DNA from: Xylanibacter muris
GTDB lineage: Bacteria; Bacteroidota; Bacteroidia; Bacteroidales; Bacteroidaceae
DNA: 64,000 nt
Direction of reading: 5' to 3'
NCBI RefSeq assembly: GCF_013166605.1
Contig: NZ_JABKKF010000002.1
Location: forward strand, 372,001-436,000
The position numbers and the translations under genes are program-made. Of the stretch, positions 1 through 64,000 are shown piece by piece. The notes under the pieces are model-generated. The model was given only the letters and a program-made list of their open reading frames with translations. It was not told where the DNA came from and did not search any database. Each line of letters starts with the position of its first letter. Positions within the stretch are counted from its first letter, which is position 1.

Positions 1-133
1 GTAGGAGATTTATTGTCGGAATCTCAAAGTTCTCATATATGGCATCAATTCCTTCGTCTGCAAATTTCTGATTGAAATAGCTTATTGAGAAAGAATGTCC
101 CAGCGGATAGCCAATCAAGCCGTATTTGTCCAT
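1..133 (-). CDS. aroE: Shikimate dehydrogenase, N-terminal part (cut by window edge)
   Basis: Only the first ~44 codons are present. The start codon is at 131-133 on the minus strand and the gene leaves the window at base 1. The translation begins MDKYGLIGYPLGHSFS, followed by a YFNQKF segment. This is the N-terminal substrate-binding signature of AroE (the G-x-P-x-x-H-S-x-S loop that binds shikimate). The enzyme reduces 3-dehydroshikimate with NADPH in aromatic amino-acid synthesis. It lies 33 bp downstream of menG on the same strand, so it probably belongs to the phoH-purC-menG-aroE transcript. Start and family are clear; completeness cannot be judged. Confidence 0.9.
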   Translation of the reverse strand, partial: MDKYGLIGYPLGHSFSISYFNQKFADEGIDAIYENFEIPTINLL

Positions 134-166
134 AGTTTGTTATGTATTAAGTGTCTTGTATTACTT

Positions 167-907
167 TTATTTACCCTTTTCCGCCCAGTACATCGTGCAA
201 ATTCCCAATGTGAGTCTTTTGAACGATGTATTCACAAATCCGGCTTTTTTTAGTATGCCCATCATTGTCTCACCTTGCGGAAAGGCTTCAATTGTGGCTG
301 AAAGGTAGGTGTATGCGCTGTTATCCTTCGATATAAGCTTTCCTATGAAAGGAAGGACTATTCTTGAATATATCCTGAACAGTTGTCTCATAGGAAATCT
401 TACCGGTTCCGTAAGTTCAAGCACACAAAGATGACCGCCTGGTTTGAGTATGCGGCACATCTCTTTCAGTCCTTTGTCAAGGTCTGGAAAGTTCCGTATT
501 CCGAATGTTGCCGTCACTGCATCGAATGTTTCTTCCGGGAAGCTGAGGTTCATGCAGTCTTCACGTACAAATTTTATTCTGTCGTCAAGTTTTTCCCTTG
601 TTGCTTTTTCTGCTCCGAACCGCATCATTCCTTCCGATATGTCCGAGCCTGTCACCTTTGCGCAGGGCAGGCTCTTTGCCGCCATTATGGCGAAGTCTCC
701 GGTACCGGTCGCCACATCAAGAATGCTTTTCGGATCTGCCGTCGCAAGTTTTTTTATCGCCTTTCGTCTCCATCCTTTGTCGATGTTCCATGACAGCCAA
801 TGGTTCAGCTTGTCGTAAGATGGCGCGATGTTGTCAAACATCTTTTCCACTTGTCGTCCCTTGCCTTCATGATGGTTGTAAGGCTTTATTTTTTCCTGCT
901 CGTACAT
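167..907 (-). CDS. menG: Demethylmenaquinone/ubiquinone C-methyltransferase
   Basis: 246-aa SAM-dependent methyltransferase of the UbiE/MenG family. The SAM-binding motif I ([10 protein letters not shown]) lies at about residues 64-73, and the family segments [16 protein letters not shown] near residue 24 and FGIRNF near residue 137 are present. It methylates demethylmenaquinone in the last step of menaquinone synthesis. Menaquinone rather than ubiquinone is expected in Bacteroidales, so menG is the better name. It lies between purC (63 bp upstream) and aroE on the minus strand. Full length for the family. Confidence 0.95.
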
Positions 908-970
908 TCTTTCTCTAATAATCCCGGAATGCTACGGTAAGAGCATCCCGAGATATTCTATATCCATTAT

Positions 971-1921
971 TTATGCTCTTGTGCTGAGATATGTCTCGAC
1001 ATTCTTCTCTATGCGTCCGGCAATGTCGCTGTTTTCGCCTGCCTTGTCGAACTTCTCTCCGGTGATGTGCTCATACAGTTCTATATAGCGTTCGCTGACG
1101 CTTTCTGCATATTCATCGGTTATTTCCGGCATTGTCTGTCCGGGCTCGTTCATAAATTCATGCTCAATGAGCCATTGGCGTACAAACTCTTTTGAAAGCT
1201 GGCGCTGTGGTTCGCCCTTCTCCAGTTTCTCTTCATATCCTTCTGCGTAGAAATAGCGGCTTGAGTCTGGGGTATGTATCTCGTCTATGAGGAAAATCTT
1301 ACCGTCCCTCTTTCCAAATTCATATTTTGTGTCGACAAGTATAAGTCCTTGTCTTGCGGCTATTTCCTGTCCTCTGTTAAATAGTTTTCTTGTGTAGTCC
1401 TCCATTATGGCATAATCTTCGGCAGAAACGATGCCTTGATTTATTATTTCTTCACGCGATATATTCATGTCGTGTCCTTCGTCTGCCTTTGTTGTAGGAG
1501 TTATTATCGGTTCGGGAAAACGCTCGTTTTCCTTCATGCCTTCAGGAAGTTTTACACCGCAAATCTCGCGGCATCCGTTTTTGTATTCTCTCCATGCCGA
1601 GCCGGTGAGTATGGAGCGTATAATCATCTCTACCCGGAATCCCTCGCATTTAAGGCCTACTGTCACCATCGGGTCCGGAGTGGCAAGCTTCCAGTTCGGG
1701 CAGATGTCTGCCGTCGCATCCAGGAACTTCGCTGCAATCTGGTTCAGCACCTGTCCCTTAAACGGAATACCTTTCGGCAGAATAACGTCGAAAGCTGAGA
1801 TTCTGTCGGTTGCTACCATGACCATCAGGTCGTCATTGATGTTGTAAACGTCGCGTACCTTACCGTGATAGACATCTTTCTGTCCTGTAAAGTTGAAATC
1901 TGTTCTTGTTAATGCTTTCAT
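971..1921 (-). CDS. purC: Phosphoribosylaminoimidazole-succinocarboxamide synthase
   Basis: 316-aa SAICAR synthetase. It joins CAIR and aspartate using ATP in de novo purine synthesis. The N-terminal GKVRDVY nucleotide-binding motif is at about residues 20-26, followed by ATDRISAFD. The segments LTGSAWREY and LVDTKYEFG and the acidic [11 protein letters not shown] active-site motif are all present. The length fits the longer Bacteroidetes/eukaryote-like form rather than the ~240-aa E. coli form. It is 46 bp downstream of phoH, apparently in the same operon. A short imperfect hairpin (bases 926-949) sits in the gap before menG. Confidence 0.97.
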
Positions 1922-1967
1922 TGTTATATATGTTTTATTTGGATTTTTGTATTACCGATGTGTCATT

Positions 1968-2939
1968 TTATTTGTCAGACATATTGGCGTCTGTCTCCTC
2001 TTTCAGTTTATCGTGCTTTTGATATGCTTTTACAATGCGTGTCACAAGTTTGTGGCGTACGATATCCTTTTGGTCAAGTTCGACAATGCCTATGCCCTCA
2101 ATGCCTTGTAGCACTTCCAGTGCGTCTTTGAGTCCACTTTTCTGTTTTGGAGGAAGGTCTATCTGTGTCATGTCACCGGTTATAATCATCTTTGAGTTCC
2201 ATCCCATTCTTGTAAGGAACATTCTGAGTTGCGCAGGTGTGGTGTTTTGTGCTTCGTCGAGAATGATAGCCGCATCGCTGAGGGTGCGTCCGCGCATGAA
2301 TGCAAGGGGAGCAATCTGTATAATCTTTTTTTCCGTCATTTCCTGCAGTTTTACTGCCGGAATCATATCTTCGAGAGAATCGTACAGAGGCTGTAAATAC
2401 GGGTCGATTTTTTCTTTCATGTCACCGGGAAGAAACCCGAGTTTCTCTCCTGCTTCCACAGCCGGTCTGCTCAGTATGATTTTCTTTATCTGTTTTTCTT
2501 TCAACGCCTTGACAGCCAGCGCAATCGCAAGGTATGTCTTTCCCGTTCCGGCCGGCCCTACGGCGAAAACCATGTCGTAGCTGTTGAAGGCGTTTATAAA
2601 ATCCTGTTGTTTCTCGCTTTTAGCCTTTACCGGGCGTCCGTTCACATTGTAGACCAGAACGCCTTCCGGTATGTCTTCAACACCCTTGTGCCCTTTTACA
2701 ATGTTGAGAATATCCTCGGCATTTAAGGAGTTGAACTTCAATACATGCCGGCGCATCGTTTCTATATTATCCTCAAAGGCGCACATCTGTTCCTCATTGC
2801 CTAAAACCCTTATGACATTGTCGCGGGCAACGATGCGTAATTTAGGATAAAGAGACTTTATCATCTGAAGGTGTGCGTTACCTGCCCCATAAAGCATTAC
2901 AGGAGCAATGTCTTCCAATACAATATGTTTCTCTATCAA
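1968..2939 (-). CDS. phoH: PhoH-like ATPase
   Basis: P-loop NTPase of the PhoH family, ~323 aa from the preferred start. Walker A (GPAGTGKT) is near residue 128 and Walker B (IILDEAQN) near residue 225. The reading frame stays open to a TTG at 2975, but that codon overlaps the -7 promoter box TAATTTTGC at 2972-2980 (minus strand). Translation must therefore begin downstream. The TTG at 2937-2939 gives an N-terminus reading (M)IEKHIVLEDI, as I recall for Bacteroides PhoH proteins. PhoH proteins are ATPases/helicases linked to phosphate starvation or RNA metabolism; the physiological role is not settled. First gene of the phoH-purC-menG-aroE run. Confidence 0.9.
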   Translation of the reverse strand: MIEKHIVLEDIAPVMLYGAGNAHLQMIKSLYPKLRIVARDNVIRVLGNEEQMCAFEDNIETMRRHVLKFNSLNAEDILNIVKGHKGVEDIPEGVLVYNVNGRPVKAKSEKQQDFINAFNSYDMVFAVGPAGTGKTYLAIALAVKALKEKQIKKIILSRPAVEAGEKLGFLPGDMKEKIDPYLQPLYDSLEDMIPAVKLQEMTEKKIIQIAPLAFMRGRTLSDAAIILDEAQNTTPAQLRMFLTRMGWNSKMIITGDMTQIDLPPKQKSGLKDALEVLQGIEGIGIVELDQKDIVRHKLVTRIVKAYQKHDKLKEETDANMSDK

Positions 2940-2971
2940 TTCAGCTAAATTGTTATATTTGTAATCAAGAT

Positions 2972-2980
2972 GCAAAATTA
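2972..2980 (-). promoter_or_regulatory. Bacteroidetes -7 promoter box for phoH
   Basis: On the minus strand this reads TAATTTTGC, matching the Bacteroidetes sigma-factor -7 consensus TAnnTTTG. Transcription would start near 2965. It excludes the TTG at 2975 as the phoH start. Confidence 0.65.
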
Positions 2981-3244
2981 CAGAAAACTTTTCAATAATA
3001 GATTAAAAAAAGGCGTCTTTTTTATTATGCTTGTCCGTTGCTCGGAAAATATTCGTAAGTTTGCATTTTGAAATGATATACAATGGCCGGATACAGCCGT
3101 TGCGGCATGATGTTCCGTGAAAGGTGTTCTTGTCGGTTGGGTGCCGGAGTTGCTGTATAAAGTCTTGTTTTTGTTTCTTATGCATGACAGGATAATTCAA
3201 AAACGGAGTTTAAAATATAACAAACTAAAATTTTAAGATAATAC

Positions 3245-3769
3245 ATGACAGATTTCAAGGATTTGGCGCTTTTGCGTCGCAGTCATCGTAAGTACGCATC
3301 CGAAGAAGTGGATGCGGAAGATTTGAAACTTATTCTCAGGGCCGCCTTATTGTCACCTACATCCAAGGCGCAGCGTGCCTGGCAGTTTATAGTTGTAGAT
3401 GACAAGACGGATATAGAGAAACTCTCGGATGCAAAGGATGCCGGGTCGCACTTTCTTAAAGACGCCCCTCTTGCCATTGTGGTTCTGGGCAATGCGGCAT
3501 TGAACGACTGCTGGATTGAAGACGGTGCCATTGCCGCGGTGTCGATGCAGTATCAGGCGGAAGAGTTGGGGTATGGCACCTGCTGGATACAGATTCGCGG
3601 ACGCGTGCTTGGCGAGACATCGTCGGAAGACGTCGTGCGTGGTATTCTTGGCATACCTGACGACATGAATGTATTGTGTGTGTTGGCATTGGGCCGTAAG
3701 GGCGGGGCGCGCAAGCCTCAGGATGAGGATAATCTGAAATGGGAGAATGTGCATATAAATAAATGGTAG
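3245..3769 (+). CDS. Nitroreductase-family FMN oxidoreductase
   Basis: 174-aa protein of the small nitroreductase family. The N-terminal RRSHRKYASEEV motif contacts the FMN phosphate. It is followed by SPTSKAQRAWQFIVV (residues ~38-52), and later GYGTCWIQIR and the C-terminal LALGRKGGARKP. These proteins use NAD(P)H to reduce nitro compounds, quinones or flavins; the substrate cannot be told from sequence. It is divergent from phoH and the first gene of a plus-strand run; the next gene starts 4 bp after its stop. Confidence 0.85.
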   Translation: MTDFKDLALLRRSHRKYASEEVDAEDLKLILRAALLSPTSKAQRAWQFIVVDDKTDIEKLSDAKDAGSHFLKDAPLAIVVLGNAALNDCWIEDGAIAAVSMQYQAEELGYGTCWIQIRGRVLGETSSEDVVRGILGIPDDMNVLCVLALGRKGGARKPQDEDNLKWENVHINKW

Positions 3770-3773
3770 GCTT

Positions 3774-4553
3774 ATGAAAATTGTATTGATAGGTGCCGGA
3801 AAACTTGCCATGAATGTGGGCCGGGCTTTGCTTGGGGCCGGACATGATATAGTTCAGGTTTACAGCCGCACAATGGAATCGGCCCTACGGGTGGCGGCCG
3901 TTGCCGGCGGAGCTCCCACTACCGATATATCTTCTTTAAGCACGAATGCGGATGTGTACATCGTTGCCCTGAAAGATTCTGTACTTGCGGATATCATTCC
4001 TTTGGCGTGTCGTGGGCGTGAACGGAAGATCTTCCTGCATACGGCGGGAAGTGTCCCTATGGACATATTCAAAGGCATGGCACTTCATTATGGCGTGTTT
4101 TATCCCATGCAGACATTTTCTCTTGAGCGTGAGGCTGATTTCAGCCGCATACCGTTCTTTATAGAGGGCAACGATGAGCTGACACGCAATGCGGCGACCG
4201 AACTGGCGTCATCTTTGTCAGAGAAGGTTGTGATGCTTTCTTCCGAACAGCGCAAGCATCTGCATCTTGCGGCTGTATTCGCTTCAAATTTTGTAAACCA
4301 CTGCTATACAATAGCTTCGGATATTCTTGCAAGACAGGGGGTGCCTTTCGATGTGATGCTTTCACTTATCGACGAGACAGCGGGGAAAGTACACGACATG
4401 TCTCCTGCCGATGCCCAGACAGGCCCTGCTGTGAGGTATGACGAGAATGTGATGCGCAGTCATGGTCTGATGCTTCGTGACAATCCGCTTTTTAAGGATA
4501 TCTACGACAGGATGAGCCTGAGCATACACAAGAGAAGTATAAAGAAGAAATAA
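3774..4553 (+). CDS. Rossmann-like/DUF2520 oxidoreductase
   Basis: 259 aa. The N-terminus (IVLIGAGKLAMNVGRALL) is a GxGxxG-type dinucleotide-binding fold resembling ProC/NADP-binding F420 oxidoreductases. The C-terminal half (from about HYGVFYPMQTFS, residue ~105) matches the DUF2520 helical domain, with the HLAAVFASNFVNH helix. The biochemical function of this family is not established. It is tightly packed after the nitroreductase (4-bp gap) and 19 bp before the KdsC-like phosphatase. The DUF2520-HAD-Maf order recurs in Bacteroidales as far as I recall. Confidence 0.85.
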   Translation: MKIVLIGAGKLAMNVGRALLGAGHDIVQVYSRTMESALRVAAVAGGAPTTDISSLSTNADVYIVALKDSVLADIIPLACRGRERKIFLHTAGSVPMDIFKGMALHYGVFYPMQTFSLEREADFSRIPFFIEGNDELTRNAATELASSLSEKVVMLSSEQRKHLHLAAVFASNFVNHCYTIASDILARQGVPFDVMLSLIDETAGKVHDMSPADAQTGPAVRYDENVMRSHGLMLRDNPLFKDIYDRMSLSIHKRSIKKK

Positions 4554-4572
4554 TGTTTTTTGAATTTCATAT

Positions 4573-5091
4573 ATGATAAATTACAATCTGGCAAAAATAC
4601 GTGCGATTGTTTTTGATGTGGACGGTGTGCTGAGCAGACAGACCATAAGCCTGCATCCCGATGGGGAACCCATGCGCACGGTGAACATAAAGGACGGGTA
4701 TGCAATACAGCTTGCCATGAAGATGGGGCTCCATATCGCCATCCTCACTGGCGGAACAACACGCAGCGTGCGTTTAAGATATGAGAATCTTGGAGTGAAG
4801 GATGTGTTTATGGGATGTGCAGTGAAGATTGTCAAGTATAATGAGTTTATTGCGGCTAACGGGTATTCCGGAGACGAGGTGATGTACATGGGTGACGACA
4901 TTCCCGATTATGAAGTGATGCGTGCGTGCGGATGCCCGGTATGTCCGGCCGATGCATGTTCAGATATAAAGGATGCGAGCATATATGTGAGCCATCTGAA
5001 TGGCGGTGACGGGTGCGCTCGTGATGTCATAGAACAGGTGTTGCGTGCCCAGGGCAAATGGTTAAGTTCGGAAAAGGCTTTCGGGTGGTGA
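4573..5091 (+). CDS. kdsC: KdsC-like HAD phosphatase
   Basis: 172 aa, a C0-type (capless) HAD phosphatase. Motif I is FDVDGVL (residues ~14-20), then [11 protein letters not shown], motif II TGG near residue 60, and motif III GDDIPD near residue 109. Together these fit 3-deoxy-D-manno-octulosonate-8-phosphate phosphatase, which makes Kdo for lipopolysaccharide. A related sugar-phosphate specificity is possible. No kdsA, kdsB or kdsD is nearby, so the name rests on the motifs and capless size. Confidence 0.8.
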
Positions 5092-5103
5092 TACGTTTTT
5101 CAG

Positions 5104-5135
5104 CCTTATATACATTATTATATATGTATATAAGG
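5104..5135. repeat. Perfect AT-rich inverted repeat between kdsC and maf
   Basis: CCTTATATACAT (5104-5115) is followed, after an 8-base AT-only loop, by its exact reverse complement ATGTATATAAGG (5124-5135). The 12-bp stem starts 12 bp after the kdsC stop and ends 25 bp before maf. No T-tract follows directly, so it is more likely an operator or mRNA-processing hairpin than a terminator. Confidence 0.6.
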
Positions 5136-5160
5136 ATTATATATTATTAATTATAACATC

Positions 5161-5742
5161 ATGCTTGATGATCTAAAAAGCAAGAAGATAATACTTGCGA
5201 GTAATTCTCCGCGTAGGAGAGAACTGTTGGGAGGACTTGGCATTGAATTTGAGGTGCGTGTCCTTCCTGATATTGACGAGGCTTATCCCGACAATCTTCC
5301 AGCATCGGAAGTGGCATTGTACATTGCCCGTGAGAAAGCCGTGGCATATAAAGGAACAATGTCTGCCGGTGAAATCGTTATCACAGCCGACACGGTTGTG
5401 ATACATGGAGACAGGGTATTGGGAAAACCTGTGGATGATGCGGAGGCTGTTGCGATGCTTTCAGAACTTCGCGGCTGCACCCATCAGGTCATAACAGGAG
5501 TGTGTATAACAGGAATTGACAGACAGACGGCTTTTTCCGTAACTACAGATGTGACGTTCCGTGATATATCGGATGAGGAAATTTCATATTATGTGAATAA
5601 CTATCACCCGTTGGATAAGGCCGGGGCTTACGGCATACAGGAATGGATTGGATATATTGGTGTGACAAAGCTTGAAGGGAGTTATTATAATGTGATGGGG
5701 TTGCCTGTTCAGCGTATATATAATGAACTTAAGAGATTTTAA
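5161..5742 (+). CDS. maf: Maf-family nucleoside triphosphate pyrophosphatase
   Basis: 193 aa. The N-terminus ILASNSPRRRELL is the Maf signature. ADTVV (residues ~79-83) is the catalytic acid motif, and the conserved SELRGCTHQVITG and KAGAYGIQEW segments (residues ~100-165) are present. Maf enzymes hydrolyse dTTP/UTP or modified nucleotides to monophosphates, acting in nucleotide-pool sanitation and septum regulation. The QEW reading places it with the dTTP/UTPase YhdE type. Last gene of the nitroreductase-to-maf run; the next 1.3 kb hold no convincing protein gene. Confidence 0.93.
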   Translation: MLDDLKSKKIILASNSPRRRELLGGLGIEFEVRVLPDIDEAYPDNLPASEVALYIAREKAVAYKGTMSAGEIVITADTVVIHGDRVLGKPVDDAEAVAMLSELRGCTHQVITGVCITGIDRQTAFSVTTDVTFRDISDEEISYYVNNYHPLDKAGAYGIQEWIGYIGVTKLEGSYYNVMGLPVQRIYNELKRF

Positions 5743-5743
5743 T

Positions 5744-5899
5744 TTGGACTAAATGGAAATATACAGGTTTAAAATGAGAAAAACGTGTATAAATGGAATT
5801 TAAAACCACTATTCAGGTGTGTAAAATAGGATTAAACAATTGAAAAGTTGGATTAAATGGAGATATTTTGGCTTAAAATGCAAAAATCGCATAAAAAAG
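5744..5899. repeat. Degenerate direct repeats
   Basis: Two ~52-bp blocks, 5744-5796 and 5848-5899, share the skeleton TTGGA(C/T)TAAATGGA, then ATAT, then TTAAAATG and AAAAA(C/T)CG. A weaker third unit (TAGGATTAAAC) lies between them. They immediately precede the promoter of the small-RNA candidate. Their origin is not recognised. Confidence 0.45.
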
Positions 5900-5910
5900 T
5901 ATCGAAAAGT

Positions 5911-6026
5911 TTTGGCGGTTGAAATATATTTCATACCTTTGCATCGGACAACTAGTAATTTTAATCTATATTTATCATTTTCCTTCTAGGAACTTGTCTG
6001 TGAAGATAGGTTCCTATTCTTTTTTA
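5911..6026 (+). ncRNA. Candidate small RNA (promoter-to-terminator unit)
   Basis: TTTG at 5911-5914 and TACCTTTGC at 5934-5942, 19 bases apart, form an excellent Bacteroidetes -33/-7 promoter. Transcription would start near 5948. A 7-bp hairpin TAGGAAC/GTTCCTA (5987-5993 and 6010-6016) with a 16-base loop is followed by TTCTTTTTT at 6017-6025, an intrinsic terminator. The predicted transcript is ~78 nt and contains no ATG-started frame of note. A read-through leader for an unseen gene is less likely, because the nearest plus-strand gene is over 3 kb away. Confidence 0.5.
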
Positions 6027-6170
6027 TATAAAACAGTGTCGTTTTTATATCAGATTGTTTATGGTTTAAGAAAAACAATGGGTCAGTCCGACAATTGGCT
6101 GACACGTAAATCCGCTGTCTCAGAATCATTTGGCTTAACGAAATCTTCCTTTTGTTTTTTCATCCACAAT

Positions 6171-6410
6171 GTAGGGACGTGCCTTTGGCACGTGTCAGGT
6201 GTGGAAACATCCTCCAATAAAATAAAGATATGAATTATCCACATCGCAGACTCTGGATGTTACTCTATATCTTCCTTTCCTCCCCTTTGTTGAGTCGGGG
6301 GCTTCTTCTTCTCCGGATATGAGGCGTCGCTTTGCGATGTATATGGTGTTTATAATGAATAGGGTGTGTGGTTGTTTGCCGCCTGACACGTGCCAAAGGC
6401 ACGTCCCTAC
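6171..6410. mobile_element. REPIN-like element: two inverted REP sequences
   Basis: A 29-base sequence beginning GTAGGGACGTGCC (6171-6199) is repeated exactly in inverted orientation at 6382-6410, 182 bp apart. Each copy starts with the tetranucleotide GTAG followed by a hairpin (ACGTGCC-TTT-GGCACGT). This is the layout recognised by REP-associated tyrosine (RAYT/IS200-like) transposases. The spacer has a further inverted pair, ACATCGCA/TGCGATGT, near 6240 and 6333. No transposase gene lies in the window, so mobility would be in trans. No target duplication is evident. Confidence 0.65.
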
Positions 6411-6557
6411 TGGAGGATGAGCCCCCTCTTTTCCCTCCTCAAAGGAGAAGGAGCCATTTCCCTTTGGGGAGAGAAAGGATAGGCTTCTTCTGGCTCATCA
6501 AGGTAGGCCACGATCTTCATACGGAATGGAAAATATTGAATTTATAAATTATGTGCT

Positions 6558-6762
6558 GTTAATTTATCAAAAAAGCCGCTGTGTTCTTAAAATTTTGAAA
6601 TATATTTACATGCTCAATGGATGTAAAATCCTCTTCCGATGAATGGCATGTTCATGCTCAATGAATGGCATATTCATCGGCCGTGAATGGCATGTTTATC
6701 AAGCGTGAACATGCCATTCATTTTGGCATACTTTTTGTCTGTGTCTAACGTGTTGTATGTCA
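6558..6762 (+). repeat. Hairpin repeat element, copy A
   Basis: A 205-bp block homologous to 40314-40519. It holds three hairpins in order. The first is TTTACAT/ATGTAAA (around 6604-6627). The second has CCGATGAAT/ATTCATCGG arms (around 6637-6681) with a GCTCA apical loop. The third is GAATGGCATGTT/AACATGCCATTC (around 6685-6719). The motif TTTTGGCATACTTTTTG follows. It lies between convergent maf and the thioredoxin-domain gene. No coding frame is shared with copy B. From 6763 to the terminator at 6991 I see only a doubtful 18-codon frame at 6901. Confidence 0.7.
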
Positions 6763-6990
6763 ATTGGTTACGAATTTTGGAAAATCTATAAAAAGCAATA
6801 AAACCATCTGCGTGATTTTTTATTACACATTAAGGCTTTTAATGCGGATTGTCTTAACAAATATTTAGAATAAAGGTTAAGAATAATTGGAGATAAATTC
6901 ATGAATCAACCGGTAAAGCAATGCCGATTAATCCGGATCACCGATTATACAACATGACATATATGAACCCTTAGGTTTGTCGGGTGAGCC

Positions 6991-7035
6991 AAAACAATCC
7001 GCAAGGTAATGAAAAGATATCTTGCGTATTGTTTT
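6991..7035. terminator. Bidirectional hairpin terminator after the thioredoxin-domain gene
   Basis: AAAACAATCCGCAAG (6991-7005) pairs with CTTGCGTATTGTTTT (7021-7035) with one mismatch. A/T tracts at both ends allow function on either strand. It lies just beyond the stop of the minus-strand gene at 7052. Confidence 0.7.
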
Positions 7036-7051
7036 ATATATGGCAGGGCAG

Positions 7052-8947
7052 TTATAGATACCGGTCTATCTCTTTCTTTATTTTGTCTGTACCGGGATAA
7101 CCGGTCTGCCTGTAAGTAACCTTTCCTGAGCGGTTGAGAATTATGTATGTAGGCACACCTGTGATTTTAAAACGCTTGCCGATAATGTCTTTTTGTGCGG
7201 CGTTTAGGCGGTAATGCTCGCCGGGGATATCGGAAATCATATATTTCCACAAGCTTTCCTGCGATGATTCACTCGATATATAGACGAACACCACATCCTT
7301 GCTGTCATATTCTTTTTTCATTGGTGCCATTTTCTCATGGGCTATACGGCACGGGCCGCACCATGTTTCCCATACGTCAATGATGACAATCTTGCCACTG
7401 TATCGAGCGGCTATGCTGTCGAATGTCAGACTGTCTGTCACGGCTGGAGTCTCGCGTATGTGGTAGCCTTTCTTTTTTCTCTTTTCCTCAAATGATTTTA
7501 ACAGGTTGTTGTTTGCCAGTTCTATCATCATCCTGTGTGCCTCTGGCAATGCTGCCATACGGGATTTTTGCTCATCGTCCAGGGGTTTAAAGTCGCTTGT
7601 TATGCTGAAATACAGTTTTTTTGCATCTGTATTGATGAAATAGGGACCACTTTTGGTGCCGAGCAGCGATGTTGCTTCTGTATTATGTATTTTTCCGAAA
7701 ATTTCGTATAGTGAAAGAGGCGTGAGGGTAGAGTTTAGCTGTGGCACAATCTCGCGTGGAATGAAATCTGCCGGTAAAGTCTTTTCCAAAGAGTCTGCGT
7801 ATGTGTCAAGCTGTTTGTCTGTGATTTTTTCTGCATCGAGCATTTCATACGCGAGTTTCCGGTGAATGTCATTCAAGGCATCAATTATCTTAAGATCTGT
7901 TTCGAGGGAAATTAGTTCGCTTGTGGCCCGGCTTATAGGCAGATGCTGAATGTTGTTTTTTACCTCGTCTCTCGCTTTCATTAATAGAGACTTGTATTTC
8001 GTGGGTGTCATTCCGACCTTTAGTTCCGGTTTTGCTTTTGAGTGCATTGCATCATAATACTGTGCCAGTTCCTGTGCAACTGTTGCCAACGGGCCTTTTA
8101 CATATAGCGGCAGGCCGTATGGTTTGTCGTCTTTGTGGTACTGGGATGCCCTGCGGCTATACTCGCGAGTGTTTATGCATACTTCTGTTGTCTTTCCAGG
8201 TTCTACGAACACTTTTACTCCTTTGGCTATTAGCGGCAGGTAAAGGTTTAAGGCAGTAGTCCCGACAACGGGTATTGAGAAATGAAAAGTTCCATCGGGA
8301 TTTATGGCAATCTGTTCCGGCATTCGGTTTACGGTAGTGTATGCTCCGAATTTGTTGTGTCTCAGAATCCGTTTGGAGTGCCTGGGGCAGAAATCGAGTA
8401 AAAGGCCTTTCACGGTGGCAGTCCCGAATGTTACCGCTGGTGTGGGCAGAGCGTTTTTCTTGTCAACTTTGTGTATTGCCACGCCTTCCGGTAGCCTTGG
8501 TGCTTTATTCTTCTTATGGCAATCTGTACTTATATTGCAGATACTGTATCCGTCTTCGTCTTCTTCGCTGAAACATACAGTTTGTGCTTTGGGGTCTATA
8601 GGGTCGAAGATAAGCTTGAACACGGTCTCACCGCTTTCCGGCATATATAATTTTTTACCGGGTATGATACCATCTCCGGCACGCAATGCATATTTGCGTC
8701 CGTTGTTGTCTATAAGTACTGATTCCTTGGAAATTCTTATCCAGTATTTTGGTCTGTATCTGGCATACATGTGTAACACAGTTGCTGTATCGCTCATTAC
8801 AATACGGCTTATTTCTATCACGTCTGTGTTTTTGGCCGTGAATGCCGGACGTTCAATCACTTTATCTATTGCATGAGCCATGTCGGAACATGTCGGCGAG
8901 GCGGTGAGCAGTGTCAGGGCTGCACCGATTAGTATGTTTTTGTTCAT
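7052..8947 (-). CDS. Thioredoxin-domain (TlpA-like) secreted protein
   Basis: ~631 aa from the ATG at 8945-8947, chosen because a signal peptide (MNKNILIGAALTLLTASPTC) starts there; an ATG 12 codons upstream would precede it. A cysteine at the end of the signal may make it a lipoprotein. The N-terminal ~500 residues are a beta-rich then helical region typical of large Bacteroidetes TlpA proteins, without a clear known domain. The C-terminal ~130 residues are a thioredoxin fold with WCGPC near residue 527 and a cis-proline GVPTY. The role would be periplasmic thiol-disulfide exchange; the partner is unknown. It stands alone on the minus strand. Confidence 0.85.
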   Translation of the reverse strand: MNKNILIGAALTLLTASPTCSDMAHAIDKVIERPAFTAKNTDVIEISRIVMSDTATVLHMYARYRPKYWIRISKESVLIDNNGRKYALRAGDGIIPGKKLYMPESGETVFKLIFDPIDPKAQTVCFSEEDEDGYSICNISTDCHKKNKAPRLPEGVAIHKVDKKNALPTPAVTFGTATVKGLLLDFCPRHSKRILRHNKFGAYTTVNRMPEQIAINPDGTFHFSIPVVGTTALNLYLPLIAKGVKVFVEPGKTTEVCINTREYSRRASQYHKDDKPYGLPLYVKGPLATVAQELAQYYDAMHSKAKPELKVGMTPTKYKSLLMKARDEVKNNIQHLPISRATSELISLETDLKIIDALNDIHRKLAYEMLDAEKITDKQLDTYADSLEKTLPADFIPREIVPQLNSTLTPLSLYEIFGKIHNTEATSLLGTKSGPYFINTDAKKLYFSITSDFKPLDDEQKSRMAALPEAHRMMIELANNNLLKSFEEKRKKKGYHIRETPAVTDSLTFDSIAARYSGKIVIIDVWETWCGPCRIAHEKMAPMKKEYDSKDVVFVYISSESSQESLWKYMISDIPGEHYRLNAAQKDIIGKRFKITGVPTYIILNRSGKVTYRQTGYPGTDKIKKEIDRYL

Positions 8948-9352
8948 CGGGTTTATGGATGTTCTTATATGAATAAAACGCATTGCGTGCTGTTATATTG
9001 CCTGTTGGTGGCTTTTTGTAGTAGTTTTTTTGGGGGGGTAAAGAACTAAGTCTTTCGCTGTATTGCCAGCCGTGCAATTTGCAGCTCAGTCCCAAGGTAG
9101 AGCCTGTTGTTTGGGTCAAAAGGGCTTCAATTTACCCTATGATTGAAGATATTCTTCCAAAAGGATTGGCTTTCTCAATTTTTATCCGTACCTTTACCAA
9201 TCCTGTTTGGGATTCGCCTAATTTTATTGCAACACTAAGTTGGGTGAGTCTTCAGACATGGAAAAATCCAAAGCAAGGAAAAACGTCTTTGGCACGTATG
9301 GAAAGTTTCAATTTATAGTGTTGTGGGGATTATATATAATATTTTACATCTA
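8948..9352. other. 405-bp gap with homopolymer tract and an unrecognised coding-like island
   Basis: The gap holds a T7G7 tract (9025-9038). A 79-codon open frame (9079-9318, plus strand) ends 34 bp before the peptidase. Its product (starting MQLSPKVEPVVWVKRASIYP) matches no family I know. The opposite strand in the same island spells CKLHGWQYS, which resembles a Rieske CxxHGWxY motif, but the frame is broken upstream. It may be a gene remnant or chance; no promoter could be fixed. Confidence 0.3.
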
Positions 9353-11449
9353 ATGAAAAAAACATTTTTAACTATTGCTGCTGCGATGATGATGCTGGCA
9401 TGTACACAGACAGATCGGAAGAATCCGTTTCTCGAGGAGTGGACCACCCCCGAAGGTGTTCCCCCGTTTGAACAAATTCAGGTGACAGACTATCTTCCTG
9501 CTTTTGAAGAAGGTATAAAACAACAAAAGGCTGAAATCAAAGCTATCGTTGACAATCCGGAAGCTCCGACTTTTGAAAACACTCTGGCTGCGATGGACGC
9601 CTCGGGCAAGCTGCTTGACAAGGTTTCAATGGTGTTCTTCAACATCACCGAAAGCGATGGCAGTGATGAGCTTGATAAGGTAATGGAGACTGTGCTGCCT
9701 TTGGTGAGCGAGCACAATGACAACATCTATATGGATGCCAAGCTGTTTGAACGTGTGAAGGCCGTTTACGATGCAAAGGACGGAAAGGGCTATACCGCCG
9801 AACAGCTCATGTTGCTCGACCGCGTATATAAGACATTCGTGCGCAACGGTATTGCTCTGCCTGCCGACAAACAGGCTCGTTTGCGCGAAATCAATTCAAA
9901 GCTTTCTGTGTTGCAGCAGCAGTTCGGTAAGAATCTGTTGGCGGAAACAAACGCATATAAGCTCGTGCTCGAAAAAGAAGAAGATCTCGCCGGTTTGCCT
10001 GAAAGTGTACGCGCTGCGGCTGCCGAGTTGGCAAAGGCCAATGGTATGGAAGGCAAGTGGGTTATCGGTTTGCAGAATCCAAGCCGCATCCCGTTCTTGC
10101 AGAACAGCGACCGCCGCGATCTTCGCGAGCAGGTTTACAAGGCATACATCAGCCGCGGAAACAACGGCAATGAAAACGACAACAAGAAAATTGTTCTCAA
10201 CATCGTAAAGCTGAGAATAGAGAAGGCCAATCTGCTTGGTTTTGAAACTCCTGCCGATTTTATCCTCGACGATACAATGGCTAAGAAGTCTGATGTGGTG
10301 AACAGTTTCCTGTTGGGCATCTTTAACGCCGGAAATAAAAAGGCTAAAAAGGAACTTGCAGAAATGCAGGCTATCGCCGACCGCGAAGGTAAGGGCGTGA
10401 AAATCGAGCCGTGGGACTGGGATTATTATGCACAGAAACTCCGTAAGGAGAAGTATGCCATGAATGAAGATGAAATCAAGCCTTATTTCAAGATGGAGAA
10501 TGTTCGCGCCGGTGCGTTTGCCGTTGCCCACAAACTGTATGGCTTGAATTTTGAAAAGCTCGAAGGCATGCCGCTCTTTAACCCCGAGGCAGAATGTTTC
10601 CGTGTTACAGACGCCGACAGTTCTTTGATAGGTATTTTCTATACTGATTACTATCCCCGTGCCTCAAAGCGCGGTGGAGCATGGATGACAAACTTCCGTG
10701 AGCAGAGCATTGACAAGGACGGAAATGATGTGCGCCCGGTGGTAATCAACATCGCTAACTTTACGAAACCTACCGCTACAGAGCCGTCGCTCTTGACGAT
10801 AGATGAGGTGCAGACTTTGTTCCACGAGTTTGGACATGGATTGCACGGACTGTTGGCAAAGGCAAATTATAAGACTGTCAGCGGAACAAATGTGGCGCGC
10901 GACTTCGTTGAATTGCCGTCGCAGATAATGGAAAACTGGGCCGTTGAGCCGGAAGTGCTTGCTATGTACGCAAAACATTACAAGACGGGTGAGGTGATTC
11001 CTACGGAATTGATAGAGAAAATCCAAGCTACATCTACTTTCAATCAAGGTTTCATGACCACCGAGCTTGCGGCTGCCGCTATCCTTGATATGAATTGGCA
11101 TGACCTTAAGAGTGCGGACGGCATCGACCCTGTGGCATTCGAGAAGACCATGATGGATAAGATAGGATTGATACCGGAAATAGCTCCGCGCTATCGCACA
11201 ACCTACTTCAACCACATCTGGTCTGGTGGCTACAGTGCAGGATACTACAGCTATCTTTGGGCAGAAGTGTTGGATAAGGATGCTTTCCAGGCTTTCAAGA
11301 CTACCGGTCTTTTCAACCCGACAACGGCCCGTGCATTCCGCACATTGTTGGAAAAGGGTGGCACAGAGGAGCCTATGGTGCTTTATCGCACGTTCCGTGG
11401 TGCAGAGCCGAATCCGGAAGCCATGCTTGTTGGTCGCGGATTGAAGTAA
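9353..11449 (+). CDS. dcp: M3-family metallopeptidase (dipeptidyl carboxypeptidase), lipoprotein
   Basis: 698 aa from the ATG at 9353, chosen because it begins MKKTFLTIAAAMMMLAC, a lipoprotein signal with lipobox LAC; an earlier in-frame ATG at 9323 would spoil it. The zinc motif HEFGH is at residues 491-495, and a downstream glutamate (LPSQIMENW, near 520) is the expected third ligand. The length fits oligopeptidase A/Dcp-type M3 enzymes. It releases C-terminal dipeptides or cleaves oligopeptides in the periplasm. It stands alone and is closed by the hairpin terminator at 11485. Confidence 0.93.
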   Translation: MKKTFLTIAAAMMMLACTQTDRKNPFLEEWTTPEGVPPFEQIQVTDYLPAFEEGIKQQKAEIKAIVDNPEAPTFENTLAAMDASGKLLDKVSMVFFNITESDGSDELDKVMETVLPLVSEHNDNIYMDAKLFERVKAVYDAKDGKGYTAEQLMLLDRVYKTFVRNGIALPADKQARLREINSKLSVLQQQFGKNLLAETNAYKLVLEKEEDLAGLPESVRAAAAELAKANGMEGKWVIGLQNPSRIPFLQNSDRRDLREQVYKAYISRGNNGNENDNKKIVLNIVKLRIEKANLLGFETPADFILDDTMAKKSDVVNSFLLGIFNAGNKKAKKELAEMQAIADREGKGVKIEPWDWDYYAQKLRKEKYAMNEDEIKPYFKMENVRAGAFAVAHKLYGLNFEKLEGMPLFNPEAECFRVTDADSSLIGIFYTDYYPRASKRGGAWMTNFREQSIDKDGNDVRPVVINIANFTKPTATEPSLLTIDEVQTLFHEFGHGLHGLLAKANYKTVSGTNVARDFVELPSQIMENWAVEPEVLAMYAKHYKTGEVIPTELIEKIQATSTFNQGFMTTELAAAAILDMNWHDLKSADGIDPVAFEKTMMDKIGLIPEIAPRYRTTYFNHIWSGGYSAGYYSYLWAEVLDKDAFQAFKTTGLFNPTTARAFRTLLEKGGTEEPMVLYRTFRGAEPNPEAMLVGRGLK

Positions 11450-11484
11450 GAGAGGATAAACAGCCAATGTATTTATAAAATAAG

Positions 11485-11528
11485 AAGCGTAACGAATAGA
11501 CCGCAATGGTGTTCGCTACGCTTTTTTT
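11485..11528 (+). terminator. Intrinsic terminator after the M3 peptidase
   Basis: AAGCGTAACGAA pairs with TTCGCTACGCTT (one mismatch), followed directly by a T-tract ending near 11528. Confidence 0.8.
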
Positions 11529-11556
11529 AGGGGCTTTTAGGATATGATTTTATCAG

Positions 11557-11565
11557 TATATTTGC
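11557..11565 (+). promoter_or_regulatory. Bacteroidetes -7 promoter box before the pseudogene
   Basis: TATATTTGC fits TAnnTTTGC. The predicted start (near 11572) is ~18 bases before the ATG at 11590, so the broken gene still has its promoter. Confidence 0.65.
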
Positions 11566-11589
11566 AGTATCATTATAAATAAGTAAACA

Positions 11590-11915
11590 ATGAAGGTTTT
11601 ATCAGGAAGACGGTTGTTGTCGGCTGGCATTTATGGCAGATGATAAGCTCTCTTGCATGCGCGCAAACGCAACAGTGGATAAGACATGGCTTGAGCACGG
11701 TGTATATAGAGATGGTTGCAGTGCGTGAATGTGCATGCGAAGTTCAGTGTTTATTGCTAATGGCGACTATGTGTCCTTTACAGGAAAAGGTACGGGGCAC
11801 TGGCGATAGAGGCGACACTTACAACCGTGAGCCGGATAAGGTGGTGTGGAAGTGTACGACATGCAGCGACAGCGGAAAATGTATGTTCTGTAGAGGATTA
11901 GACCGCATAAGATAA
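11590..11915 (+). pseudogene. Frameshifted secreted protein with C-terminal zinc-ribbon motif
   Basis: The ATG at 11590 follows a good promoter but stops after 17 codons. Pieces of one protein can be followed through several frames. A signal-peptide end ISSLACAQT is near 11643. TVDKTWLEHGVYRDG is near 11672-11716 in the next frame. NVHAKFSV is near 11728. NGDYVSFTGKG is near 11759. KCTTCSDSGKCMFCRG reaches the stop at 11915. The WLEH...G...HxKF segment is reminiscent of a recurrent Bacteroidetes secreted domain, and the tail has the CxxCxxSGKCxxC pattern of zinc-ribbon proteins. At least four frame changes argue for a decayed gene rather than sequencing error. Confidence 0.65.
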
Positions 11916-11924
11916 GGATGTAGG

Positions 11925-11948
11925 AACCGGAAGAGAAGCCGGTTTTAT
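11925..11948 (+). terminator. Short intrinsic terminator after the pseudogene
   Basis: AACCGG (11925-11930), an 8-base loop, CCGGTT (11939-11944), then TTTATT. It overlaps the stop of the convergent minus-strand gene. Confidence 0.6.
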
Positions 11949-13054
11949 TCTTCTATATGTGAAAGAGAGTTTGCAAACGATGAGAAGAAATTGGTCATGG
12001 TCTCCGAAGGGTAGAAACGGAACAGTTTTCCGCTATGGCGTATATGCCACATCATCGCACCGGAATTGCTGTTGCTTATGAAAATGTTCTTGCCCTGCGA
12101 GAAATGCCAGTCAACAGACTGTGTTCCCCTCATAAGCAATATGTTGTCGAGCATGTTGTCAATGCTGTTGTCCTTTTTATGGTGTATGAACGGAATCTCG
12201 TCTTCGGTAAACATTAAAAGTTCTATGAGCAAATGTCCTTCAAGTGATGCCATTTGCCCGAGAGACAGACTGGAAATCCATTTGTCTAATTTTACATAAT
12301 CCACCTTGTCGCCGACTTTTCTGAGAAACATTCCAAGATCGGCAATCTGTTTAAGACTTGCCCCGTTGCTTAATATATAACGTGCCGTGCGCACAAGCAT
12401 GAGAAGAAGATTGAGGGTGGGAGGAGGTACTTCGGTTTTCACACCGTTTAGTCTCACGTATGCGGAGTCGCAGCATCTTATCTCGGAGTTGATAATCTGC
12501 TGAAGCTTTCTGTTCAACATAGGGTTGGTGAGCCGTTGCATATATTTCTTGTGGTCTATTAATATGCCGTCGTAAATGTATTTAAGGCTGTGTTTCGTGC
12601 TTTCGTCTATATTCATGCCTTTGTTCTTTGCCCAAACGGCAGCCTTTTTCGCCTGTGGCATATAAGGGAAATATATATCAGTGTCTGATGACTGGCGGTG
12701 AAGCGGATTGTCGTATATGGAGGCGAACGGTATTCCTTTGAGCAGTATCGGACGGAACTGTTCTTTATTCATTTCGTCAACAAGCGCGGCCACGGTGGCG
12801 GTGGCGTGTATGTTGTGTTGTTCAATGTCTGATACGTGTTTTTCCCATTTGGATCTTAAACAGTCGGAAAAGTTTATGAAAAACTCGTTCTTCCGTTTCC
12901 ATATACCGTCATAGACCAATGCCGACACACCATGAGCCACTGATATTCCGTATAGACAGTTCCATTTCCATTCAGACATGGGTTCTATCTTCGAGTTGTC
13001 ACCGAATGTGCCGCTTCTCAGCAAGCGGAAAAGGTTTCTTTGAATGATGTCCAT
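11945..13054 (-). CDS. NTP_transf_5-family nucleotidyltransferase-like protein
   Basis: 369 aa. The segment LLKGIPFASIYDNPLHRQSSDTD (near residues 103-125) carries the LKG...R...DxD signature of the uncharacterised nucleotidyltransferase family PF14907. The acidic pair in SDTDIYF would bind metal. Members are often found in polysaccharide or lasso-peptide loci, but no such locus is visible here. The upstream neighbour on the same strand is the NhaC antiporter, 51 bp away. Function is not known; the family assignment is good, the activity inferred. Confidence 0.75.
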   Translation of the reverse strand: MDIIQRNLFRLLRSGTFGDNSKIEPMSEWKWNCLYGISVAHGVSALVYDGIWKRKNEFFINFSDCLRSKWEKHVSDIEQHNIHATATVAALVDEMNKEQFRPILLKGIPFASIYDNPLHRQSSDTDIYFPYMPQAKKAAVWAKNKGMNIDESTKHSLKYIYDGILIDHKKYMQRLTNPMLNRKLQQIINSEIRCCDSAYVRLNGVKTEVPPPTLNLLLMLVRTARYILSNGASLKQIADLGMFLRKVGDKVDYVKLDKWISSLSLGQMASLEGHLLIELLMFTEDEIPFIHHKKDNSIDNMLDNILLMRGTQSVDWHFSQGKNIFISNSNSGAMMWHIRHSGKLFRFYPSETMTNFFSSFANSLSHIEE

Positions 13055-13105
13055 ATTGATTTATTTACGGTGTGAAACAAACGCTCTTAATTCCTGAGAC
13101 CGGTC

Positions 13106-14386
13106 TTAACTGAATTTTTTCGGATACCTGAATATGATTGCAATAACAGTCATTGCTCCGATGGTAAATGGATAATAAAGGTATGGCACGATGCTTACTG
13201 GTGATATTCCGACCAGTCCGGCGGCCATAAGCAGTTGCGCTCCGTATGGTATGACACCCTGTATGCAGCATGACATGGTGTCAAGTATGGATGCACATTT
13301 GCGGCTGTCTAATTTGAATCTGTCGCCTATTTGTCTGGCAATGCCTCCGATGGTTATTATGGCAACGGTGTTGTTTGCGGTGCAGATGTTCACTACAGAC
13401 ACGAGTGCAGCGATGCTCAGTTCCGCCTCACGCTTGCTCTTTATCTTGCGTGTCATACCGCTGATGATGTAGTCGATTCCTCCGTTTGCCTTAATAAGTT
13501 CGAGCATTCCGCTTGCCATCATCGTGATGACGATGAGTTCGCCCATTCCGCTGATTCCGTTGCCCATCGCATTGAGCCATCCCCAGAAATCAAAAGCACC
13601 GCAGAACATTCCGATGATTCCTGAAAGAAGTATTCCCACAGTAAGTATTACCGTTACATTTATACCGGAAACGGCTGTCGCCAATACGATGAGGTATGGT
13701 ATGATTTTGATATATTCCACATCCGGAATACCGGCAGGCGCGGTCATGTCGCGGCCGTTTATGATATAGATTATGAGTATTATCACAACTGCCGGAAATG
13801 CAATGTGGGAGTTTACATAAAACTTGTCGCTCTGTCTGCATCCCTGTGTGGATGTTGCGGCAATGGTTGTGTCGGAGATGAACGAGAGATTGTCGCCGAA
13901 GAGTGAGCCTCCGACCACCACTGCTGTCAGAAGCGGGACGGAGCTTCCGGTTGAATGTGCTATCCCCGCCGCTATAGGAGCCAGGGCAATGATTGTTCCA
14001 ACGCTTGTTCCTACACTTATTGACACGAAGCAGGCGGCAATAAACAGACCGGGAAGAAGCATGCTTGCCGGCAACATGCTGAGTGTGAGGTTTACTGTCG
14101 CGTCGATGCTTCCCGTCATCTTTGCCGTGTTGGCAAAGGCACCTGCCAACACGAATATCCATATCATGAGCATTATCTTGGAAGCGCCTGCGCCACGGCT
14201 GAATATGTCTATACGTTTAGTCAGCGGAACATTTCCGCTGACTATTACCGCAAATATGGATGAAGTCATAAAGGCAACGGTTATAGGCACTTTATAGAAG
14301 TCGCCTGCGATTATCGAAGTCACAAGATAAAATGTGACAAAGATTATCAACGGACTTAAAGCCAACAGGCCTTTTTTATGATTCAT
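13106..14386 (-). CDS. nhaC: NhaC-type Na+/H+ antiporter family membrane protein
   Basis: 426 aa, almost wholly hydrophobic, with about 10-12 membrane segments. SVGTSVGTIIALAPIAAGIA and VGGSLFGDNLSFISDTTIAA (residues ~120-180) are hallmark NhaC stretches, with the GDNLSFISDTT motif of the ion-transport family. It would exchange Na+ for H+ (or an organic anion with cation) across the inner membrane. It follows uxaA by 22 bp on the same strand, so it may serve the hexuronate genes, although NhaC members with organic substrates also exist. Confidence 0.88.
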   Translation of the reverse strand: MNHKKGLLALSPLIIFVTFYLVTSIIAGDFYKVPITVAFMTSSIFAVIVSGNVPLTKRIDIFSRGAGASKIMLMIWIFVLAGAFANTAKMTGSIDATVNLTLSMLPASMLLPGLFIAACFVSISVGTSVGTIIALAPIAAGIAHSTGSSVPLLTAVVVGGSLFGDNLSFISDTTIAATSTQGCRQSDKFYVNSHIAFPAVVIILIIYIINGRDMTAPAGIPDVEYIKIIPYLIVLATAVSGINVTVILTVGILLSGIIGMFCGAFDFWGWLNAMGNGISGMGELIVITMMASGMLELIKANGGIDYIISGMTRKIKSKREAELSIAALVSVVNICTANNTVAIITIGGIARQIGDRFKLDSRKCASILDTMSCCIQGVIPYGAQLLMAAGLVGISPVSIVPYLYYPFTIGAMTVIAIIFRYPKKFS

Positions 14387-14408
14387 CGCTATTCTTTATA
14401 TTATTGTG

Positions 14409-15902
14409 TTATAATGTAACTCCGTTTTTGAAGATAGAAATCTCACGGTATCCGTTTTCTTCGTTCCTTGCCGGTTCTCCGCTTGCCACCGCAATGATCT
14501 TATCGATAAACTCAGGCACAAGTTCATTCATCGTCTTGTTCTCAATGAGCTGTCCCGCGTTGAAGTCAATCCAATTCGGCTTGCGTGCGGCAAGGGTGGG
14601 ATTTGTGGAAATCTTCATTGTAGGTACGAAAGTGCCGAACGGGGTTCCGCGCCCTGTGGTGAACAACACGATCTGGCATCCTGCTGATGCAAGGGCTGTT
14701 GCGGCCACGAGGTCGTTGCCCGGAGCGGAAAGCAGGTTGAGCCCGTTTGTCTCGAGACGGTCGCCATATTCAAGAACACCGCTTACTGCGGCACGGCCGC
14801 ATTTTTGTGTGCATCCGAGAGCCTTGTCCTCAAGGGTAGAGATACCTCCGGCTTTGTTGCCCGGTGAAGGATTTTCACCGACCGGTTCGCCATGGCTAAG
14901 GAAATATTCCTTGAAATTGTTTATCATGCTTACAGTCTTGTTGTAGAGTGTCTCGTTCACACATCTGTTCATCAGTATTGTCTCCGCTCCGAACATTTCA
15001 GGGACTTCCGTCAATATTGATGTGCCGCCTTGGGCTACAAGCCAGTCTGAGAACTCACCGACAAGAGGATTGGCTGTGATGCCGCTGAACCCGTCGCTTC
15101 CGCCACATTTCAAACCGACGCGCAATTTGCTTACGGGAACTTCCGTGCGTTCGTCTTTTCCTGCCTGTTCGTATAGACTGCGCAATATTTCCATGCCGGC
15201 CTCAACCTCATCGCCATCCACTTTTTGTGTGACGAGGAATTTTATGCGGTCATGGTCATAATCACCAAGAAGCTTCTCGAACTCGTCGGGCTGGTTGTTC
15301 TCACATCCGAGACCTAACACCAACACACCTCCGGCGTTGGGATGGAGCGTAATGTCGCGGAGAACCTTACGTGTGTTCTCATGGTCGCCGCTGAGCTGTG
15401 AGCATCCGAAATTATGGTGCCATGCCCAGATGCTGTCTACGTTTTCGCAACCTGTCTCCTTGCGCAACTGTTCGGCAAGACGCTCTGCAATACCGTTTAC
15501 GCATCCCACGGTAGGTACTATCCATATTTCGTTGCGCGTGCCAACCTCTCCGTTCTTACGTGCATATCCTTTGAAAGTGCGGTTCTCAAACGGTATGCCG
15601 AGTTTGCTCTCCACAGGATTGTATGAGTATTCCAATGTTCCGGAAAGGTTGGTTTTCAGGTTGTTCTCATTGACCCATTCGCCTGCCTTCAAATCCTTGC
15701 ATGCATGTCCTATAGGATAGCCGTATTTTATGATGTCGTTGCCTTGCGGGGTGTCTGCAATCAGTATTTTATGGCCATCCGGTGTGTCTTGGCTTACTGT
15801 GATTTCTTTACCGTCTACTTCAATAACCGTACCTTTTGAAATCGGTTGCAGGCATACTACAACAGAGTCTGCGGGATTAATCTTGATGAATGTCTGTTCC
15901 AT
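14409..15902 (-). CDS. uxaA: Altronate dehydratase
   Basis: 497 aa. The N-terminal ~100 residues form the SAF/UxaA-N domain (YGYPIGHA near residue 60). The large UxaA catalytic domain follows, with VPTVGCVNG, LVLGLGCENNQ, LKCGGSDGFSGITANP and TEVPEMFGAE. The GCxxNQ and GGSDGxSG segments typify altronate/galactarate dehydratases (Fe-dependent). It converts D-altronate to 2-keto-3-deoxygluconate, the substrate of the KdgK encoded 1.5 kb away on the other strand. Next to the LacI regulator (60 bp). The uxaB and uxaC genes that supply altronate are not in the window. Confidence 0.95.
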   Translation of the reverse strand: MEQTFIKINPADSVVVCLQPISKGTVIEVDGKEITVSQDTPDGHKILIADTPQGNDIIKYGYPIGHACKDLKAGEWVNENNLKTNLSGTLEYSYNPVESKLGIPFENRTFKGYARKNGEVGTRNEIWIVPTVGCVNGIAERLAEQLRKETGCENVDSIWAWHHNFGCSQLSGDHENTRKVLRDITLHPNAGGVLVLGLGCENNQPDEFEKLLGDYDHDRIKFLVTQKVDGDEVEAGMEILRSLYEQAGKDERTEVPVSKLRVGLKCGGSDGFSGITANPLVGEFSDWLVAQGGTSILTEVPEMFGAETILMNRCVNETLYNKTVSMINNFKEYFLSHGEPVGENPSPGNKAGGISTLEDKALGCTQKCGRAAVSGVLEYGDRLETNGLNLLSAPGNDLVAATALASAGCQIVLFTTGRGTPFGTFVPTMKISTNPTLAARKPNWIDFNAGQLIENKTMNELVPEFIDKIIAVASGEPARNEENGYREISIFKNGVTL

Positions 15903-15962
15903 ATAAATTTGTTTTTTAGGTAATATGTTTTTTTATTATCATACAGTTTGTGACACGCGGTG

Positions 15963-17030
15963 CTATAATTGTGCCCGTCTATAGAATTGGATGTTTTCTT
16001 GTGTGAGAAACTCTATAGGCATATAATTTACCGTGTTTACTTTCATTTTCAGCACAATGGATTCAAACAGCGTCTCGATACATGAATATCCTTGCATGTA
16101 TGCGTGTTGTGCTATGAGGAACGATATGGTGCCGTTTTTAACGCATTCTGCATTTTTCCTGACCATGTCATATCCCATGATCTTCACGTTGTTTATATTC
16201 TTTTTCTGAAAATATTCGCCTAAGATGTAGGCATGGGAGTTGAATGTTATGCAATTGCTTACATCCTTATGTGTGCTGAAAAAGGAATCAAGGATATTTT
16301 CGTATTCCGAAGGGTCTGTATCCAAGGGCAGGTCCACTTCCGATATTCTGATGTTTGGAAAAAAGTTGCTCATATAATTCAAAAAGCCTTTTTCGCGGTC
16401 TTCCTGCTGTTTGCTTGCCACATTCCCGTTTTTCATTTGTTTCATTATCGTAACCTCCTTGTCTTTTCCGGCGATAAGCATGAGCATTCTTCCTGCAAAA
16501 TAGCCGCTTCTGAAAGAATCCTGTCCGTAGAAAGACAAAGGATTGAGGTCCGGAATATATGAGTCTAATAGAATAAATGGAATGTTTTTCTCATGCAACT
16601 TATCTGTGAATGCCTTTGTTATATCATGTTCGGAGGGAACAATAATGACTCCGTCCGGTTTTTCCTCAAGACATTTTTTTGTCATGTCTGTGAAAGTGTT
16701 CTGATGGAAGCGTCTGTAATACATCATAGTGACCTTAATATGGAAGTCGCTTCTTCTTTCGCATGCGGCCATGGCCCCTTCCTCGATCTCCTCCCAATAT
16801 GTTTCCGACTCATGTCTTGGTATCAGACAAATAAAGTTGTATTTTTTGTTGTGTGCCAATGCACTTGCGTACATATTGGGCTTGTAGTTTATCTCCTTGA
16901 GTGTCTTTTCAACTTTTGCTCTTGACTCCTTTGAAACATTCGGACGATTATGCAGTACTCTGTCTACTGTTCCTATTGAAACTCCGGAAAGCCTTGCAAT
17001 ATCCTTGATTCTGATTTTATCTGTGGTCAT
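15963..17030 (-). CDS. LacI-family transcriptional regulator
   Basis: 355 aa. The N-terminal helix-turn-helix (IRIKDIARLSGVSIGTVDRV, residues ~6-25) plus the hinge region (NYKPNMYASALA) is canonical LacI. The rest is a periplasmic-binding-protein-like effector domain (IPRHESETYW, DGVIIVPSEHD). It lies between uxaA and the divergent kdgK-eda genes, so it most likely controls both in response to a hexuronate-derived ligand; this is inference from position. The start at 17028-17030 is well placed before the helix-turn-helix. Confidence 0.9.
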   Translation of the reverse strand: MTTDKIRIKDIARLSGVSIGTVDRVLHNRPNVSKESRAKVEKTLKEINYKPNMYASALAHNKKYNFICLIPRHESETYWEEIEEGAMAACERRSDFHIKVTMMYYRRFHQNTFTDMTKKCLEEKPDGVIIVPSEHDITKAFTDKLHEKNIPFILLDSYIPDLNPLSFYGQDSFRSGYFAGRMLMLIAGKDKEVTIMKQMKNGNVASKQQEDREKGFLNYMSNFFPNIRISEVDLPLDTDPSEYENILDSFFSTHKDVSNCITFNSHAYILGEYFQKKNINNVKIMGYDMVRKNAECVKNGTISFLIAQHAYMQGYSCIETLFESIVLKMKVNTVNYMPIEFLTQENIQFYRRAQL

Positions 17031-17389
17031 GTGCGTATCCGATAACTAAGTTCGTACCCGTGTTTTTGTATTTCTTTCCGTAAAAAACAATGGTATTTAT
17101 CAATGCAAAAATACCAATAAAAATTGAATTGTGCCAATACACGACAGAAAAAAATATCAAAAGCAGAAAAAAAAGTATTTTTGTTTCGCCAATTCGGAAA
17201 TTAGTATTATTTTTGCCAGCGTAAATGAATACTTTTATCATGAAATCATGTTTACATAATAGTCGTAGGGCATCAATTGTTGATGTTGTCGGTGACAAAA
17301 GTTTGGATATTGTGATGAAAGATATTAGAGATATTATAAGGAAAAACAAACTTAAAAATAACTTAATTTATTAATTTAATAAAAATAAA
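17031..17389. promoter_or_regulatory. Divergent control region between lacI regulator and kdgK
   Basis: A plus-strand -7 box TATTTTTGC (17208-17216) has a TTTTTG stretch upstream at 17178-17183 (spacing slightly long). The kdgK leader is ~165 nt. It contains an inverted repeat CATCAA-TTG-TTGATG at 17270-17284 that could be a LacI-type operator. The stretch 17090-17180 is A-rich. No protein gene is evident here; a 110-codon minus-strand frame extends over it but overlaps the regulator start and this promoter. Confidence 0.5.
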
Positions 17390-18415
17390 ATGGCAAAAGT
17401 TGTGACTTTGGGAGAGATTATGCTCCGTCTGTCTTCTCCTGGACAGAAAAGATTTGTTCAAAGTGAGTTTTTTGATGTTGTATATGGTGGCGGTGAGGCA
17501 AATGTTGCCGTAAGCTGCTCCAACTATGGTCATGATGCTTACTTTGTGTCAAAGTTGCCTAAACATGAGATTGGTCAGTGTGCGGTAAATTCCTTACGCA
17601 AATATGGCGTGCATACGGATTTCATTGCCCGCGGCGGTGACCGTGTGGGTATTTATTATCTTGAAACAGGTGCTTCAATGCGTCCTTCGAAGGTGATTTA
17701 CGACCGTGCAGGCAGTTCTATTGCGGAAGCTACCCCCGAAGACTTTGATTTTGATAAGATTATGGAAGGTGCCGACTGGTTCCATTGGAGCGGCATCACT
17801 CCTGCCATAAGCGACAAGGCTGCCGAACTGACAAGGCTTGCCTGTGAGGCTGCGAAACGTCATGGCGTGACTGTTTCCGTAGATCTTAACTTCCGTAAGA
17901 AGCTTTGGACTTCTGAAAAGGCACAGAGCATAATGAAGCCTCTGATGAAATATGTTGATGTTTGCATTGGTAACGAAGAGGACGCACAGCTTTGTCTCGG
18001 ATTCAAGCCTGAGGCTGATGTTGAAGGCGGTAAGACCGATGCGGAAGGTTATTATGGCATTTTCCAGGGCATGATGAAGGAATTCGGATTTAAATATGTC
18101 GTATCTACATTGCGCGAGTCTTTCTCGGCTACACATAATGGCTGGAAAGCCCTTATATATAATGGTAAGGAGTTCTACCAGAGCAAGCGTTACGATATCA
18201 TGCCTATCATTGACCGTGTAGGCGGAGGTGATTCTTTCTCAGGCGGTTTGATTCATGGCCTGCTTACATACCCGGATAATCAGGGTGCCGCTCTTGAGTT
18301 TGCTGTTGCCGCATCGGCATTGAAGCATACCGTTCCCGGTGACTTCAATCTTGTAAGCAAAGAAGAGGTGGAAAGCCTTGCAGGAGGTGACGCTTCCGGT
18401 CGTGTACAGCGTTAA
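17390..18415 (+). CDS. kdgK: 2-keto-3-deoxygluconate kinase (PfkB family)
   Basis: 341 aa. N-terminal VTLGEIMLRLSSPG and GGGEANVAVSCSNYG are the PfkB substrate-binding part. C-terminal DRVGGGDSFSGGLIHGLL (near residue 275) is the ATP/anion-hole and catalytic-Asp motif. The GEIMLRL start and the neighbouring eda favour KDG kinase over other sugar kinases. It phosphorylates KDG to KDPG. The upstream region is shared with the LacI regulator. Confidence 0.92.
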   Translation: MAKVVTLGEIMLRLSSPGQKRFVQSEFFDVVYGGGEANVAVSCSNYGHDAYFVSKLPKHEIGQCAVNSLRKYGVHTDFIARGGDRVGIYYLETGASMRPSKVIYDRAGSSIAEATPEDFDFDKIMEGADWFHWSGITPAISDKAAELTRLACEAAKRHGVTVSVDLNFRKKLWTSEKAQSIMKPLMKYVDVCIGNEEDAQLCLGFKPEADVEGGKTDAEGYYGIFQGMMKEFGFKYVVSTLRESFSATHNGWKALIYNGKEFYQSKRYDIMPIIDRVGGGDSFSGGLIHGLLTYPDNQGAALEFAVAASALKHTVPGDFNLVSKEEVESLAGGDASGRVQR

Positions 18416-18449
18416 TGTATTTCATTAATATATTTAAAGAATATTGTCA

Positions 18450-19118
18450 ATGGCTAAATTTGATAAGATAGCAGTCCTGGCCAAAATAGGTCAGACAGGT
18501 ATGGTTCCTGTATTCTATCATAAGGATGCGGAAACTGCAAAGAAAGTTGTAAAGGCTTGTTATGATGGCGGTGTACGCGCGTTTGAGTTTACAAACCGCG
18601 GTGACTTCGCACATGAAGTGTTTGCTGAAGTTGTTAAGTTTGCGGCAAAGGAATGTCCTGAACTGGCCATGGGTGTCGGCTCTGTTGTTGATCCTGCGAC
18701 CGCCGCTCTTTATATTCAGCTTGGGGCATGTTTCATAGTAGGTCCGTTGTTTAATCCAGAGGTTTCAAAGATTTGCAACCGTCGTCTTGTCGCTTATACG
18801 CCTGGTTGCGGAAGCGTTTCTGAAATCGGGGCGGCACAGGAGACAGGATGCGACCTTTGCAAGGTGTTTCCGGGTGACGTGTTGGGGCCGAACCTCGTGA
18901 AGGGGCTTATGGCTCCTATGCCATGGTCTAAGCTCATGGTTACAGGCGGTGTTTCTCCGGACGAGGAAAATCTTAAGTCTTGGATTAAAGCCGGTGTTTA
19001 TTGTGTCGGAATGGGGTCAAAACTGTTCCCGAAAGATGTTATCGCCGCAGAAAACTGGCAGGCTATTACAGACAAATGTGCAGAGGCTCTTGGATATATT
19101 GCTAAGGCACGCGCTTAA
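18450..19118 (+). CDS. eda: KDPG/KHG aldolase
   Basis: 222 aa from the ATG at 18450 (a TTG two codons earlier is possible). Class I aldolase of the Eda family. [17 protein letters not shown] matches the substrate-binding start. [19 protein letters not shown] and [11 protein letters not shown] follow, then the Schiff-base lysine in [11 protein letters not shown], and the phosphate-binding [12 protein letters not shown]. It cleaves KDPG to pyruvate and glyceraldehyde-3-phosphate, completing the hexuronate/Entner-Doudoroff branch with uxaA and kdgK. 34 bp after kdgK and only 7 bp before the sensor kinase gene. Confidence 0.95.
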
Positions 19119-19125
19119 AATAAAG

Positions 19126-22100
19126 ATGACAAAAGGTTTCACATGGCTTATATGCCTGTGGAGCCTTTTTCTTATATCAGCCTGCTCACATTCGGATAGG
19201 CATACTGTGAACAGGTTGAATGATATTTCCTATGCCTGTCATTACCGTAATCTTGATTCTACATATCATTATGCCCGTCAGGCATATATTAATTCCGGAA
19301 ATTATGATGCCGGAAAGGCTGAGGCGTATAATAATTATGCTTTTGTCAGCATTGCCCGTATGGATTATGACATGGCCATGAAACAGCTTGACACGGTGGC
19401 TCTTTTTACTGATAATCAGATAGAGTTGCTGGTGGCGGATGTCTTGCAGATGAGATTGTGCCAGCGCATGTCGCGTAATAAGGAGTTTTATGATTATCGT
19501 GAGCGTGCGAGGAAAAGGATTGAGCGTATTAATGAAGAGAGAGACAGACTTGACGACCGTACATTGTCGCGCTTAATTTATGCGGAGAGTGAGTATGCCA
19601 TAGTGAGTTCCACATATTTCCATTATATCGGTTTGCCAAGAAAGTCGGCGGATGCCTTGGCTGAAATAGATGCCGATGGGGAAATAAGACGTGATACGGC
19701 TCAGTTTCTAAATTATTTATATAATGTAGGTGCGGGCGGAATCATTTCCGGTGAGTCTGCCATGGATATAAATCAAAGAGAGATTGAGTATTTGGTTCAG
19801 TGTTTTGTATTGGCAAGGAATTGCGGGATGCATTATTTTGTTGCGAATGCACTTTCTGCAATGTCAGAGCATTTGATAATTAAAAATATAGGTGGCGCAC
19901 TGATAGATGATAACAGAGCCTTGTTTAATTATATGTATCCGAAGGATTTGTCGGAAGACACGCTTGCTTATAGATTTGCCGAGAGGGCGTTGGATATATT
20001 CAAGGCTTATGGCGATGTTTATCAGATTTCCGGAGCATATCGGACTCTTGCATCGTGCTGTCATGCAACAGGAAATGACAAAGAAGCTCTTTCACATCTT
20101 GAGAAGGCTTTGAACGAACCGAAGATAAAGCAGGCCCCGGATCTTATCGCGAGCATAAGCGAGCAGTTGAGCGTTGTCTATTCTGCTATAAATAATAAGG
20201 CATCAAGTGACTATTACCGGAATGTTTATCTTGACTTGCAGGAGCAGACACGTCAGGATAAATATCTGGAGGCAAGGGCCGGCATGTACAATGCGATGTC
20301 TGTGCAGTTGAATATAATGATAGCGGCTGTTCTTTCTGCAATTGTATTGCTCGTATTTCTGCTGTGGCGTTTCAGTAGCTTATATAGAAAACGGAGGCGT
20401 AGCGAAACTCTTGATTATCTTCTTGACCCGTTGCGTCAATGGGAACAGGACAATCAAAAGAATGTGGAGAGACTTTCTGATGAGTATGAGTGTCTGATGG
20501 AACAATGTGCAATAAGCAATGCGCATATAAAAGAGGAGAAGAGGAGAGGGCTTGAGAACAGGGCAAAGGTTTCATTGGTGCTGAGTATAACACCGTTTAT
20601 AGACCGTATAATAAATGAGGCGGACAAACTTACGAGACGTGACGAGAGTCATGATATGCAGATGTCACGGTATGCCTATATCTGTGAGCTCGCAGAAAAG
20701 ATTGCTGAGTATAATGACGTGCTGACGCATTGGATACAAATGCGTAAAGGTATATTGAGCATACATATAGAAAGTTTCCGGTTGAGTGAGCTGTTTGGTA
20801 TTGTGGCAAAAAGCAAAACGGCATTCGCCATGAATGGGATAGAGCTTGATGTGAGGAATGACGGGGCGGATATACCGGTGAAAGCCGATAAGATACTTAC
20901 TCTGTTTATGATAAACACCTTGACAGACAATGCTCGGAAAGCAACACGGAAAGGAGGAACGGTTAGTGTTTATGCGGTGGTTGGGACGGGATATGTGGAA
21001 GTGTCGGTTGCTGACACGGGTAAAGGACTTTCACATGAGGAAATAAAGCTTATCTTTAATCGTAAGACATATAGCGGAGGGCATGGTTTCGGACTTATGA
21101 ACTGTCAAGGGATAATTGAGAAGTATCGTAAGTTGAGCACCATTTTCTCTGTATGTTCTATATCTGCAGAGAGTAAACAGGGTGAGGGCAGCAGATTCTT
21201 CTTCCGCCTTCCAAAAGGAATTATGAATACAGTATCATTCATAATTGTATTTTTTTCGGCCTTGTTTCCCGGTCCGGCAAAATCTCAGGAGGTTGTTTCT
21301 AAGGATTTTTCCGAAATGTCTCCGGTGCCGTATAATATCGTTATGGCTCATGCGTTTGCCGATAGCGCATATTATTCGAATATACGGGGTACTTATAGTC
21401 AGACGATTACATTTGCGGATTCTTGCCGTAAATATCTTAATGCCTATTACCTTGAACATAATCCAGGCGGAAAATATAAGATGCAGAGACAAGGTAATGT
21501 TTCCTTGCTTGCTCCTGAAATAAAATGGTATCGTGACAGTTTGAAAACCAGCTATAAGACAATCCTGCTTATAAGAAATGAAAGTGCGGTTGCTGCTTTG
21601 GCATTGCACAAGTGGGATTTATATATATATAATAATAAGGTGTATACACAACTGTTCAAGGAGATGTCTGCAGACAATAAGCTGGCTGATTATTGTAGGA
21701 TGATGAGCATGTCTCAAACAAACAAGACCATAGCCGTCACATTACTCATACTGATTCTTGTTTCAATACTTCCTGCTTATTATTTTTTATATTATCGTCA
21801 CAGGCTTTATTACAAGTTTTGTGTTGAACAGGTAAAGAATATCAATAACTTGTTGGTGAGCAGTGCATTACCGGAAGACAAGTTGAAGGAGATAGAGTCG
21901 TATAATCTGAGAAGTTATCCGGAGAATCTTAGAAATATTGTTTTGCAGATAAAATCATCGTTGAATAAAGCTGTAGATATGAGTTACGACAAGAAAATGC
22001 GTATAGAGCTTGCCGGTGATGAATTGAGCAGAACAGAATATGAGATCAGTAATCTGTATGTAAGCAATTCAATACTTGATAATTGTCTTTCAACGTTGAA

Positions 22101-22677
22101 GCATGAGACAATGTATTATCCAAGCAGATTGATACGGTTGGCCGGTGGAAAAGAAAGAGACAGCGGTAATATAAAAGAGCTTGCCGATTATTATCACGAA
22201 CTGTATACGTTACTTTCAATGCAGGCTATGCGTCAGGTGCAGAATATGAAAATAGATGTCGTCCCTGTCGGTCTGAAAGACATTCTTCCGAAATACGTGG
22301 CGTATGAGGGTAATGACATTATATTGTTGGGTAACAGAGAACTTCTGATATATCTTTTTGAACTTCTGTTCAGTTTGTCAGGACATAAGGATACGGCAGC
22401 AGAGGCATCTGATGGGGTTGGATACTTTACGGAATACATGTCTGTTGGAAATATCGGGAATGACTATGCCAGAATAAGTATCACAATGCCTTCCTTGAAT
22501 TTTCCAGTGAAGGATGTGGCGGATTTGTTCACTCCGTCAAAGAGCCGTATTAAGTATTTGCTTTGCAGGCAAATAGTTCGCGATCATTCCGAGATAACCA
22601 ATCGACGCGGTTGTGGTATTTCCGCAAGGAGTGATGAGGGAGTGGTTGTGGTTGATGTGGTGTTGCCGAAAAAATAA
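19126..22677 (+). CDS. Double-module sensor kinase (DUF5112/DUF5113-like)
   Basis: 1183 aa from the ATG at 19126, which begins a lipoprotein-like signal (MTKGFTWLICLWSLFLISAC). Residues ~30-390 are TPR-like helices, predicted periplasmic. A membrane segment at ~396-418 leads to a cytoplasmic module with an intact HATPase: N box near 595 (NTLTDNARKA), G1 DTGKGL near 629, G2 GHGFGL near 649. At residue 700 a second hydrophobic signal-like segment (MNTVSFIIVFFSALFPG) starts a second periplasmic part, then a membrane helix near 865-890. The last cytoplasmic module has an H-box-like KHETMYYPSRL near 990 but no clear G boxes. The partner regulator follows 39 bp downstream. The family assignment is from memory of Bacteroidetes DUF5112/5113 proteins. 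Confidence 0.8.
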   Translation: MTKGFTWLICLWSLFLISACSHSDRHTVNRLNDISYACHYRNLDSTYHYARQAYINSGNYDAGKAEAYNNYAFVSIARMDYDMAMKQLDTVALFTDNQIELLVADVLQMRLCQRMSRNKEFYDYRERARKRIERINEERDRLDDRTLSRLIYAESEYAIVSSTYFHYIGLPRKSADALAEIDADGEIRRDTAQFLNYLYNVGAGGIISGESAMDINQREIEYLVQCFVLARNCGMHYFVANALSAMSEHLIIKNIGGALIDDNRALFNYMYPKDLSEDTLAYRFAERALDIFKAYGDVYQISGAYRTLASCCHATGNDKEALSHLEKALNEPKIKQAPDLIASISEQLSVVYSAINNKASSDYYRNVYLDLQEQTRQDKYLEARAGMYNAMSVQLNIMIAAVLSAIVLLVFLLWRFSSLYRKRRRSETLDYLLDPLRQWEQDNQKNVERLSDEYECLMEQCAISNAHIKEEKRRGLENRAKVSLVLSITPFIDRIINEADKLTRRDESHDMQMSRYAYICELAEKIAEYNDVLTHWIQMRKGILSIHIESFRLSELFGIVAKSKTAFAMNGIELDVRNDGADIPVKADKILTLFMINTLTDNARKATRKGGTVSVYAVVGTGYVEVSVADTGKGLSHEEIKLIFNRKTYSGGHGFGLMNCQGIIEKYRKLSTIFSVCSISAESKQGEGSRFFFRLPKGIMNTVSFIIVFFSALFPGPAKSQEVVSKDFSEMSPVPYNIVMAHAFADSAYYSNIRGTYSQTITFADSCRKYLNAYYLEHNPGGKYKMQRQGNVSLLAPEIKWYRDSLKTSYKTILLIRNESAVAALALHKWDLYIYNNKVYTQLFKEMSADNKLADYCRMMSMSQTNKTIAVTLLILILVSILPAYYFLYYRHRLYYKFCVEQVKNINNLLVSSALPEDKLKEIESYNLRSYPENLRNIVLQIKSSLNKAVDMSYDKKMRIELAGDELSRTEYEISNLYVSNSILDNCLSTLKHETMYYPSRLIRLAGGKERDSGNIKELADYYHELYTLLSMQAMRQVQNMKIDVVPVGLKDILPKYVAYEGNDIILLGNRELLIYLFELLFSLSGHKDTAAEASDGVGYFTEYMSVGNIGNDYARISITMPSLNFPVKDVADLFTPSKSRIKYLLCRQIVRDHSEITNRRGCGISARSDEGVVVVDVVLPKK

Positions 22678-22716
22678 GCATAATAAAGAATTTGAAGTAT
22701 TATATTAACAGGAACA

Positions 22717-23442
22717 ATGGAAAAGTTTAGAGTCATAATAGTGGAAGATGTTCCTTTGGAGCTAAAGGGAACTGAAGGAATAATACGTAATGACATACCG
22801 GAAGCGGATATAATCGGTACGGCAGATGACGAAGCGTCATATTGGAAACTGATGCGCAAGGGCATACCGGATCTTGTCCTTTTGGATTTGGGATTAGGAG
22901 GCTCAACGACTGTAGGTGTGGAGATATGCCGTCAGACAAAGCGTGAGCATCCTTCGGTAAAAGTCCTGATATTTACCGGTGAGATTCTAAATGAGAAGTT
23001 ATGGGTTGATGTTCTTGATGCCGGTGCGGATGGAATAATATTGAAAACAGGCGAGTTATTGACCAGGATTGATGTTTGCAGCGTGATGGAAGGCAAACGT
23101 TTTGTATTTAATCAGCCTATAATAGAGAGAATTGTCGGATGTTTCAAGCATTATGTCGGTAATCAGATTATGCGGCAGGAAGCTTTTGTCAATTATGAGA
23201 TAGATGAATATGACGAGCGTTTCCTGCGTCATCTTGCTTTGGGATATACAAAAGAGCAGATAACAAACTTACGCGGTATGCCTTTTGGGGTTAAAAGTCT
23301 TGAAAAGCGTCAGAATGAATTGGTGCAGAAGCTTTTTCCTGATAGTAACGGGCGGGTGGGAATCAATGCCACACGTCTGGTAGTCAGGGCTTTGGAACTT
23401 CATATACTTGATATTGAAAATCTTGTTGCAGATGAGGAATAG
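22717..23442 (+). CDS. Response regulator (DUF5932-like output domain)
   Basis: 241 aa. The N-terminal receiver is complete: acidic VED at residues 9-11, phospho-acceptor D57 in LVLLDLGL, T/S switch in IFTGE and conserved K in ILKTGE. The C-terminal ~75 residues (from DEYDERFLRHLALGYTKEQI) form a helix-turn-helix output that looks like a diverged LuxR-type domain. It follows the double kinase by 39 bp and overlaps the next gene by 11 bp, so it is almost certainly the kinase's partner. Targets are unknown; kdgK-eda upstream are possible. Confidence 0.85.
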   Translation: MEKFRVIIVEDVPLELKGTEGIIRNDIPEADIIGTADDEASYWKLMRKGIPDLVLLDLGLGGSTTVGVEICRQTKREHPSVKVLIFTGEILNEKLWVDVLDAGADGIILKTGELLTRIDVCSVMEGKRFVFNQPIIERIVGCFKHYVGNQIMRQEAFVNYEIDEYDERFLRHLALGYTKEQITNLRGMPFGVKSLEKRQNELVQKLFPDSNGRVGINATRLVVRALELHILDIENLVADEE

Positions 23443-24067
23443 GAGTAAAGTTTATGATTTTATAATAAAGGGTTTGCTTGTTTCCAATGCTGTTTTATTT
23501 GTCGGGGCATGGCTGTTTGCAGCAGGATTTCCTGATATGGGAATACGTTCTTTATTAAGTGCAGAGGGAATAAGGTGGGTGTTCTCGAATTTTATATCCT
23601 CGTTGCAGACTCCGTTGCTGATATATATTATTCTTGTTTTTATGGCTTACGGATGTGTTAGGGAAAGCGGAATACTGTCACTTGCGCATTTCTTTAAAGG
23701 TGTTGCCTACAGACAGCGGCTCGCTTTATGGTTTACGTTGGCTGTCGTTGTATTGTATATAGGTATGATAGTATTTCTTACATGTATTCCCCATGCCTTG
23801 CTTCTTAGTGTTACAGGGGAGTTATGGCCTTCGCCATTCAGTGCGGCATTAGTACCTGTCATATCTGTCGGAGTAATGTTCGTTACTGTTGTATACGGAG
23901 GCGTCTCTGGTTCTTTCCATTCTTTCTCGGATGTTATTATTGCTGTTTGTTCAGGTATCTCCTCTGCTTCTCCTGTTATTTTCCTTTATATTCTTGCAAT
24001 GCAATTCTGTTCCTGTGTCTTGTATGTTGCGGGGGCTGATTTTCGTGATATCTTGTTCTCTATTTGA
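23432..24067 (+). CDS. Membrane protein resembling the N-terminal half of AbgT transporters
   Basis: 211 aa from the ATG at 23432, which overlaps the regulator's end by 11 bp (coupled translation). About five or six hydrophobic segments. The stretch GIRSLLSAEGIRWVFSNFIS followed by an RESGI turn recalls the early part of AbgT (p-aminobenzoyl-glutamate) transporters, which are ~500 aa, so this is half length. It ends naturally at a stop just before the convergent LuxR gene. It may be a reduced transporter or an independent membrane partner of the two-component pair. Function unknown. Confidence 0.6.
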   Translation: MRNRSKVYDFIIKGLLVSNAVLFVGAWLFAAGFPDMGIRSLLSAEGIRWVFSNFISSLQTPLLIYIILVFMAYGCVRESGILSLAHFFKGVAYRQRLALWFTLAVVVLYIGMIVFLTCIPHALLLSVTGELWPSPFSAALVPVISVGVMFVTVVYGGVSGSFHSFSDVIIAVCSGISSASPVIFLYILAMQFCSCVLYVAGADFRDILFSI

Positions 24068-24070
24068 ATA

Positions 24071-24676
24071 CTATATGTCGCTGATGTCCACATAACCATG
24101 CATTACGGCATATATAGTAAGTGCAGATACGCTTTTTATCTGCAGTTTATCCATGATGTTTTTTCTATGGCTTATAACGGTGGTAATGGCAATATTAAGT
24201 ATGTCGGCGATTTCCTTGTTTATATACCCCTTGACAATAAGGGTCATCACCTCTGTCTCACGGTTGGTAAGTGGATTTGCCGCCGCCTGATTCATGGATG
24301 GGGCAGGGAGATTTCTTCCGTTTTTATGTGCGTGCTGTTCTAATATTAGCAGTTGTTTTATAAGTTGTTTTTCCGGTTGGTTCACACAGATGGAATGAAA
24401 TCCGGATGGGCAATTGGATATTTTGTTCTGTGATGTGTTATCGGCTATGGAGTGGGACAGGACAATGGTTTTATTTCGTATCCGGCAAAAATAGTCCATA
24501 TTGCTTAGCATAACCTCTGTAGATACAAAGTAGTGGTTTATTTCATCATCGATACATGCTTGTATCATATCTTCTACAGACATGAATGTGTATACATTTG
24601 CCATAGGGATAATACTCTGAAGAATATTTTTCAGCCCAATGGCGGCAAGTGTGTTGCGGTCTATTATGACAAGCAT
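24071..24676 (-). CDS. LuxR-family regulator with degenerate receiver
   Basis: 201 aa. The C-terminal 65 residues are a classic LuxR/GerE helix-turn-helix (LTNRETEVMTLIVKGYINKE, then ISHRKNIMDKL). The N-terminal ~110 residues look like a receiver (MLVIIDRN) but have serine (S52) where the phospho-aspartate is expected and lack the switch residues. It is therefore probably a phosphorylation-independent regulator. It lies tail-to-tail with the AbgT-like gene (3-bp gap). No kinase partner is encoded on its strand. Confidence 0.85.
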   Translation of the reverse strand: MLVIIDRNTLAAIGLKNILQSIIPMANVYTFMSVEDMIQACIDDEINHYFVSTEVMLSNMDYFCRIRNKTIVLSHSIADNTSQNKISNCPSGFHSICVNQPEKQLIKQLLILEQHAHKNGRNLPAPSMNQAAANPLTNRETEVMTLIVKGYINKEIADILNIAITTVISHRKNIMDKLQIKSVSALTIYAVMHGYVDISDI

Positions 24677-24733
24677 ATTTCTCGTTAATTCAACGGATTA
24701 TAAAAAATAAGTGGGAGAGGAGGAATTACCATT

Positions 24734-24778
24734 AAAACAGAAATGACGGAGAAAGTATGTCTCCGTCATTTCTGTTTT
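24734..24778. terminator. Strong bidirectional terminator after oadB
   Basis: AAAACAGAAATGACGGAGA pairs perfectly (19 bp) with TCTCCGTCATTTCTGTTTT around a 7-base loop. The A/T ends serve as U-tracts on either strand. It ends the oadB-side operon. Confidence 0.9.
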
Positions 24779-24794
24779 GGCAATACATACTTAG

Positions 24795-25952
24795 TTATGA
24801 CAGGAAGCCAAGCAGTGCACCTGCCGCAACGGCCGAGCCTATCACACCCGCAACGTTCGGACCCATGGCATGCATGAGCAGGAAGTTGTGACGGTCGTAT
24901 TCTAATCCTAAGTTGTGACTGATACGTGCGCTCATGGGTACTGCAGACACACCTGCATTTCCTATCAGCGGATTTAGTTTCTTTCCTGTGGGCAAGAAGA
25001 TATTCATCAGTTTTACAAAAAGAACACCGCTTGCCGTTGCTACGATGAACGCACATGCTCCGATTACAAATATAAACAATGTGTTCAATGTAAGGAACTC
25101 GCTTGCCTGTGTGGAGCATCCCACTGTCAGACCGAGAAGCATGACGATGATATCGTTTAGCGCAGAGCCTGCGGTCTTGGCCAGACGTGTTGTCTTACCG
25201 CTTTCTTTGAGCAGATTACCGAAAAACAGCATACCTAAAAGCGGCAGACCGGAGGGTACAATGAACGTTGTAAGCAACAATCCTATAATTGGGAACAGTA
25301 TTTTCTCTGTCTGGCTTACCTGACGTGCCGGTTTCATCTTGATAACACGCTCTTTCTTTGTTGTGAGCAGACGCATCAATGGCGGCTGGAGCAGTGGTAC
25401 AAGTGCCATGTAAGAGTAAGCGCATACTGCAATGGCTCCCATAAGATTGGGGCATAGTTTTGATGAAAGGAATATTGCTGTAGGACCGTCCGCACCACCG
25501 ATAATGGCAATACCGGCAGCTTGGTTAGGCTCAAATCCCAATGCCAATGCCACCATGTAGGCACCGAATATACCGAACTGTGCCGCAGCACCTATCAGTA
25601 CGAGTTTCGGATTGGCTATAAGGGCGGAAAAGTCGGTCATTGCTCCAATACCGAGGAACACCAAAGGCGGATACCAGCCCTGACGTACACCTTGATAGAA
25701 TATGTTAAGTACGGAGTTGTCTTCATAAAGTCCGATTTCCAGACCGGCATCTGCGCGGAACGGAATGTTTCCAAGAATAATTCCAAGACCTATCGGAATG
25801 AGAAGGAGCGGTTCGAAATCTTTCTTTATTGCAAGATAAATAAGAATCGCACCGACAACAATCATTATCATATTGCCTGCTGTGGCATTGGCAAATCCTG
25901 TATAGGTGAGGAATTCGTTGAAATTCTCTATAATAAAATTTGTGAAACCCAT
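24795..25952 (-). CDS. oadB: Sodium-pumping decarboxylase, beta subunit
   Basis: 385 aa integral membrane protein of the OadB/MmdB/GcdB family. Conserved stretches include FLGIGAMTDFSALIANPKL, the IIGGADGPTAIFL motif near residue 150 (the buried Asp takes part in Na+/H+ coupling), and NAGVSAVPMSARISH near the end. It couples decarboxylation of carboxybiotin to Na+ export. In Bacteroidales the usual enzyme is methylmalonyl-CoA decarboxylase, in the succinate-to-propionate route, which suits the mutA-mutB neighbours. Last gene of the minus-strand run, 9 bp after the biotin carrier. Confidence 0.95.
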   Translation of the reverse strand: MGFTNFIIENFNEFLTYTGFANATAGNMIMIVVGAILIYLAIKKDFEPLLLIPIGLGIILGNIPFRADAGLEIGLYEDNSVLNIFYQGVRQGWYPPLVFLGIGAMTDFSALIANPKLVLIGAAAQFGIFGAYMVALALGFEPNQAAGIAIIGGADGPTAIFLSSKLCPNLMGAIAVCAYSYMALVPLLQPPLMRLLTTKKERVIKMKPARQVSQTEKILFPIIGLLLTTFIVPSGLPLLGMLFFGNLLKESGKTTRLAKTAGSALNDIIVMLLGLTVGCSTQASEFLTLNTLFIFVIGACAFIVATASGVLFVKLMNIFLPTGKKLNPLIGNAGVSAVPMSARISHNLGLEYDRHNFLLMHAMGPNVAGVIGSAVAAGALLGFLS

Positions 25953-25961
25953 AATCTTTCT

Positions 25962-26417
25962 TTAAGCTATTGTGAGTAATACAGCGCCTTCGAGCACTGA
26001 GTCACCTTGGTTAACCAATATGGATGTTACCGTTCCTGCATATTCGGCCTCTATGTTATTCTGCATCTTCATGGCTTCAAGTACAAGTATCGTATCACCT
26101 ACATTGACCTTGTCTCCAATCTTGACATTCAATGATACTACCGTTCCGGGCAACGGTGCTTTTATTGGTGTTCCGTTGCTGCCTGATGTAGTGCTGGTCT
26201 GGTGTTGAGGAGTTGGAGTTGCTGTCTGGGTATTTGATACTGTTGCAACAGGTTTGGGAGGTGTTATTGTTTTCTTAATCTGTGCAGCATTTATGGGTTC
26301 TTTCAACTCAACTTCAAATTTGATACCGTTTACACTCACTTTTGCAAGATTTCCTTCTACTTCTTCTATTTCTACGTCGTAGTCAACGCCCTGTACTTTA
26401 TATTGATACTTGTTCAT
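25962..26417 (-). CDS. Biotin carrier protein of the sodium-pump decarboxylase
   Basis: 151 aa. The N-terminal ~60 residues are an OadA/MmdC-like beta domain. A Pro/Thr/Gln-rich linker (residues ~55-80) follows, then a C-terminal biotinyl domain with the biotin site EAMKM near residue 117 (lysine accepts biotin) and the APLPGTV start. It shuttles carboxyl groups between the carboxyltransferase and OadB. It lies between the OadG-type subunit (35 bp) and oadB (9 bp). Confidence 0.93.
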   Translation of the reverse strand: MNKYQYKVQGVDYDVEIEEVEGNLAKVSVNGIKFEVELKEPINAAQIKKTITPPKPVATVSNTQTATPTPQHQTSTTSGSNGTPIKAPLPGTVVSLNVKIGDKVNVGDTILVLEAMKMQNNIEAEYAGTVTSILVNQGDSVLEGAVLLTIA

Positions 26418-26452
26418 ATTGTTTTTGTTTAGATATTGTTATAAATAAGTTA

Positions 26453-27430
26453 TTATTCATGGAATTGTGTCATCTGGATATACTCTACATTCCAATCTGT
26501 ATTTTTAGGCTTGATTGTTATAACACCGCTTTCCACATCATGTATATCTTCCATGTATTGTTTCAATGCCATGGATATTACGGCAATATATAATTCTTTG
26601 TCTATACCTTTTGTGGATAATCCGTCTTGTAGGATGACATTGGTCATGTGTCCTATTTCCGCTGTCTTCTTTGCCATGCCGACACCTGCTCTAAGTGGTT
26701 GTATTTCCGCCACTTTCTTTACCATTGTCCTGTTACGCATTATAAGTCCGAATACGGTAAAGAATGCAAAGAGCAATGCAAGGCAAAAGAAAACAATACC
26801 CATTGAAAGAACGGCTATACCATAGCCATGAGGGTCGTCACGTTTTATTTTTGCAATTTTGCTTTCTTTTATATGTATATTGTTTGAGATACCCGGAGTC
26901 ACGTTTTTTGCTTCTGTTCTTTTCCATATATAGTTGTCGCCATCCTTCACTCTTGCAAATGATTCATTGGCGGCAAGCGGCGGAACTGTTACAGAGTCTA
27001 TAAGGTTCACGGCATTTCCATTATACAGTGCAATCCATGTAGGCTCTGTTGGGTCAATTTTCACTGTAAGGTGCATCGAGCCTTGGGCAGGGTTGCTGTT
27101 ACAGAAAAAGACAATGTTTTGTTGTCCCCCCATAATTGTACGTTTCTCACCATTTGGAATGATGCTCATTCTGCTGATACGTTCCGGCACACTCATCTTT
27201 TTATCAAGAACAGAACGGTCTGTCGTGAGGAACATCCCACGGATGTTATAAGTGGAAAATGAGATATTGGTAATCTCAATCCATGCCTCATGTTGTCCGT
27301 ATTCGTCTTGAATACTTGAAGTGTTGCAGGTCATTACTTCATTGAGCTTAATGCTGTTCTCTAATTGTGCAACCATAGGAACTGCACCAAAAGTCAGCAT
27401 TGCACCAAGCAATAATCCGAATTTCTTCAT
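26453..27430 (-). CDS. OadG-type gamma subunit fused to an N-terminal lamin-tail-like domain
   Basis: 325 aa. A signal peptide (MKKFGLLLGAMLTFGAVPMVAQ) precedes a beta domain of ~150 residues with the LTD pattern (IKLNEVMTCN, HEAWIEITNIS, IIPNGEKRTI, NIVFFCN). The membrane helix at about residues 205-230 (GIAVLSMGIVFFCLALLFAF) is the OadG hallmark. A cytoplasmic tail follows (KELYIAVISMALKQY). OadG subunits (~80-120 aa) hold the decarboxylase together; here an extracytoplasmic LTD is added. Placement before the biotin carrier and oadB supports the role. Confidence 0.85.
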   Translation of the reverse strand: MKKFGLLLGAMLTFGAVPMVAQLENSIKLNEVMTCNTSSIQDEYGQHEAWIEITNISFSTYNIRGMFLTTDRSVLDKKMSVPERISRMSIIPNGEKRTIMGGQQNIVFFCNSNPAQGSMHLTVKIDPTEPTWIALYNGNAVNLIDSVTVPPLAANESFARVKDGDNYIWKRTEAKNVTPGISNNIHIKESKIAKIKRDDPHGYGIAVLSMGIVFFCLALLFAFFTVFGLIMRNRTMVKKVAEIQPLRAGVGMAKKTAEIGHMTNVILQDGLSTKGIDKELYIAVISMALKQYMEDIHDVESGVITIKPKNTDWNVEYIQMTQFHE

Positions 27431-27488
27431 TGTTTTTTTGTTAATTTGTAATTCTATAAAATATAATGTTCTTCAAATAAATTCAGTC

Positions 27489-29174
27489 TTAACCGCAACA
27501 CAGAAGTATGATGAGCTGGGCTGTAAGTATTCTAAGGAACATGCTTAACGGATATACAGTGGAGTACCCTACGGCTGGTGCTTCCTTTGAACATTGTTGG
27601 TTGGCGTATGCTAATGCAGGGGGATCTGTATATGTACCGGCAAGCATACCCATGATAGTATAGTAATTGAATTTATATTTCATTCTGGCAATTGTACCGA
27701 TAATTAAAATAGGTATGATTGTGATAAGGAATCCTGTCCCTACAAATTTCAAGCCATCACCTTGTACAACCGTTTCCCAAAATCCTGCACCGGCTTTTAT
27801 TCCGACACTGGCAAGGAAAAGCACCAGCCCGATTTCTCTAAGCATAAGGTTTGCGCTCGTTGTAGTATATGTAACCAGGTGGACCTTGTAGCCGAACCTG
27901 CCGATAAGGATGGCTATGATTAAGGGACCTCCGGCAATTCCGAGTTTCATCGGAACAGGCATTCCCGGAACGGCAAATGGCAAGCTGCCGAACAATATAC
28001 CGACAAAGATGCCGATAAATATTGTTGCTATGTTTGGGGCGTCGAGTCTTTTCACGGAGTTTCCAAGAACTCCGGCCACATGGTTTACATTATTCTCTTT
28101 ACCTACAACCATTACTTTGTCGCCTACTTGCAATGCAAGGCTGGGACTAGCGAATAAGTCCATACCCTGACGTGTCACACGTGTGACATTCACTCTGTGT
28201 ACGGACGAGAAGTGCATCTGTCCGAGTGTTTTTCCGTTTATTGAAGGGCGTGTGATGAGGATACGCCTTGAAACCATCGGCTCATCTTGCTCTTCCCATG
28301 CAACCTCGACTTCCGGACCTATAAATGCAATGATAGCTTCCGCGTCAGCTTCTGTGCATACAATGAAGAGCAAATCGCCTAAGTTCAGTATTGTATCCTT
28401 GTTCGGTATTGTGACATGGCCGTCATGCAGTAGACGTGTACATACAAAGTCCCTGTTGAGAAAATCGTGTATTTGCATGATTGTACGTCCGGCAAGATAA
28501 GAGTTTGTCACTTTCAGATGCATATTATGAGGCTTAAGGTGTGTATTGTCTCCTGCCTCTTCTTCAAGTTTCTTGTCCTCCTCATTGAATTTCACGCGAC
28601 ATATATAACTTACAATGATCGTCGCGCCTATGATGCCTACTACGCCAAGAGGGTAAGCACATGCATATCCGGACGCTATTTGCGGCAAGTCACCCTCTGT
28701 GAATACACTTGTCAAAGCCTCATTGGCAGCACCAAGTCCGGGAGTGTTTGTTACCGCTCCATATAAAGTTCCTACCATCATGGGTAGGTTGAATTTGTTA
28801 CTGGTATCGAAAAAGATGTAATAACATGCGAACATTACTGCGATATTCAGCATGATGGTTGCAGTAGAAAGAAGATTCAGCGTTACACCTCCTTTTCGGA
28901 AACTTTCAAAGAATCCCGGGCCAACCTGAAGTCCTATCATGAATACGAATAGAATAAGTCCGAAATCCTGAATGAAAGTGAGAATGTTTGTCGGTCCCGT
29001 GAATCCCACATGTCCTGCCACAATGCCGGCAAACAGGACAAACGTGACACCTAATGCAATTCCCTTGAATTTGATTTTACCTAAAAGTACGCCGACGGCA
29101 ATCACAATAGCATACAGCATGGCTATGTGAGCTATGGAATCCGTGGTCGTGAACAGTTTAATAAGCCAATCCAT
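27489..29174 (-). CDS. AspT/YidE-family transporter with two RCK_C domains
   Basis: 561 aa. Two hydrophobic halves of five or six segments each (residues ~15-190 and ~385-560) carry matching motifs ([38 protein letters not shown]). They flank a soluble middle with two TrkA-C/RCK_C units ([20 protein letters not shown]). This is the aspartate:alanine exchanger (AspT/YidE) architecture. The substrate is likely a dicarboxylate or amino acid but unproven. First gene of the minus-strand run with its own -7 box; 58 bp before the OadG gene. Confidence 0.9.
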
Positions 29175-29475
29175 AATAATTAATTATACATTTTTATGGA
29201 GTGCAAAATTAGACAAAATATTGCTCATTAGGGAATTTTTGTGCAGATATTTTTGGATAAATGAATTGTTTTTGAATTTTTCACAATTAGGTTATAAAAA
29301 GATTAAAACTTTCTCGCATAATATGTTTTTTTCATTTACCTTTGCACGGTGAATATATATGCTGTTTATATCTCTTTATATCAGCTGTATTGCATATTGC
29401 AGGGCATTTTTGCTTTTGTATGAAAACAGGTCTAAGTATATTAACGAATATATCATTTTTTAATAAAAGGAAACT
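29175..29475. promoter_or_regulatory. Divergent promoters of the transporter/decarboxylase run and mutA-mutB
   Basis: Minus strand: -7 box TAATTTTGC at 29203-29211. Plus strand: TACCTTTGC at 29337-29345, giving a ~125-nt mutA leader. The leader shows no convincing cobalamin riboswitch (too short, no clear B12 box). No gene is visible in this gap. Confidence 0.65.
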
Positions 29476-31329
29476 ATGTCAAACAACAGAGAGAAACTCT
29501 TTACCGAGTTCAGCGCTCCGTCAACTCAAGAGTGGTTAGACAAGATTCAGGTGGATCTTAAAGGTGCTGATTTCAACAAAAAGTTGGTATGGAGAACTAA
29601 CGAAGGTTTTAACGTACAGCCTTTCTATCGTAGAGAAGATGTTCTGAAACTGAAAACCCCGGATGCGCTTCCTGGAGAGTTCCCGTTTGTGCGTGGAAAC
29701 AAGAAAAGCGATAACACGTGGTATGTGCGTCAGAATTTGGTAGTGGATAATCCGTCTGAGGCAAACGCGAAAGCTCTTGATATCCTTAATAAGGGTGTCG
29801 ATTCGCTTGGATTCCGTTTTCCGGGCGATATGGTAAGTGTAGAGACGGTAGAGACACTGCTCAAAGATATCCGATGTGATATTGTGGAGGTTAGTTTCCG
29901 CACATGTCCTTGTCATGCTTTGGAGCTGGCTGATATTCTTACCTCTTATTTCGAAAAGCAGGGTTATGATAAGGAAAAAATTGTCGGCGGATTAGGCTTT
30001 GACCCTATTGAGAAAATGCTCATGAAGGGTAAGGATACTGCCAAGATGTTGGCAAATGCTCCTGTTCTTGTTGAGAAGCTCAAGGACTATCCTAATTTCC
30101 GTTGTATAATGGTTCATTCTGATGCTCTGAATAATTCAGGCGCTTATATTGTTCAGGAATTGGGATATGCTCTTGCGTGGGGTAATGAATATCTGCATCA
30201 GCTTGTAGAGGCAGGCGTTGATACCGATCTTGCTGCAAGAAGCATAAAGTTCTATATGGGTATAAGCGAGAACTATTTCATGGAGATTGCCAAGTTCCGT
30301 GCTGCCCGTTTGCTTTGGGCGGAAATCGTTAAGCAGTATGGTCCCAAATGCGATTGTGCATGCAAGATGATTGTAAACGCCCAGACAACAACATATAACC
30401 AGACAATGTTTGACAGCTACGTAAACTTGTTGCGTACTCAAACAGAGACAATGAGTGCGGCATTGGCAGGTGTACATTCTATAGTTGTTACTCCGTTTGA
30501 TGCTGTGTATGAGACACCGATGGAATTCTCAGAGCGTATAGCCCGTAACCAGCAGTTGCTGCTTAAGGAAGAGAGTCATTTCGACAAGGTTGTCGATCCG
30601 TCTGCCGGTTCTTACTTCATCGAAGAGCTTACTCATTCACTTGCCGATGCGGCATGGAAACTGTTCCTTAAGATAGAGAACGAGGGCGGATTCCTTGAGG
30701 CTGTAAAGGCCGGGACAGTGCAGGATGATATAAACAGCACAAACGACAAACGTCATGCCGATGCGGCAAAACGTAAGGAATTTATTCTTGGAACAAACCA
30801 GTTCCCCAACTTTACGGAAATCTCTGACGGTAAAGAGCCTGTGGGTTGTTCTTGTTCTTGCAACCACCACCACGAGGCGGCATTCAAGACAATTCAAACA
30901 ACACGTCTTGCTGCTGATTTCGAGGCATTGCGTCTGCAGACAGAGAAGAGCGGCAAGACACCTGTGGCATTTATGCTGACAATAGGAAATCTTGCATGGC
31001 GTCAGGCACGTGCGCAGTTCTCTTCAAACTTCCTTGCATGTGCGGGTTACAGGATAATTGATAATCTTGGATTTGAGACAGTAGAAGAAGGTGTTGACGC
31101 GGCATTGAAGGCCGGTGCAGATGTTGTCGTGCTATGTTCAAGCGACGATGAGTATGCGGAGTACGCTGTTCCTGCATTCAAGTATCTTGACGGCAGGGCG
31201 TTGTTTATCGTTGCAGGTGCTCCTGCCTGTATGGAAGAGCTTAAGGCTGCCGGTATCGAGAACTTCGTGCATGTCAAGTGCAATGTTCTGGAAACACTGA
31301 AAGAGTATAATGCAAAGTTAGGAATTTAA
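29476..31329 (+). CDS. mutA: Methylmalonyl-CoA mutase, small (beta) subunit
   Basis: 617 aa. The N-terminal mutase TIM-barrel (LFTEFSAPSTQEWLDKIQVD through FRAARLLWAEIVKQYG and FDAVYETPMEFSERIARN) is followed by a degenerate B12-binding-like C-terminus without the DxHxxG motif, as expected of the non-catalytic subunit. Residues 458-466 between the domains read CSCSCNHHH, an unusual Cys/His cluster. With MutB it forms the AdoCbl enzyme interconverting succinyl-CoA and methylmalonyl-CoA. 38 bp before mutB. Confidence 0.95.
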   Translation: MSNNREKLFTEFSAPSTQEWLDKIQVDLKGADFNKKLVWRTNEGFNVQPFYRREDVLKLKTPDALPGEFPFVRGNKKSDNTWYVRQNLVVDNPSEANAKALDILNKGVDSLGFRFPGDMVSVETVETLLKDIRCDIVEVSFRTCPCHALELADILTSYFEKQGYDKEKIVGGLGFDPIEKMLMKGKDTAKMLANAPVLVEKLKDYPNFRCIMVHSDALNNSGAYIVQELGYALAWGNEYLHQLVEAGVDTDLAARSIKFYMGISENYFMEIAKFRAARLLWAEIVKQYGPKCDCACKMIVNAQTTTYNQTMFDSYVNLLRTQTETMSAALAGVHSIVVTPFDAVYETPMEFSERIARNQQLLLKEESHFDKVVDPSAGSYFIEELTHSLADAAWKLFLKIENEGGFLEAVKAGTVQDDINSTNDKRHADAAKRKEFILGTNQFPNFTEISDGKEPVGCSCSCNHHHEAAFKTIQTTRLAADFEALRLQTEKSGKTPVAFMLTIGNLAWRQARAQFSSNFLACAGYRIIDNLGFETVEEGVDAALKAGADVVVLCSSDDEYAEYAVPAFKYLDGRALFIVAGAPACMEELKAAGIENFVHVKCNVLETLKEYNAKLGI

Positions 31330-31367
31330 GGCGTAGATAAAATTTACGTTTAAAAGTAATAAGGTTT

Positions 31368-33515
31368 ATGAGAAAGAATTTTAATGAAATAGATATCTAT
31401 GCCGGTATAAAGGCTGCTGATGGTGCAGACTGGCAGAAGGCTAACGGTATTGCTCCTAACTGGAAGACCCCGGAGCATATTGAGGTAAAGCCTGTTTATA
31501 CAAAGGAGGATCTCGAGGGTATGGAGCACCTTGACTATACAGCCGGTATTCCTCCGTTCCTTCGTGGCCCGTATTCAATGATGTATCCTTTCCGTCCGTG
31601 GACCATACGTCAGTATGCCGGATTCTCCACTGCCGAGGAAAGTAATGCGTTTTATCGCCGTAATCTCGCATCAGGACAGAAAGGTCTTTCTGTTGCATTC
31701 GACCTGCCTACTCACCGCGGTTATGACCCAGACAATGAGCGTGTGGTGGGTGATGTAGGAAAAGCAGGTGTGTCTATATGTAATGAGGAGAACATGAAGG
31801 TGCTTTTCGATGGTATTCCTCTGAACAAGATGTCTGTGTCTATGACAATGAATGGCGCTGTTTTGCCTATTCTTGCCTTCTATATTGTGGCAGGACTGGA
31901 ACAGGGAGCCAAGTTGGAGGAGATGGCAGGTACAATCCAGAATGACATCCTCAAGGAGTTCATGGTACGTAATACTTATATATATCCGCCAGCATTCTCA
32001 ATGAAGATTATTGCTGATATATTTGAGTATACCTCACAGAACATGCCGAAGTTCAACTCAATCTCAATTTCCGGCTATCACATGCAGGAAGCGGGCGCTA
32101 CAGCCGATATTGAGTTGGCATATACGCTTGCCGACGGTATGGACTATATACGTGCAGGTGTTAATGCAGGTATTGACATTGATGCATTTGCTCCACGTCT
32201 GTCTTTCTTCTGGGCTATTGGTGTTAACCATTTTATGGAAATAGCAAAGATGCGTGCCGGCCGTCTGTTGTGGGCAAAGATTGTGAAGAGTTTCGGTGCC
32301 AAGAATCCTAAGTCATTGGCATTGCGTACACACTCCCAGACTTCAGGTTGGTCACTCACAGAGCAGGATCCGTTCAATAACGTTGGCCGTACATGCATCG
32401 AGGCTATGGCAGCCGTTCTTGGCCATACACAGTCATTGCATACAAATGCTCTTGACGAGGCTATTGCCTTGCCAACGGATTTCTCTGCCCGTATTGCCCG
32501 TAATACTCAGATTTATATCCAGAATGAGACAAAGGTATGCAAGCATATCGATCCATGGGCAGGCTCTTATTATGTTGAGACTCTTACTAACGAACTGGTT
32601 CATAAGGCATGGGAGCATATTCAGGAAATCGAGAAGCTTGGCGGTATGGCCAAGGCTATTGAAACCGGAGTTCCTAAGATGCGCATCGAAGAGGCTGCCG
32701 CACGTACTCAAGCCCGTATAGACAGTGGTATACAGACAATCGTAGGTACCAACAAGTATCGCCTTGAGCATGAGGATCCTATCGATATTCTTGAAGTAGA
32801 CAACACTGCGGTGCGCAAGCAACAGGAGGAAAGCCTGGCCAAGGTCCGCGGTTCACGTGACGAAGAGGCTTGCCGCAAGGCATTGTATGCTTTGACAGAA
32901 TGTGTGCGTACGGGTGAGGGTAACCTTTTGGCACATGCCATTGAGTGTGCCAAGTTGCGTTGTACACTTGGTGAGATAAGTGATGCCTGCGAGGAAATCG
33001 TCGGCCGTTATAAAGCAGTAATCAGAACAATATCAGGCGTGTATTCATCAGAAAGCAAAAACGATAAAGACTTCGAGCTGGCATGTCAGCTTACAGAAGA
33101 GTTTGCAAAGAAAGAAGGCCGTCGTCCGCGTATCTTTGTTGCAAAGATGGGTCAGGACGGACATGACCGCGGTGCCAAGGTGGTTGCTACAGGTTATGCT
33201 GACTGTGGCTTTGACGTAGATATGGGACCGTTGTTCCAGACTCCGGCAGAGGCAGCGCGTGAGGCAGTTGAGAACGATGTACACGTTGTGGGCGTATCTT
33301 CCTTGGCTGCAGGTCATAAGACGCTTGTTCCGCAGCTCATTGAAGAATTGAAGAAGGCCGGCCGTGAGGATATCATGGTGATTGCCGGTGGTGTCATCCC
33401 TGCTCAGGATTACGACTTCCTGTATCAGGCAGGTGTTGCCGCTATCTTCGGCCCGGGTACCTCTGTGGCTAAGGCTGCTGTTGAGATGATGAATATTCTT
33501 CTTGATAAAGAGTAA
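31368..33515 (+). CDS. mutB: Methylmalonyl-CoA mutase, large (alpha) subunit
   Basis: 715 aa catalytic subunit. The TIM-barrel holds [33 protein letters not shown] and [19 protein letters not shown]. The C-terminal cobalamin domain has D597-x-H599-x-x-G602 (DGHDRG), the lower-ligand histidine motif, and a late GxGG-like [10 protein letters not shown]. It rearranges succinyl-CoA to (R)-methylmalonyl-CoA for propionate formation, feeding the sodium-pump decarboxylase encoded divergently. Ended by a perfect hairpin terminator 26 bp after the stop. Confidence 0.97.
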
Positions 33516-33541
33516 TGATGTGATATAAAGTTTATTGGTAT

Positions 33542-33592
33542 AAAAACAGGAAAGACATGTTCTTTTATATGAACGGTCTTTCCTGTTTTTTT
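33542..33592. terminator. Intrinsic terminator after mutB
   Basis: AAAAACAGGAAAGAC pairs with GTCTTTCCTGTTTTT, with an inner GTTC/GAAC stem, then more T. It is usable in both directions between mutB and the convergent esterase gene. Confidence 0.92.
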
Positions 33593-33638
33593 ATGGTTAA
33601 GGTTGAATGGTAATATGAAAGGAAAATAAAGGTTATTG

Positions 33639-35078
33639 TTATTCGGCAGCGATTGTCGCAAAAGGTACTACCGGAAGTCCTTTCCCGTTTGTGAGGTTCG
33701 GCTCAGCAGTTTCATGCCATCCCATACGTACATATTTCGGATTAGGAACGAACTTGCTATATACTTTTACAGATGAATTGCTGTCTATGTCGGCCACGGC
33801 CGGATGGTAGACTCCGTTCTTTCCGGCCACTTCAAACCACCTCAGACGCATGTTGTCGTTTGTTGTCAGTCCTCCGGTCGTATGCGAGAAACTTACGATA
33901 AGTTTATTTCCTTCTCTTACCGCTTTTTCTGCTCTCGGACCAGAGTATTCAATGTTTTTGTGTCCGTATGTTTTTGCCAGTGCCACATCTGCAAGGCGTT
34001 GTCCTACAGTCCATTTATACGAAGGATGTATGTCGTTGATGTCGTCTACGAGATCTGTTATCGACACATATTCAGTATGAGGAATTATGGATGTCGCCTT
34101 TTTCTGTTCCTCTCTGAAAAGCGGCAGACTTTCGGCTGTTTGCGGTGTTCCGTTCCTGTGGAGCCGGTTTGAATAGATGTGTGGGGCAAGTAGTACGGAA
34201 TAGAACGGCATTTCGCTGTTCATGAAATCCTTTCTCCATCTGTCCACCATCAGTTTGTATTTGGCTGCATACCTTTCGTCTCCGATTCCGCAGTTGTTTT
34301 CGCCTTGATACCACAGACATCCCCTTACAGCGAAAGGAATCAACGGAGATATGAATATCCGGTATCTTTCTCCGGCTCCACTACCGTCAATCCGTCCTTT
34401 CTTTTTTATCTCTTCAGAAAAATCCGGTGAGTTGAAATATTCTTCTTCGGGTGTCCATGTCTCAATTCTTGTTCCACCTAATGCTGCCGTGATAATGCCG
34501 ACCGGCACTTTCAGACTGTCTTGAAGTGATTTTATAAAGTAATAGCCGACGGCAGACACGTTGGGCAGGCTTTCTCCGCTTGCCTCAGCCCATGTCCTTT
34601 GTTTTTTTGCTGACGATACATATACTCTGATCATGTTATTTGCCGGCTTTGCCATTTCCTCTATTGCAAGGTCCTTTCCTTTTTTAGGTGCAACGAAAGC
34701 CTTGTGCCTTCTCATCGAATATTCCATGTTTGATTGTCCTGAGGCAATCCATACTTCGCCTACAACAATATTGGTGTATGTCAGGTTTTCCTTTTTGCCT
34801 TTAATTCTCATTGTCTTTGGAGTGGCGTCGGCTCTCATTGGTTTTAGCTTTATGCTCCATGTGCTGTCCTTTGCTGTTTTTGTGCATATCTTTTGACCGT
34901 TGAAAGTGACGGTTATTCGTTCTCCTGGTGTGGCATGTCCCCATATCGGCACATTCATGTTTTGCTGTAGCACCATGTCGGATGATATTATTTTCGGTGT
35001 TCTCAGTTGACCATACGAATATGTCATGCCCGTTGCCGACAATAAAAATACTGCGATAAAATTCTTAAAATCTCTCAT
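33639..35078 (-). CDS. Sialate O-acetylesterase
   Basis: 479 aa, secreted (signal peptide MRDFKNFIAVFLLSATGMTYSYG). The SGNH-hydrolase fold is shown by the catalytic-Ser block IASGQSNMEYSM (near residue 112), WYQGENN (near 255) and the Asp/His block DDINDIHPSYK (near 345). The N-terminal beta domain (MVLQQNMNVPIWG) is typical of the family. It removes O-acetyl groups from sialic acids or plant glycans. No other sialic-acid genes adjoin it. Minus strand, alone. Confidence 0.92.
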   Translation of the reverse strand: MRDFKNFIAVFLLSATGMTYSYGQLRTPKIISSDMVLQQNMNVPIWGHATPGERITVTFNGQKICTKTAKDSTWSIKLKPMRADATPKTMRIKGKKENLTYTNIVVGEVWIASGQSNMEYSMRRHKAFVAPKKGKDLAIEEMAKPANNMIRVYVSSAKKQRTWAEASGESLPNVSAVGYYFIKSLQDSLKVPVGIITAALGGTRIETWTPEEEYFNSPDFSEEIKKKGRIDGSGAGERYRIFISPLIPFAVRGCLWYQGENNCGIGDERYAAKYKLMVDRWRKDFMNSEMPFYSVLLAPHIYSNRLHRNGTPQTAESLPLFREEQKKATSIIPHTEYVSITDLVDDINDIHPSYKWTVGQRLADVALAKTYGHKNIEYSGPRAEKAVREGNKLIVSFSHTTGGLTTNDNMRLRWFEVAGKNGVYHPAVADIDSNSSVKVYSKFVPNPKYVRMGWHETAEPNLTNGKGLPVVPFATIAAE

Positions 35079-35139
35079 TGTCTCAAATGTTTTTAATTGA
35101 TGTAGTAGCTTTCTTAAGTGTTTATTGATATAGATGCGG

Positions 35140-35433
35140 TTACTTTTCCAAGTAATGCCGCAGGGTGATTATCGGATGATAGAGAATCATTCTTGGGCCG
35201 CACCATCGCATGACGGTTCTCATGAGGGTACGCTTTTCTTTTGAGTAGCAGTGTATGGGGCACTTCCTGCACGAAGTCTTTTGCTCACCGAAACGGCAGC
35301 CGGCGAGCCGTTGTCTGGCATATTCGAGCAGCAAGGCATATTCTTCTGGCAGAGTGTCGGTGTTGAGTTTGTGGTGACAGTATAGTCTTATCATCAGTTC
35401 GATGATATGTTGTTCTTTTTCTATGCGTGTCAT
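35140..35433 (-). CDS. YgbA-family (nitrous-oxide-stimulated promoter) small protein
   Basis: 97 aa. Contains IELMIRLYCHHKH-like text at residues ~10-22 and a Cys cluster CRFGEQKTSCRKCPIHCY (near residues 46-63), ending in a MRWCGPRMILYHP segment. This is the pattern of the YgbA_NO family (PF11756), small Cys-rich proteins linked to nitrosative stress. The cysteines probably bind metal or an Fe-S cluster. 26 bp downstream of radA on the same strand, so probably co-transcribed. Confidence 0.85.
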   Translation of the reverse strand: MTRIEKEQHIIELMIRLYCHHKLNTDTLPEEYALLLEYARQRLAGCRFGEQKTSCRKCPIHCYSKEKRTLMRTVMRWCGPRMILYHPIITLRHYLEK

Positions 35434-35459
35434 GATGATTTGGGGTAGGGCGTATGTCG

Positions 35460-36848
35460 TTATCCGAATAAGGCTCTGAGAGCCTCTTCCACTTTGCGTA
35501 CGGGAATAAGTTCGATGTTGTATTTTTTCCTGTTGAGGCTCTGGAGGTTATACTTTGGTATAATCATGTGTGTGAATCCGAGTTTCTCGGCCTCGGCAAC
35601 GCGTTGCTCGATACGGTTTACCGGCCTTACCTCCCCGCTGAGGCCCACCTCTCCGGCCATACACCATCCTGCCTCGATTGCCGTGTCGACATTGCTTGAC
35701 AATACCGCTGCTATTACGCTAAGGTCCATGGCAAGGTCTGTAACCCTCAGTCCTCCGGCAATGTTTATGAACACGTCCTTTTGTATGAGCTTGAATCCCA
35801 CACGCTTCTCAAGCACGGCAAGCAGCATGTTCAGCCTGCGCTGGTCGAATCCTGTCGCGCTGCGTTGCGGGGTGCCGTAGGCTGCGCTTGACACAAGAGC
35901 CTGTGTTTCCACGAGAAACGGCCTCACACCCTCGACCGCAGAGCTTATGGCGATGCCGCTGAGACCCTCGTGTTCCTGACTGAGCAGCAGTTCGGAAGGG
36001 TTGCTGACCTGTCTGAGTCCGGATTGCTGCATTTCGTAAATACCCAGTTCCGAGGTGCTTCCAAACCTGTTTTTCATGCTCCGCAAAATTCGGTACATAT
36101 AATGCTGGTCACCCTCAAACTGTATCACCGTATCTACGATATGCTCGAGAATCTTCGGGCCGGCTATTGTTCCCTCCTTATTAATATGTCCTATAAGTAT
36201 TACCGGTATCCCGCTTGTCTTTGCAAACCTCAGAAGGGCAGAGGCGCATTCCCTTACCTGGGTGACGCTGCCGGGGCTTGTCTCCACGCTTTCGGTGGAT
36301 ATGGTCTGTATGGAGTCTATGATAATAATATCCGGTTTCACATCTTTTATATGTGTGAAGATATTATCGAGAGATGTCTCGCACAATATGCGTATGTTGT
36401 CATTGTCGTTCTGCTTTATACGTTCGGCACGCATTTTCAGTTGGTGGGCGCTCTCCTCACCGCTGACATACAGTATTGTACGTTCAGGCATGTTCAGTAT
36501 TGTCTGTAGCGTGAGCGTGCTTTTTCCTATGCCCGGCTCACCTCCAAGCAGAACGATGGAGCCAGGCACGAGACCTCCGCCCAAAACCCTGTTCAGTTCG
36601 TTGTCGTGCATGTCGATGCGCGGTTCGTTCTTTGCGCTTATCTCGCGTAGAGACAACGGGCGGTTGCCGTGTCCTGAGGCTGTTCTCACGCTTGTGGCGG
36701 CAGAACGTGCCGCATGTGTGCCGGTGTCAGAGGATATCTTTATCTCCTTGAAAGTGTTCCACTGTCCGCAGTTTGGACATTTACCGATCCATTTTGCCGA
36801 TTCCTGTCCGCAATAATCACACACGTATGCTGTTTTATCTTTTGCCAT
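35460..36848 (-). CDS. radA: DNA repair protein RadA
   Basis: 462 aa. N-terminal zinc finger CDYCGQESAKWIGKCPNC (residues ~9-26). RecA-like ATPase with Walker A GGEPGIGKST near residue 97, Walker B IIIIDSIQT, and the RadA-specific KNRFGS motif near 260. C-terminal Lon-like domain (GEVGLSGEVRPV). It promotes branch migration in recombinational repair. Its promoter faces that of the substrate-binding lipoprotein gene. Confidence 0.97.
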   Translation of the reverse strand: MAKDKTAYVCDYCGQESAKWIGKCPNCGQWNTFKEIKISSDTGTHAARSAATSVRTASGHGNRPLSLREISAKNEPRIDMHDNELNRVLGGGLVPGSIVLLGGEPGIGKSTLTLQTILNMPERTILYVSGEESAHQLKMRAERIKQNDNDNIRILCETSLDNIFTHIKDVKPDIIIIDSIQTISTESVETSPGSVTQVRECASALLRFAKTSGIPVILIGHINKEGTIAGPKILEHIVDTVIQFEGDQHYMYRILRSMKNRFGSTSELGIYEMQQSGLRQVSNPSELLLSQEHEGLSGIAISSAVEGVRPFLVETQALVSSAAYGTPQRSATGFDQRRLNMLLAVLEKRVGFKLIQKDVFINIAGGLRVTDLAMDLSVIAAVLSSNVDTAIEAGWCMAGEVGLSGEVRPVNRIEQRVAEAEKLGFTHMIIPKYNLQSLNRKKYNIELIPVRKVEEALRALFG

Positions 36849-36872
36849 TGCTGTTTTTTTGTATTGTATATT

Positions 36873-36922
36873 ACAAAAGTACAGATATTTTTCGTGATTA
36901 CGAAATATTTTATTAATTTTGC
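36873..36922. promoter_or_regulatory. Back-to-back promoters of radA and the lipoprotein gene
   Basis: Minus strand TACTTTTGT at 36873-36881 (radA, leader ~15 nt). Plus strand TAATTTTGC at 36914-36922 (lipoprotein gene, leader ~100 nt). The two -7 boxes are only 32 bp apart, so the -33 regions overlap and the promoters may interfere. Confidence 0.6.
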
Positions 36923-37029
36923 AGCGTGATAAAGGCTAATATCGCACATTAATAATAGCTTGAAAGGCGACTTGTGTAATGATTACGCTTGCCGCCTTTC
37001 TAAATTTCAACAAGAGAGCATTTACACGG

Positions 37030-37959
37030 ATGAGAAATCTTTTTTATATTTTCATTGTCATTGTGTTTTTTTCCGCCTGCGGCGATTCTTATCAGGAGAA
37101 AAAAAGACTGTCCAGGCAAGAACGTTTGAAACTTATGAAAGAGGATTCCGCCGCGATGAAAATAGCCGTAACTCCCACCTTCGACTGTCTTCCTCTGTTT
37201 GTAGCAAAGAGCAGCGGACTCTTTGAACGTCTTGGAGCCGATATACGTCTTAAGCATTATAACGCGCAGATGGACTGCGATACGGAACTTGAGAAGGGAC
37301 GTGTGGAAGGTGCCGTGACAGACCTTGTAAGGGGCGAATGGATGAAGATACATGGCACGTCTCTTGTTTATGTAACCTCCACAAATGCCTGTTGGCAGAT
37401 TATTTCCAACTTCAATTCAAGAATCAGGCGATTGAAGCAACTTGATGATAAGATGGTGGCAATGGCGCGTCATGCCGCCACTGACTTTATGGCATGGTAT
37501 GCCGTCGACAGTGCCGGCCTGAAGCCGGAAAGGGTGTTCCGTATACAGATTAATGATGTCGGGTTGCGGCTGAAGATGCTTGTCAACAACGAAATGGATG
37601 CGGCCGTGCTTCCTGAGCCTCAGGCCTCTGTGGCACGTATGCATCGGCATGGTGTGCTGGCGGATACGCGTAAGCTCGGATTCTCCTTCGGGGTGATAGC
37701 CTTCAGGTCCGGTGTGTTTGATAATGACCGCAGGAAGAAGCAGAAGGATGTGTTTGTCAGAGCATACAATATGGCTGTAGATTCAATCAACGGCAAGGGA
37801 ATAGGACATTATAAGGCTTTGATACACAAATACTGTAATGTAGACGAGTCTGTTGTAGGGAAAATCCCCGAAGATATAAAGTTCAGACATATATCAGAAC
37901 CGCGCACGGAGGACATCGCCCGTGCTTCCGCGTGGATAAAAGAAAACTATAAAGATTAA
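37030..37959 (+). CDS. ABC-type substrate-binding lipoprotein (NMT1/THI5-like)
   Basis: 309 aa from the ATG at 37030, giving a lipoprotein signal (MRNLFYIFIVIVFFSAC); an in-frame ATG at 36979 would add 17 residues in front of it. The mature part is a type II periplasmic-binding fold (IAVTPTFDCLPLFVAKSSGL, then KGRVEGAVTDL, NNEMDAAVLPEPQAS), as in NMT1/SsuA/TauA-type proteins. No permease or ATPase gene is nearby, so the transporter must be elsewhere or the protein senses rather than transports. 15 bp before the TPR gene, likely one operon. Confidence 0.82.
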   Translation: MRNLFYIFIVIVFFSACGDSYQEKKRLSRQERLKLMKEDSAAMKIAVTPTFDCLPLFVAKSSGLFERLGADIRLKHYNAQMDCDTELEKGRVEGAVTDLVRGEWMKIHGTSLVYVTSTNACWQIISNFNSRIRRLKQLDDKMVAMARHAATDFMAWYAVDSAGLKPERVFRIQINDVGLRLKMLVNNEMDAAVLPEPQASVARMHRHGVLADTRKLGFSFGVIAFRSGVFDNDRRKKQKDVFVRAYNMAVDSINGKGIGHYKALIHKYCNVDESVVGKIPEDIKFRHISEPRTEDIARASAWIKENYKD

Positions 37960-37974
37960 TTCCCATTCCTTATT

Positions 37975-40260
37975 ATGAGTGCAGAATATGATTTCTCCGG
38001 ACTATTGGAGATGACACATGGCGGAAATCTGGCAGGAGTTATCCATGAGCTGGAGAATATGAGTCTTGCCTATCCCGAGCTTGGCATAGATAATAGCCTG
38101 CGTCCTTTGCGTGAAGAATATTATCTGATGCTCGAATATTGGAGCCGCGGATATAAGGATGATGATTCCGGCAGACGTTTGGAAAGTCTCATTTCGCGCT
38201 TCTATACCATGCTGCTTGACCTTTCAGGAAGCTTTATGATAAGAAAATCTTCTTTCCTCACCACTATGAGCAAGAGACTGAGGAGCGGTGCTCGCGACTG
38301 GTCGGCCGATTCTTTGAGGGTGATGATGGAAGATTATGTGTCAGACATGGCGTTGCTCGAGCTTGAGCCGGCTCATGTGCGCGAGGAGAGGATGCATGCC
38401 GTAATGCAGAGCCATTATCAGGCCATGGACGATCTTTTCTGTTATGTATACACCTCCGGACAATGGACGCCGCATACTGCAGAGGCGTATACCGCCATGT
38501 TGCTTTCACCTACTGTAGACAGTGCTGACCAGCAGCTTGTGGTATCGGCTGTCACACTTGCCTGTATGAGGGTGTTTGACGTAAAGAAGGTTATTCTTCT
38601 CACAGAAGTCTATCGTCGCAGCACCGATGAGTATGTGCGTCAGCGTGCACTGGTGGGGTGGGCGTTGTGTTGCGGAGGATGTCGCGGCGCAATGTCTGTA
38701 TATCCCGATGCTCTTGGCTCAATGAGGTCCATAATGGGGGAAAGCGGTGTGGCTGACGAGCTTGTGGATTTGCAGAAACAGCTGATATATACTTTTAATG
38801 CCGATAAAGATGCAAGGACAATCAACGAGGAAATAATGCCTGGTCTGTTGAAGAACAGCGACATGAGCATTACACTTGGCGGAATAAAGGAGAATGACGC
38901 TGATCCGCTTGCCGATATATTGAATCCGAATCAGGGTGAGGGAAAGATCGAACAGCTTGAGGCTCAGATAAACCGTATGAAGGATATGGAGAAAGCCGGC
39001 TCAGATATTTATTTCGGAGGATTCTCACAGATGAAGCGTTTTCCGTTTTTCTCGAGAATGAGCAACTGGCTTATGCCTTTCAACTTAGGGCATCCCGACC
39101 TGTGGCAGTACCGTTCTGCCTTGAAGGGCAATTCCGCATTTTTGGATAATATCCTTAAAGCCAATGTATTTTGCAACAGCGACAGGTATTCGTTTGCCAT
39201 TGTTGTCACCCAGATGATGGACCGCATACCTGAGAATATGCGTGAGATGCTCAACAGACCGGAAGCATTAGGCATGGCTTTGGGAATGCCGGGAGCCACA
39301 GATGGTCTCGATACCGAATCACCGATACGTATAAGGAGGTTATATCTTCAGGACCTTATGCGTTTCTTCCGTTTGTATTCAAACAGAAGCGAGTTGCCGG
39401 ATAACCCGTTTAATGTTAAAGATGAGCAGCTTACCGAGAAGCATGTGTTTCTCGCATCTCCGGTTTTTGACTGTGAGGCTGTCAGAAGACGTTTTGTAGA
39501 GGTTTGCACGTTTCTGTCGCGTTTTTCCGGCACTTTTAATGTTGCGGAGAAGATGCTTTTAGGCATTGGTGTCAGCGATAGAGATTTTGACTATAACATG
39601 CTTTTGGCCGGAATGTATCTGAGGGAGAGCGTCAATACCGCGTCAGCGTATATGAACGGCAGCGCCTTGGAATATTATGCCAATGTGCTTGATTCCAATC
39701 CTGATGACGCAAGGGCCTTGTACGGATACGGAAAGTGTTGTCTTAAACTTGAATTGTACGACAAGGCGGTTCCTGTTTATTCCAGGCTTATGGAGATGTA
39801 TCCCGATAATGCCAAATATACGCTGTGTTATTGCATGTGCATGGTGAAGCTTGGCAATTATGATGAGGCCCGTCCGTTGCTTTTCCGTATAGACTATGAG
39901 CATCCCGGCAACGCCCTTATAAAGGAAACGCTTGCTGTGACCCTTATCGGGCAGGGTGAATATGGCAGTGCCAAATCCATTCTTGCGGAGCTTATACAGT
40001 CGTCAACGGCCACTGCGGCCCACTATCGCGGATATGCCTATTGTCTGTGGGCGGAAGGCGACATAGTGGCGGCGGCCGGTAATTTTGTGAAATGCATAGA
40101 GTCGGAAAACAGAGGCAAGTCTCGGGAAAGTCTTCTGGTTGATATATATTCGGGTGTGAAGGACGCGGATTTTTCCGTGATGTTTTCCAAAGATATTTCA
40201 GATGAGGATATAAGGATGATGTGCGAGTATGTTTATCGCCTCATCGTGTCCGGAGAGTGA
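37975..40260 (+). CDS. Large TPR-repeat cytoplasmic protein
   Basis: 761 aa, no signal peptide or membrane segment. The C-terminal third (residues ~560-740) contains recognisable tetratricopeptide repeats (ALEYYANVLDSNPDDARALY; AVPVYSRLMEMYPDNAKY). The N-terminal two thirds are helical and unrecognised, with a possible coiled coil near residues 320-345. Co-oriented with the substrate-binding lipoprotein gene (15 bp). Probably a scaffold; function unknown. A hairpin repeat element and a terminator follow. Confidence 0.75.
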   Translation: MSAEYDFSGLLEMTHGGNLAGVIHELENMSLAYPELGIDNSLRPLREEYYLMLEYWSRGYKDDDSGRRLESLISRFYTMLLDLSGSFMIRKSSFLTTMSKRLRSGARDWSADSLRVMMEDYVSDMALLELEPAHVREERMHAVMQSHYQAMDDLFCYVYTSGQWTPHTAEAYTAMLLSPTVDSADQQLVVSAVTLACMRVFDVKKVILLTEVYRRSTDEYVRQRALVGWALCCGGCRGAMSVYPDALGSMRSIMGESGVADELVDLQKQLIYTFNADKDARTINEEIMPGLLKNSDMSITLGGIKENDADPLADILNPNQGEGKIEQLEAQINRMKDMEKAGSDIYFGGFSQMKRFPFFSRMSNWLMPFNLGHPDLWQYRSALKGNSAFLDNILKANVFCNSDRYSFAIVVTQMMDRIPENMREMLNRPEALGMALGMPGATDGLDTESPIRIRRLYLQDLMRFFRLYSNRSELPDNPFNVKDEQLTEKHVFLASPVFDCEAVRRRFVEVCTFLSRFSGTFNVAEKMLLGIGVSDRDFDYNMLLAGMYLRESVNTASAYMNGSALEYYANVLDSNPDDARALYGYGKCCLKLELYDKAVPVYSRLMEMYPDNAKYTLCYCMCMVKLGNYDEARPLLFRIDYEHPGNALIKETLAVTLIGQGEYGSAKSILAELIQSSTATAAHYRGYAYCLWAEGDIVAAAGNFVKCIESENRGKSRESLLVDIYSGVKDADFSVMFSKDISDEDIRMMCEYVYRLIVSGE

Positions 40261-40313
40261 GTTCTTATCGGGCATATATGAATGCTGTTAGATGCCTGAT
40301 GTTAAAATGAAAT

Positions 40314-40519
40314 GTTAATTTACTGAAAAATATCCGGTTGCCGTAATTTTTTTGAAATCTATTTACATTTTTGGTGAATGTAAAATTCTCTTCCGATGAA
40401 CATGCTATTCATGCTCAATGAATGGCATGTTCATCGACAGTGAATGGCCTGTTCATCAAGCGTGAATAGGCCTTTCATTTTGGCATACTTTTTGATTGTG
40501 GTTAATATGCTGTATATCA
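40314..40519 (+). repeat. Hairpin repeat element, copy B
   Basis: 206-bp homologue of 6558-6762 with the same order of three hairpins. First, TTTACAT/ATGTAAA with a different loop. Second, CGATGAACATGC/GCATGTTCATCG (perfect 12 bp) plus ATTCAT/ATGAAT closed by the same GCTCA loop. Third, GAATGGCCTGTTCA facing TGAATAGGCCTTTC. TTTTGGCATACTTTTTG follows, as in copy A. It sits between the convergent TPR and DUF362 genes, mirroring copy A's setting. Confidence 0.7.
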
Positions 40520-40703
40520 GATGATTATGGTTTTAAAAAACATGAAGCACCCTCAATGAAAACGTCTTATGAATTTTTGTTACATATCGAACCGGGTTAG
40601 CATACATATTTTGCCTGGTACTGCATTTTTTATGCCTTTGTCCGTGTGTTGTTGCCATATTATGTAGAACCGGTTGCCAAGAGAAACCGGTTATGTGTGA
40701 GAC

Positions 40704-40738
40704 AAGTGAGGTCTTCCGGTAACCGGAAATCACTTTTT
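40704..40738 (+). terminator. Intrinsic terminator at the end of the copy B region
   Basis: AAGTGA...TCACTT encloses an inner TTCCGG/CCGGAA stem with a TAA loop and is followed by TTTTT. It overlaps the last codon of the convergent DUF362 gene and would stop transcripts from the TPR gene or from copy B. Confidence 0.7.
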
Positions 40739-41996
40739 ATAGTTTCTTATATATAAGGTCTATTCCGTTATATTTCCTTTCCGTAGGATTGTTCCAATGT
40801 TCCATAATGCCGAGAGGCCGTGTGAGCACGGTTCCGTTTTTGTCCGGGCAATATGTTGTTCCGCTTGGCGGATTTGGAATAGTAGCTGCTTCGCGCAGGT
40901 ATTCGTCGCAAAAGTTGAAGCTGCCGAACTTCGGCCATTCCCCTACGAGCATGTCAAGTCCTACGGCATCGCATGCCACTCCGTCTTGAGATACGATAAT
41001 CGAGCAACACCATTCGTTGTTGAACGGAGGTTTCTGCCATTTGGGAGACGGCTTGCCGTTGACATCGCGTGAACCGTAAGTGCCGTCAATGAGAAACAGC
41101 ATGCATTTTCCGCCTAAGTCTTTATGTCCCATGAAGTCTACAAATGTCTTGTAACCGGGTTTCCCATGTTTCTTGTCTGCGCTGAAGTTGTTGTGTCCGT
41201 TGCGCCTCCATATAAGGTTTATGTCCGTTGCTCCATACCAGTTCTTGGCTGTGAGCGTTATCCCTGGGCCTTTATGAGTCTTTAGGAGTGCGCTGTTTAT
41301 CAGGTAGTCGGCGTCTACGATACATTTTGCTATACCTCTTGCCAGTTTCCCGTTGTCAGCGGAGTATTTTATCTGTTCCTCATAGTATTCGCATTTCAGT
41401 CTTCCGTCGCCTCCTATATTGTCGATGAATATTATTCCGGGAAATTCTCTGTGACATTTGTTGTATATGCTGTCTGTGATAGCCCTGCTCGGCTCACATA
41501 TTATAATATCGCCCTGTTGAATGCCTCCGTCGTATACAAGGCTTCTTACGAGTGCCAGAGTTACAAATGGGGAGGAGTTGAGTTCGATAGTGTCGCGGTG
41601 TGTCAATGCGTTGTTCATGTTAAGTTTTATGGCTATTTTCTCGCCTTTGCGGTATGCACGGCGGCCTCGGTTATGGGTTGAGTTGAAATCCTTGAAAAGC
41701 GCTTTCCAGGCTTTTGCCGGTTTCTTCTCTCCTGTCAGTTCTGTTATTGCATTGCGTATCATGTCGTCGGCTTTCTTCTGACAGTTCCATCTGTCTTCCA
41801 CCCATAATCCTGAGTCGCCGTCCCATTTCGCCACTCCGGGGTTATGTATCCATACGACCCTACCAGGGGTTATGCCTATGCCTTTCCCCAACGGCTCGTT
41901 AGGGCCTACGAACATTTTTGGCTGTGAGCACAGTATTTGCGGGAAATACAGAATTAAAACTGTCAATGTGATGATCAACGATATTGTCCTTTTCAT
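40737..41996 (-). CDS. DUF362-domain secreted protein
   Basis: 419 aa. A signal peptide (MKRTISLIITLTVLILYFPQILC) with a terminal Cys-Ser is possibly a lipoprotein. The DUF362 pattern is visible: KIAIKLNMNN, ALVRSLVYDGGIQQGDIIICEPS, LLKTHKGPGITLTAKNWYG and SQDGVACDAVGLDML. DUF362 proteins are often linked to Fe-S proteins, but no ferredoxin-type Cys cluster is present here. Function unknown. Its promoter is at 42018-42026. Alone on the minus strand. Confidence 0.82.
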   Translation of the reverse strand: MKRTISLIITLTVLILYFPQILCSQPKMFVGPNEPLGKGIGITPGRVVWIHNPGVAKWDGDSGLWVEDRWNCQKKADDMIRNAITELTGEKKPAKAWKALFKDFNSTHNRGRRAYRKGEKIAIKLNMNNALTHRDTIELNSSPFVTLALVRSLVYDGGIQQGDIIICEPSRAITDSIYNKCHREFPGIIFIDNIGGDGRLKCEYYEEQIKYSADNGKLARGIAKCIVDADYLINSALLKTHKGPGITLTAKNWYGATDINLIWRRNGHNNFSADKKHGKPGYKTFVDFMGHKDLGGKCMLFLIDGTYGSRDVNGKPSPKWQKPPFNNEWCCSIIVSQDGVACDAVGLDMLVGEWPKFGSFNFCDEYLREAATIPNPPSGTTYCPDKNGTVLTRPLGIMEHWNNPTERKYNGIDLIYKKL

Positions 41997-42017
41997 GTCT
42001 TTTGTTGTTTTAGTGGT

Positions 42018-42026
42018 GCAAAAATA
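42018..42026 (-). promoter_or_regulatory. Bacteroidetes -7 promoter box for the DUF362 gene
   Basis: Minus strand TATTTTTGC, matching TAnnTTTGC, 22 bp upstream of the start codon. Confidence 0.6.
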
Positions 42027-42097
42027 CGCATAAATACCGACTTATCATTTATCACAGCCCTATATTTTAATGTTTTATTTGATATTATTAGTGGGTA

Positions 42098-42232
42098 TCA
42101 TTGGGGTTGTCCGTACTGTTGCCTGCCATGATGGCTGTGAATGACGGTCGTATTTTTTGTCTGTGAGTCAAAAAACTTGCGGAAATCATCTGCAATACAG
42201 AATAATTCAGTAATTTTGTCTTCGGTTAACAT
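42098..42232 (-). pseudogene. Transposase N-terminal remnant
   Basis: From the ATG at 42232 the frame reads MLTEDKITELFCIADDFRKF, which looks like the first residues of the IS982/IS4-like transposases common in Bacteroidales (I recall ..DKITEIFCIADDFCK..). It then drifts (HSHHGRQQYGQPQ) and stops after 44 codons. The frame stays open upstream for 26 more codons. No terminal inverted repeats or further transposase text were found in the 359-bp gap, so this is a decayed fragment. Confidence 0.55.
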
Positions 42233-42355
42233 GGCGTTATTGTCTGTAATACTTTTATCCGGCACTATAAAGTTACAACGATTCTCGCTATTCGCCGAGT
42301 TTACATTCAATTATAATTCATAGAACTCACGTTATTTTTAAATACTGTTGTCATA

Positions 42356-43090
42356 ATGAATGATATTGTTTATCTCCTGATTGCGGCTTTGGCTCCAGCA
42401 GTGTTGCTTGCATGGTATATTTACAGGCAGGACAGTCTGCAGGCAGAGCCTGTCGGCTGGTTACTGAAGGCCGTCGGTATGGGAGTTTGCTCCGCTTTGC
42501 TGACATTGGTGATTGTTCCGTTGTATTCATCCACACATGGAAGTGTGTTTTCCATGACCGATGCATTTATCGTGGCTTTTATTGATGCCGCCCTGCCGGA
42601 AGAAGGATTCAAGCTTCTGATGCTGTGGCTGTTGTTGAGACGGAATCCTTATTTTGACGAGCATTTGGACGGAATCGTGTATGCCGTATGTGTAGGCATG
42701 GGTTTTGCCGGATTTGAAAATATTATTTATCTTATTGGCAACTATGACGATTGGGTAGGGGTAGGCATTGTCCGGGCGTTGTTCTCTGTTCCGGCACATT
42801 TCTTCTTTGCTGTGCTTATGGGCTATTTTTATTCATTGGCATATTTTCAGGAAGAAAACAAAGTGCGGAATGTTGTTCTTATGTTTGTGGCTCCGGTTGT
42901 TGCCCACGGATTGTTTGATGCGTGTCTTTTCATGTTGAGTGTCATGCCGGGTGTTGCGGTATTGTTTGCAGTGTTGTTTCTTATCGGTTTCAACAGATTG
43001 AAAAAGCGTTGCACCGAACTGATACGGATACAAAAGGAAAAAGATATACGTGAGGGTATGATATGCGGGAATGATGATATGGGCGTGTAG
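42356..43090 (+). CDS. prsW: PrsW-family intramembrane glutamic protease
   Basis: 244 aa with about seven hydrophobic segments. The family motifs are complete: PEEGFKLL (EExxK type) at residues ~79-86, GFAGFENIIYL (FExxxY) near 118, and two histidines in membrane segments (AHFFFAVLMG; VVAHGLFDACLF). PrsW cleaves the anti-sigma factor RsiW in Bacillus; the target here is unknown. It stands alone after the transposase remnant. Confidence 0.92.
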   Translation: MNDIVYLLIAALAPAVLLAWYIYRQDSLQAEPVGWLLKAVGMGVCSALLTLVIVPLYSSTHGSVFSMTDAFIVAFIDAALPEEGFKLLMLWLLLRRNPYFDEHLDGIVYAVCVGMGFAGFENIIYLIGNYDDWVGVGIVRALFSVPAHFFFAVLMGYFYSLAYFQEENKVRNVVLMFVAPVVAHGLFDACLFMLSVMPGVAVLFAVLFLIGFNRLKKRCTELIRIQKEKDIREGMICGNDDMGV

Positions 43091-43241
43091 GCTTGTCTTG
43101 GTTGAGTTTTTGATGTCTTGCGTTTCACGGTTGCAGACTAAAATAAGGGAAATGACTTGCCGGAGTATGTTAAAAAAGTCCAATTACAGGGCTTTGATGA
43201 GAAAATAGGATTACATTTTATGCTTTTTTAGTATTAAATAA

Positions 43242-43271
43242 TTTGTTTATTATAATTATTTTGTAAATTTG
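43242..43271 (+). promoter_or_regulatory. Promoter of the four-gene envelope cluster
   Basis: TTTG at 43242-43245 and TAAATTTG at 43264-43271, 18 bases apart, fit the Bacteroidetes -33/-7 pattern (spacing one short). The leader to the first gene is ~100 nt. Confidence 0.5.
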
Positions 43272-43379
43272 TAATGGGAGTGTGATTGGAATTCGCGTCG
43301 GATCGGATATTCATCAAACAATCGTCCCACGCTTCTTATTATTATATATTACGAACTAACCGCCAGGCTGAGGACGGGC

Positions 43380-44834
43380 ATGGCATTGATTTTTAATTTT
43401 ATGAACCATTCCGAATCGTTTAAACGAAATGTTGCCATAGTGGCAGCCGTTGTTTCCGCGCTTGCAGTTTCCGTGTATTATCTGCCGTTCGTCTCAGTCA
43501 TGAATATTTGGGGAGTGGAATTTGAATTGTCAGTCTTTAAGATGTTTGACAACGGCACCGGAAAAGTTCTCTCAGTTTTAGGAACAGTAGTGTTGCTTGT
43601 AAATACTGTTGTACAGACTTCCAAGCCAAAAGCGTGGCTTGTTTTTGTCTGCGCTTTGTTGACAGTGCTTCCTGTATTAATGGTAAACGATGATAACATG
43701 TTTATTAGAGTACATTGTTACGTCGGATACTATCTTGCCATTTTTGTCACTATAGCCTTGTTCGTATGCTGGCTTATTGAGTATGTCATATATATCCGTC
43801 ACATGAAGCATGCCGGAATAATGGCAATCGTGGGAGCGGCTTTTGTCATATTGGGAATTGTGGGCGTTTATATTTACAGACCGCTCACAATACTATATCT
43901 CGTTATCTTTGAGCCGTTGGGATTTTGTATGTTGTTTACCGCACTATTGGGTAAGATATTTTCGAAGAAAGGTGGTTCTCCCGAGGTTGAGGATACTGTT
44001 TCGGACACAGAGGCAATCACCGTACAAACAGCCTCCGCTCCGGAACATGAAGAAGATGCGCCTGAAAAAGACAATTCGTGGAAGAGATGGCTCATATTTG
44101 GCGGAATAGCCATTTCCGTTGCGGTTGCTGTTATTTTGTTAATGAAGTTTTACGTAGGTGACACTGAAAGTAAGCCGTATATCGTCAATTCCCCCGAGGC
44201 TGTGATTTATGATTCCACCGACGGGTTTGTCGGACGTGACTCTGTAAAGACAATATCCAAAGATGACTATGTATCTGTAGTGGAGATTGACGCTGACAGT
44301 GTTTGGGCGAAGGTGAGATATTATAAGCCGCTGGAAACAAACAGCGTTTTCTATGGATATGTCCGTCTGGAGAATCTTATCACCCTTGAGGAATATAACA
44401 AACGGCGTGAAGGCATTTCAACTGAAACCAGCGGTACGGATGAGCCTTTGGTTACTTCAGCAACAGATGAAGAGCCGGAAGCGATGCCTGAGACTTATGA
44501 CTCTCAGGATGATGTGGTAGAAGACGAGCCGGCAGGAGAGGAATACACTCATAGTTACAAAGGCACAGTCGACGATAAATATGCCATCGAAATGACGCTT
44601 ACATCGGATGGTGGCGCTTATTATACAGGTGAATACTTCTATACCAAGAATAAAACTCCGATACAGTTGCGCGGCCAGCTCACTGATGACATCAAGCATC
44701 TCGTGCTTGAAGAATATGAGGGCATGAATATGATCGGAAAGTTCGAGGGAACGCTATCCGACAACGGATATTCCGGAACATGGACAAGTGCCGACGGCAA
44801 CACATCCTATCCTTTCAGTGTCACAGTAAAATGA
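43380..44834 (+). CDS. Membrane protein with SH3-like and beta-rich C-terminal domains
   Basis: 484 aa, not recognised as a named family. About six membrane segments lie in residues ~15-200, then an acidic cytoplasmic-looking stretch. A further helix (LIFGGIAISVAVAVILLMKF, near 240) follows. Next come an SH3-like domain (residues ~265-345: SVWAKVRYYK, YGYVRLENL), an acidic low-complexity linker (~350-390), and a ~90-residue beta domain ending GYSGTWTSADGNTSYPFSVTV. The last domain resembles small ligand-binding domains of Bacteroidetes lipoproteins. First of four closely spaced genes; the next starts 8 bp after its stop. Confidence 0.7.
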   Translation: MALIFNFMNHSESFKRNVAIVAAVVSALAVSVYYLPFVSVMNIWGVEFELSVFKMFDNGTGKVLSVLGTVVLLVNTVVQTSKPKAWLVFVCALLTVLPVLMVNDDNMFIRVHCYVGYYLAIFVTIALFVCWLIEYVIYIRHMKHAGIMAIVGAAFVILGIVGVYIYRPLTILYLVIFEPLGFCMLFTALLGKIFSKKGGSPEVEDTVSDTEAITVQTASAPEHEEDAPEKDNSWKRWLIFGGIAISVAVAVILLMKFYVGDTESKPYIVNSPEAVIYDSTDGFVGRDSVKTISKDDYVSVVEIDADSVWAKVRYYKPLETNSVFYGYVRLENLITLEEYNKRREGISTETSGTDEPLVTSATDEEPEAMPETYDSQDDVVEDEPAGEEYTHSYKGTVDDKYAIEMTLTSDGGAYYTGEYFYTKNKTPIQLRGQLTDDIKHLVLEEYEGMNMIGKFEGTLSDNGYSGTWTSADGNTSYPFSVTVK

Positions 44835-44842
44835 AGTTAGAT

Positions 44843-45961
44843 ATGAAAAGAACACTCATGGTTATTTCTGCCGTTCTTGCGACGGCCGTTGCCGCGTCAG
44901 CGCAAGTTAAGATTCCCTTCGATGTACCGTTGCCGACATGGAAAATGCTTGTAACCGCAAAGCATGAGGACAATCCTCCGATAGTCAACCGGAAGCCAAA
45001 CGCCTCGTCGGAGAACCTCGTGAGGTATTGCGGTGGGGAGGACTGTAGTTATAGATGGATGGCCCCGTCTATGTTTCTGAAAGACGGTGAGGAGAAAGTG
45101 ACAATCGGCACGTATGACGTGATCCCCGTGAAATCGCAGGGTAATGGTTGGGTGAACATTGAGTATGTTACTGACGAAGGCGATTTCTCAGGTTGGTCTC
45201 CGGCTTACGGCCTCCGCAGTGTCGAGACTTTCAAGCTGACTAAAAGCGATATTGCTGAATCCGTATCAATGATTGCCTGGGAGGCCGGTGGGGAGCTTTA
45301 TGTCGTCTTCGACGGTGGTGGTGTTCCCGGATATAATACATTCTATGTAGGCAAATTAAAAGACGGATATGTCGTGTGTCCGTTCTATTGTGTCCTTGAG
45401 ATAGATTATGGCTCCAAACATCCCGGTATTCTGAATGGTTTCTTGGGTGACAATCCGGACGGGCTTTCCAAGTTCACATACCGTGATGTGGAATATATTT
45501 TGGGTCATGCCCAAAAGAGCAATACATGTCCGTTCGTTGTGTTTGGCTATAAGAACACCGAAGGGGAAAAACAGGAAGGCAGTGTCTGCACGTATATGGT
45601 CTCAAATCGGAATGACGGTCAGGAGATCAAACCGTCGGAAGATAATGCCGTATACACAGAAGTGGAGACTCCGGCCACCTATGCCGGTGGATTAGCCGCC
45701 ATGTTCACCCAAATTGCAAGAAATCAAAGATATCCTCTTGCTGCTCAGGAAATGGGTGTGCAGGGGAAAGTGATAGTGAGCTTTGTTATCGAAAAGGACG
45801 GAAGAATAGGAGAGACGAAAGTCGTTAAATCCGTGGATCCGGATCTTGACAGAGAGGCTGTCAGGGTGGTGAAGACTTTGTCCGGTTTCAGTCCTGGCAA
45901 AATAGGAGGAAAGGTAGTAAGGACAAAAATGAGTATCCCCATTACATTTAAACTGAAATAA
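44843..45961 (+). CDS. Secreted protein with TonB C-terminal domain
   Basis: 372 aa from the ATG at 44843, giving a clean signal peptide MKRTLMVISAVLATAVAASAQ; an ATG four codons earlier is possible. The middle has an SH3-like stretch (GTYDVIPVKSQGNGWVNIEY). The C-terminal ~85 residues are a TonB-C domain (YPLAAQEMGVQGKVIVSFVI; FSPGKIGGKVVRTKMSIPI). Without a transmembrane anchor it cannot be a standard TonB and probably binds another envelope protein. 2 bp before the next gene. Confidence 0.78.
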   Translation: MKRTLMVISAVLATAVAASAQVKIPFDVPLPTWKMLVTAKHEDNPPIVNRKPNASSENLVRYCGGEDCSYRWMAPSMFLKDGEEKVTIGTYDVIPVKSQGNGWVNIEYVTDEGDFSGWSPAYGLRSVETFKLTKSDIAESVSMIAWEAGGELYVVFDGGGVPGYNTFYVGKLKDGYVVCPFYCVLEIDYGSKHPGILNGFLGDNPDGLSKFTYRDVEYILGHAQKSNTCPFVVFGYKNTEGEKQEGSVCTYMVSNRNDGQEIKPSEDNAVYTEVETPATYAGGLAAMFTQIARNQRYPLAAQEMGVQGKVIVSFVIEKDGRIGETKVVKSVDPDLDREAVRVVKTLSGFSPGKIGGKVVRTKMSIPITFKLK

Positions 45962-45963
45962 TC

Positions 45964-47466
45964 ATGAAAATAATGAAATCATTTGCAATCGCCGCGATAT
46001 CGCTTTTGCTTGCGGCTTGTGGCGGCAACAAAAGCAGCAATTCGCAGCAACAGGAAGAGCCGGAAAAGAGCCGGACTCCTGAGGTATATACTCCTATTGG
46101 ATTGTATTTTATGAATCCGGCATCCGTCTTGCCGTCTCCTCCGGGAGGTGAGGACGACTGTGGTTATCTACCGGATTTCATCACATATCCCGATGATCTC
46201 ACGAAATGCGGTCTGCGGGGACCGGTAAAGGAAATTGTCTTCGGTGTCAGCACAATAAAGTGGACTATCCGGTTTAATATGGATGGAAATATGACCAACT
46301 ATCAGTTCCGCATGGACAGCCGGGGAGAGTATGGCAACGGGTTTAAAATGGAATATGACGCCGCCGGTCTTCTGACAATGCTCGGTCGCGATTTCCGCCG
46401 CCGGTCGGCAAACAGTCACAGATATATCTATACCAATGGAAAACTGACGCGCCGCGAATATGGCCGTGGCTACCGTGAATATATCTGGAAAGATGGCAAA
46501 GATGGAGTGAGGATTCCTCAAAAGTCTGTAACAAACGGTCTGAAACCTTTTATCGATATGGTGTATACTCAGAATGACGATGGTTTTGTTCAACTCTCGG
46601 ACATGTCGTATGAAAGACCGAGTCTTCCCGGTGCGCTTACAGCCAAGGAATGCACATCACATTTCGAGTACGGGGCTGACGGCAGGCTTGTAAAAGTGCT
46701 TGCACATATCAGTGGAAGCAGCAACTCCAAATATCGCACTATGTTTGCCGAATGCACTTATGAATATAATGAAAAGGGAGATGTGGCAGTGGAGACAATA
46801 TGCCTCTATGACAACGACACCCCGGAGCGCCATCAACTCTATTCCGTAACTCAAAAATATACTTACACCTACGACGGACATAACAACTGGACCCGTGTGC
46901 AGCTTGAAAGTTCGAACCCCGAGCGAGGCAGCATCCCTTATCTTGACAGAATAATCACATATTATTCGGAGGAGGAATTGCAACGGCAGAAACTCGCCGA
47001 GAAAGAATTTGCAGAGAAACCTTTCATCGGGGAATGGAACATAGAGGATACAGAGGAGTTTGAGGATCCGGAAGGCAACAAAGAAACCGTCCAAAAGAGC
47101 AGTACGCTTGTAATAAATTTCTATAATAAGTTCATCCCCGTCGGTTGCGAGAACGAGCAGTGGGGACTGTTTATAAACCGTTCTCTACCATCAATGGGCA
47201 TGGAGCGGTTCGGCGCGTTCGACATAATGGATGCGAAAGTGAAAGGGAATCAGGCTCTGATACGGATGAAGGGAGTAAACTCCGGTGACACTTATTCCGC
47301 CGTACTGATATTCAATCCTACGGATAAATCCATTAAAGTACAGGATATCAAGTTCATAGAAGAGGCTCCGGCCCATTCCGGTGAGGAATCGGATTTCGAA
47401 TATGATGATTTGGAGCCTCTGGAGGGCATCTACGGTTTTTCCAAGCGTAACACCGATGGCAGGTAA
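45964..47466 (+). CDS. Lipoprotein with YD/RHS-like beta repeats
   Basis: 500 aa. Lipoprotein signal MKIMKSFAIAAISLLLAAC, then a Ser/Gln-rich linker. Residues ~80-330 hold strand-turn repeats of the YD type (FKMEYDAAGLLTML; YIYTNGKLTRREYG; FEYGADGRLVKVL; CTYEYNEKGDVAVE; YTYDGHNNWTRV), the pattern of RHS/YD-repeat proteins. The last ~130 residues form a separate beta domain (FIGEWNIEDTEEFED). Function unknown. The gene starts 2 bp after its neighbour's stop, so translation is probably coupled. Confidence 0.78.
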   Translation: MKIMKSFAIAAISLLLAACGGNKSSNSQQQEEPEKSRTPEVYTPIGLYFMNPASVLPSPPGGEDDCGYLPDFITYPDDLTKCGLRGPVKEIVFGVSTIKWTIRFNMDGNMTNYQFRMDSRGEYGNGFKMEYDAAGLLTMLGRDFRRRSANSHRYIYTNGKLTRREYGRGYREYIWKDGKDGVRIPQKSVTNGLKPFIDMVYTQNDDGFVQLSDMSYERPSLPGALTAKECTSHFEYGADGRLVKVLAHISGSSNSKYRTMFAECTYEYNEKGDVAVETICLYDNDTPERHQLYSVTQKYTYTYDGHNNWTRVQLESSNPERGSIPYLDRIITYYSEEELQRQKLAEKEFAEKPFIGEWNIEDTEEFEDPEGNKETVQKSSTLVINFYNKFIPVGCENEQWGLFINRSLPSMGMERFGAFDIMDAKVKGNQALIRMKGVNSGDTYSAVLIFNPTDKSIKVQDIKFIEEAPAHSGEESDFEYDDLEPLEGIYGFSKRNTDGR

Positions 47467-47478
47467 TCTAAAGATATA

Positions 47479-48057
47479 ATGTTTTTTATTATGGTGAAAA
47501 TAGTTTGTCAATCCGGTGTCCGTCTTATATGCTTTGTGTTAGGAGTATCAATAGCTCTTGCAACCGTAGCGGATGACCGTGCCCTGTTTTATCTCAAAGG
47601 ACCTGTTAAGACTGCTATTTTTGACACCGTCCTCTCTTTTCAGTCGTTCCCTGCAAATGAGTCCGTGACCCGTTCCTTTTCCGAAGACGGCACATTGTTG
47701 CCGAATGATGATCTTGGGGATATGACAGTAGTTCGGGAATCCGATTCTGTCACTTTCAAATATGTGTCATGGAAGGGCAACCACAGAGAAACATTTCTAC
47801 TGACCTCCGATGGGCGGCTGAAAGGATTCAAGGGGACTGATGAAATGGGAGATTTTCAGTATTTTATCTCAGGAGAGAACGGTGATATAACACTTGAAAC
47901 TATCACAGTGACGTCACCAGCAGGAACAAAGACTTATTCCGTCGGGGCTTATAAAGTGCTCGAACGTGACAAGTATGGAAACTGGACTCGACGCAAGGCG
48001 GTTATAAACAAGTCTTATGTAAGAGAAGAAACCTGCAGAATCACCTATTACGAGTAG
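47479..48057 (+). CDS. Small exported protein related to the preceding YD-repeat lipoprotein
   Basis: 192 aa. The N-terminal hydrophobic segment (VRLICFVLGVSIALATVA) is probably a signal peptide; an ATG at 47491 is an alternative start. The opening FYLKGPVKTAIFDT parallels CGLRGPVKEIVFGV of the preceding lipoprotein, and the end (VLERDKYGNWTRRKAVIN) parallels its YTYDGHNNWTRVQLE. It therefore looks like a shortened paralogue with one or two repeats. Last gene of the four-gene cluster. Function unknown. Confidence 0.7.
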   Translation: MFFIMVKIVCQSGVRLICFVLGVSIALATVADDRALFYLKGPVKTAIFDTVLSFQSFPANESVTRSFSEDGTLLPNDDLGDMTVVRESDSVTFKYVSWKGNHRETFLLTSDGRLKGFKGTDEMGDFQYFISGENGDITLETITVTSPAGTKTYSVGAYKVLERDKYGNWTRRKAVINKSYVREETCRITYYE

Positions 48058-48220
48058 AGTTTTCATTGGCTGCATTGGGTGCAAAAGCAAATGTTCGGTT
48101 GATATTTTATTGTCAGGCATAGACTTGAAGGATATTTATTCGTTTACAAAAGAAAAAATGGATATGGCGGGACCGATAAACAAACATGGATTCTGTAACT
48201 TTTTATTTTAGGAGAAAACA

Positions 48221-48538
48221 ATGGCTTGTACAATAGATTTTATTGATTTTGTATGTAATACGCTTAGGCCGTTTGGAGAAGTAAGGAGCCGCAAAATGAT
48301 GGGCGACTACGTTATCTATGTCAATGAAAAATGCGTGATTACGGCGTGCGACAATATTGCTTATGTAAAGAAGTTACCTTGCATTGCCGGACTTATGGCT
48401 GATGCGGAGACCGGACAACCATATCCGGGAGCAAAAGAAGCTTATATCCTTGATTTTTCAGACATGTCCAAGGTTGGCAAGGTAATAGAGCTTCTTTGGA
48501 ACGACTTGCCGTTTCCAAAATCACGAAAGAACAGATAA
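48221..48538 (+). CDS. TfoX N-terminal-domain protein
   Basis: 105 aa single-domain protein. CNTLRPFGEVRSRKMMGDYVIYVNEK at residues ~12-37 and the C-terminal LIE-LWNDLP-type ending match the TfoX_N (Sxy N-terminal) family. In Proteobacteria two-domain TfoX/Sxy co-activates competence genes; the stand-alone N-domain has no assigned role. Well-placed AGGAG ribosome site 7 bases before the ATG. The 163-bp gap upstream shows nothing clear. Confidence 0.85.
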   Translation: MACTIDFIDFVCNTLRPFGEVRSRKMMGDYVIYVNEKCVITACDNIAYVKKLPCIAGLMADAETGQPYPGAKEAYILDFSDMSKVGKVIELLWNDLPFPKSRKNR

Positions 48539-48684
48539 GCGTATCTATAGCGGTGTGATGATGCGAAAGACTTTATGAGAATTGTCATAATGCCATACTT
48601 GCGGTTTTCCTGACAGAATACTGATATTTGCCCCGATAAAGAAATATTTTTATCCTGTCGCATTGGAATATCGCGGATTTTCCG

Positions 48685-48693
48685 TATATTTGC
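48685..48693 (+). promoter_or_regulatory. Bacteroidetes -7 promoter box for mgtC
   Basis: TATATTTGC fits TAnnTTTGC. Since the message starts near 48700, the in-frame ATG at 48663 cannot be used and the ATG at 48714 is the start. Confidence 0.7.
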
Positions 48694-48713
48694 TTTGTTA
48701 TAAAGACAGTATT

Positions 48714-49376
48714 ATGGAGACAGATTATATAATAAGGCTTTTCGTGGCCGTCATGCTTGGCGGTGTTATTGGCTTGGAACGTGAATTCAGGGCAAAGGAA
48801 GCAGGAGCCCGTACCCATATCCTTGTAGCACTGGGGAGCTGTCTGTTTATGATAGTTTCTCAGTTTGGGTTTGCCGGTATTCTTGAATACAATAATGTGT
48901 CACTTGACCCTTCGCGAATAGCCTCACAAGTGGTTACGGGTATAGGTTTCATTGGGGCCGGGACAATAATTTTTCAGAAAAGGGTTGTGAGAGGACTTAC
49001 AACCGCTGCCGGCCTGTGGGTGACCTCTGCCATTGGACTGACATGCGGTTCCGGGATGTATGTCCTTGCCTTTGCATCCGCGGTATTGGTGCTTTTATGT
49101 CTTGAAGTGTTATATTTCATGTTAAGAAGGATTGGCTCGCGCGGCATATCCGTGATTTTCAAGACAAAGGAAAAGCAACTGATATATGATGTCCTTGACA
49201 GGATGAGGGAGGAAAAGGTTGATATCGACAATTATAATATGAAGCAGAGCTGTACTGAATCAGGCATTGTCTATATCATATCAATGGATATGAAGGTAAA
49301 GAGACTTCATTATGAAGACAGTATACTTCGGTTTATGAAAGAATTTGATGGTGTGGAGATTGAGAGCATTGATTAG
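48714..49376 (+). CDS. mgtC: MgtC/SapB-family membrane protein
   Basis: 220 aa. Four or five membrane segments in the first ~140 residues carry the family signature GGVIGLEREFRAKEAGARTH and VTGIGFIGAGTIIF, then GLTTAAGLWVTSAIGL. The C-terminal ~75 residues form a small ACT-like cytoplasmic domain. MgtC proteins affect ATP synthase, phosphate uptake or Mg2+ starvation survival. The start is fixed by the promoter at 48685. Confidence 0.93.
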   Translation: METDYIIRLFVAVMLGGVIGLEREFRAKEAGARTHILVALGSCLFMIVSQFGFAGILEYNNVSLDPSRIASQVVTGIGFIGAGTIIFQKRVVRGLTTAAGLWVTSAIGLTCGSGMYVLAFASAVLVLLCLEVLYFMLRRIGSRGISVIFKTKEKQLIYDVLDRMREEKVDIDNYNMKQSCTESGIVYIISMDMKVKRLHYEDSILRFMKEFDGVEIESID

Positions 49377-49450
49377 GATGCAAAGTGTGTTTTTACTGTG
49401 ATTTTTATTGCTGCCGGATTATTGTTGCCGCGTTAAAGTATGTGATGAAA

Positions 49451-49483
49451 TTTGATTTATATAGTAAAAAGTTGTAATTTTGC
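49451..49483 (+). promoter_or_regulatory. Promoter of the HAD-panB genes
   Basis: TTTG (49451-49454), 20 bases, TAATTTTGC (49475-49483): a full-match Bacteroidetes -33/-7 promoter. Confidence 0.7.
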
Positions 49484-49510
49484 GGCCGAATTTTAATTTA
49501 TGGCAAGGTT

Positions 49511-50143
49511 ATGAATAAAGTAAAGGCTGCGCTTTTCGATCTTGACGGTGTCGTGTTCGACACAGAGCCGCAATATACGGAGTTTTGGGGCAGACAGTGT
49601 CGGGAGTTTCATCCGGAACAGCCGGGTTTGGAACATAGAATTAAAGGACAGACACTTACACAGATTTACGATAAATATTTTTCGGAAGAGCTGGAGTGTC
49701 AGAGACCGTTGGTGACTTCAAGGCTCAATGATTTTGAACAGAATATGACTTTTACGTATGTCGGCGGCTTTCTTGATTTTATAAAGAACTTGCGGGCAAG
49801 TGATATAAAGACGGCTGTCGTCACAAGTTCGAATCTTGTGAAAATGCAAGCCGTTTATAAAAGTCATCCGGAATTTATCGGACTTTTTGATGAGATTCTT
49901 ACTTCGGAAGACTTTGAAAAGAGCAAGCCGGATCCGGATTGTTATCTTAAGGCTGCAAAGCGTTTCGGGCTTACTTCCGCGGATTGCATGGTGTTTGAGG
50001 ACAGTTATAACGGTCTGAGGTCGGGCCGGGCGGCCGGAATGACGGTCGTGGGACTTGCCACGACCAATGCAAAAGACGATATTTGTGAGCTTTGCGACAC
50101 GGTTATATATGATTATTGTGATTTCAGGATAGAAAACTATTAA
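49511..50143 (+). CDS. HAD hydrolase, beta-phosphoglucomutase-like
   Basis: 210 aa. Motif I FDLDGVVFDTEPQY (residues 9-22), motif II VVTSSN near 104, lysine and motif III in EKSKPDPDCYLKAAKRFGL and VFEDSYNGLRSGRAAGM. The helical cap lies between motifs I and II. These features place it in the phosphatase/beta-PGM subfamily; the sugar-phosphate or other substrate is unknown. 17 bp before panB, under the shared promoter. Confidence 0.88.
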   Translation: MNKVKAALFDLDGVVFDTEPQYTEFWGRQCREFHPEQPGLEHRIKGQTLTQIYDKYFSEELECQRPLVTSRLNDFEQNMTFTYVGGFLDFIKNLRASDIKTAVVTSSNLVKMQAVYKSHPEFIGLFDEILTSEDFEKSKPDPDCYLKAAKRFGLTSADCMVFEDSYNGLRSGRAAGMTVVGLATTNAKDDICELCDTVIYDYCDFRIENY

Positions 50144-50160
50144 AACATATTTGAAAAACA

Positions 50161-50982
50161 ATGGCAGGATATTTAGTTAGTGATAACAGGAAAGTTACCA
50201 CGCACCGTTTTATGGAGATGAAGGCGAAGGGCGAGAAAATCTCAATGCTTACATCTTATGATTATACAATGGCAGGGATAGTGGACAGAGCAGGTGTCGA
50301 CGGTATATTGGTCGGTGATTCAGCATCTAATGTGATGGCCGGTAACAGCACGACATTGCCTATTACAGTAGACCAGATGATATACCATGCGAAGTCGGTG
50401 GTAAGGGCAGTCAAACGCGCGCTTGTGGTGTGCGACATGCCTTTCGGAAGCTATCAGGCCGGTGTCGCCGATGGTGTGAAGAATGCCATCAGGATAATGA
50501 AAGAGAGCGGATGCGATGCCTTGAAGCTTGAGGGCGGTGTGGAGATAATAGAGACCATAAAGCATATTCTTGATGCCGGAATACCTGTTATGGGGCATCT
50601 TGGGCTGACACCGCAAAGTATAAATAAATTCGGTACTTATGCCGTAAGGGCAAAAGAAGATGCCGAGGCTGAAAAGCTTATTTCCGACGCAAAGGCGCTT
50701 GCTGAGGTTGGATGTTTCGGAATCGTTCTGGAAAAGGTTCCGGCCGTATTGGCAAAAAAAGTGTCTGAGGCCGTGAATGTTCCTACCATAGGAATAGGGG
50801 CGGGCAACGGTACTGACGGGCAGATTCTTGTTGTTACGGATATGCTTGGAATGACTCAGGGATTCAGTCCGAGATTCCTGCGCCGCTATGCAGACCTCAA
50901 TGCCGTCATGACAGACGCCATCGGACGCTATGTCAGTGATGTGAAGAGTTCGGATTTCCCAAACGAGGCTGAATCATATTGA
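50161..50982 (+). CDS. panB: 3-methyl-2-oxobutanoate hydroxymethyltransferase
   Basis: 273 aa. [33 protein letters not shown] (residues ~40-72) contains the Mg2+-binding Asp and the substrate loop. [15 protein letters not shown] and the [12 protein letters not shown] motif follow, with [14 protein letters not shown] near the end. It makes ketopantoate from ketoisovalerate and methylene-THF on the way to coenzyme A. Full family length. panC/panD are not adjacent. Confidence 0.96.
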
Positions 50983-51020
50983 TAGCATAAATTTAATTTG
51001 AATATTTGAAAGAAAAGAAC

Positions 51021-52196
51021 ATGGAGGCTCAAAGTTCTATTGCTCATATCAGACTATGGCATAGGGATTTCTGGTTTATGGTTATAGCAAATTATCTGAT
51101 GACGTCATCGGTGTACATGCTTTTGCCGATATTGCCGCTATGGTTGAAAAATGTAAATGGATTCGGTAATCTTGAAACAGGAGCGGCTATGGGCGTCTTT
51201 GGGTTAGGACTTGTGTGTTTCGGGCCGCTGTGTTCTTTTCTTATACAAAAATACAGACGTAACATAGTGTGTGTATGTGCTGTGTTTTTTATGGCGCTCT
51301 CCGTGTTCGCTATCCATCTTGTGGAGAATATGGAAGCTTTTTCTGTGACATTTGAATTTGTTTTATGTCAGCGTTTTTTGCTTGGAGCGGCATTCGGACT
51401 TGCCCAAATGGTGCTTATAAGCACGTTGATTATCGATACATGTGAATCCTGTCAGCGTACGGAGGCTAATTATGGCGCGGCATGGTTTTCACGCTTTGCC
51501 ATGTCGCTTGGCCCGCTTACAGGGATCGTTTGCTGCAGTTTGTTTGATTTTGACGTAATGCTTTGGGTGGCTGTCGGCTCGTCACTGCTTGCAATCTTTA
51601 TGATTGTGACGGTGAGATTTCCTTTCAGGGCACCGGCAGACAATATTCCCCTGTTCAGTCTCGACCGCTTCTTCCTTTTACGCGGATTTCCGTTGTTCAT
51701 TAATCTTTTTCTTTTGACGGCAGTTGTAGGAATCATGTTTTCTTGCAGTCTTACCGAGATTTCATATACTGCGATGATGGGGGGATTCCTGTTGTCGTTG
51801 GTTGCAAGGCGTTTTGTTTTTCAAAATGCAGAATTGAAGAGTGAGGCGGTCTGTGGAATGATTCTTGTAGTTGCCTCATACTGGGTGTTATTGTCACCGT
51901 TGGAAGTAGCTGAATATATATCACCGTTCTTGTTTGGTACAGGTTTGGGAATACTCGGCTCATGTTTCCTGTTGCTGTTTGTAAAACTCAGTAATCATTG
52001 TCAGCGTGGAACGTCTCAAAGCACATTCATGATAGCCTGGGAGGGTGGAGTGGCATTCGGGTTGTTTATAGGACATTCTCTTTTGTCTGAAAATAAGGTT
52101 CTGTTGGCTGTCTCAGGAATAGGGATAACGGTTGTGGCAATGCTGGTGTATATTCTGTTTACTCATAAATGGTTTACTCTAAATAAGAACCGATAA
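51021..52196 (+). CDS. MFS transporter
   Basis: 391 aa from the ATG at 51021 (an upstream in-frame TTG is possible). About 11-12 hydrophobic helices. The first half has the MFS turn (GAAMGVFGLGLVCFGPLCSFLIQKYRR, the usual GxxxDRxGRR position being FLIQKYRR). The missing Asp and Gly make it an atypical member. The substrate cannot be inferred. 38 bp after panB and 21 bp before the BadF-type kinase gene. Confidence 0.85.
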   Translation: MEAQSSIAHIRLWHRDFWFMVIANYLMTSSVYMLLPILPLWLKNVNGFGNLETGAAMGVFGLGLVCFGPLCSFLIQKYRRNIVCVCAVFFMALSVFAIHLVENMEAFSVTFEFVLCQRFLLGAAFGLAQMVLISTLIIDTCESCQRTEANYGAAWFSRFAMSLGPLTGIVCCSLFDFDVMLWVAVGSSLLAIFMIVTVRFPFRAPADNIPLFSLDRFFLLRGFPLFINLFLLTAVVGIMFSCSLTEISYTAMMGGFLLSLVARRFVFQNAELKSEAVCGMILVVASYWVLLSPLEVAEYISPFLFGTGLGILGSCFLLLFVKLSNHCQRGTSQSTFMIAWEGGVAFGLFIGHSLLSENKVLLAVSGIGITVVAMLVYILFTHKWFTLNKNR

Positions 52197-52217
52197 GTGG
52201 ATATAAAACAAGAAGAT

Positions 52218-53066
52218 ATGATACTTATAGCTGACAGCGGGAGTACAAAGACCGATTGGTGTCTGGTCGGTGGCAATGGCGTATTGAAAACAATAGCCAC
52301 ACAGGGTATAAATCCTGTTGTTCAGGATTATGATTGTATTGTCAGGATTTTTAATGAGGAATTGTCGCGGAACGTTTGTGGTGTGGAAATAACGGAAATA
52401 CATTTTTACGGAAGCGGTTGCCGTGAGGATATGATATTGCCGATGAAATCCATTATTCAGAAAACCTTTCCTCGTGCCGGTGTCGTGAAGGTCTACAGTG
52501 ATTTGCTTGGCGCTGCAAGAGCATTGTGCGGTTGTGAGGAGGGAATAGCGTCAATACTTGGAACCGGGTCTAACTCGTGTCTTTTTGATGGTCAGCGGAT
52601 AGTAAAGAATGTTCCTCCGTTAGGATATGTTCTTGGCGATGAGGGCAGTGGGGCAGTCATGGGAAAACTGTTTGTGAATGCCTTGTTTAAAGGGATTGTT
52701 CCTGAAGACGTAAAACGTGCTTTCCTGAAAGACACGGGGATCGGATTGTCCGATATAATCGAGAATGTGTACAGGCGGCCTATGGCAAATCGATTTCTCG
52801 CTTCATTGACACCGTTTATAGGCAACTATAAAAATGTGGCTGAAGTGAGAAATGTTATTATTGGAAATTTCAGGATGTTTTTCCGGAATAATGTTGCGGC
52901 ATATTCACGTGCGGATTTGAAAATAGGTGCGGTAGGAAGTATTGCATATTATTTTCATGAGGAATTAAAAGAGGCTGCCGCTCTTGAGGGTTTCTGTATG
53001 GGAAGGATTATGCGCAGTCCGATGGAAGGATTGGTGCGATTTCATACGGAAAACATGCAATCTTAA
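52218..53066 (+). CDS. BadF/BadG/BcrA-type ATPase (GlcNAc-kinase-like)
   Basis: 282 aa from the ATG at 52218 (a GTG at 52197 is the alternative). Actin-like ATPase fold: phosphate-1 ILIADSGSTKTDW, phosphate-2 SILGTGSNSCLFDG near residue 115, and adenosine motif region LGYVLGDEGSGAVMGK. Members include N-acetylglucosamine kinase and activators of dehydratases. There is no Fe-S cysteine pair as in dehydratase activators, so an amino-sugar kinase is more likely. Confidence 0.82.
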   Translation: MILIADSGSTKTDWCLVGGNGVLKTIATQGINPVVQDYDCIVRIFNEELSRNVCGVEITEIHFYGSGCREDMILPMKSIIQKTFPRAGVVKVYSDLLGAARALCGCEEGIASILGTGSNSCLFDGQRIVKNVPPLGYVLGDEGSGAVMGKLFVNALFKGIVPEDVKRAFLKDTGIGLSDIIENVYRRPMANRFLASLTPFIGNYKNVAEVRNVIIGNFRMFFRNNVAAYSRADLKIGAVGSIAYYFHEELKEAAALEGFCMGRIMRSPMEGLVRFHTENMQS

Positions 53067-53108
53067 CAATATTTCAATTTGTATGTTTTAAGTTTACATT
53101 TTTTTTTG

Positions 53109-53117
53109 TACCTTTGC
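53109..53117 (+). promoter_or_regulatory. Bacteroidetes -7 promoter box for the nuo operon
   Basis: TACCTTTGC matches the consensus exactly. It follows a T8 tract. It sets the first nuoA start downstream, at the ATG 53162. Confidence 0.7.
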
Positions 53118-53161
53118 ACACGCTTAAAAGCATACAAATTTGTAATATTTTATATATTTTT

Positions 53162-53512
53162 ATGTACTTTACTTTATTTATTACCGTTATCTTGACGGCT
53201 ATCGTATTGGTAGTGGGCGCTTATGTTGTGGCCAAGCTTATCGGACCGCGCTCATACAATCCGGTAAAGGGTGAGCCGTTTGAGTGTGGTATTCCCACAA
53301 GGGGGTCTTCGTGGATTCCTCTTCATGTGGGCTACTATCTCTTCGCCATTCTTTTCCTGATGTTTGACATTGAGACAGTGTTCCTCTATCCGTGGGCAGT
53401 GGTAGTAAAGCAGTTTGGAGTGATGGCTCTCTGTAGCATCGGCTTCTTCCTGTTGGTTCTTGTATTTGGGCTGGCTTATGCCTGGCGGAAAGGAGCGTTG
53501 GAATGGAAGTAA
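53162..53512 (+). CDS. nuoA: Complex I subunit A
   Basis: 116 aa from the ATG at 53162; an earlier in-frame ATG at 53114 lies within the -7 box and is excluded. Three membrane helices. Signatures KGEPFECGIPTRGSSWIPLHVGYY and FLMFDIETVFLYPWA are typical of NuoA. Its end overlaps nuoB by 10 bp, so translation is coupled. Confidence 0.95.
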   Translation: MYFTLFITVILTAIVLVVGAYVVAKLIGPRSYNPVKGEPFECGIPTRGSSWIPLHVGYYLFAILFLMFDIETVFLYPWAVVVKQFGVMALCSIGFFLLVLVFGLAYAWRKGALEWK

Positions 53513-54159
53513 GAAAACCGGTTATTAAAAGTATTCCTTACAATGAATTCAAGGACAATGCTGCATTAGAGCAAATTGTTGACGAACTCCATGAAGGAGG
53601 TGTCAATGTCGTTGTCGGTTCATTGGATCAGGCAATCAACTGGGGCCGTTCAAATTCTCTGTGGTCGCTGACATTTGCCACAAGTTGTTGTGGAATAGAG
53701 TTTATGGCAGTGGGATGCGCACGTTATGACTTTGCCCGTTTCGGATTTGAGGTTACGCGTAATTCCCCGCGTCAGGCCGATTTGATAATGTGTGCCGGTA
53801 CTATTACCAATAAGATGGCTCCGGTATTCAAGCGCCTTTATGATGAGATGGCTGAGCCTAAGTATGTTATCGCTGTGGGCGGATGTGCAATTTCAGGAGG
53901 TCCGTTTAAGAGCAGCTACAACGTTGTATGCGGTATCGACAAGATTGTGCCGGTGGATGTGTTTATCCCAGGATGTCCTCCGCGTCCGGAGGCAATCATG
54001 TATGGTATGATGCAGTTGCAGCGCAAAGTGAAGGTCGAGAAATTCTTCGGAGGCGTGAATCATAAGCAGAACGCAGAGGAACGCGCAGAGGCTATGAAAC
54101 CAATCGTTGTAACAAACGTTCCTGAGGATTTTGATCCTAAAAAAGGTTTAACAGAATAA
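53503..54159 (+). CDS. nuoB: Complex I subunit B (N2 Fe-S cluster)
   Basis: 218 aa. The four cysteines of cluster N2 are visible: the CC pair in ATSCCGIEFMA, one in DLIMCAGTIT-type text, and one in VFIPGCPPRPEA. It passes electrons from NuoI to quinone at the NuoB-NuoD interface. A ~30-residue C-terminal extension (KQNAEERAEAMKP) exceeds the E. coli core. Confidence 0.96.
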   Translation: MEVRKPVIKSIPYNEFKDNAALEQIVDELHEGGVNVVVGSLDQAINWGRSNSLWSLTFATSCCGIEFMAVGCARYDFARFGFEVTRNSPRQADLIMCAGTITNKMAPVFKRLYDEMAEPKYVIAVGGCAISGGPFKSSYNVVCGIDKIVPVDVFIPGCPPRPEAIMYGMMQLQRKVKVEKFFGGVNHKQNAEERAEAMKPIVVTNVPEDFDPKKGLTE

Positions 54160-54180
54160 TTTGATAAGGTAAAAGAAGAC

Positions 54181-55752
54181 ATGAAACTGAATAATATAGT
54201 ATTCGATAAAAGCAGTTTTGCCGCAGAGATGGCAAAACTGAAAAATGCCGGGAATTTTGATTACCTTGTTACAATTGTTGGAGAAGACTTCGGAGAGGAA
54301 GGACTTGGATGTATATATATACTGGAGAATACGGATACAAACGAGAGGGTGTCTGTGAAAATGATTGCCGAGAAGATAGGGGAAGATCATGTTATTCCGA
54401 CAGTTTATAATCTTTGGAAAAGCGCAGACTTGCTCGAACGTGAGGTTTATGACTTTTTCGGCATCAAATTCCTCGGTCATCCTGATATGCGACGTCTGTA
54501 TTTGAGAAGCGATTTCAACGGTTATCCTTTCCGTAAGGATTTCGATGCGGATCCAAAGAAAAATCCGTTGTTGCTGACAGATGAGCCTCAGAGTGATTAT
54601 ACCGTTGAATATAATCTGGATTCCGAGGGCAGGCTAACTTCAACTCCTCACCGTTTGTTTGATGATGATGATTTTGTGGTGAATATAGGTCCTCAACACC
54701 CTTCAACACACGGTGTGCTCCGTCTGCAGACAATACTTAACGGTGAGACCGTGAAGAAGATTTACCCTCATTTCGGTTATATTCATCGTGGAATAGAGAA
54801 AATGTGCGAGAGCTACACCTATCCCCAGACGCTTGCCCTTACCGACCGTATGGACTATCTGAGTGCGATGATGAACCGTCATGCTCTTTGCGGGGTTATC
54901 GAAGAGGCTATGGGTATAGAGCTTTCTGACCGTATCCTGTATATCCGTACTATTATGGATGAGCTTCAGCGTCTTGATTCCCACCTTCTTTATATCGGAT
55001 GTTGTGCTCAGGACCTTGGCGCCCTTACGGCATTCCTTTATTCTATGCGTGACCGTGAGCATGTGCTCAACTGTATGGAGGAAACCACCGGTGGACGTCT
55101 GATACAGAACTATTATAGAATAGGAGGTTTGCAGGATGATATCGATGTTAATTTCGTGGCAAATGTAAAGGCACTATGTAATTATATCAAGCCATATTTC
55201 CAGGAGTATATGGACGTATTCGGAAACAATGTCATCATGCAGAAACGCTTCATGAATGTAGGATTCCTGTCAAAGGAAGACGCTGTAAGTTATGGCGTGA
55301 CCGGTGCTTCAGGACGTACTTCCGGCTGGCATAATGATATCCGTAAGAATCATCCTTATGCCCTGTATGATAAAGTGGAATTTGATGAGATTACAAATGA
55401 GATGTGCGATTCATACGGACGTTATCTCATACGTATAGAGGAGATGAAACAGAGTGTTCGTATAATAGAGCAGCTCATTGACAATATACCTGCCGGTGAC
55501 TTCTATATAAAGCAGAAGCCTATAATAAAAGTTCCAGAGGGACAATGGTACTTCTCTTGTGAAGGTAGCCGTGGCGAGATTGGAGTCTATCTTGATTCAA
55601 AGGGTGACAAGAGTCCTTATCGTCTGAAGTTCCGTCCTATGGGATTGAATCACGTTGCTGCCATGGACCAGATGATGCGTGGACAAAAGGTTGCGGATAT
55701 CATCACGGCCGGTGCGGCTCTTGACTTTGTTATTCCGGATATCGACAGATAA
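54181..55752 (+). CDS. nuoCD: Fused complex I subunits C and D
   Basis: 523 aa. Residues ~1-135 are the 30-kDa NuoC domain (ADLLEREVYDFFGIKFLGHPDMRRLYL). Residues ~155-523 are the 49-kDa NuoD domain (NIGPQHPSTHGVLRL, FGYIHRGIEKMCE, GASGRTSGWHND and the C-terminal DFVIPDIDR). One frame without an internal stop: a true fusion, as in E. coli and other Bacteroidetes. NuoD forms the quinone-binding cavity with NuoB. Confidence 0.96.
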   Translation: MKLNNIVFDKSSFAAEMAKLKNAGNFDYLVTIVGEDFGEEGLGCIYILENTDTNERVSVKMIAEKIGEDHVIPTVYNLWKSADLLEREVYDFFGIKFLGHPDMRRLYLRSDFNGYPFRKDFDADPKKNPLLLTDEPQSDYTVEYNLDSEGRLTSTPHRLFDDDDFVVNIGPQHPSTHGVLRLQTILNGETVKKIYPHFGYIHRGIEKMCESYTYPQTLALTDRMDYLSAMMNRHALCGVIEEAMGIELSDRILYIRTIMDELQRLDSHLLYIGCCAQDLGALTAFLYSMRDREHVLNCMEETTGGRLIQNYYRIGGLQDDIDVNFVANVKALCNYIKPYFQEYMDVFGNNVIMQKRFMNVGFLSKEDAVSYGVTGASGRTSGWHNDIRKNHPYALYDKVEFDEITNEMCDSYGRYLIRIEEMKQSVRIIEQLIDNIPAGDFYIKQKPIIKVPEGQWYFSCEGSRGEIGVYLDSKGDKSPYRLKFRPMGLNHVAAMDQMMRGQKVADIITAGAALDFVIPDIDR

Positions 55753-55778
55753 TTAGAAACTGAAATAAAAGATTTAAA

Positions 55779-56864
55779 ATGTTTGATTTTAATATAGTTA
55801 CAACATGGATCGACATGTTCCTGCGCCAGACACTTGGCTTAGGCGATTTTCTGTCGATTCTTATCGAGTGTATACTGGTGGGCGTCGGCATTCTTGTAGG
55901 CTACGCCATGCTGGCTATCGTCTTGATATTTATGGAACGTAAGGTTTGTGCATATTTCCAATGCCGTCTCGGTCCGATGCGTGTCGGTCCCTGGGGAGTG
56001 TTCCAGGTATTTGCAGACGTGTTGAAGATGCTCATAAAAGAGATTTTCTTCGTAGATAAGGCAGACAAGCTTCTTTATCTTGTTGCTCCGTTCCTTGTAA
56101 TTGTTGCGTCTGTAGGTACATTCTCTTTCCTTCCCTGGAATAATGGAGCTGTCGTACTTGACTTTAATGTCGGTATATTCCTTCTTACCGCTGTTTCAAG
56201 TATCGGTGTTGTCGGTATTTTTATGGCAGGATGGGGAAGTAACAATAAATATGGTGTCGTTTCCGCTATGCGCGGTGCCGTACAGCTTATCTCTTATGAG
56301 ATGTCGCTTGGCCTCTGCCTTATCACGGCTGTGATTCTTACAGGTACGATGCAGGTATCTGGTATTGTGGAGGCACAGACCGGTCCTTGGAACTGGCTTA
56401 TTTTCAGAGGACATATTCCGGCCGTAATAGCTTTTGTCGTATTCCTTGTTGCCGGTAATGCGGAGGCAAACCGTGGTCCGTTCGACTTGGCTGAGGCAGA
56501 GAGTGAGCTTACAGCCGGTTATCACACAGAATACAGCGGTATGGGATTCGGTTTTTATTACCTTGCCGAGTATCTTAATCTGTTTGTTATCTCAGGTATT
56601 GCCACAACAGTCTTCCTTGGAGGTTGGGCTCCTGTAAACATTGGTATCGACGCTTTTGACTCGGTAATGAATTATATTCCCGGTATCGTTTGGTTCTTGG
56701 GTAAGGCTTTTGCCGTGGTATGGTTGCTGATGTGGGTGCGTTGGACATTCCCGCGTTTGCGTATTGACCAGATTCTGACGCTTGAGTGGAAGTATCTTAT
56801 GCCGTTGTGTCTGTTGAATCTGGTACTTATGACAATAATTGTTGCCTTTGGATGGCACTTCTAA
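55779..56864 (+). CDS. nuoH: Complex I subunit H
   Basis: 361 aa, about eight or nine membrane helices. Family marks are IFMERKVCAYFQCRLGPMRVGPWG, with the E/R-rich loop facing the quinone site, and NRGPFDLAEAESELTAGYHTEYSGM. It couples quinone chemistry to the membrane arm. 26 bp after nuoCD. Confidence 0.96.
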   Translation: MFDFNIVTTWIDMFLRQTLGLGDFLSILIECILVGVGILVGYAMLAIVLIFMERKVCAYFQCRLGPMRVGPWGVFQVFADVLKMLIKEIFFVDKADKLLYLVAPFLVIVASVGTFSFLPWNNGAVVLDFNVGIFLLTAVSSIGVVGIFMAGWGSNNKYGVVSAMRGAVQLISYEMSLGLCLITAVILTGTMQVSGIVEAQTGPWNWLIFRGHIPAVIAFVVFLVAGNAEANRGPFDLAEAESELTAGYHTEYSGMGFGFYYLAEYLNLFVISGIATTVFLGGWAPVNIGIDAFDSVMNYIPGIVWFLGKAFAVVWLLMWVRWTFPRLRIDQILTLEWKYLMPLCLLNLVLMTIIVAFGWHF

Positions 56865-56877
56865 TTAAGCAATAAAA

Positions 56878-57408
56878 ATGGAAGAAAATAATAAATCATA
56901 TTTTGGTGAGGTTTTCCATGCTGTGAAGTCACTTGCCACAGGTTTGAAGATAACTCTTAAGGAGTACTTCACGCCTAAGAGCACGGAGCAGTATCCCGAG
57001 AACCGTAAGACCACGTTACATGTCTCAAAGCGTCATCGTGGACGTCTTGTGATGCTTAGAGATGAAAATGATGCAGTTAAATGTGTTGGCTGTACAATGT
57101 GTGAGAAAGTATGTCCCAACGGTACTATCAAGATACAGACAGAGATGGTTACGACAGAGGACGGAAAGAAGAAGAGAAAGCTTGTTGATTATCAGTACGA
57201 CCTTGGAGACTGTATGTTTTGTCAGCTTTGCGTGAATGCCTGTAATTTTGATGCCATTGAGTTTACCAATGACTTTGAAAACAGTACATTTGACCGCAAT
57301 TCACTTGTTCTTCATCTGGATAAGGAGCATTATGAGAGTTCTTTGCCAAATATCCTTGACGGTGGCGCTCCGCTGACAATCGGAAAGTTTAATACTAAAA
57401 CTAAATAA
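56878..57408 (+). CDS. nuoI: Complex I subunit I (two 4Fe-4S clusters)
   Basis: 176 aa. Two ferredoxin motifs: CVGCTMCEKVCP at residues ~64-75 and CMFCQLCVNAC near 111-121, binding clusters N6a and N6b. Without NuoEFG this subunit is the likely electron entry point. 13 bp after nuoH. Confidence 0.96.
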   Translation: MEENNKSYFGEVFHAVKSLATGLKITLKEYFTPKSTEQYPENRKTTLHVSKRHRGRLVMLRDENDAVKCVGCTMCEKVCPNGTIKIQTEMVTTEDGKKKRKLVDYQYDLGDCMFCQLCVNACNFDAIEFTNDFENSTFDRNSLVLHLDKEHYESSLPNILDGGAPLTIGKFNTKTK

Positions 57409-57424
57409 GGAGGAAGTATAAGAT

Positions 57425-57949
57425 ATGGCTAATTTAGTAATGTTTTGCATTTTGGCATTCATCATTCTTGGTTCTGCTGTGATGTGCGTGACAACAAAGA
57501 AAATAATGCGGGCCGCAACATTCTTGCTGTTCGTTCTCTTTGGGGTGGCAGGTCTTTACTTCCTGCTTGACTATACATATTTGGCTGCCGCACAGATCAG
57601 TATCTATGCCGGTGGTATAACGATGATGTATATCTTTGCAATACAGCTTGTAGGGAAACGTACTCTTCAGGGTATGGTTGAGAGGTTAAGAGGATGTCGC
57701 ATTATTGGCGGTATGATCGTATCGGTAATAGGTCTTGCGACTGTTGTCCTCGTTTTCCTTAAGAACAGTTTTATAACATCATCTGCCTTGACGGATGGCG
57801 AAGAGGTTCCGATGGATGTCATCGGTAACGCGTTACTCGGTTCTGACAAATACCAGTACGTGCTTCCGTTCGAGTTTATTTCCGTATTCCTTCTTGCATG
57901 TATCATTGGAGGAATTATTGTTGCACGTAAAGAAAAGGAGACGAAGTAA
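57425..57949 (+). CDS. nuoJ: Complex I subunit J
   Basis: 174 aa with five membrane helices. The signature AAQISIYAGGITMMYIFAIQLV (residues ~57-78) is the NuoJ pi-bulge helix. 16 bp after nuoI; 1-bp gap to nuoK. Confidence 0.93.
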   Translation: MANLVMFCILAFIILGSAVMCVTTKKIMRAATFLLFVLFGVAGLYFLLDYTYLAAAQISIYAGGITMMYIFAIQLVGKRTLQGMVERLRGCRIIGGMIVSVIGLATVVLVFLKNSFITSSALTDGEEVPMDVIGNALLGSDKYQYVLPFEFISVFLLACIIGGIIVARKEKETK

Positions 57950-57950
57950 T

Positions 57951-58262
57951 ATGGTACCAGTAGAGTTTTATTTTGTTCTTAGCGCGTTGCTGTTTTTCAT
58001 AGGTGTGTTCGGTTTTGTCACACGCCGCAATCTTATAGCAATGCTCATTTCCATAGAACTTGTATTAAACGCGGTTGACATCAACTTTGCCGCTTTTAAC
58101 CGTATGCTGTTCCCTGACGGACAGTTGGAGGGCTTCTTCATGTCTTTGTTCTCAATAGGCGTGAGCGCAGCGGAAAGTGCCGTAGCTATTGCTATTATTA
58201 TTAATGTTTACCGTAATTTCCACAGTGATCAGGTGAACAGTATTGAAAACATGAAATATTAA
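57951..58262 (+). CDS. nuoK: Complex I subunit K
   Basis: 103 aa from the ATG at 57951; the frame is open further upstream inside nuoJ but this start fits the family. Three helices: RRNLIAMLISIELVLNAVDINF and SVGV-like IGVSAAESAVAIAIII, with both helix glutamates (ISIE, SAAES) that serve proton transfer. Confidence 0.95.
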   Translation: MVPVEFYFVLSALLFFIGVFGFVTRRNLIAMLISIELVLNAVDINFAAFNRMLFPDGQLEGFFMSLFSIGVSAAESAVAIAIIINVYRNFHSDQVNSIENMKY

Positions 58263-58269
58263 TTGAGTT

Positions 58270-60234
58270 ATGGAATATAGTTATGTATTTTTGATACTTC
58301 TTCTGCCTTTCCTTTCTTTTATAGTGTTGGGACTTGCGGGTATGAAGATGCCGCACAAGACAGCTGGCCTTATCGGTACCCTATCGTTGGGTATCGTGAC
58401 AGCCCTTTCTTATTATACCGCTTTCTGCTATTTTACGGCAGAGCGTGGTGTTGACGGCACATTTGCAACGATGGTGCCCTACAATTTCACATGGTTGCCT
58501 TTGGGGGTTCTGAATTTTGATCTCGGTATAATGCTTGATCCTATATCGGTGATGATGCTTATCGTTATCTCTACTGTCAGCCTGATGGTTCATATATATT
58601 CTTTTGGATATATGCACGGTGAGAAAGGATTCCAGCGTTATTATGCTTATCTGAGCCTTTTCACAATGTCAATGCTTGGCTTGGTTGTGGCGACAAATAT
58701 TTTCCAGATGTATCTTTTCTGGGAACTTGTAGGTGTGAGTTCATATTTGCTCATCGGTTTTTACTATCCTTTGCATGCGGCTGTGGCTGCTTCAAAGAAA
58801 GCGTTTATTGTAACACGTTTTGCTGATATGTTCTTCCTTATAGGTATCCTTATATTTGGATTCTATACCGGTTCGTTCAGTTTTTCTTTTGCAGGCAATG
58901 TGGTAATGGGCGATGGTGCCACACCGTTTATTCCTGTTGATGTTGTAAGAGCCGTGGCAGCCGGTGGGTTTATTATCCCGACAGCTCTTGTTCTTATGTT
59001 CATCGGTGGTGCCGGTAAGAGTGCCATGTTCCCGTTGCATATATGGCTTCCGGATGCCATGGAAGGTCCGACTCCTGTAAGTGCACTTATCCATGCCGCC
59101 ACAATGGTTGTTGCTGGTGTGTTCCAGATTGCGCGTCTTTTCCCGTTGTGGATCGAGTATGCTCCTGGGCAGATGAGTATTGTTGTATATGTAGGTGTGT
59201 TTACTGCATTCTATGCAGCAGCGGTGGCATGTGCACAGAGCGATATAAAGCGTGTGCTTGCTTTCTCGACAATTTCTCAGATCGCGTTTATGATGGTTGC
59301 GCTTGGAGTATGTCTGCCTGGTCACGACGGTGCCGTGCTTGACAATCATGCCCAGCTTGGTTATATGGCGTCAATGTTCCATTTGTTCACACACGCCATG
59401 TTCAAGGCTTGTCTGTTTCTTGGTGCCGGATGTATCATACATGCTGTTCATTCAAATGAGATGTCAACGATGGGTGGTCTTCGCAAATACATGCCAATAA
59501 CCCACATAACATTCCTCATTTCATGTATTGCAATTTCCGGTATACCTCCGTTCTCCGGTTTCTTCTCAAAGGATGAAATTATCACGGCATGTTTTGCATA
59601 TAGTCCTGTCGTGGGTTGGATAATGACAGCCATTGCCGCAATGACCGCATTCTATATGTTCCGTCTTTATTATGGCATATTCTGGGGTACGGAGAACAAA
59701 GAGCTTCATGAGCATCATACTCCGCACGAGGCGCCTCTTACCATGACCATTCCGCTTATCATACTTTCTGTAATCACACTGACCTGCGGTTGGATAGTGA
59801 ATTTCGGTTCGTTTGTAAGTGCAAGCGGTCTTGATTATGAGATACATCTCGATAAACAGATCGCAATAACGTCTACTGTCATAGCACTTATCAGTATAGC
59901 CCTTGCCACCTATATATATAAAGGTGAGAAGCAGCCGATAGCTGATATTCTTTACAAGCGTTTCCCAAAACTTCACCGTGCCGCATATAAGCGTTTCTAC
60001 ATGGATGAGGTCTGGATGTTTATCACTCATAAGGTTATTTTCCGTCTTGTGTCTACTCCTATTGCATGGTTTGACCGTCATGTTGTTGACGGTACGTTTG
60101 ATTTCATCGCATGGGGCAGTAATGCCGCCGGTGAGACGATTCGTCCGTGGCAAAGCGGTGATGTCCGTCAGTATGCAGTATGGTTCCTCACAGGAACAGT
60201 GGCATTAACATTAGTATTACTTTGCTTATTATAA
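58270..60234 (+). CDS. nuoL: Complex I subunit L (antiporter-like)
   Basis: 654 aa. Antiporter-like core (FWELVGVSSYLLIGFYY; GKSAMFPLHIWLPDAMEGPTPVSALIHAATMV; HLFTHAMFKACLFLGAG) plus the long amphipathic lateral helix and last TM segment after residue ~500. The Lys/Glu/His proton-path residues appear in these stretches. 7 bp after nuoK. Confidence 0.96.
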   Translation: MEYSYVFLILLLPFLSFIVLGLAGMKMPHKTAGLIGTLSLGIVTALSYYTAFCYFTAERGVDGTFATMVPYNFTWLPLGVLNFDLGIMLDPISVMMLIVISTVSLMVHIYSFGYMHGEKGFQRYYAYLSLFTMSMLGLVVATNIFQMYLFWELVGVSSYLLIGFYYPLHAAVAASKKAFIVTRFADMFFLIGILIFGFYTGSFSFSFAGNVVMGDGATPFIPVDVVRAVAAGGFIIPTALVLMFIGGAGKSAMFPLHIWLPDAMEGPTPVSALIHAATMVVAGVFQIARLFPLWIEYAPGQMSIVVYVGVFTAFYAAAVACAQSDIKRVLAFSTISQIAFMMVALGVCLPGHDGAVLDNHAQLGYMASMFHLFTHAMFKACLFLGAGCIIHAVHSNEMSTMGGLRKYMPITHITFLISCIAISGIPPFSGFFSKDEIITACFAYSPVVGWIMTAIAAMTAFYMFRLYYGIFWGTENKELHEHHTPHEAPLTMTIPLIILSVITLTCGWIVNFGSFVSASGLDYEIHLDKQIAITSTVIALISIALATYIYKGEKQPIADILYKRFPKLHRAAYKRFYMDEVWMFITHKVIFRLVSTPIAWFDRHVVDGTFDFIAWGSNAAGETIRPWQSGDVRQYAVWFLTGTVALTLVLLCLL

Positions 60235-60239
60235 TAGAA

Positions 60240-61724
60240 ATGAATATATTGAGTTTATTCGTATTGATACCTGTAGTGATGCTGCTTGGTCTTTGGATAG
60301 CACGCAATCTCAATCAGGTTCGCGGAGTGATGGTGATTGGTTCTTCCTTTTTGCTTGCTCTCTCTGTGTATTTGACAGTCGCCTTCATACAGGCACGTCA
60401 GAATGGCGATACTTCAGCCATGCTTTTCACCTATAGTACTCCTTGGTTCAAGCCTCTAAATATCGCCTATTCAACTGGTGTTGACGGAATCTCGGTTGTG
60501 ATGCTGCTTCTTTCAAGTATCATTGTCTTTACCGGAACTTTCGCATCATGGCAGCTTAAACCGATGACTAAGGAATACTTCCTTTGGTTCACTTTGTTGT
60601 CGACAGGTGTTTACGGATTCTTTATCTGCACAGACCTGTTTACTATGTTCATGTTCTACGAGGTTGCCCTTATTCCAATGTATCTTCTTATCGGAGTTTG
60701 GGGCAGCGGTCAGAAAGAATATGCCGCAATGAAGCTGACCCTGATGCTTATGGGTGGCTCGGCCCTTCTTATCATAGGTATATTGGGAATTTATTATTTC
60801 AGTGGAGCGACGACCATGAATATTACCGAGATTGCGGCAATGCACAATATTCCGGTTGATATACAGAAAGTGTTCTTCCCGTTCATTTTCATCGGTTTCG
60901 GTGTTCTTGGTGCCCTGTTCCCATTCCATACATGGTCACCTGACGGTCACGCTTCTGCTCCTACAGCCGTTTCTATGCTTCACGCAGGTGTGTTGATGAA
61001 GCTTGGAGGTTACGGATGTTTCCGCATTGCAATGTACCTTTTGCCGGAAGCGGCACATGAGCTTTCATGGATATTCCTTATCCTTACTACAATCTCGGTT
61101 GTTTACGGTGCCCTTTCCGCATGTGTGCAGACAGACCTTAAATATATAAATGCCTATTCTTCAGTGTCGCACTGCGGTCTGGTGTTGTTTGCTTTGCTGA
61201 TGATGACAAAGACAGCGTGCACCGGAGCAATCCTTCAGATGCTTTCACATGGTCTGATGACAGCTTTGTTCTTTGCTCTCATAGGTATGATTTACGGTCG
61301 TACACATACGCGTGATATCCGCAAGCTTGGCGGTTTGATGAAAATAATGCCGTTTCTCTCTGTAGGTTATGTCATTGCCGGTCTTGCCAACCTCGGTCTT
61401 CCCGGTTTCTCAGGTTTCATTGCCGAGATGACAATCTTTGTTGGCTCGTTTGAGAATAATGATGTATTTCACCGCACATGCACCATCATCGCATGTACAT
61501 CTATTGTAGTGACAGCCGTTTATATTCTCCGCGTTGTCGGTAAGATTCTTTTCGAGAAGGTTGCCGACCCTCATTACGAGCAGCTCACTGATGCCACATG
61601 GGACGAGCGTTTCTCTGTATGCTGTCTTATCTTCTGTGTGGCAGGTTTGGGTATGGCTCCGCTGTGGGTAAGCAATGTAATCAACGGAGGTGTAAGCTCA
61701 GTATTAAGTGTAATTAACTTCTAA
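60240..61724 (+). CDS. nuoM: Complex I subunit M (antiporter-like)
   Basis: 494 aa from the ATG at 60240, 5 bp after the nuoL stop. Signatures: FYEVALIPMYLLIGVWG, FHTWSPDGHASAPTAVSMLHAGVLMKLGGYG and HGLMTALFFALIGMIYGRT. One of the three proton-pumping antiporter homologues. Confidence 0.95.
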   Translation: MNILSLFVLIPVVMLLGLWIARNLNQVRGVMVIGSSFLLALSVYLTVAFIQARQNGDTSAMLFTYSTPWFKPLNIAYSTGVDGISVVMLLLSSIIVFTGTFASWQLKPMTKEYFLWFTLLSTGVYGFFICTDLFTMFMFYEVALIPMYLLIGVWGSGQKEYAAMKLTLMLMGGSALLIIGILGIYYFSGATTMNITEIAAMHNIPVDIQKVFFPFIFIGFGVLGALFPFHTWSPDGHASAPTAVSMLHAGVLMKLGGYGCFRIAMYLLPEAAHELSWIFLILTTISVVYGALSACVQTDLKYINAYSSVSHCGLVLFALLMMTKTACTGAILQMLSHGLMTALFFALIGMIYGRTHTRDIRKLGGLMKIMPFLSVGYVIAGLANLGLPGFSGFIAEMTIFVGSFENNDVFHRTCTIIACTSIVVTAVYILRVVGKILFEKVADPHYEQLTDATWDERFSVCCLIFCVAGLGMAPLWVSNVINGGVSSVLSVINF

Positions 61725-61741
61725 AATCAGTCAGGTATAAA

Positions 61742-63169
61742 ATGGATTACAGTCAGTTTTTTAGTATGATTCCTGAAGCTACCCTAATGGTGGCTCTGGT
61801 AATAGTTTTTCTTGCCGACCTTATTTTGAAAGGTGAGAATAAACATTCTGCATTGAGCCTGCTGACAGGAGTTCTTCTTGTTTCCCAGCTTGCTGTTTGC
61901 TTCATGCAGACACCGGCAGAGGCATTCAGCGGACTTTATGTCTCTACAGCTGCGACAAATATAATGAAAGCGATTCTTACAGGCGGTTCACTGATTGTTG
62001 TAATCATGGCGCAGTCATGGTTGCAGCGTGCCGATGTGGCAGATAAGGAGGGGGAATTCTATGAGCTTCTCATTTCCACTTTGCTCGGTATGTATATGAT
62101 GATGTCTTCCGGCCACTTCCTCATGTTCTTCCTCGGTCTTGAGATGGCTTCCGTTCCAATGGCATGTATGGTTGCCCTTGATAAGTGCCGTAAGGAATCG
62201 GCTGAGGCTGCCGCGAAATTTATCATCACAGCTACATTCTCAAGCGGTGTGATGCTTTACGGTATCTCTTTCATTTATGCAATGACAGGTACGCTTTATT
62301 TTGATGATGTGGTAAACTACATTGATGCGACTCCTATGACAATCATGGGTCTTGTGTTCTTCTTCAGTGGTCTTGGTTTCAAGATTTCCCTTGTTCCGTT
62401 CCACTTCTGGACAGCTGATACATATCAGGGTGCTCCCACGGCTGTTACCGGTTATATGAGTGTAGTTTCAAAGGGTGCCGCAGCATTCACTCTGATGGCG
62501 ATTCTCATGAAGGTTTTTGCTCCTATAGCTGAATACTATGAGTATCTTCTCTACATTGTGATTGTGCTCAGCATCACAGTAGCCAATCTGTTTGCCCTCC
62601 GTCAGAATGAGCTTAAGCGATTCATGGCTTTCAGTTCGATCTCACAAGCCGGATATATAATGCTTGCCGCAGTGGGCAGCAACGGTATGGCACTTTCTTC
62701 ATTGATTTACTATGTTCTTGTATATGTGGTTGCAAACATGGCAGTGTTCACCGTAATCAATGTCGTAGAGACACGCGGTAAGGGAAATACCAGAATGAGT
62801 TGTTATGACGGATTTTATCAGACAAATCCGAAATTGTCGTTCCTGATGACACTTGCTCTGTTCTCACTTGCCGGTATACCTCCGTTTGCCGGTATGTTCA
62901 GCAAGTTCTTCGTGTTTATGGCAGCAGCACAGAATGGCTCGTTCCTTGCATATTTTGTTCTTTTCATAGCATTGATAAATACGGTGGCCAGTCTTTACTA
63001 CTATCTGCTTATCGTTAAGGCTATGTATATAAAGAGCAACGACAATCCGTTGCCGGAGTTCCGTAGTGATTGCAACACTAAACTTGCGCTTGGTCTCTGC
63101 ACGGCAGGTATCGTTGCGTTTGGTGTTTGCAGTTGTGTTTACGATTGGATTGCGGCAGCTTGTATTTGA
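61742..63169 (+). CDS. nuoN: Complex I subunit N (antiporter-like)
   Basis: 475 aa, ~14 helices. Signatures: FLGLEMASVPMACMVA, VPFHFWTADTYQGAPTAVTGYMSVVSKGAA and SISQAGYIMLA; the second resembles NuoN's proton channel helix. Last gene of the operon, closed by the hairpin at 63193. Confidence 0.95.
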   Translation: MDYSQFFSMIPEATLMVALVIVFLADLILKGENKHSALSLLTGVLLVSQLAVCFMQTPAEAFSGLYVSTAATNIMKAILTGGSLIVVIMAQSWLQRADVADKEGEFYELLISTLLGMYMMMSSGHFLMFFLGLEMASVPMACMVALDKCRKESAEAAAKFIITATFSSGVMLYGISFIYAMTGTLYFDDVVNYIDATPMTIMGLVFFFSGLGFKISLVPFHFWTADTYQGAPTAVTGYMSVVSKGAAAFTLMAILMKVFAPIAEYYEYLLYIVIVLSITVANLFALRQNELKRFMAFSSISQAGYIMLAAVGSNGMALSSLIYYVLVYVVANMAVFTVINVVETRGKGNTRMSCYDGFYQTNPKLSFLMTLALFSLAGIPPFAGMFSKFFVFMAAAQNGSFLAYFVLFIALINTVASLYYYLLIVKAMYIKSNDNPLPEFRSDCNTKLALGLCTAGIVAFGVCSCVYDWIAAACI

Positions 63170-63192
63170 CAGTCGGAATTTGATTATAGGCA

Positions 63193-63235
63193 GAGACGGA
63201 TGCGGATTCATACCGTGTCCGTCTTTGTTTTTATA
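63193..63235 (+). terminator. Intrinsic terminator of the nuo operon
   Basis: AGACGGATGCGG pairs with CCGTGTCCGTCT (inner TG/TG mismatch), followed by TTGTTTTT. It lies 24 bp after the nuoN stop. Confidence 0.8.
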
Positions 63236-63261
63236 CTAACCATTTTTTTGCGGCAAACGTT

Positions 63262-64000
63262 TTGAGATTCATTTCCATTCCACATCTGATTTCCGTCAGT
63301 CCTCTTGTGCCCGTATGCCTGTGTATGGCTGCAGGTATGGTTGTGTCGCCTTATGTGTGTGATTTCATCGGGATTATGCCTTTGGCGTTTCTGCTTTCAT
63401 GGGTTGTGCTTGTCGGCTTGTTCCTTAACAATTATAAGACTTCGCAAACATTGTATATCTTTATTGCTTATGTATTGTCTGGAATCATACTTCATGGAAT
63501 TGCTGTGAGACGCACAACAGTGAGGTTGACCGGTGAGGCGGAAACCTACAGTGCTGTGGTTTATTCACGGCCTGCATTTGGAAGCAGGAATATCAGCTTT
63601 GATATCATTGTACAGACAGGAACGTTGGAGGGAAAGAAAGTAAGGGTTTTTATTCCGGAAAAATGTCTTTCCGATACTGAAAGCAAGAAAATAACCGGTG
63701 GAACTCTAAAGATAGGTGACGGTGTGGAGCTCACTTCCATGTTCAGGGTTCCATGCTCGTCGAGTAATTCAAAATTTGATTATGCCGCTTATTTGCGCGG
63801 TCGTAATATTGTGGCCGTGACTTATGTTACTCCTGAAAATATAAAGCGTCTTGAAACGTATATAGATAATATTTCATTTCTTGATGAGATGATGTTGTAT
63901 TTCGGTCATTGGCGTCAGGAATTATTTGAAGCTTATTCCGATAATGACATTTCCGGCCAGGAAGGAGCCGTTGTCATGGCAATGACTTTAGGCGACAAGT
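63262..64000 (+). CDS. comEC: ComEC/Rec2 competence channel, N-terminal part (cut by window edge)
   Basis: The frame is open from 63190 to the end of the window. The TTG at 63262-63264 gives MRFISIPHLISVSPLVPVC, a typical ComEC start; the first ATG (63325) would cut the first membrane helix. After two or three helices comes the OB-like N-terminal domain, with FDYAAYLRGRNIVAV near residue 172 and FEAYSDNDISGQEGAVVMAM before the edge, which match ComEC. It would carry DNA across the inner membrane during transformation. Confidence 0.82.
   Translation, partial: MRFISIPHLISVSPLVPVCLCMAAGMVVSPYVCDFIGIMPLAFLLSWVVLVGLFLNNYKTSQTLYIFIAYVLSGIILHGIAVRRTTVRLTGEAETYSAVVYSRPAFGSRNISFDIIVQTGTLEGKKVRVFIPEKCLSDTESKKITGGTLKIGDGVELTSMFRVPCSSSNSKFDYAAYLRGRNIVAVTYVTPENIKRLETYIDNISFLDEMMLYFGHWRQELFEAYSDNDISGQEGAVVMAMTLGDK

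Follow-up and report, generated by a model that had tools for sequence, protein, structure and literature searches.

We identified two copies of a dispersed intergenic module in the window, the 64,000-nucleotide stretch of DNA that was analysed, and we tentatively read the module as a docking array for a putative chromosome-organising protein, a proposal that we hold to be quite possible though short of probable. The observations behind this reading are the motifs themselves, their 22-bp periodicity, the near-constant length of the module and its even spacing along the chromosome, together with its intergenic position, its bias towards convergent gene ends and the conservation of its motifs beside drifted spacers.

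Anatomy and copy number of the module

The original prediction was of a hairpin element of ~205 bp, present at positions 6558-6762 and 40314-40519. These two stretches are indeed homologous, with 82% identity over a local alignment of 181 columns, equal lengths and a GCTCA linker in both. The boundary of the unit had to be moved, as the module extends for another ~70 bp and takes in a 25-bp dyad (6746-6770) and a 3' box (6813-6827). In alignments of 40 and 38 copies the right-hand end given earlier falls inside the 25-bp dyad, the length of the module is about 275 bp and conservation drops to background outside it. Copy A as a whole spans 6556..6832 on the forward strand, with information at background beyond these limits in the 40-copy alignment, and copy B spans 40312..40589 on the same strand, as bounded by its alignment with copy A and by the 38-copy alignment.

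The motifs occur in a fixed order: a TTTACA/TGTAAA inverted pair, four dyads spaced by 22 bp, the box TTTTGGCATACTTTTTG, a 25-bp dyad and finally TGAATTTTTATTACA. In copy A, where all features are given on the forward strand, an outer A/T-rich 5' box, GTTAATTTATCAAAAAA, lies at the left end of the module (6558..6574) and is found in 24 of the 40 aligned copies. It is followed by the inverted pair TTTTGAAATATATTTACA ... TGTAAAATCCTCTTCCGA (6593..6639), which has many invariant columns over 40 copies; this left part of the module reads TTTTGAAATCTATTTACA, then 11-12 mostly variable bases, then TGTAAAATTCTCTTCCGA. The array (6640..6720) consists of four 15-bp dyads of the form TGAA-N7-TTCA, located at 6640-6654, 6662-6676, 6684-6698 and 6706-6720, and its period of 22 bp is made up of the 15-bp dyad and a 7-bp linker. 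The TTTTGGCATACTTTTTG box (6721..6737) directly adjoins the array. The 25-bp dyad of copy A, TAACGTGTTGTATGTCAATTGGTTA (6746..6770), belongs to the consensus TAAC-N4-TG-NN-TATCA-N4-GTTA, which is followed by an A-rich spacer and then by TGAATTTTTATTACA, represented in copy A by the 3' box TGATTTTTTATTACA (6813..6827). Copy B (locus L014) has its four-unit array at 40397..40477, its dyad TAATATGCTGTATATCAGATGATTA at 40503..40527, where it fits the strict dyad pattern, and its 3' box TGAATTTTTGTTACATA at 40570..40586, as located by a scan with the 3'-box pattern, all on the forward strand.

Nearly all copies have four array units, and two (L026 and L041) have five. Outside the 3' box, at a distance of 23-27 bp, 10 of 53 copies have a TTT[AG]AC box, compared to 1% of background windows, and the outer A/T-rich boxes, each carried by part of the copies only, resemble each other in inverse orientation as judged by eye. 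In five copies (L026, L041, L081, L086 and L094) array units and linkers were seen in both orientations, and the complementary partner of a linker is located at varying places among these arrays, an arrangement of the kind that template switching in quasi-palindromes produces. The motif TTTTTGGCATACTTTTTG was considered by eye as a sigma-54 promoter and rejected: among the 39 copies that have a base after the final T-run, this base is G in just 64%.

The suggestion that the two copies belong to a family dispersed in this genome was borne out. Copy A used as a blastn query against its own genome, a 3.35 Mb draft in 25 contigs, detected 40 copies, and a profile (R1), based on sequence only and built on 38 aligned copies, added 17 places, which were fetched and read. 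The resulting 57 places hold whole or partial copies and include at least three partial matches (L093, L094 and L095), two of which are truncated by a contig end. Individual motifs are largely confined to the elements: the 3' box, at two mismatches or fewer, has 51 matches in the genome of which 49 are inside elements, and the strict 25-bp dyad pattern, which fits 31 of the 57 copies, has 31 matches, all within elements.

Contig ends have more copies close by than the 0.85 expected: seven of the 57 are no more than about 1 kb away from one (G000 C1, C2, C19 at both ends, C20 at both ends and C25). Three of the seven are near-identical and may flank ribosomal operons, although Rfam models detected nothing but a tRNA in these loci. 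Copies L092, L093 and L095, at or near contig ends, are 92-100% alike and are thus recent duplicates of each other. Other repeats were observed close to elements as well. Short palindromes of the ACGTGCCAAAGGCACGT and GGACATCGC(TTT/AAA)GCGATGT types recur in the window (6385-6410) and in the flanks of L005, L084 and L087, and judging from these occurrences they probably form a separate dispersed family. Copies L002 and L017 have in common a stretch about 85 bp past the 3' box with a TTGGAT...ATCCAA hairpin, and similar TTGGATGAAATCCAA hairpins are found near other copies (flanks of L032 and L005).

Conservation and spacing of the copies

Over 40 copies, mean pairwise identity is 0.93 for the TTTACA box, 0.91 for the 3' box, 0.86 for the stretch beside the TTTACA box, 0.83 for the TTTTGGCATACTTTTTG box, 0.81 for the array and 0.67 for the 25-bp dyad. 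For the outer 5' box it is 0.60 over all 40 copies and 0.81 among the 24 carriers. The three spacers reach 0.33, 0.41 and 0.38, where composition predicts 0.25, 0.28 and 0.29, and the flanks reach 0.30-0.31, the expectation from composition alone for spacers and flanks being 0.25-0.29. The spacers have therefore drifted almost to the level of the flanks but remain a little above it, and saturation is incomplete; the most similar pair of copies has 63% of its spacer bases in common.

Length has been kept in spite of this drift. In 46 of 53 measured copies the TTTAC box and the 3' box lie 218-221 bp apart. Two of the 53, L002 and L017, were mis-anchored here, and four further copies, L008 and L011 among them, were left unanchored; a separate measurement gave a normal box-to-box length for L002, L017, L008 and L011. 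Five copies are longer, by about 4, 10, 10, 21 and 21 bp, and in both cases of 21 bp the addition is one array unit. Intact motifs, drifted spacers and preserved lengths are together better explained by selection on DNA sites than by a recent transposon burst, and we infer such selection from them. Helical phasing is probably under selection too, as judged from the few length events. A recent burst of a MITE is disfavoured by the far-drifted spacers beside intact motifs.

The copies are evenly spaced. Contigs of the 25-contig draft with at least two copies yield 41 within-contig start-to-start gaps, the smallest of which is 17.6 kb. No gap is shorter than 17 kb, where 12.9 would be expected at random placement; the test was conceived after the positions had been inspected, and the 17-kb cut was chosen at that point. 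In simulations that keep each contig's own copy count, a smallest gap as large as that observed occurred in 0 of 20,000 runs with uniform placement and in 0 of 5,000 runs limited to random slots, and omission of the seven contig-end copies left the result unchanged. When the 3' box was scanned for separately, as a pattern in the same elements, the 49 matches inside elements (the two outside being excluded) had a smallest gap of 17.8 kb, a value likewise unequalled in 20,000 simulations. Random insertion followed by neutral decay does not predict such even spacing, which is predicted by either a chromosome-scale function or target immunity.

The best rival to the docking array is a mobile element with target immunity, that is a MITE-like non-autonomous element whose transposition avoids targets near existing copies and whose array and dyads are putative recombinase sites. 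Target immunity is known for Mu and Tn7, and it could give the even spacing. The dispersed copy number and the intergenic position also suit such an element, the outer 5' box (24/40) and the TTT[AG]AC box (10/53) could be its decayed ends, and a MITE described in Porphyromonas gingivalis has 23-nt tandem repeats according to the published account (PMC4596501). We nevertheless consider this explanation rather unlikely. Words shared by the two flanks showed no clear excess over swapped flanks in 47 copies, a comparison in which short duplications are invisible without exact ends: 12 of the 47 share 7-8 flank bases, compared to about 9 expected, and none share more. No neighbour gene recurs, and the spacers have drifted while the motifs are intact. 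REPs have RAYT partners in many genomes. A search for the Y1 (RAYT) transposase family (PF01797) gave 0 matches in this genome and was positive in 5 of 14 control genomes, which argues against a MITE mobilised by this family and led us to reject a REP/RAYT system. With flank words similar to those of swapped flanks and spacers near random, the MITE named in the original prediction is not established.

Among the three options of that prediction (a structured RNA, a MITE or a repeated regulatory site), the regulatory site fits best, in the form of a putative DNA site for protein binding. The genome-wide spacing, though, suggests a role at the scale of the chromosome more than the control of particular genes.

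Folding and gene neighbourhood

Folded as RNA, copy A forms one long nested hairpin, in which unit 1 pairs with unit 4 and unit 2 with unit 3, whereas copy B forms two separate hairpins. Three hairpins in the same order, as originally described, are thus not a fold common to both copies; the hairpins arise because the array repeats imperfect dyads every 22 bp, so that its units can pair in several ways. The related description that loops differ more than stems holds insofar as short motifs are kept and spacers are not, and in no other sense. Both window copies fold more stably than their shuffles do (z of -5.7 and -6.3), and a low folding energy must be expected for any palindromic array.

Pairing between units was scored over the inner 7 bases in 56 copies. 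Units 1 and 2 (hairpin 2) score 3.45 of 7, identical to the shuffled value of 3.45, and units 3 and 4 (hairpin 3) score 4.80 compared to 4.28 (sd 0.16). The strongest unit pairing, between units 2 and 4 (4.73 compared to 3.81, sd 0.23), excludes pairing of units 3 and 4. Linkers 0 and 2 score 3.89 compared to 3.50 (sd 0.10; 56 copies). Covariation of a whole structure resembling the predicted one (alignment A1) is 0.124, compared to 0.112 for shuffles, of which 9 in 500 were as high, and this structure outscores its six slid versions. The excess speaks for some pairing, in a score that takes no account of kinship among the copies.

These results bear on another rival, a small RNA family of many copies that would carry its own promoter and terminator and act in trans, as FopS does in Bacteroides. 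The stable folds of both window copies are consistent with such a family, as are the modest covariation in units 3-4 and linkers 0-2, the whole-structure covariation matched by few shuffles, and a terminator-like stem with a T-rich tail, with which the array ends in both window copies. We consider it improbable, however, since copies A and B fold differently, hairpin 2 pairs as shuffles do, the strongest unit pairing excludes hairpin 3, and even spacing is not expected of a small RNA family. In addition, a scan of the window with Rfam covariance models gave 0 matches at the gathering threshold, and the weak matches lie far below the gathering scores. The structured RNA originally suggested is weakly supported: covariation is modest in hairpin 3 and at the level of shuffles in hairpin 2, and it is weak at best across the copies of a family that with 57 places is not limited to the two copies of the window. 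FopS of Bacteroides thetaiotaomicron resembles the present element in being a multicopy noncoding family in Bacteroidales, and it is described as 14 sRNAs with a single-stranded 5' seed, one terminator hairpin and canonical promoters (PMC11697453); this layout of seed, hairpin and promoter was not recognised in the present element.

The module has no coding capacity and is intergenic throughout, with 0 of 57 copy midpoints inside a called gene; four copies, as bounded, run 3-35 bp into a gene end. A purpose-written codon-usage script provided both the gene calls and the background gaps. The flanking genes of the 51 classifiable copies are convergent in 21 cases, tandem in 22 and divergent in 8. 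The corresponding numbers are 8, 15 and 16 for 39 other gaps with a length of 150 bp or more, of which 17 are from the window (both element gaps included) and 22 from the loci, so that convergent and divergent gaps differ between elements and background (Fisher P = 0.006). Within tandem gaps, 8 copies are oriented along the direction of the genes and 14 opposite to it.

A bidirectional terminator or 3'-end element between convergent genes would account for the preference for convergent and the avoidance of divergent gaps, and also for the T-run after the array. The mixed orientation of the tandem copies, 8 along the genes and 14 opposed to them, does not suit this explanation, the dyad and the 3' box lie past any terminator, and 57 evenly spaced copies are too few to serve most gene ends; we regard it as an outside possibility. 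Least probable of all, in our view, is a local regulatory site for the neighbouring genes. The dyads do resemble regulator sites, but genes flanking a convergent gap do not start in it, and the flanking proteins are mostly unrelated: no recurring neighbour gene was found, and the 212 flanking ORFs contain six related pairs, the strongest with 45% identity over 408 aa (L029 and L084).

Copies A and B have ordinary protein-coding neighbours: Maf, a thioredoxin-domain protein, RadA and a TPR-like protein. In genome_contigs (best 80 loci), RadA has its nearest counterparts in Prevotella-type genomes, with 87% identity at best, and judged by this protein the host is related to Prevotella. Among the matches listed, proteins of other genomes of the genus are 33-45% identical to the 761-aa protein that precedes copy B on its upstream side, and by this measure no close sister genome was seen among them.

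Relatives in other genomes and proposed role

No copies were detected by blastn in 39 other genomes. Phages and plasmids gave no match, nor did viral contigs when searched with two patterns, and a phage or plasmid origin was rejected on these grounds. A search of genome_contigs with one motif pattern returned 0 stretches; this pattern fits a part of the copies only, a near-identical one having matched 17 of 41 loci, and searches of the collections may omit records that belong to, or are close to, the genome analysed here. Profile R1 gave weak matches in 5 of 119 genomes besides its own, mostly to array-like repeats of other sequence, and across the family the array pattern was found in 3 of 399 genomes, own genome included. 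Within the genus a TGA/TCA array pattern was present in 12 of 398 genomes (own included) and its reversed control in 13 of 398, and with a control at least as common the array pattern by itself does not prove homology. The outliers for the TGA/TCA pattern are the own genome with 58 matches and congener G134 with 23; counts of 15 and 14 occur in two control genomes. The reversed control, ACT-N9-AGT with a 22-bp period, had 15, 14, 7 and 6 matches in G048, G189, G279 and G261, and by these counts further congeners probably have arrays whose arms differ.

G134 contains 187 array matches at one mismatch or fewer, overlapping registers counted, with the same 22-bp period. When the dyad matrix of the own genome was applied to 12 independent loci of G134, its best match was beside the array in 10, its second best in 1 and neither in 1; the scores range from 0.4 to 15.0, several of them low, and off-array matches in other loci reach 13.5. 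At 15 other loci the dyad is clear at the array only in the two of congener G056, and L105 is ambiguous. A similar candidate companion dyad is thus seen in three species, with differing arrays. The two G056 loci (L044 and L049) have a different 22-bp array with long inverted repeats on both sides that contain a TGAGTATCAGCAGGTTAC-type dyad, and in sequence they look like a larger palindromic element. Spacing in G134 (25 gaps from the 43 arrays listed, smallest 4.0 kb, P about 0.014) is only suggestive of evenness.

No published description of the 57-copy family was found in the literature searched, among the matches listed, and the nearest case is BrickBuilt of Porphyromonas gingivalis, which is likewise intergenic, species-restricted, from the Bacteroidales, of similar short repeat period and associated with assembly gaps at its copies (PMC4596501). 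BrickBuilt is described as having 19 copies, a 23-nt direct repeat without spacers (18 full repeats in one copy) and terminal inverted repeats that match those of IS elements almost exactly (PMC4596501). The present element differs in having 22-bp dyads with linkers, nearly always four units, boxes on both sides and even spacing. With REP/BIME sequences, reported as extragenic palindromes often located between convergent genes, with gyrase, IHF and Pol I sites (PMC1525189), it has in common that its palindromes are extragenic and favour convergent gene ends. REPs are given as 20-40 bp long (PMC3733652), whereas the present element is a fixed 275-bp composite, evenly spaced in a genome without Y1 transposase. 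The sites of Noc (~70) and SlmA (24-52) are palindromic, distributed over one chromosome, each bound by its protein, and under-represented at the terminus, according to the published description (PMC4726725). The present element is similar in consisting of dozens of dispersed palindromic sites (57 places). Noc and SlmA sites are single short palindromes (14 bp for Noc; PMC4726725), in contrast to the four-unit array with flanking boxes described here.

Read as a docking array, the module would bind a dimeric protein through its dyads, and array, 25-bp dyad and TTACA boxes would sit in one nucleoprotein complex. This complex would mark or insulate chromosome domains, or tie the nucleoid to segregation or division. 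With more reserve, we regard it as possible that Prevotella has a fast-diverging class of such sites, in which dyad arrays phased at 22 bp, each accompanied by a conserved dyad, are placed at regular intervals of tens of kb between convergent genes and are recognised by a putative lineage-specific binder, as an array-built analogue of matS, SlmA or Noc sites. To our knowledge, little is known of chromosome organisation and segregation in Bacteroidales compared to E. coli or Bacillus. Evenly spaced sites with intact motifs offer a concrete handle here, as the DNA can serve as bait for its protein and individual copies can be removed. Should the arrays in related species be homologous, their divergence would also be a case of fast co-evolution between a family of sites and its binder.
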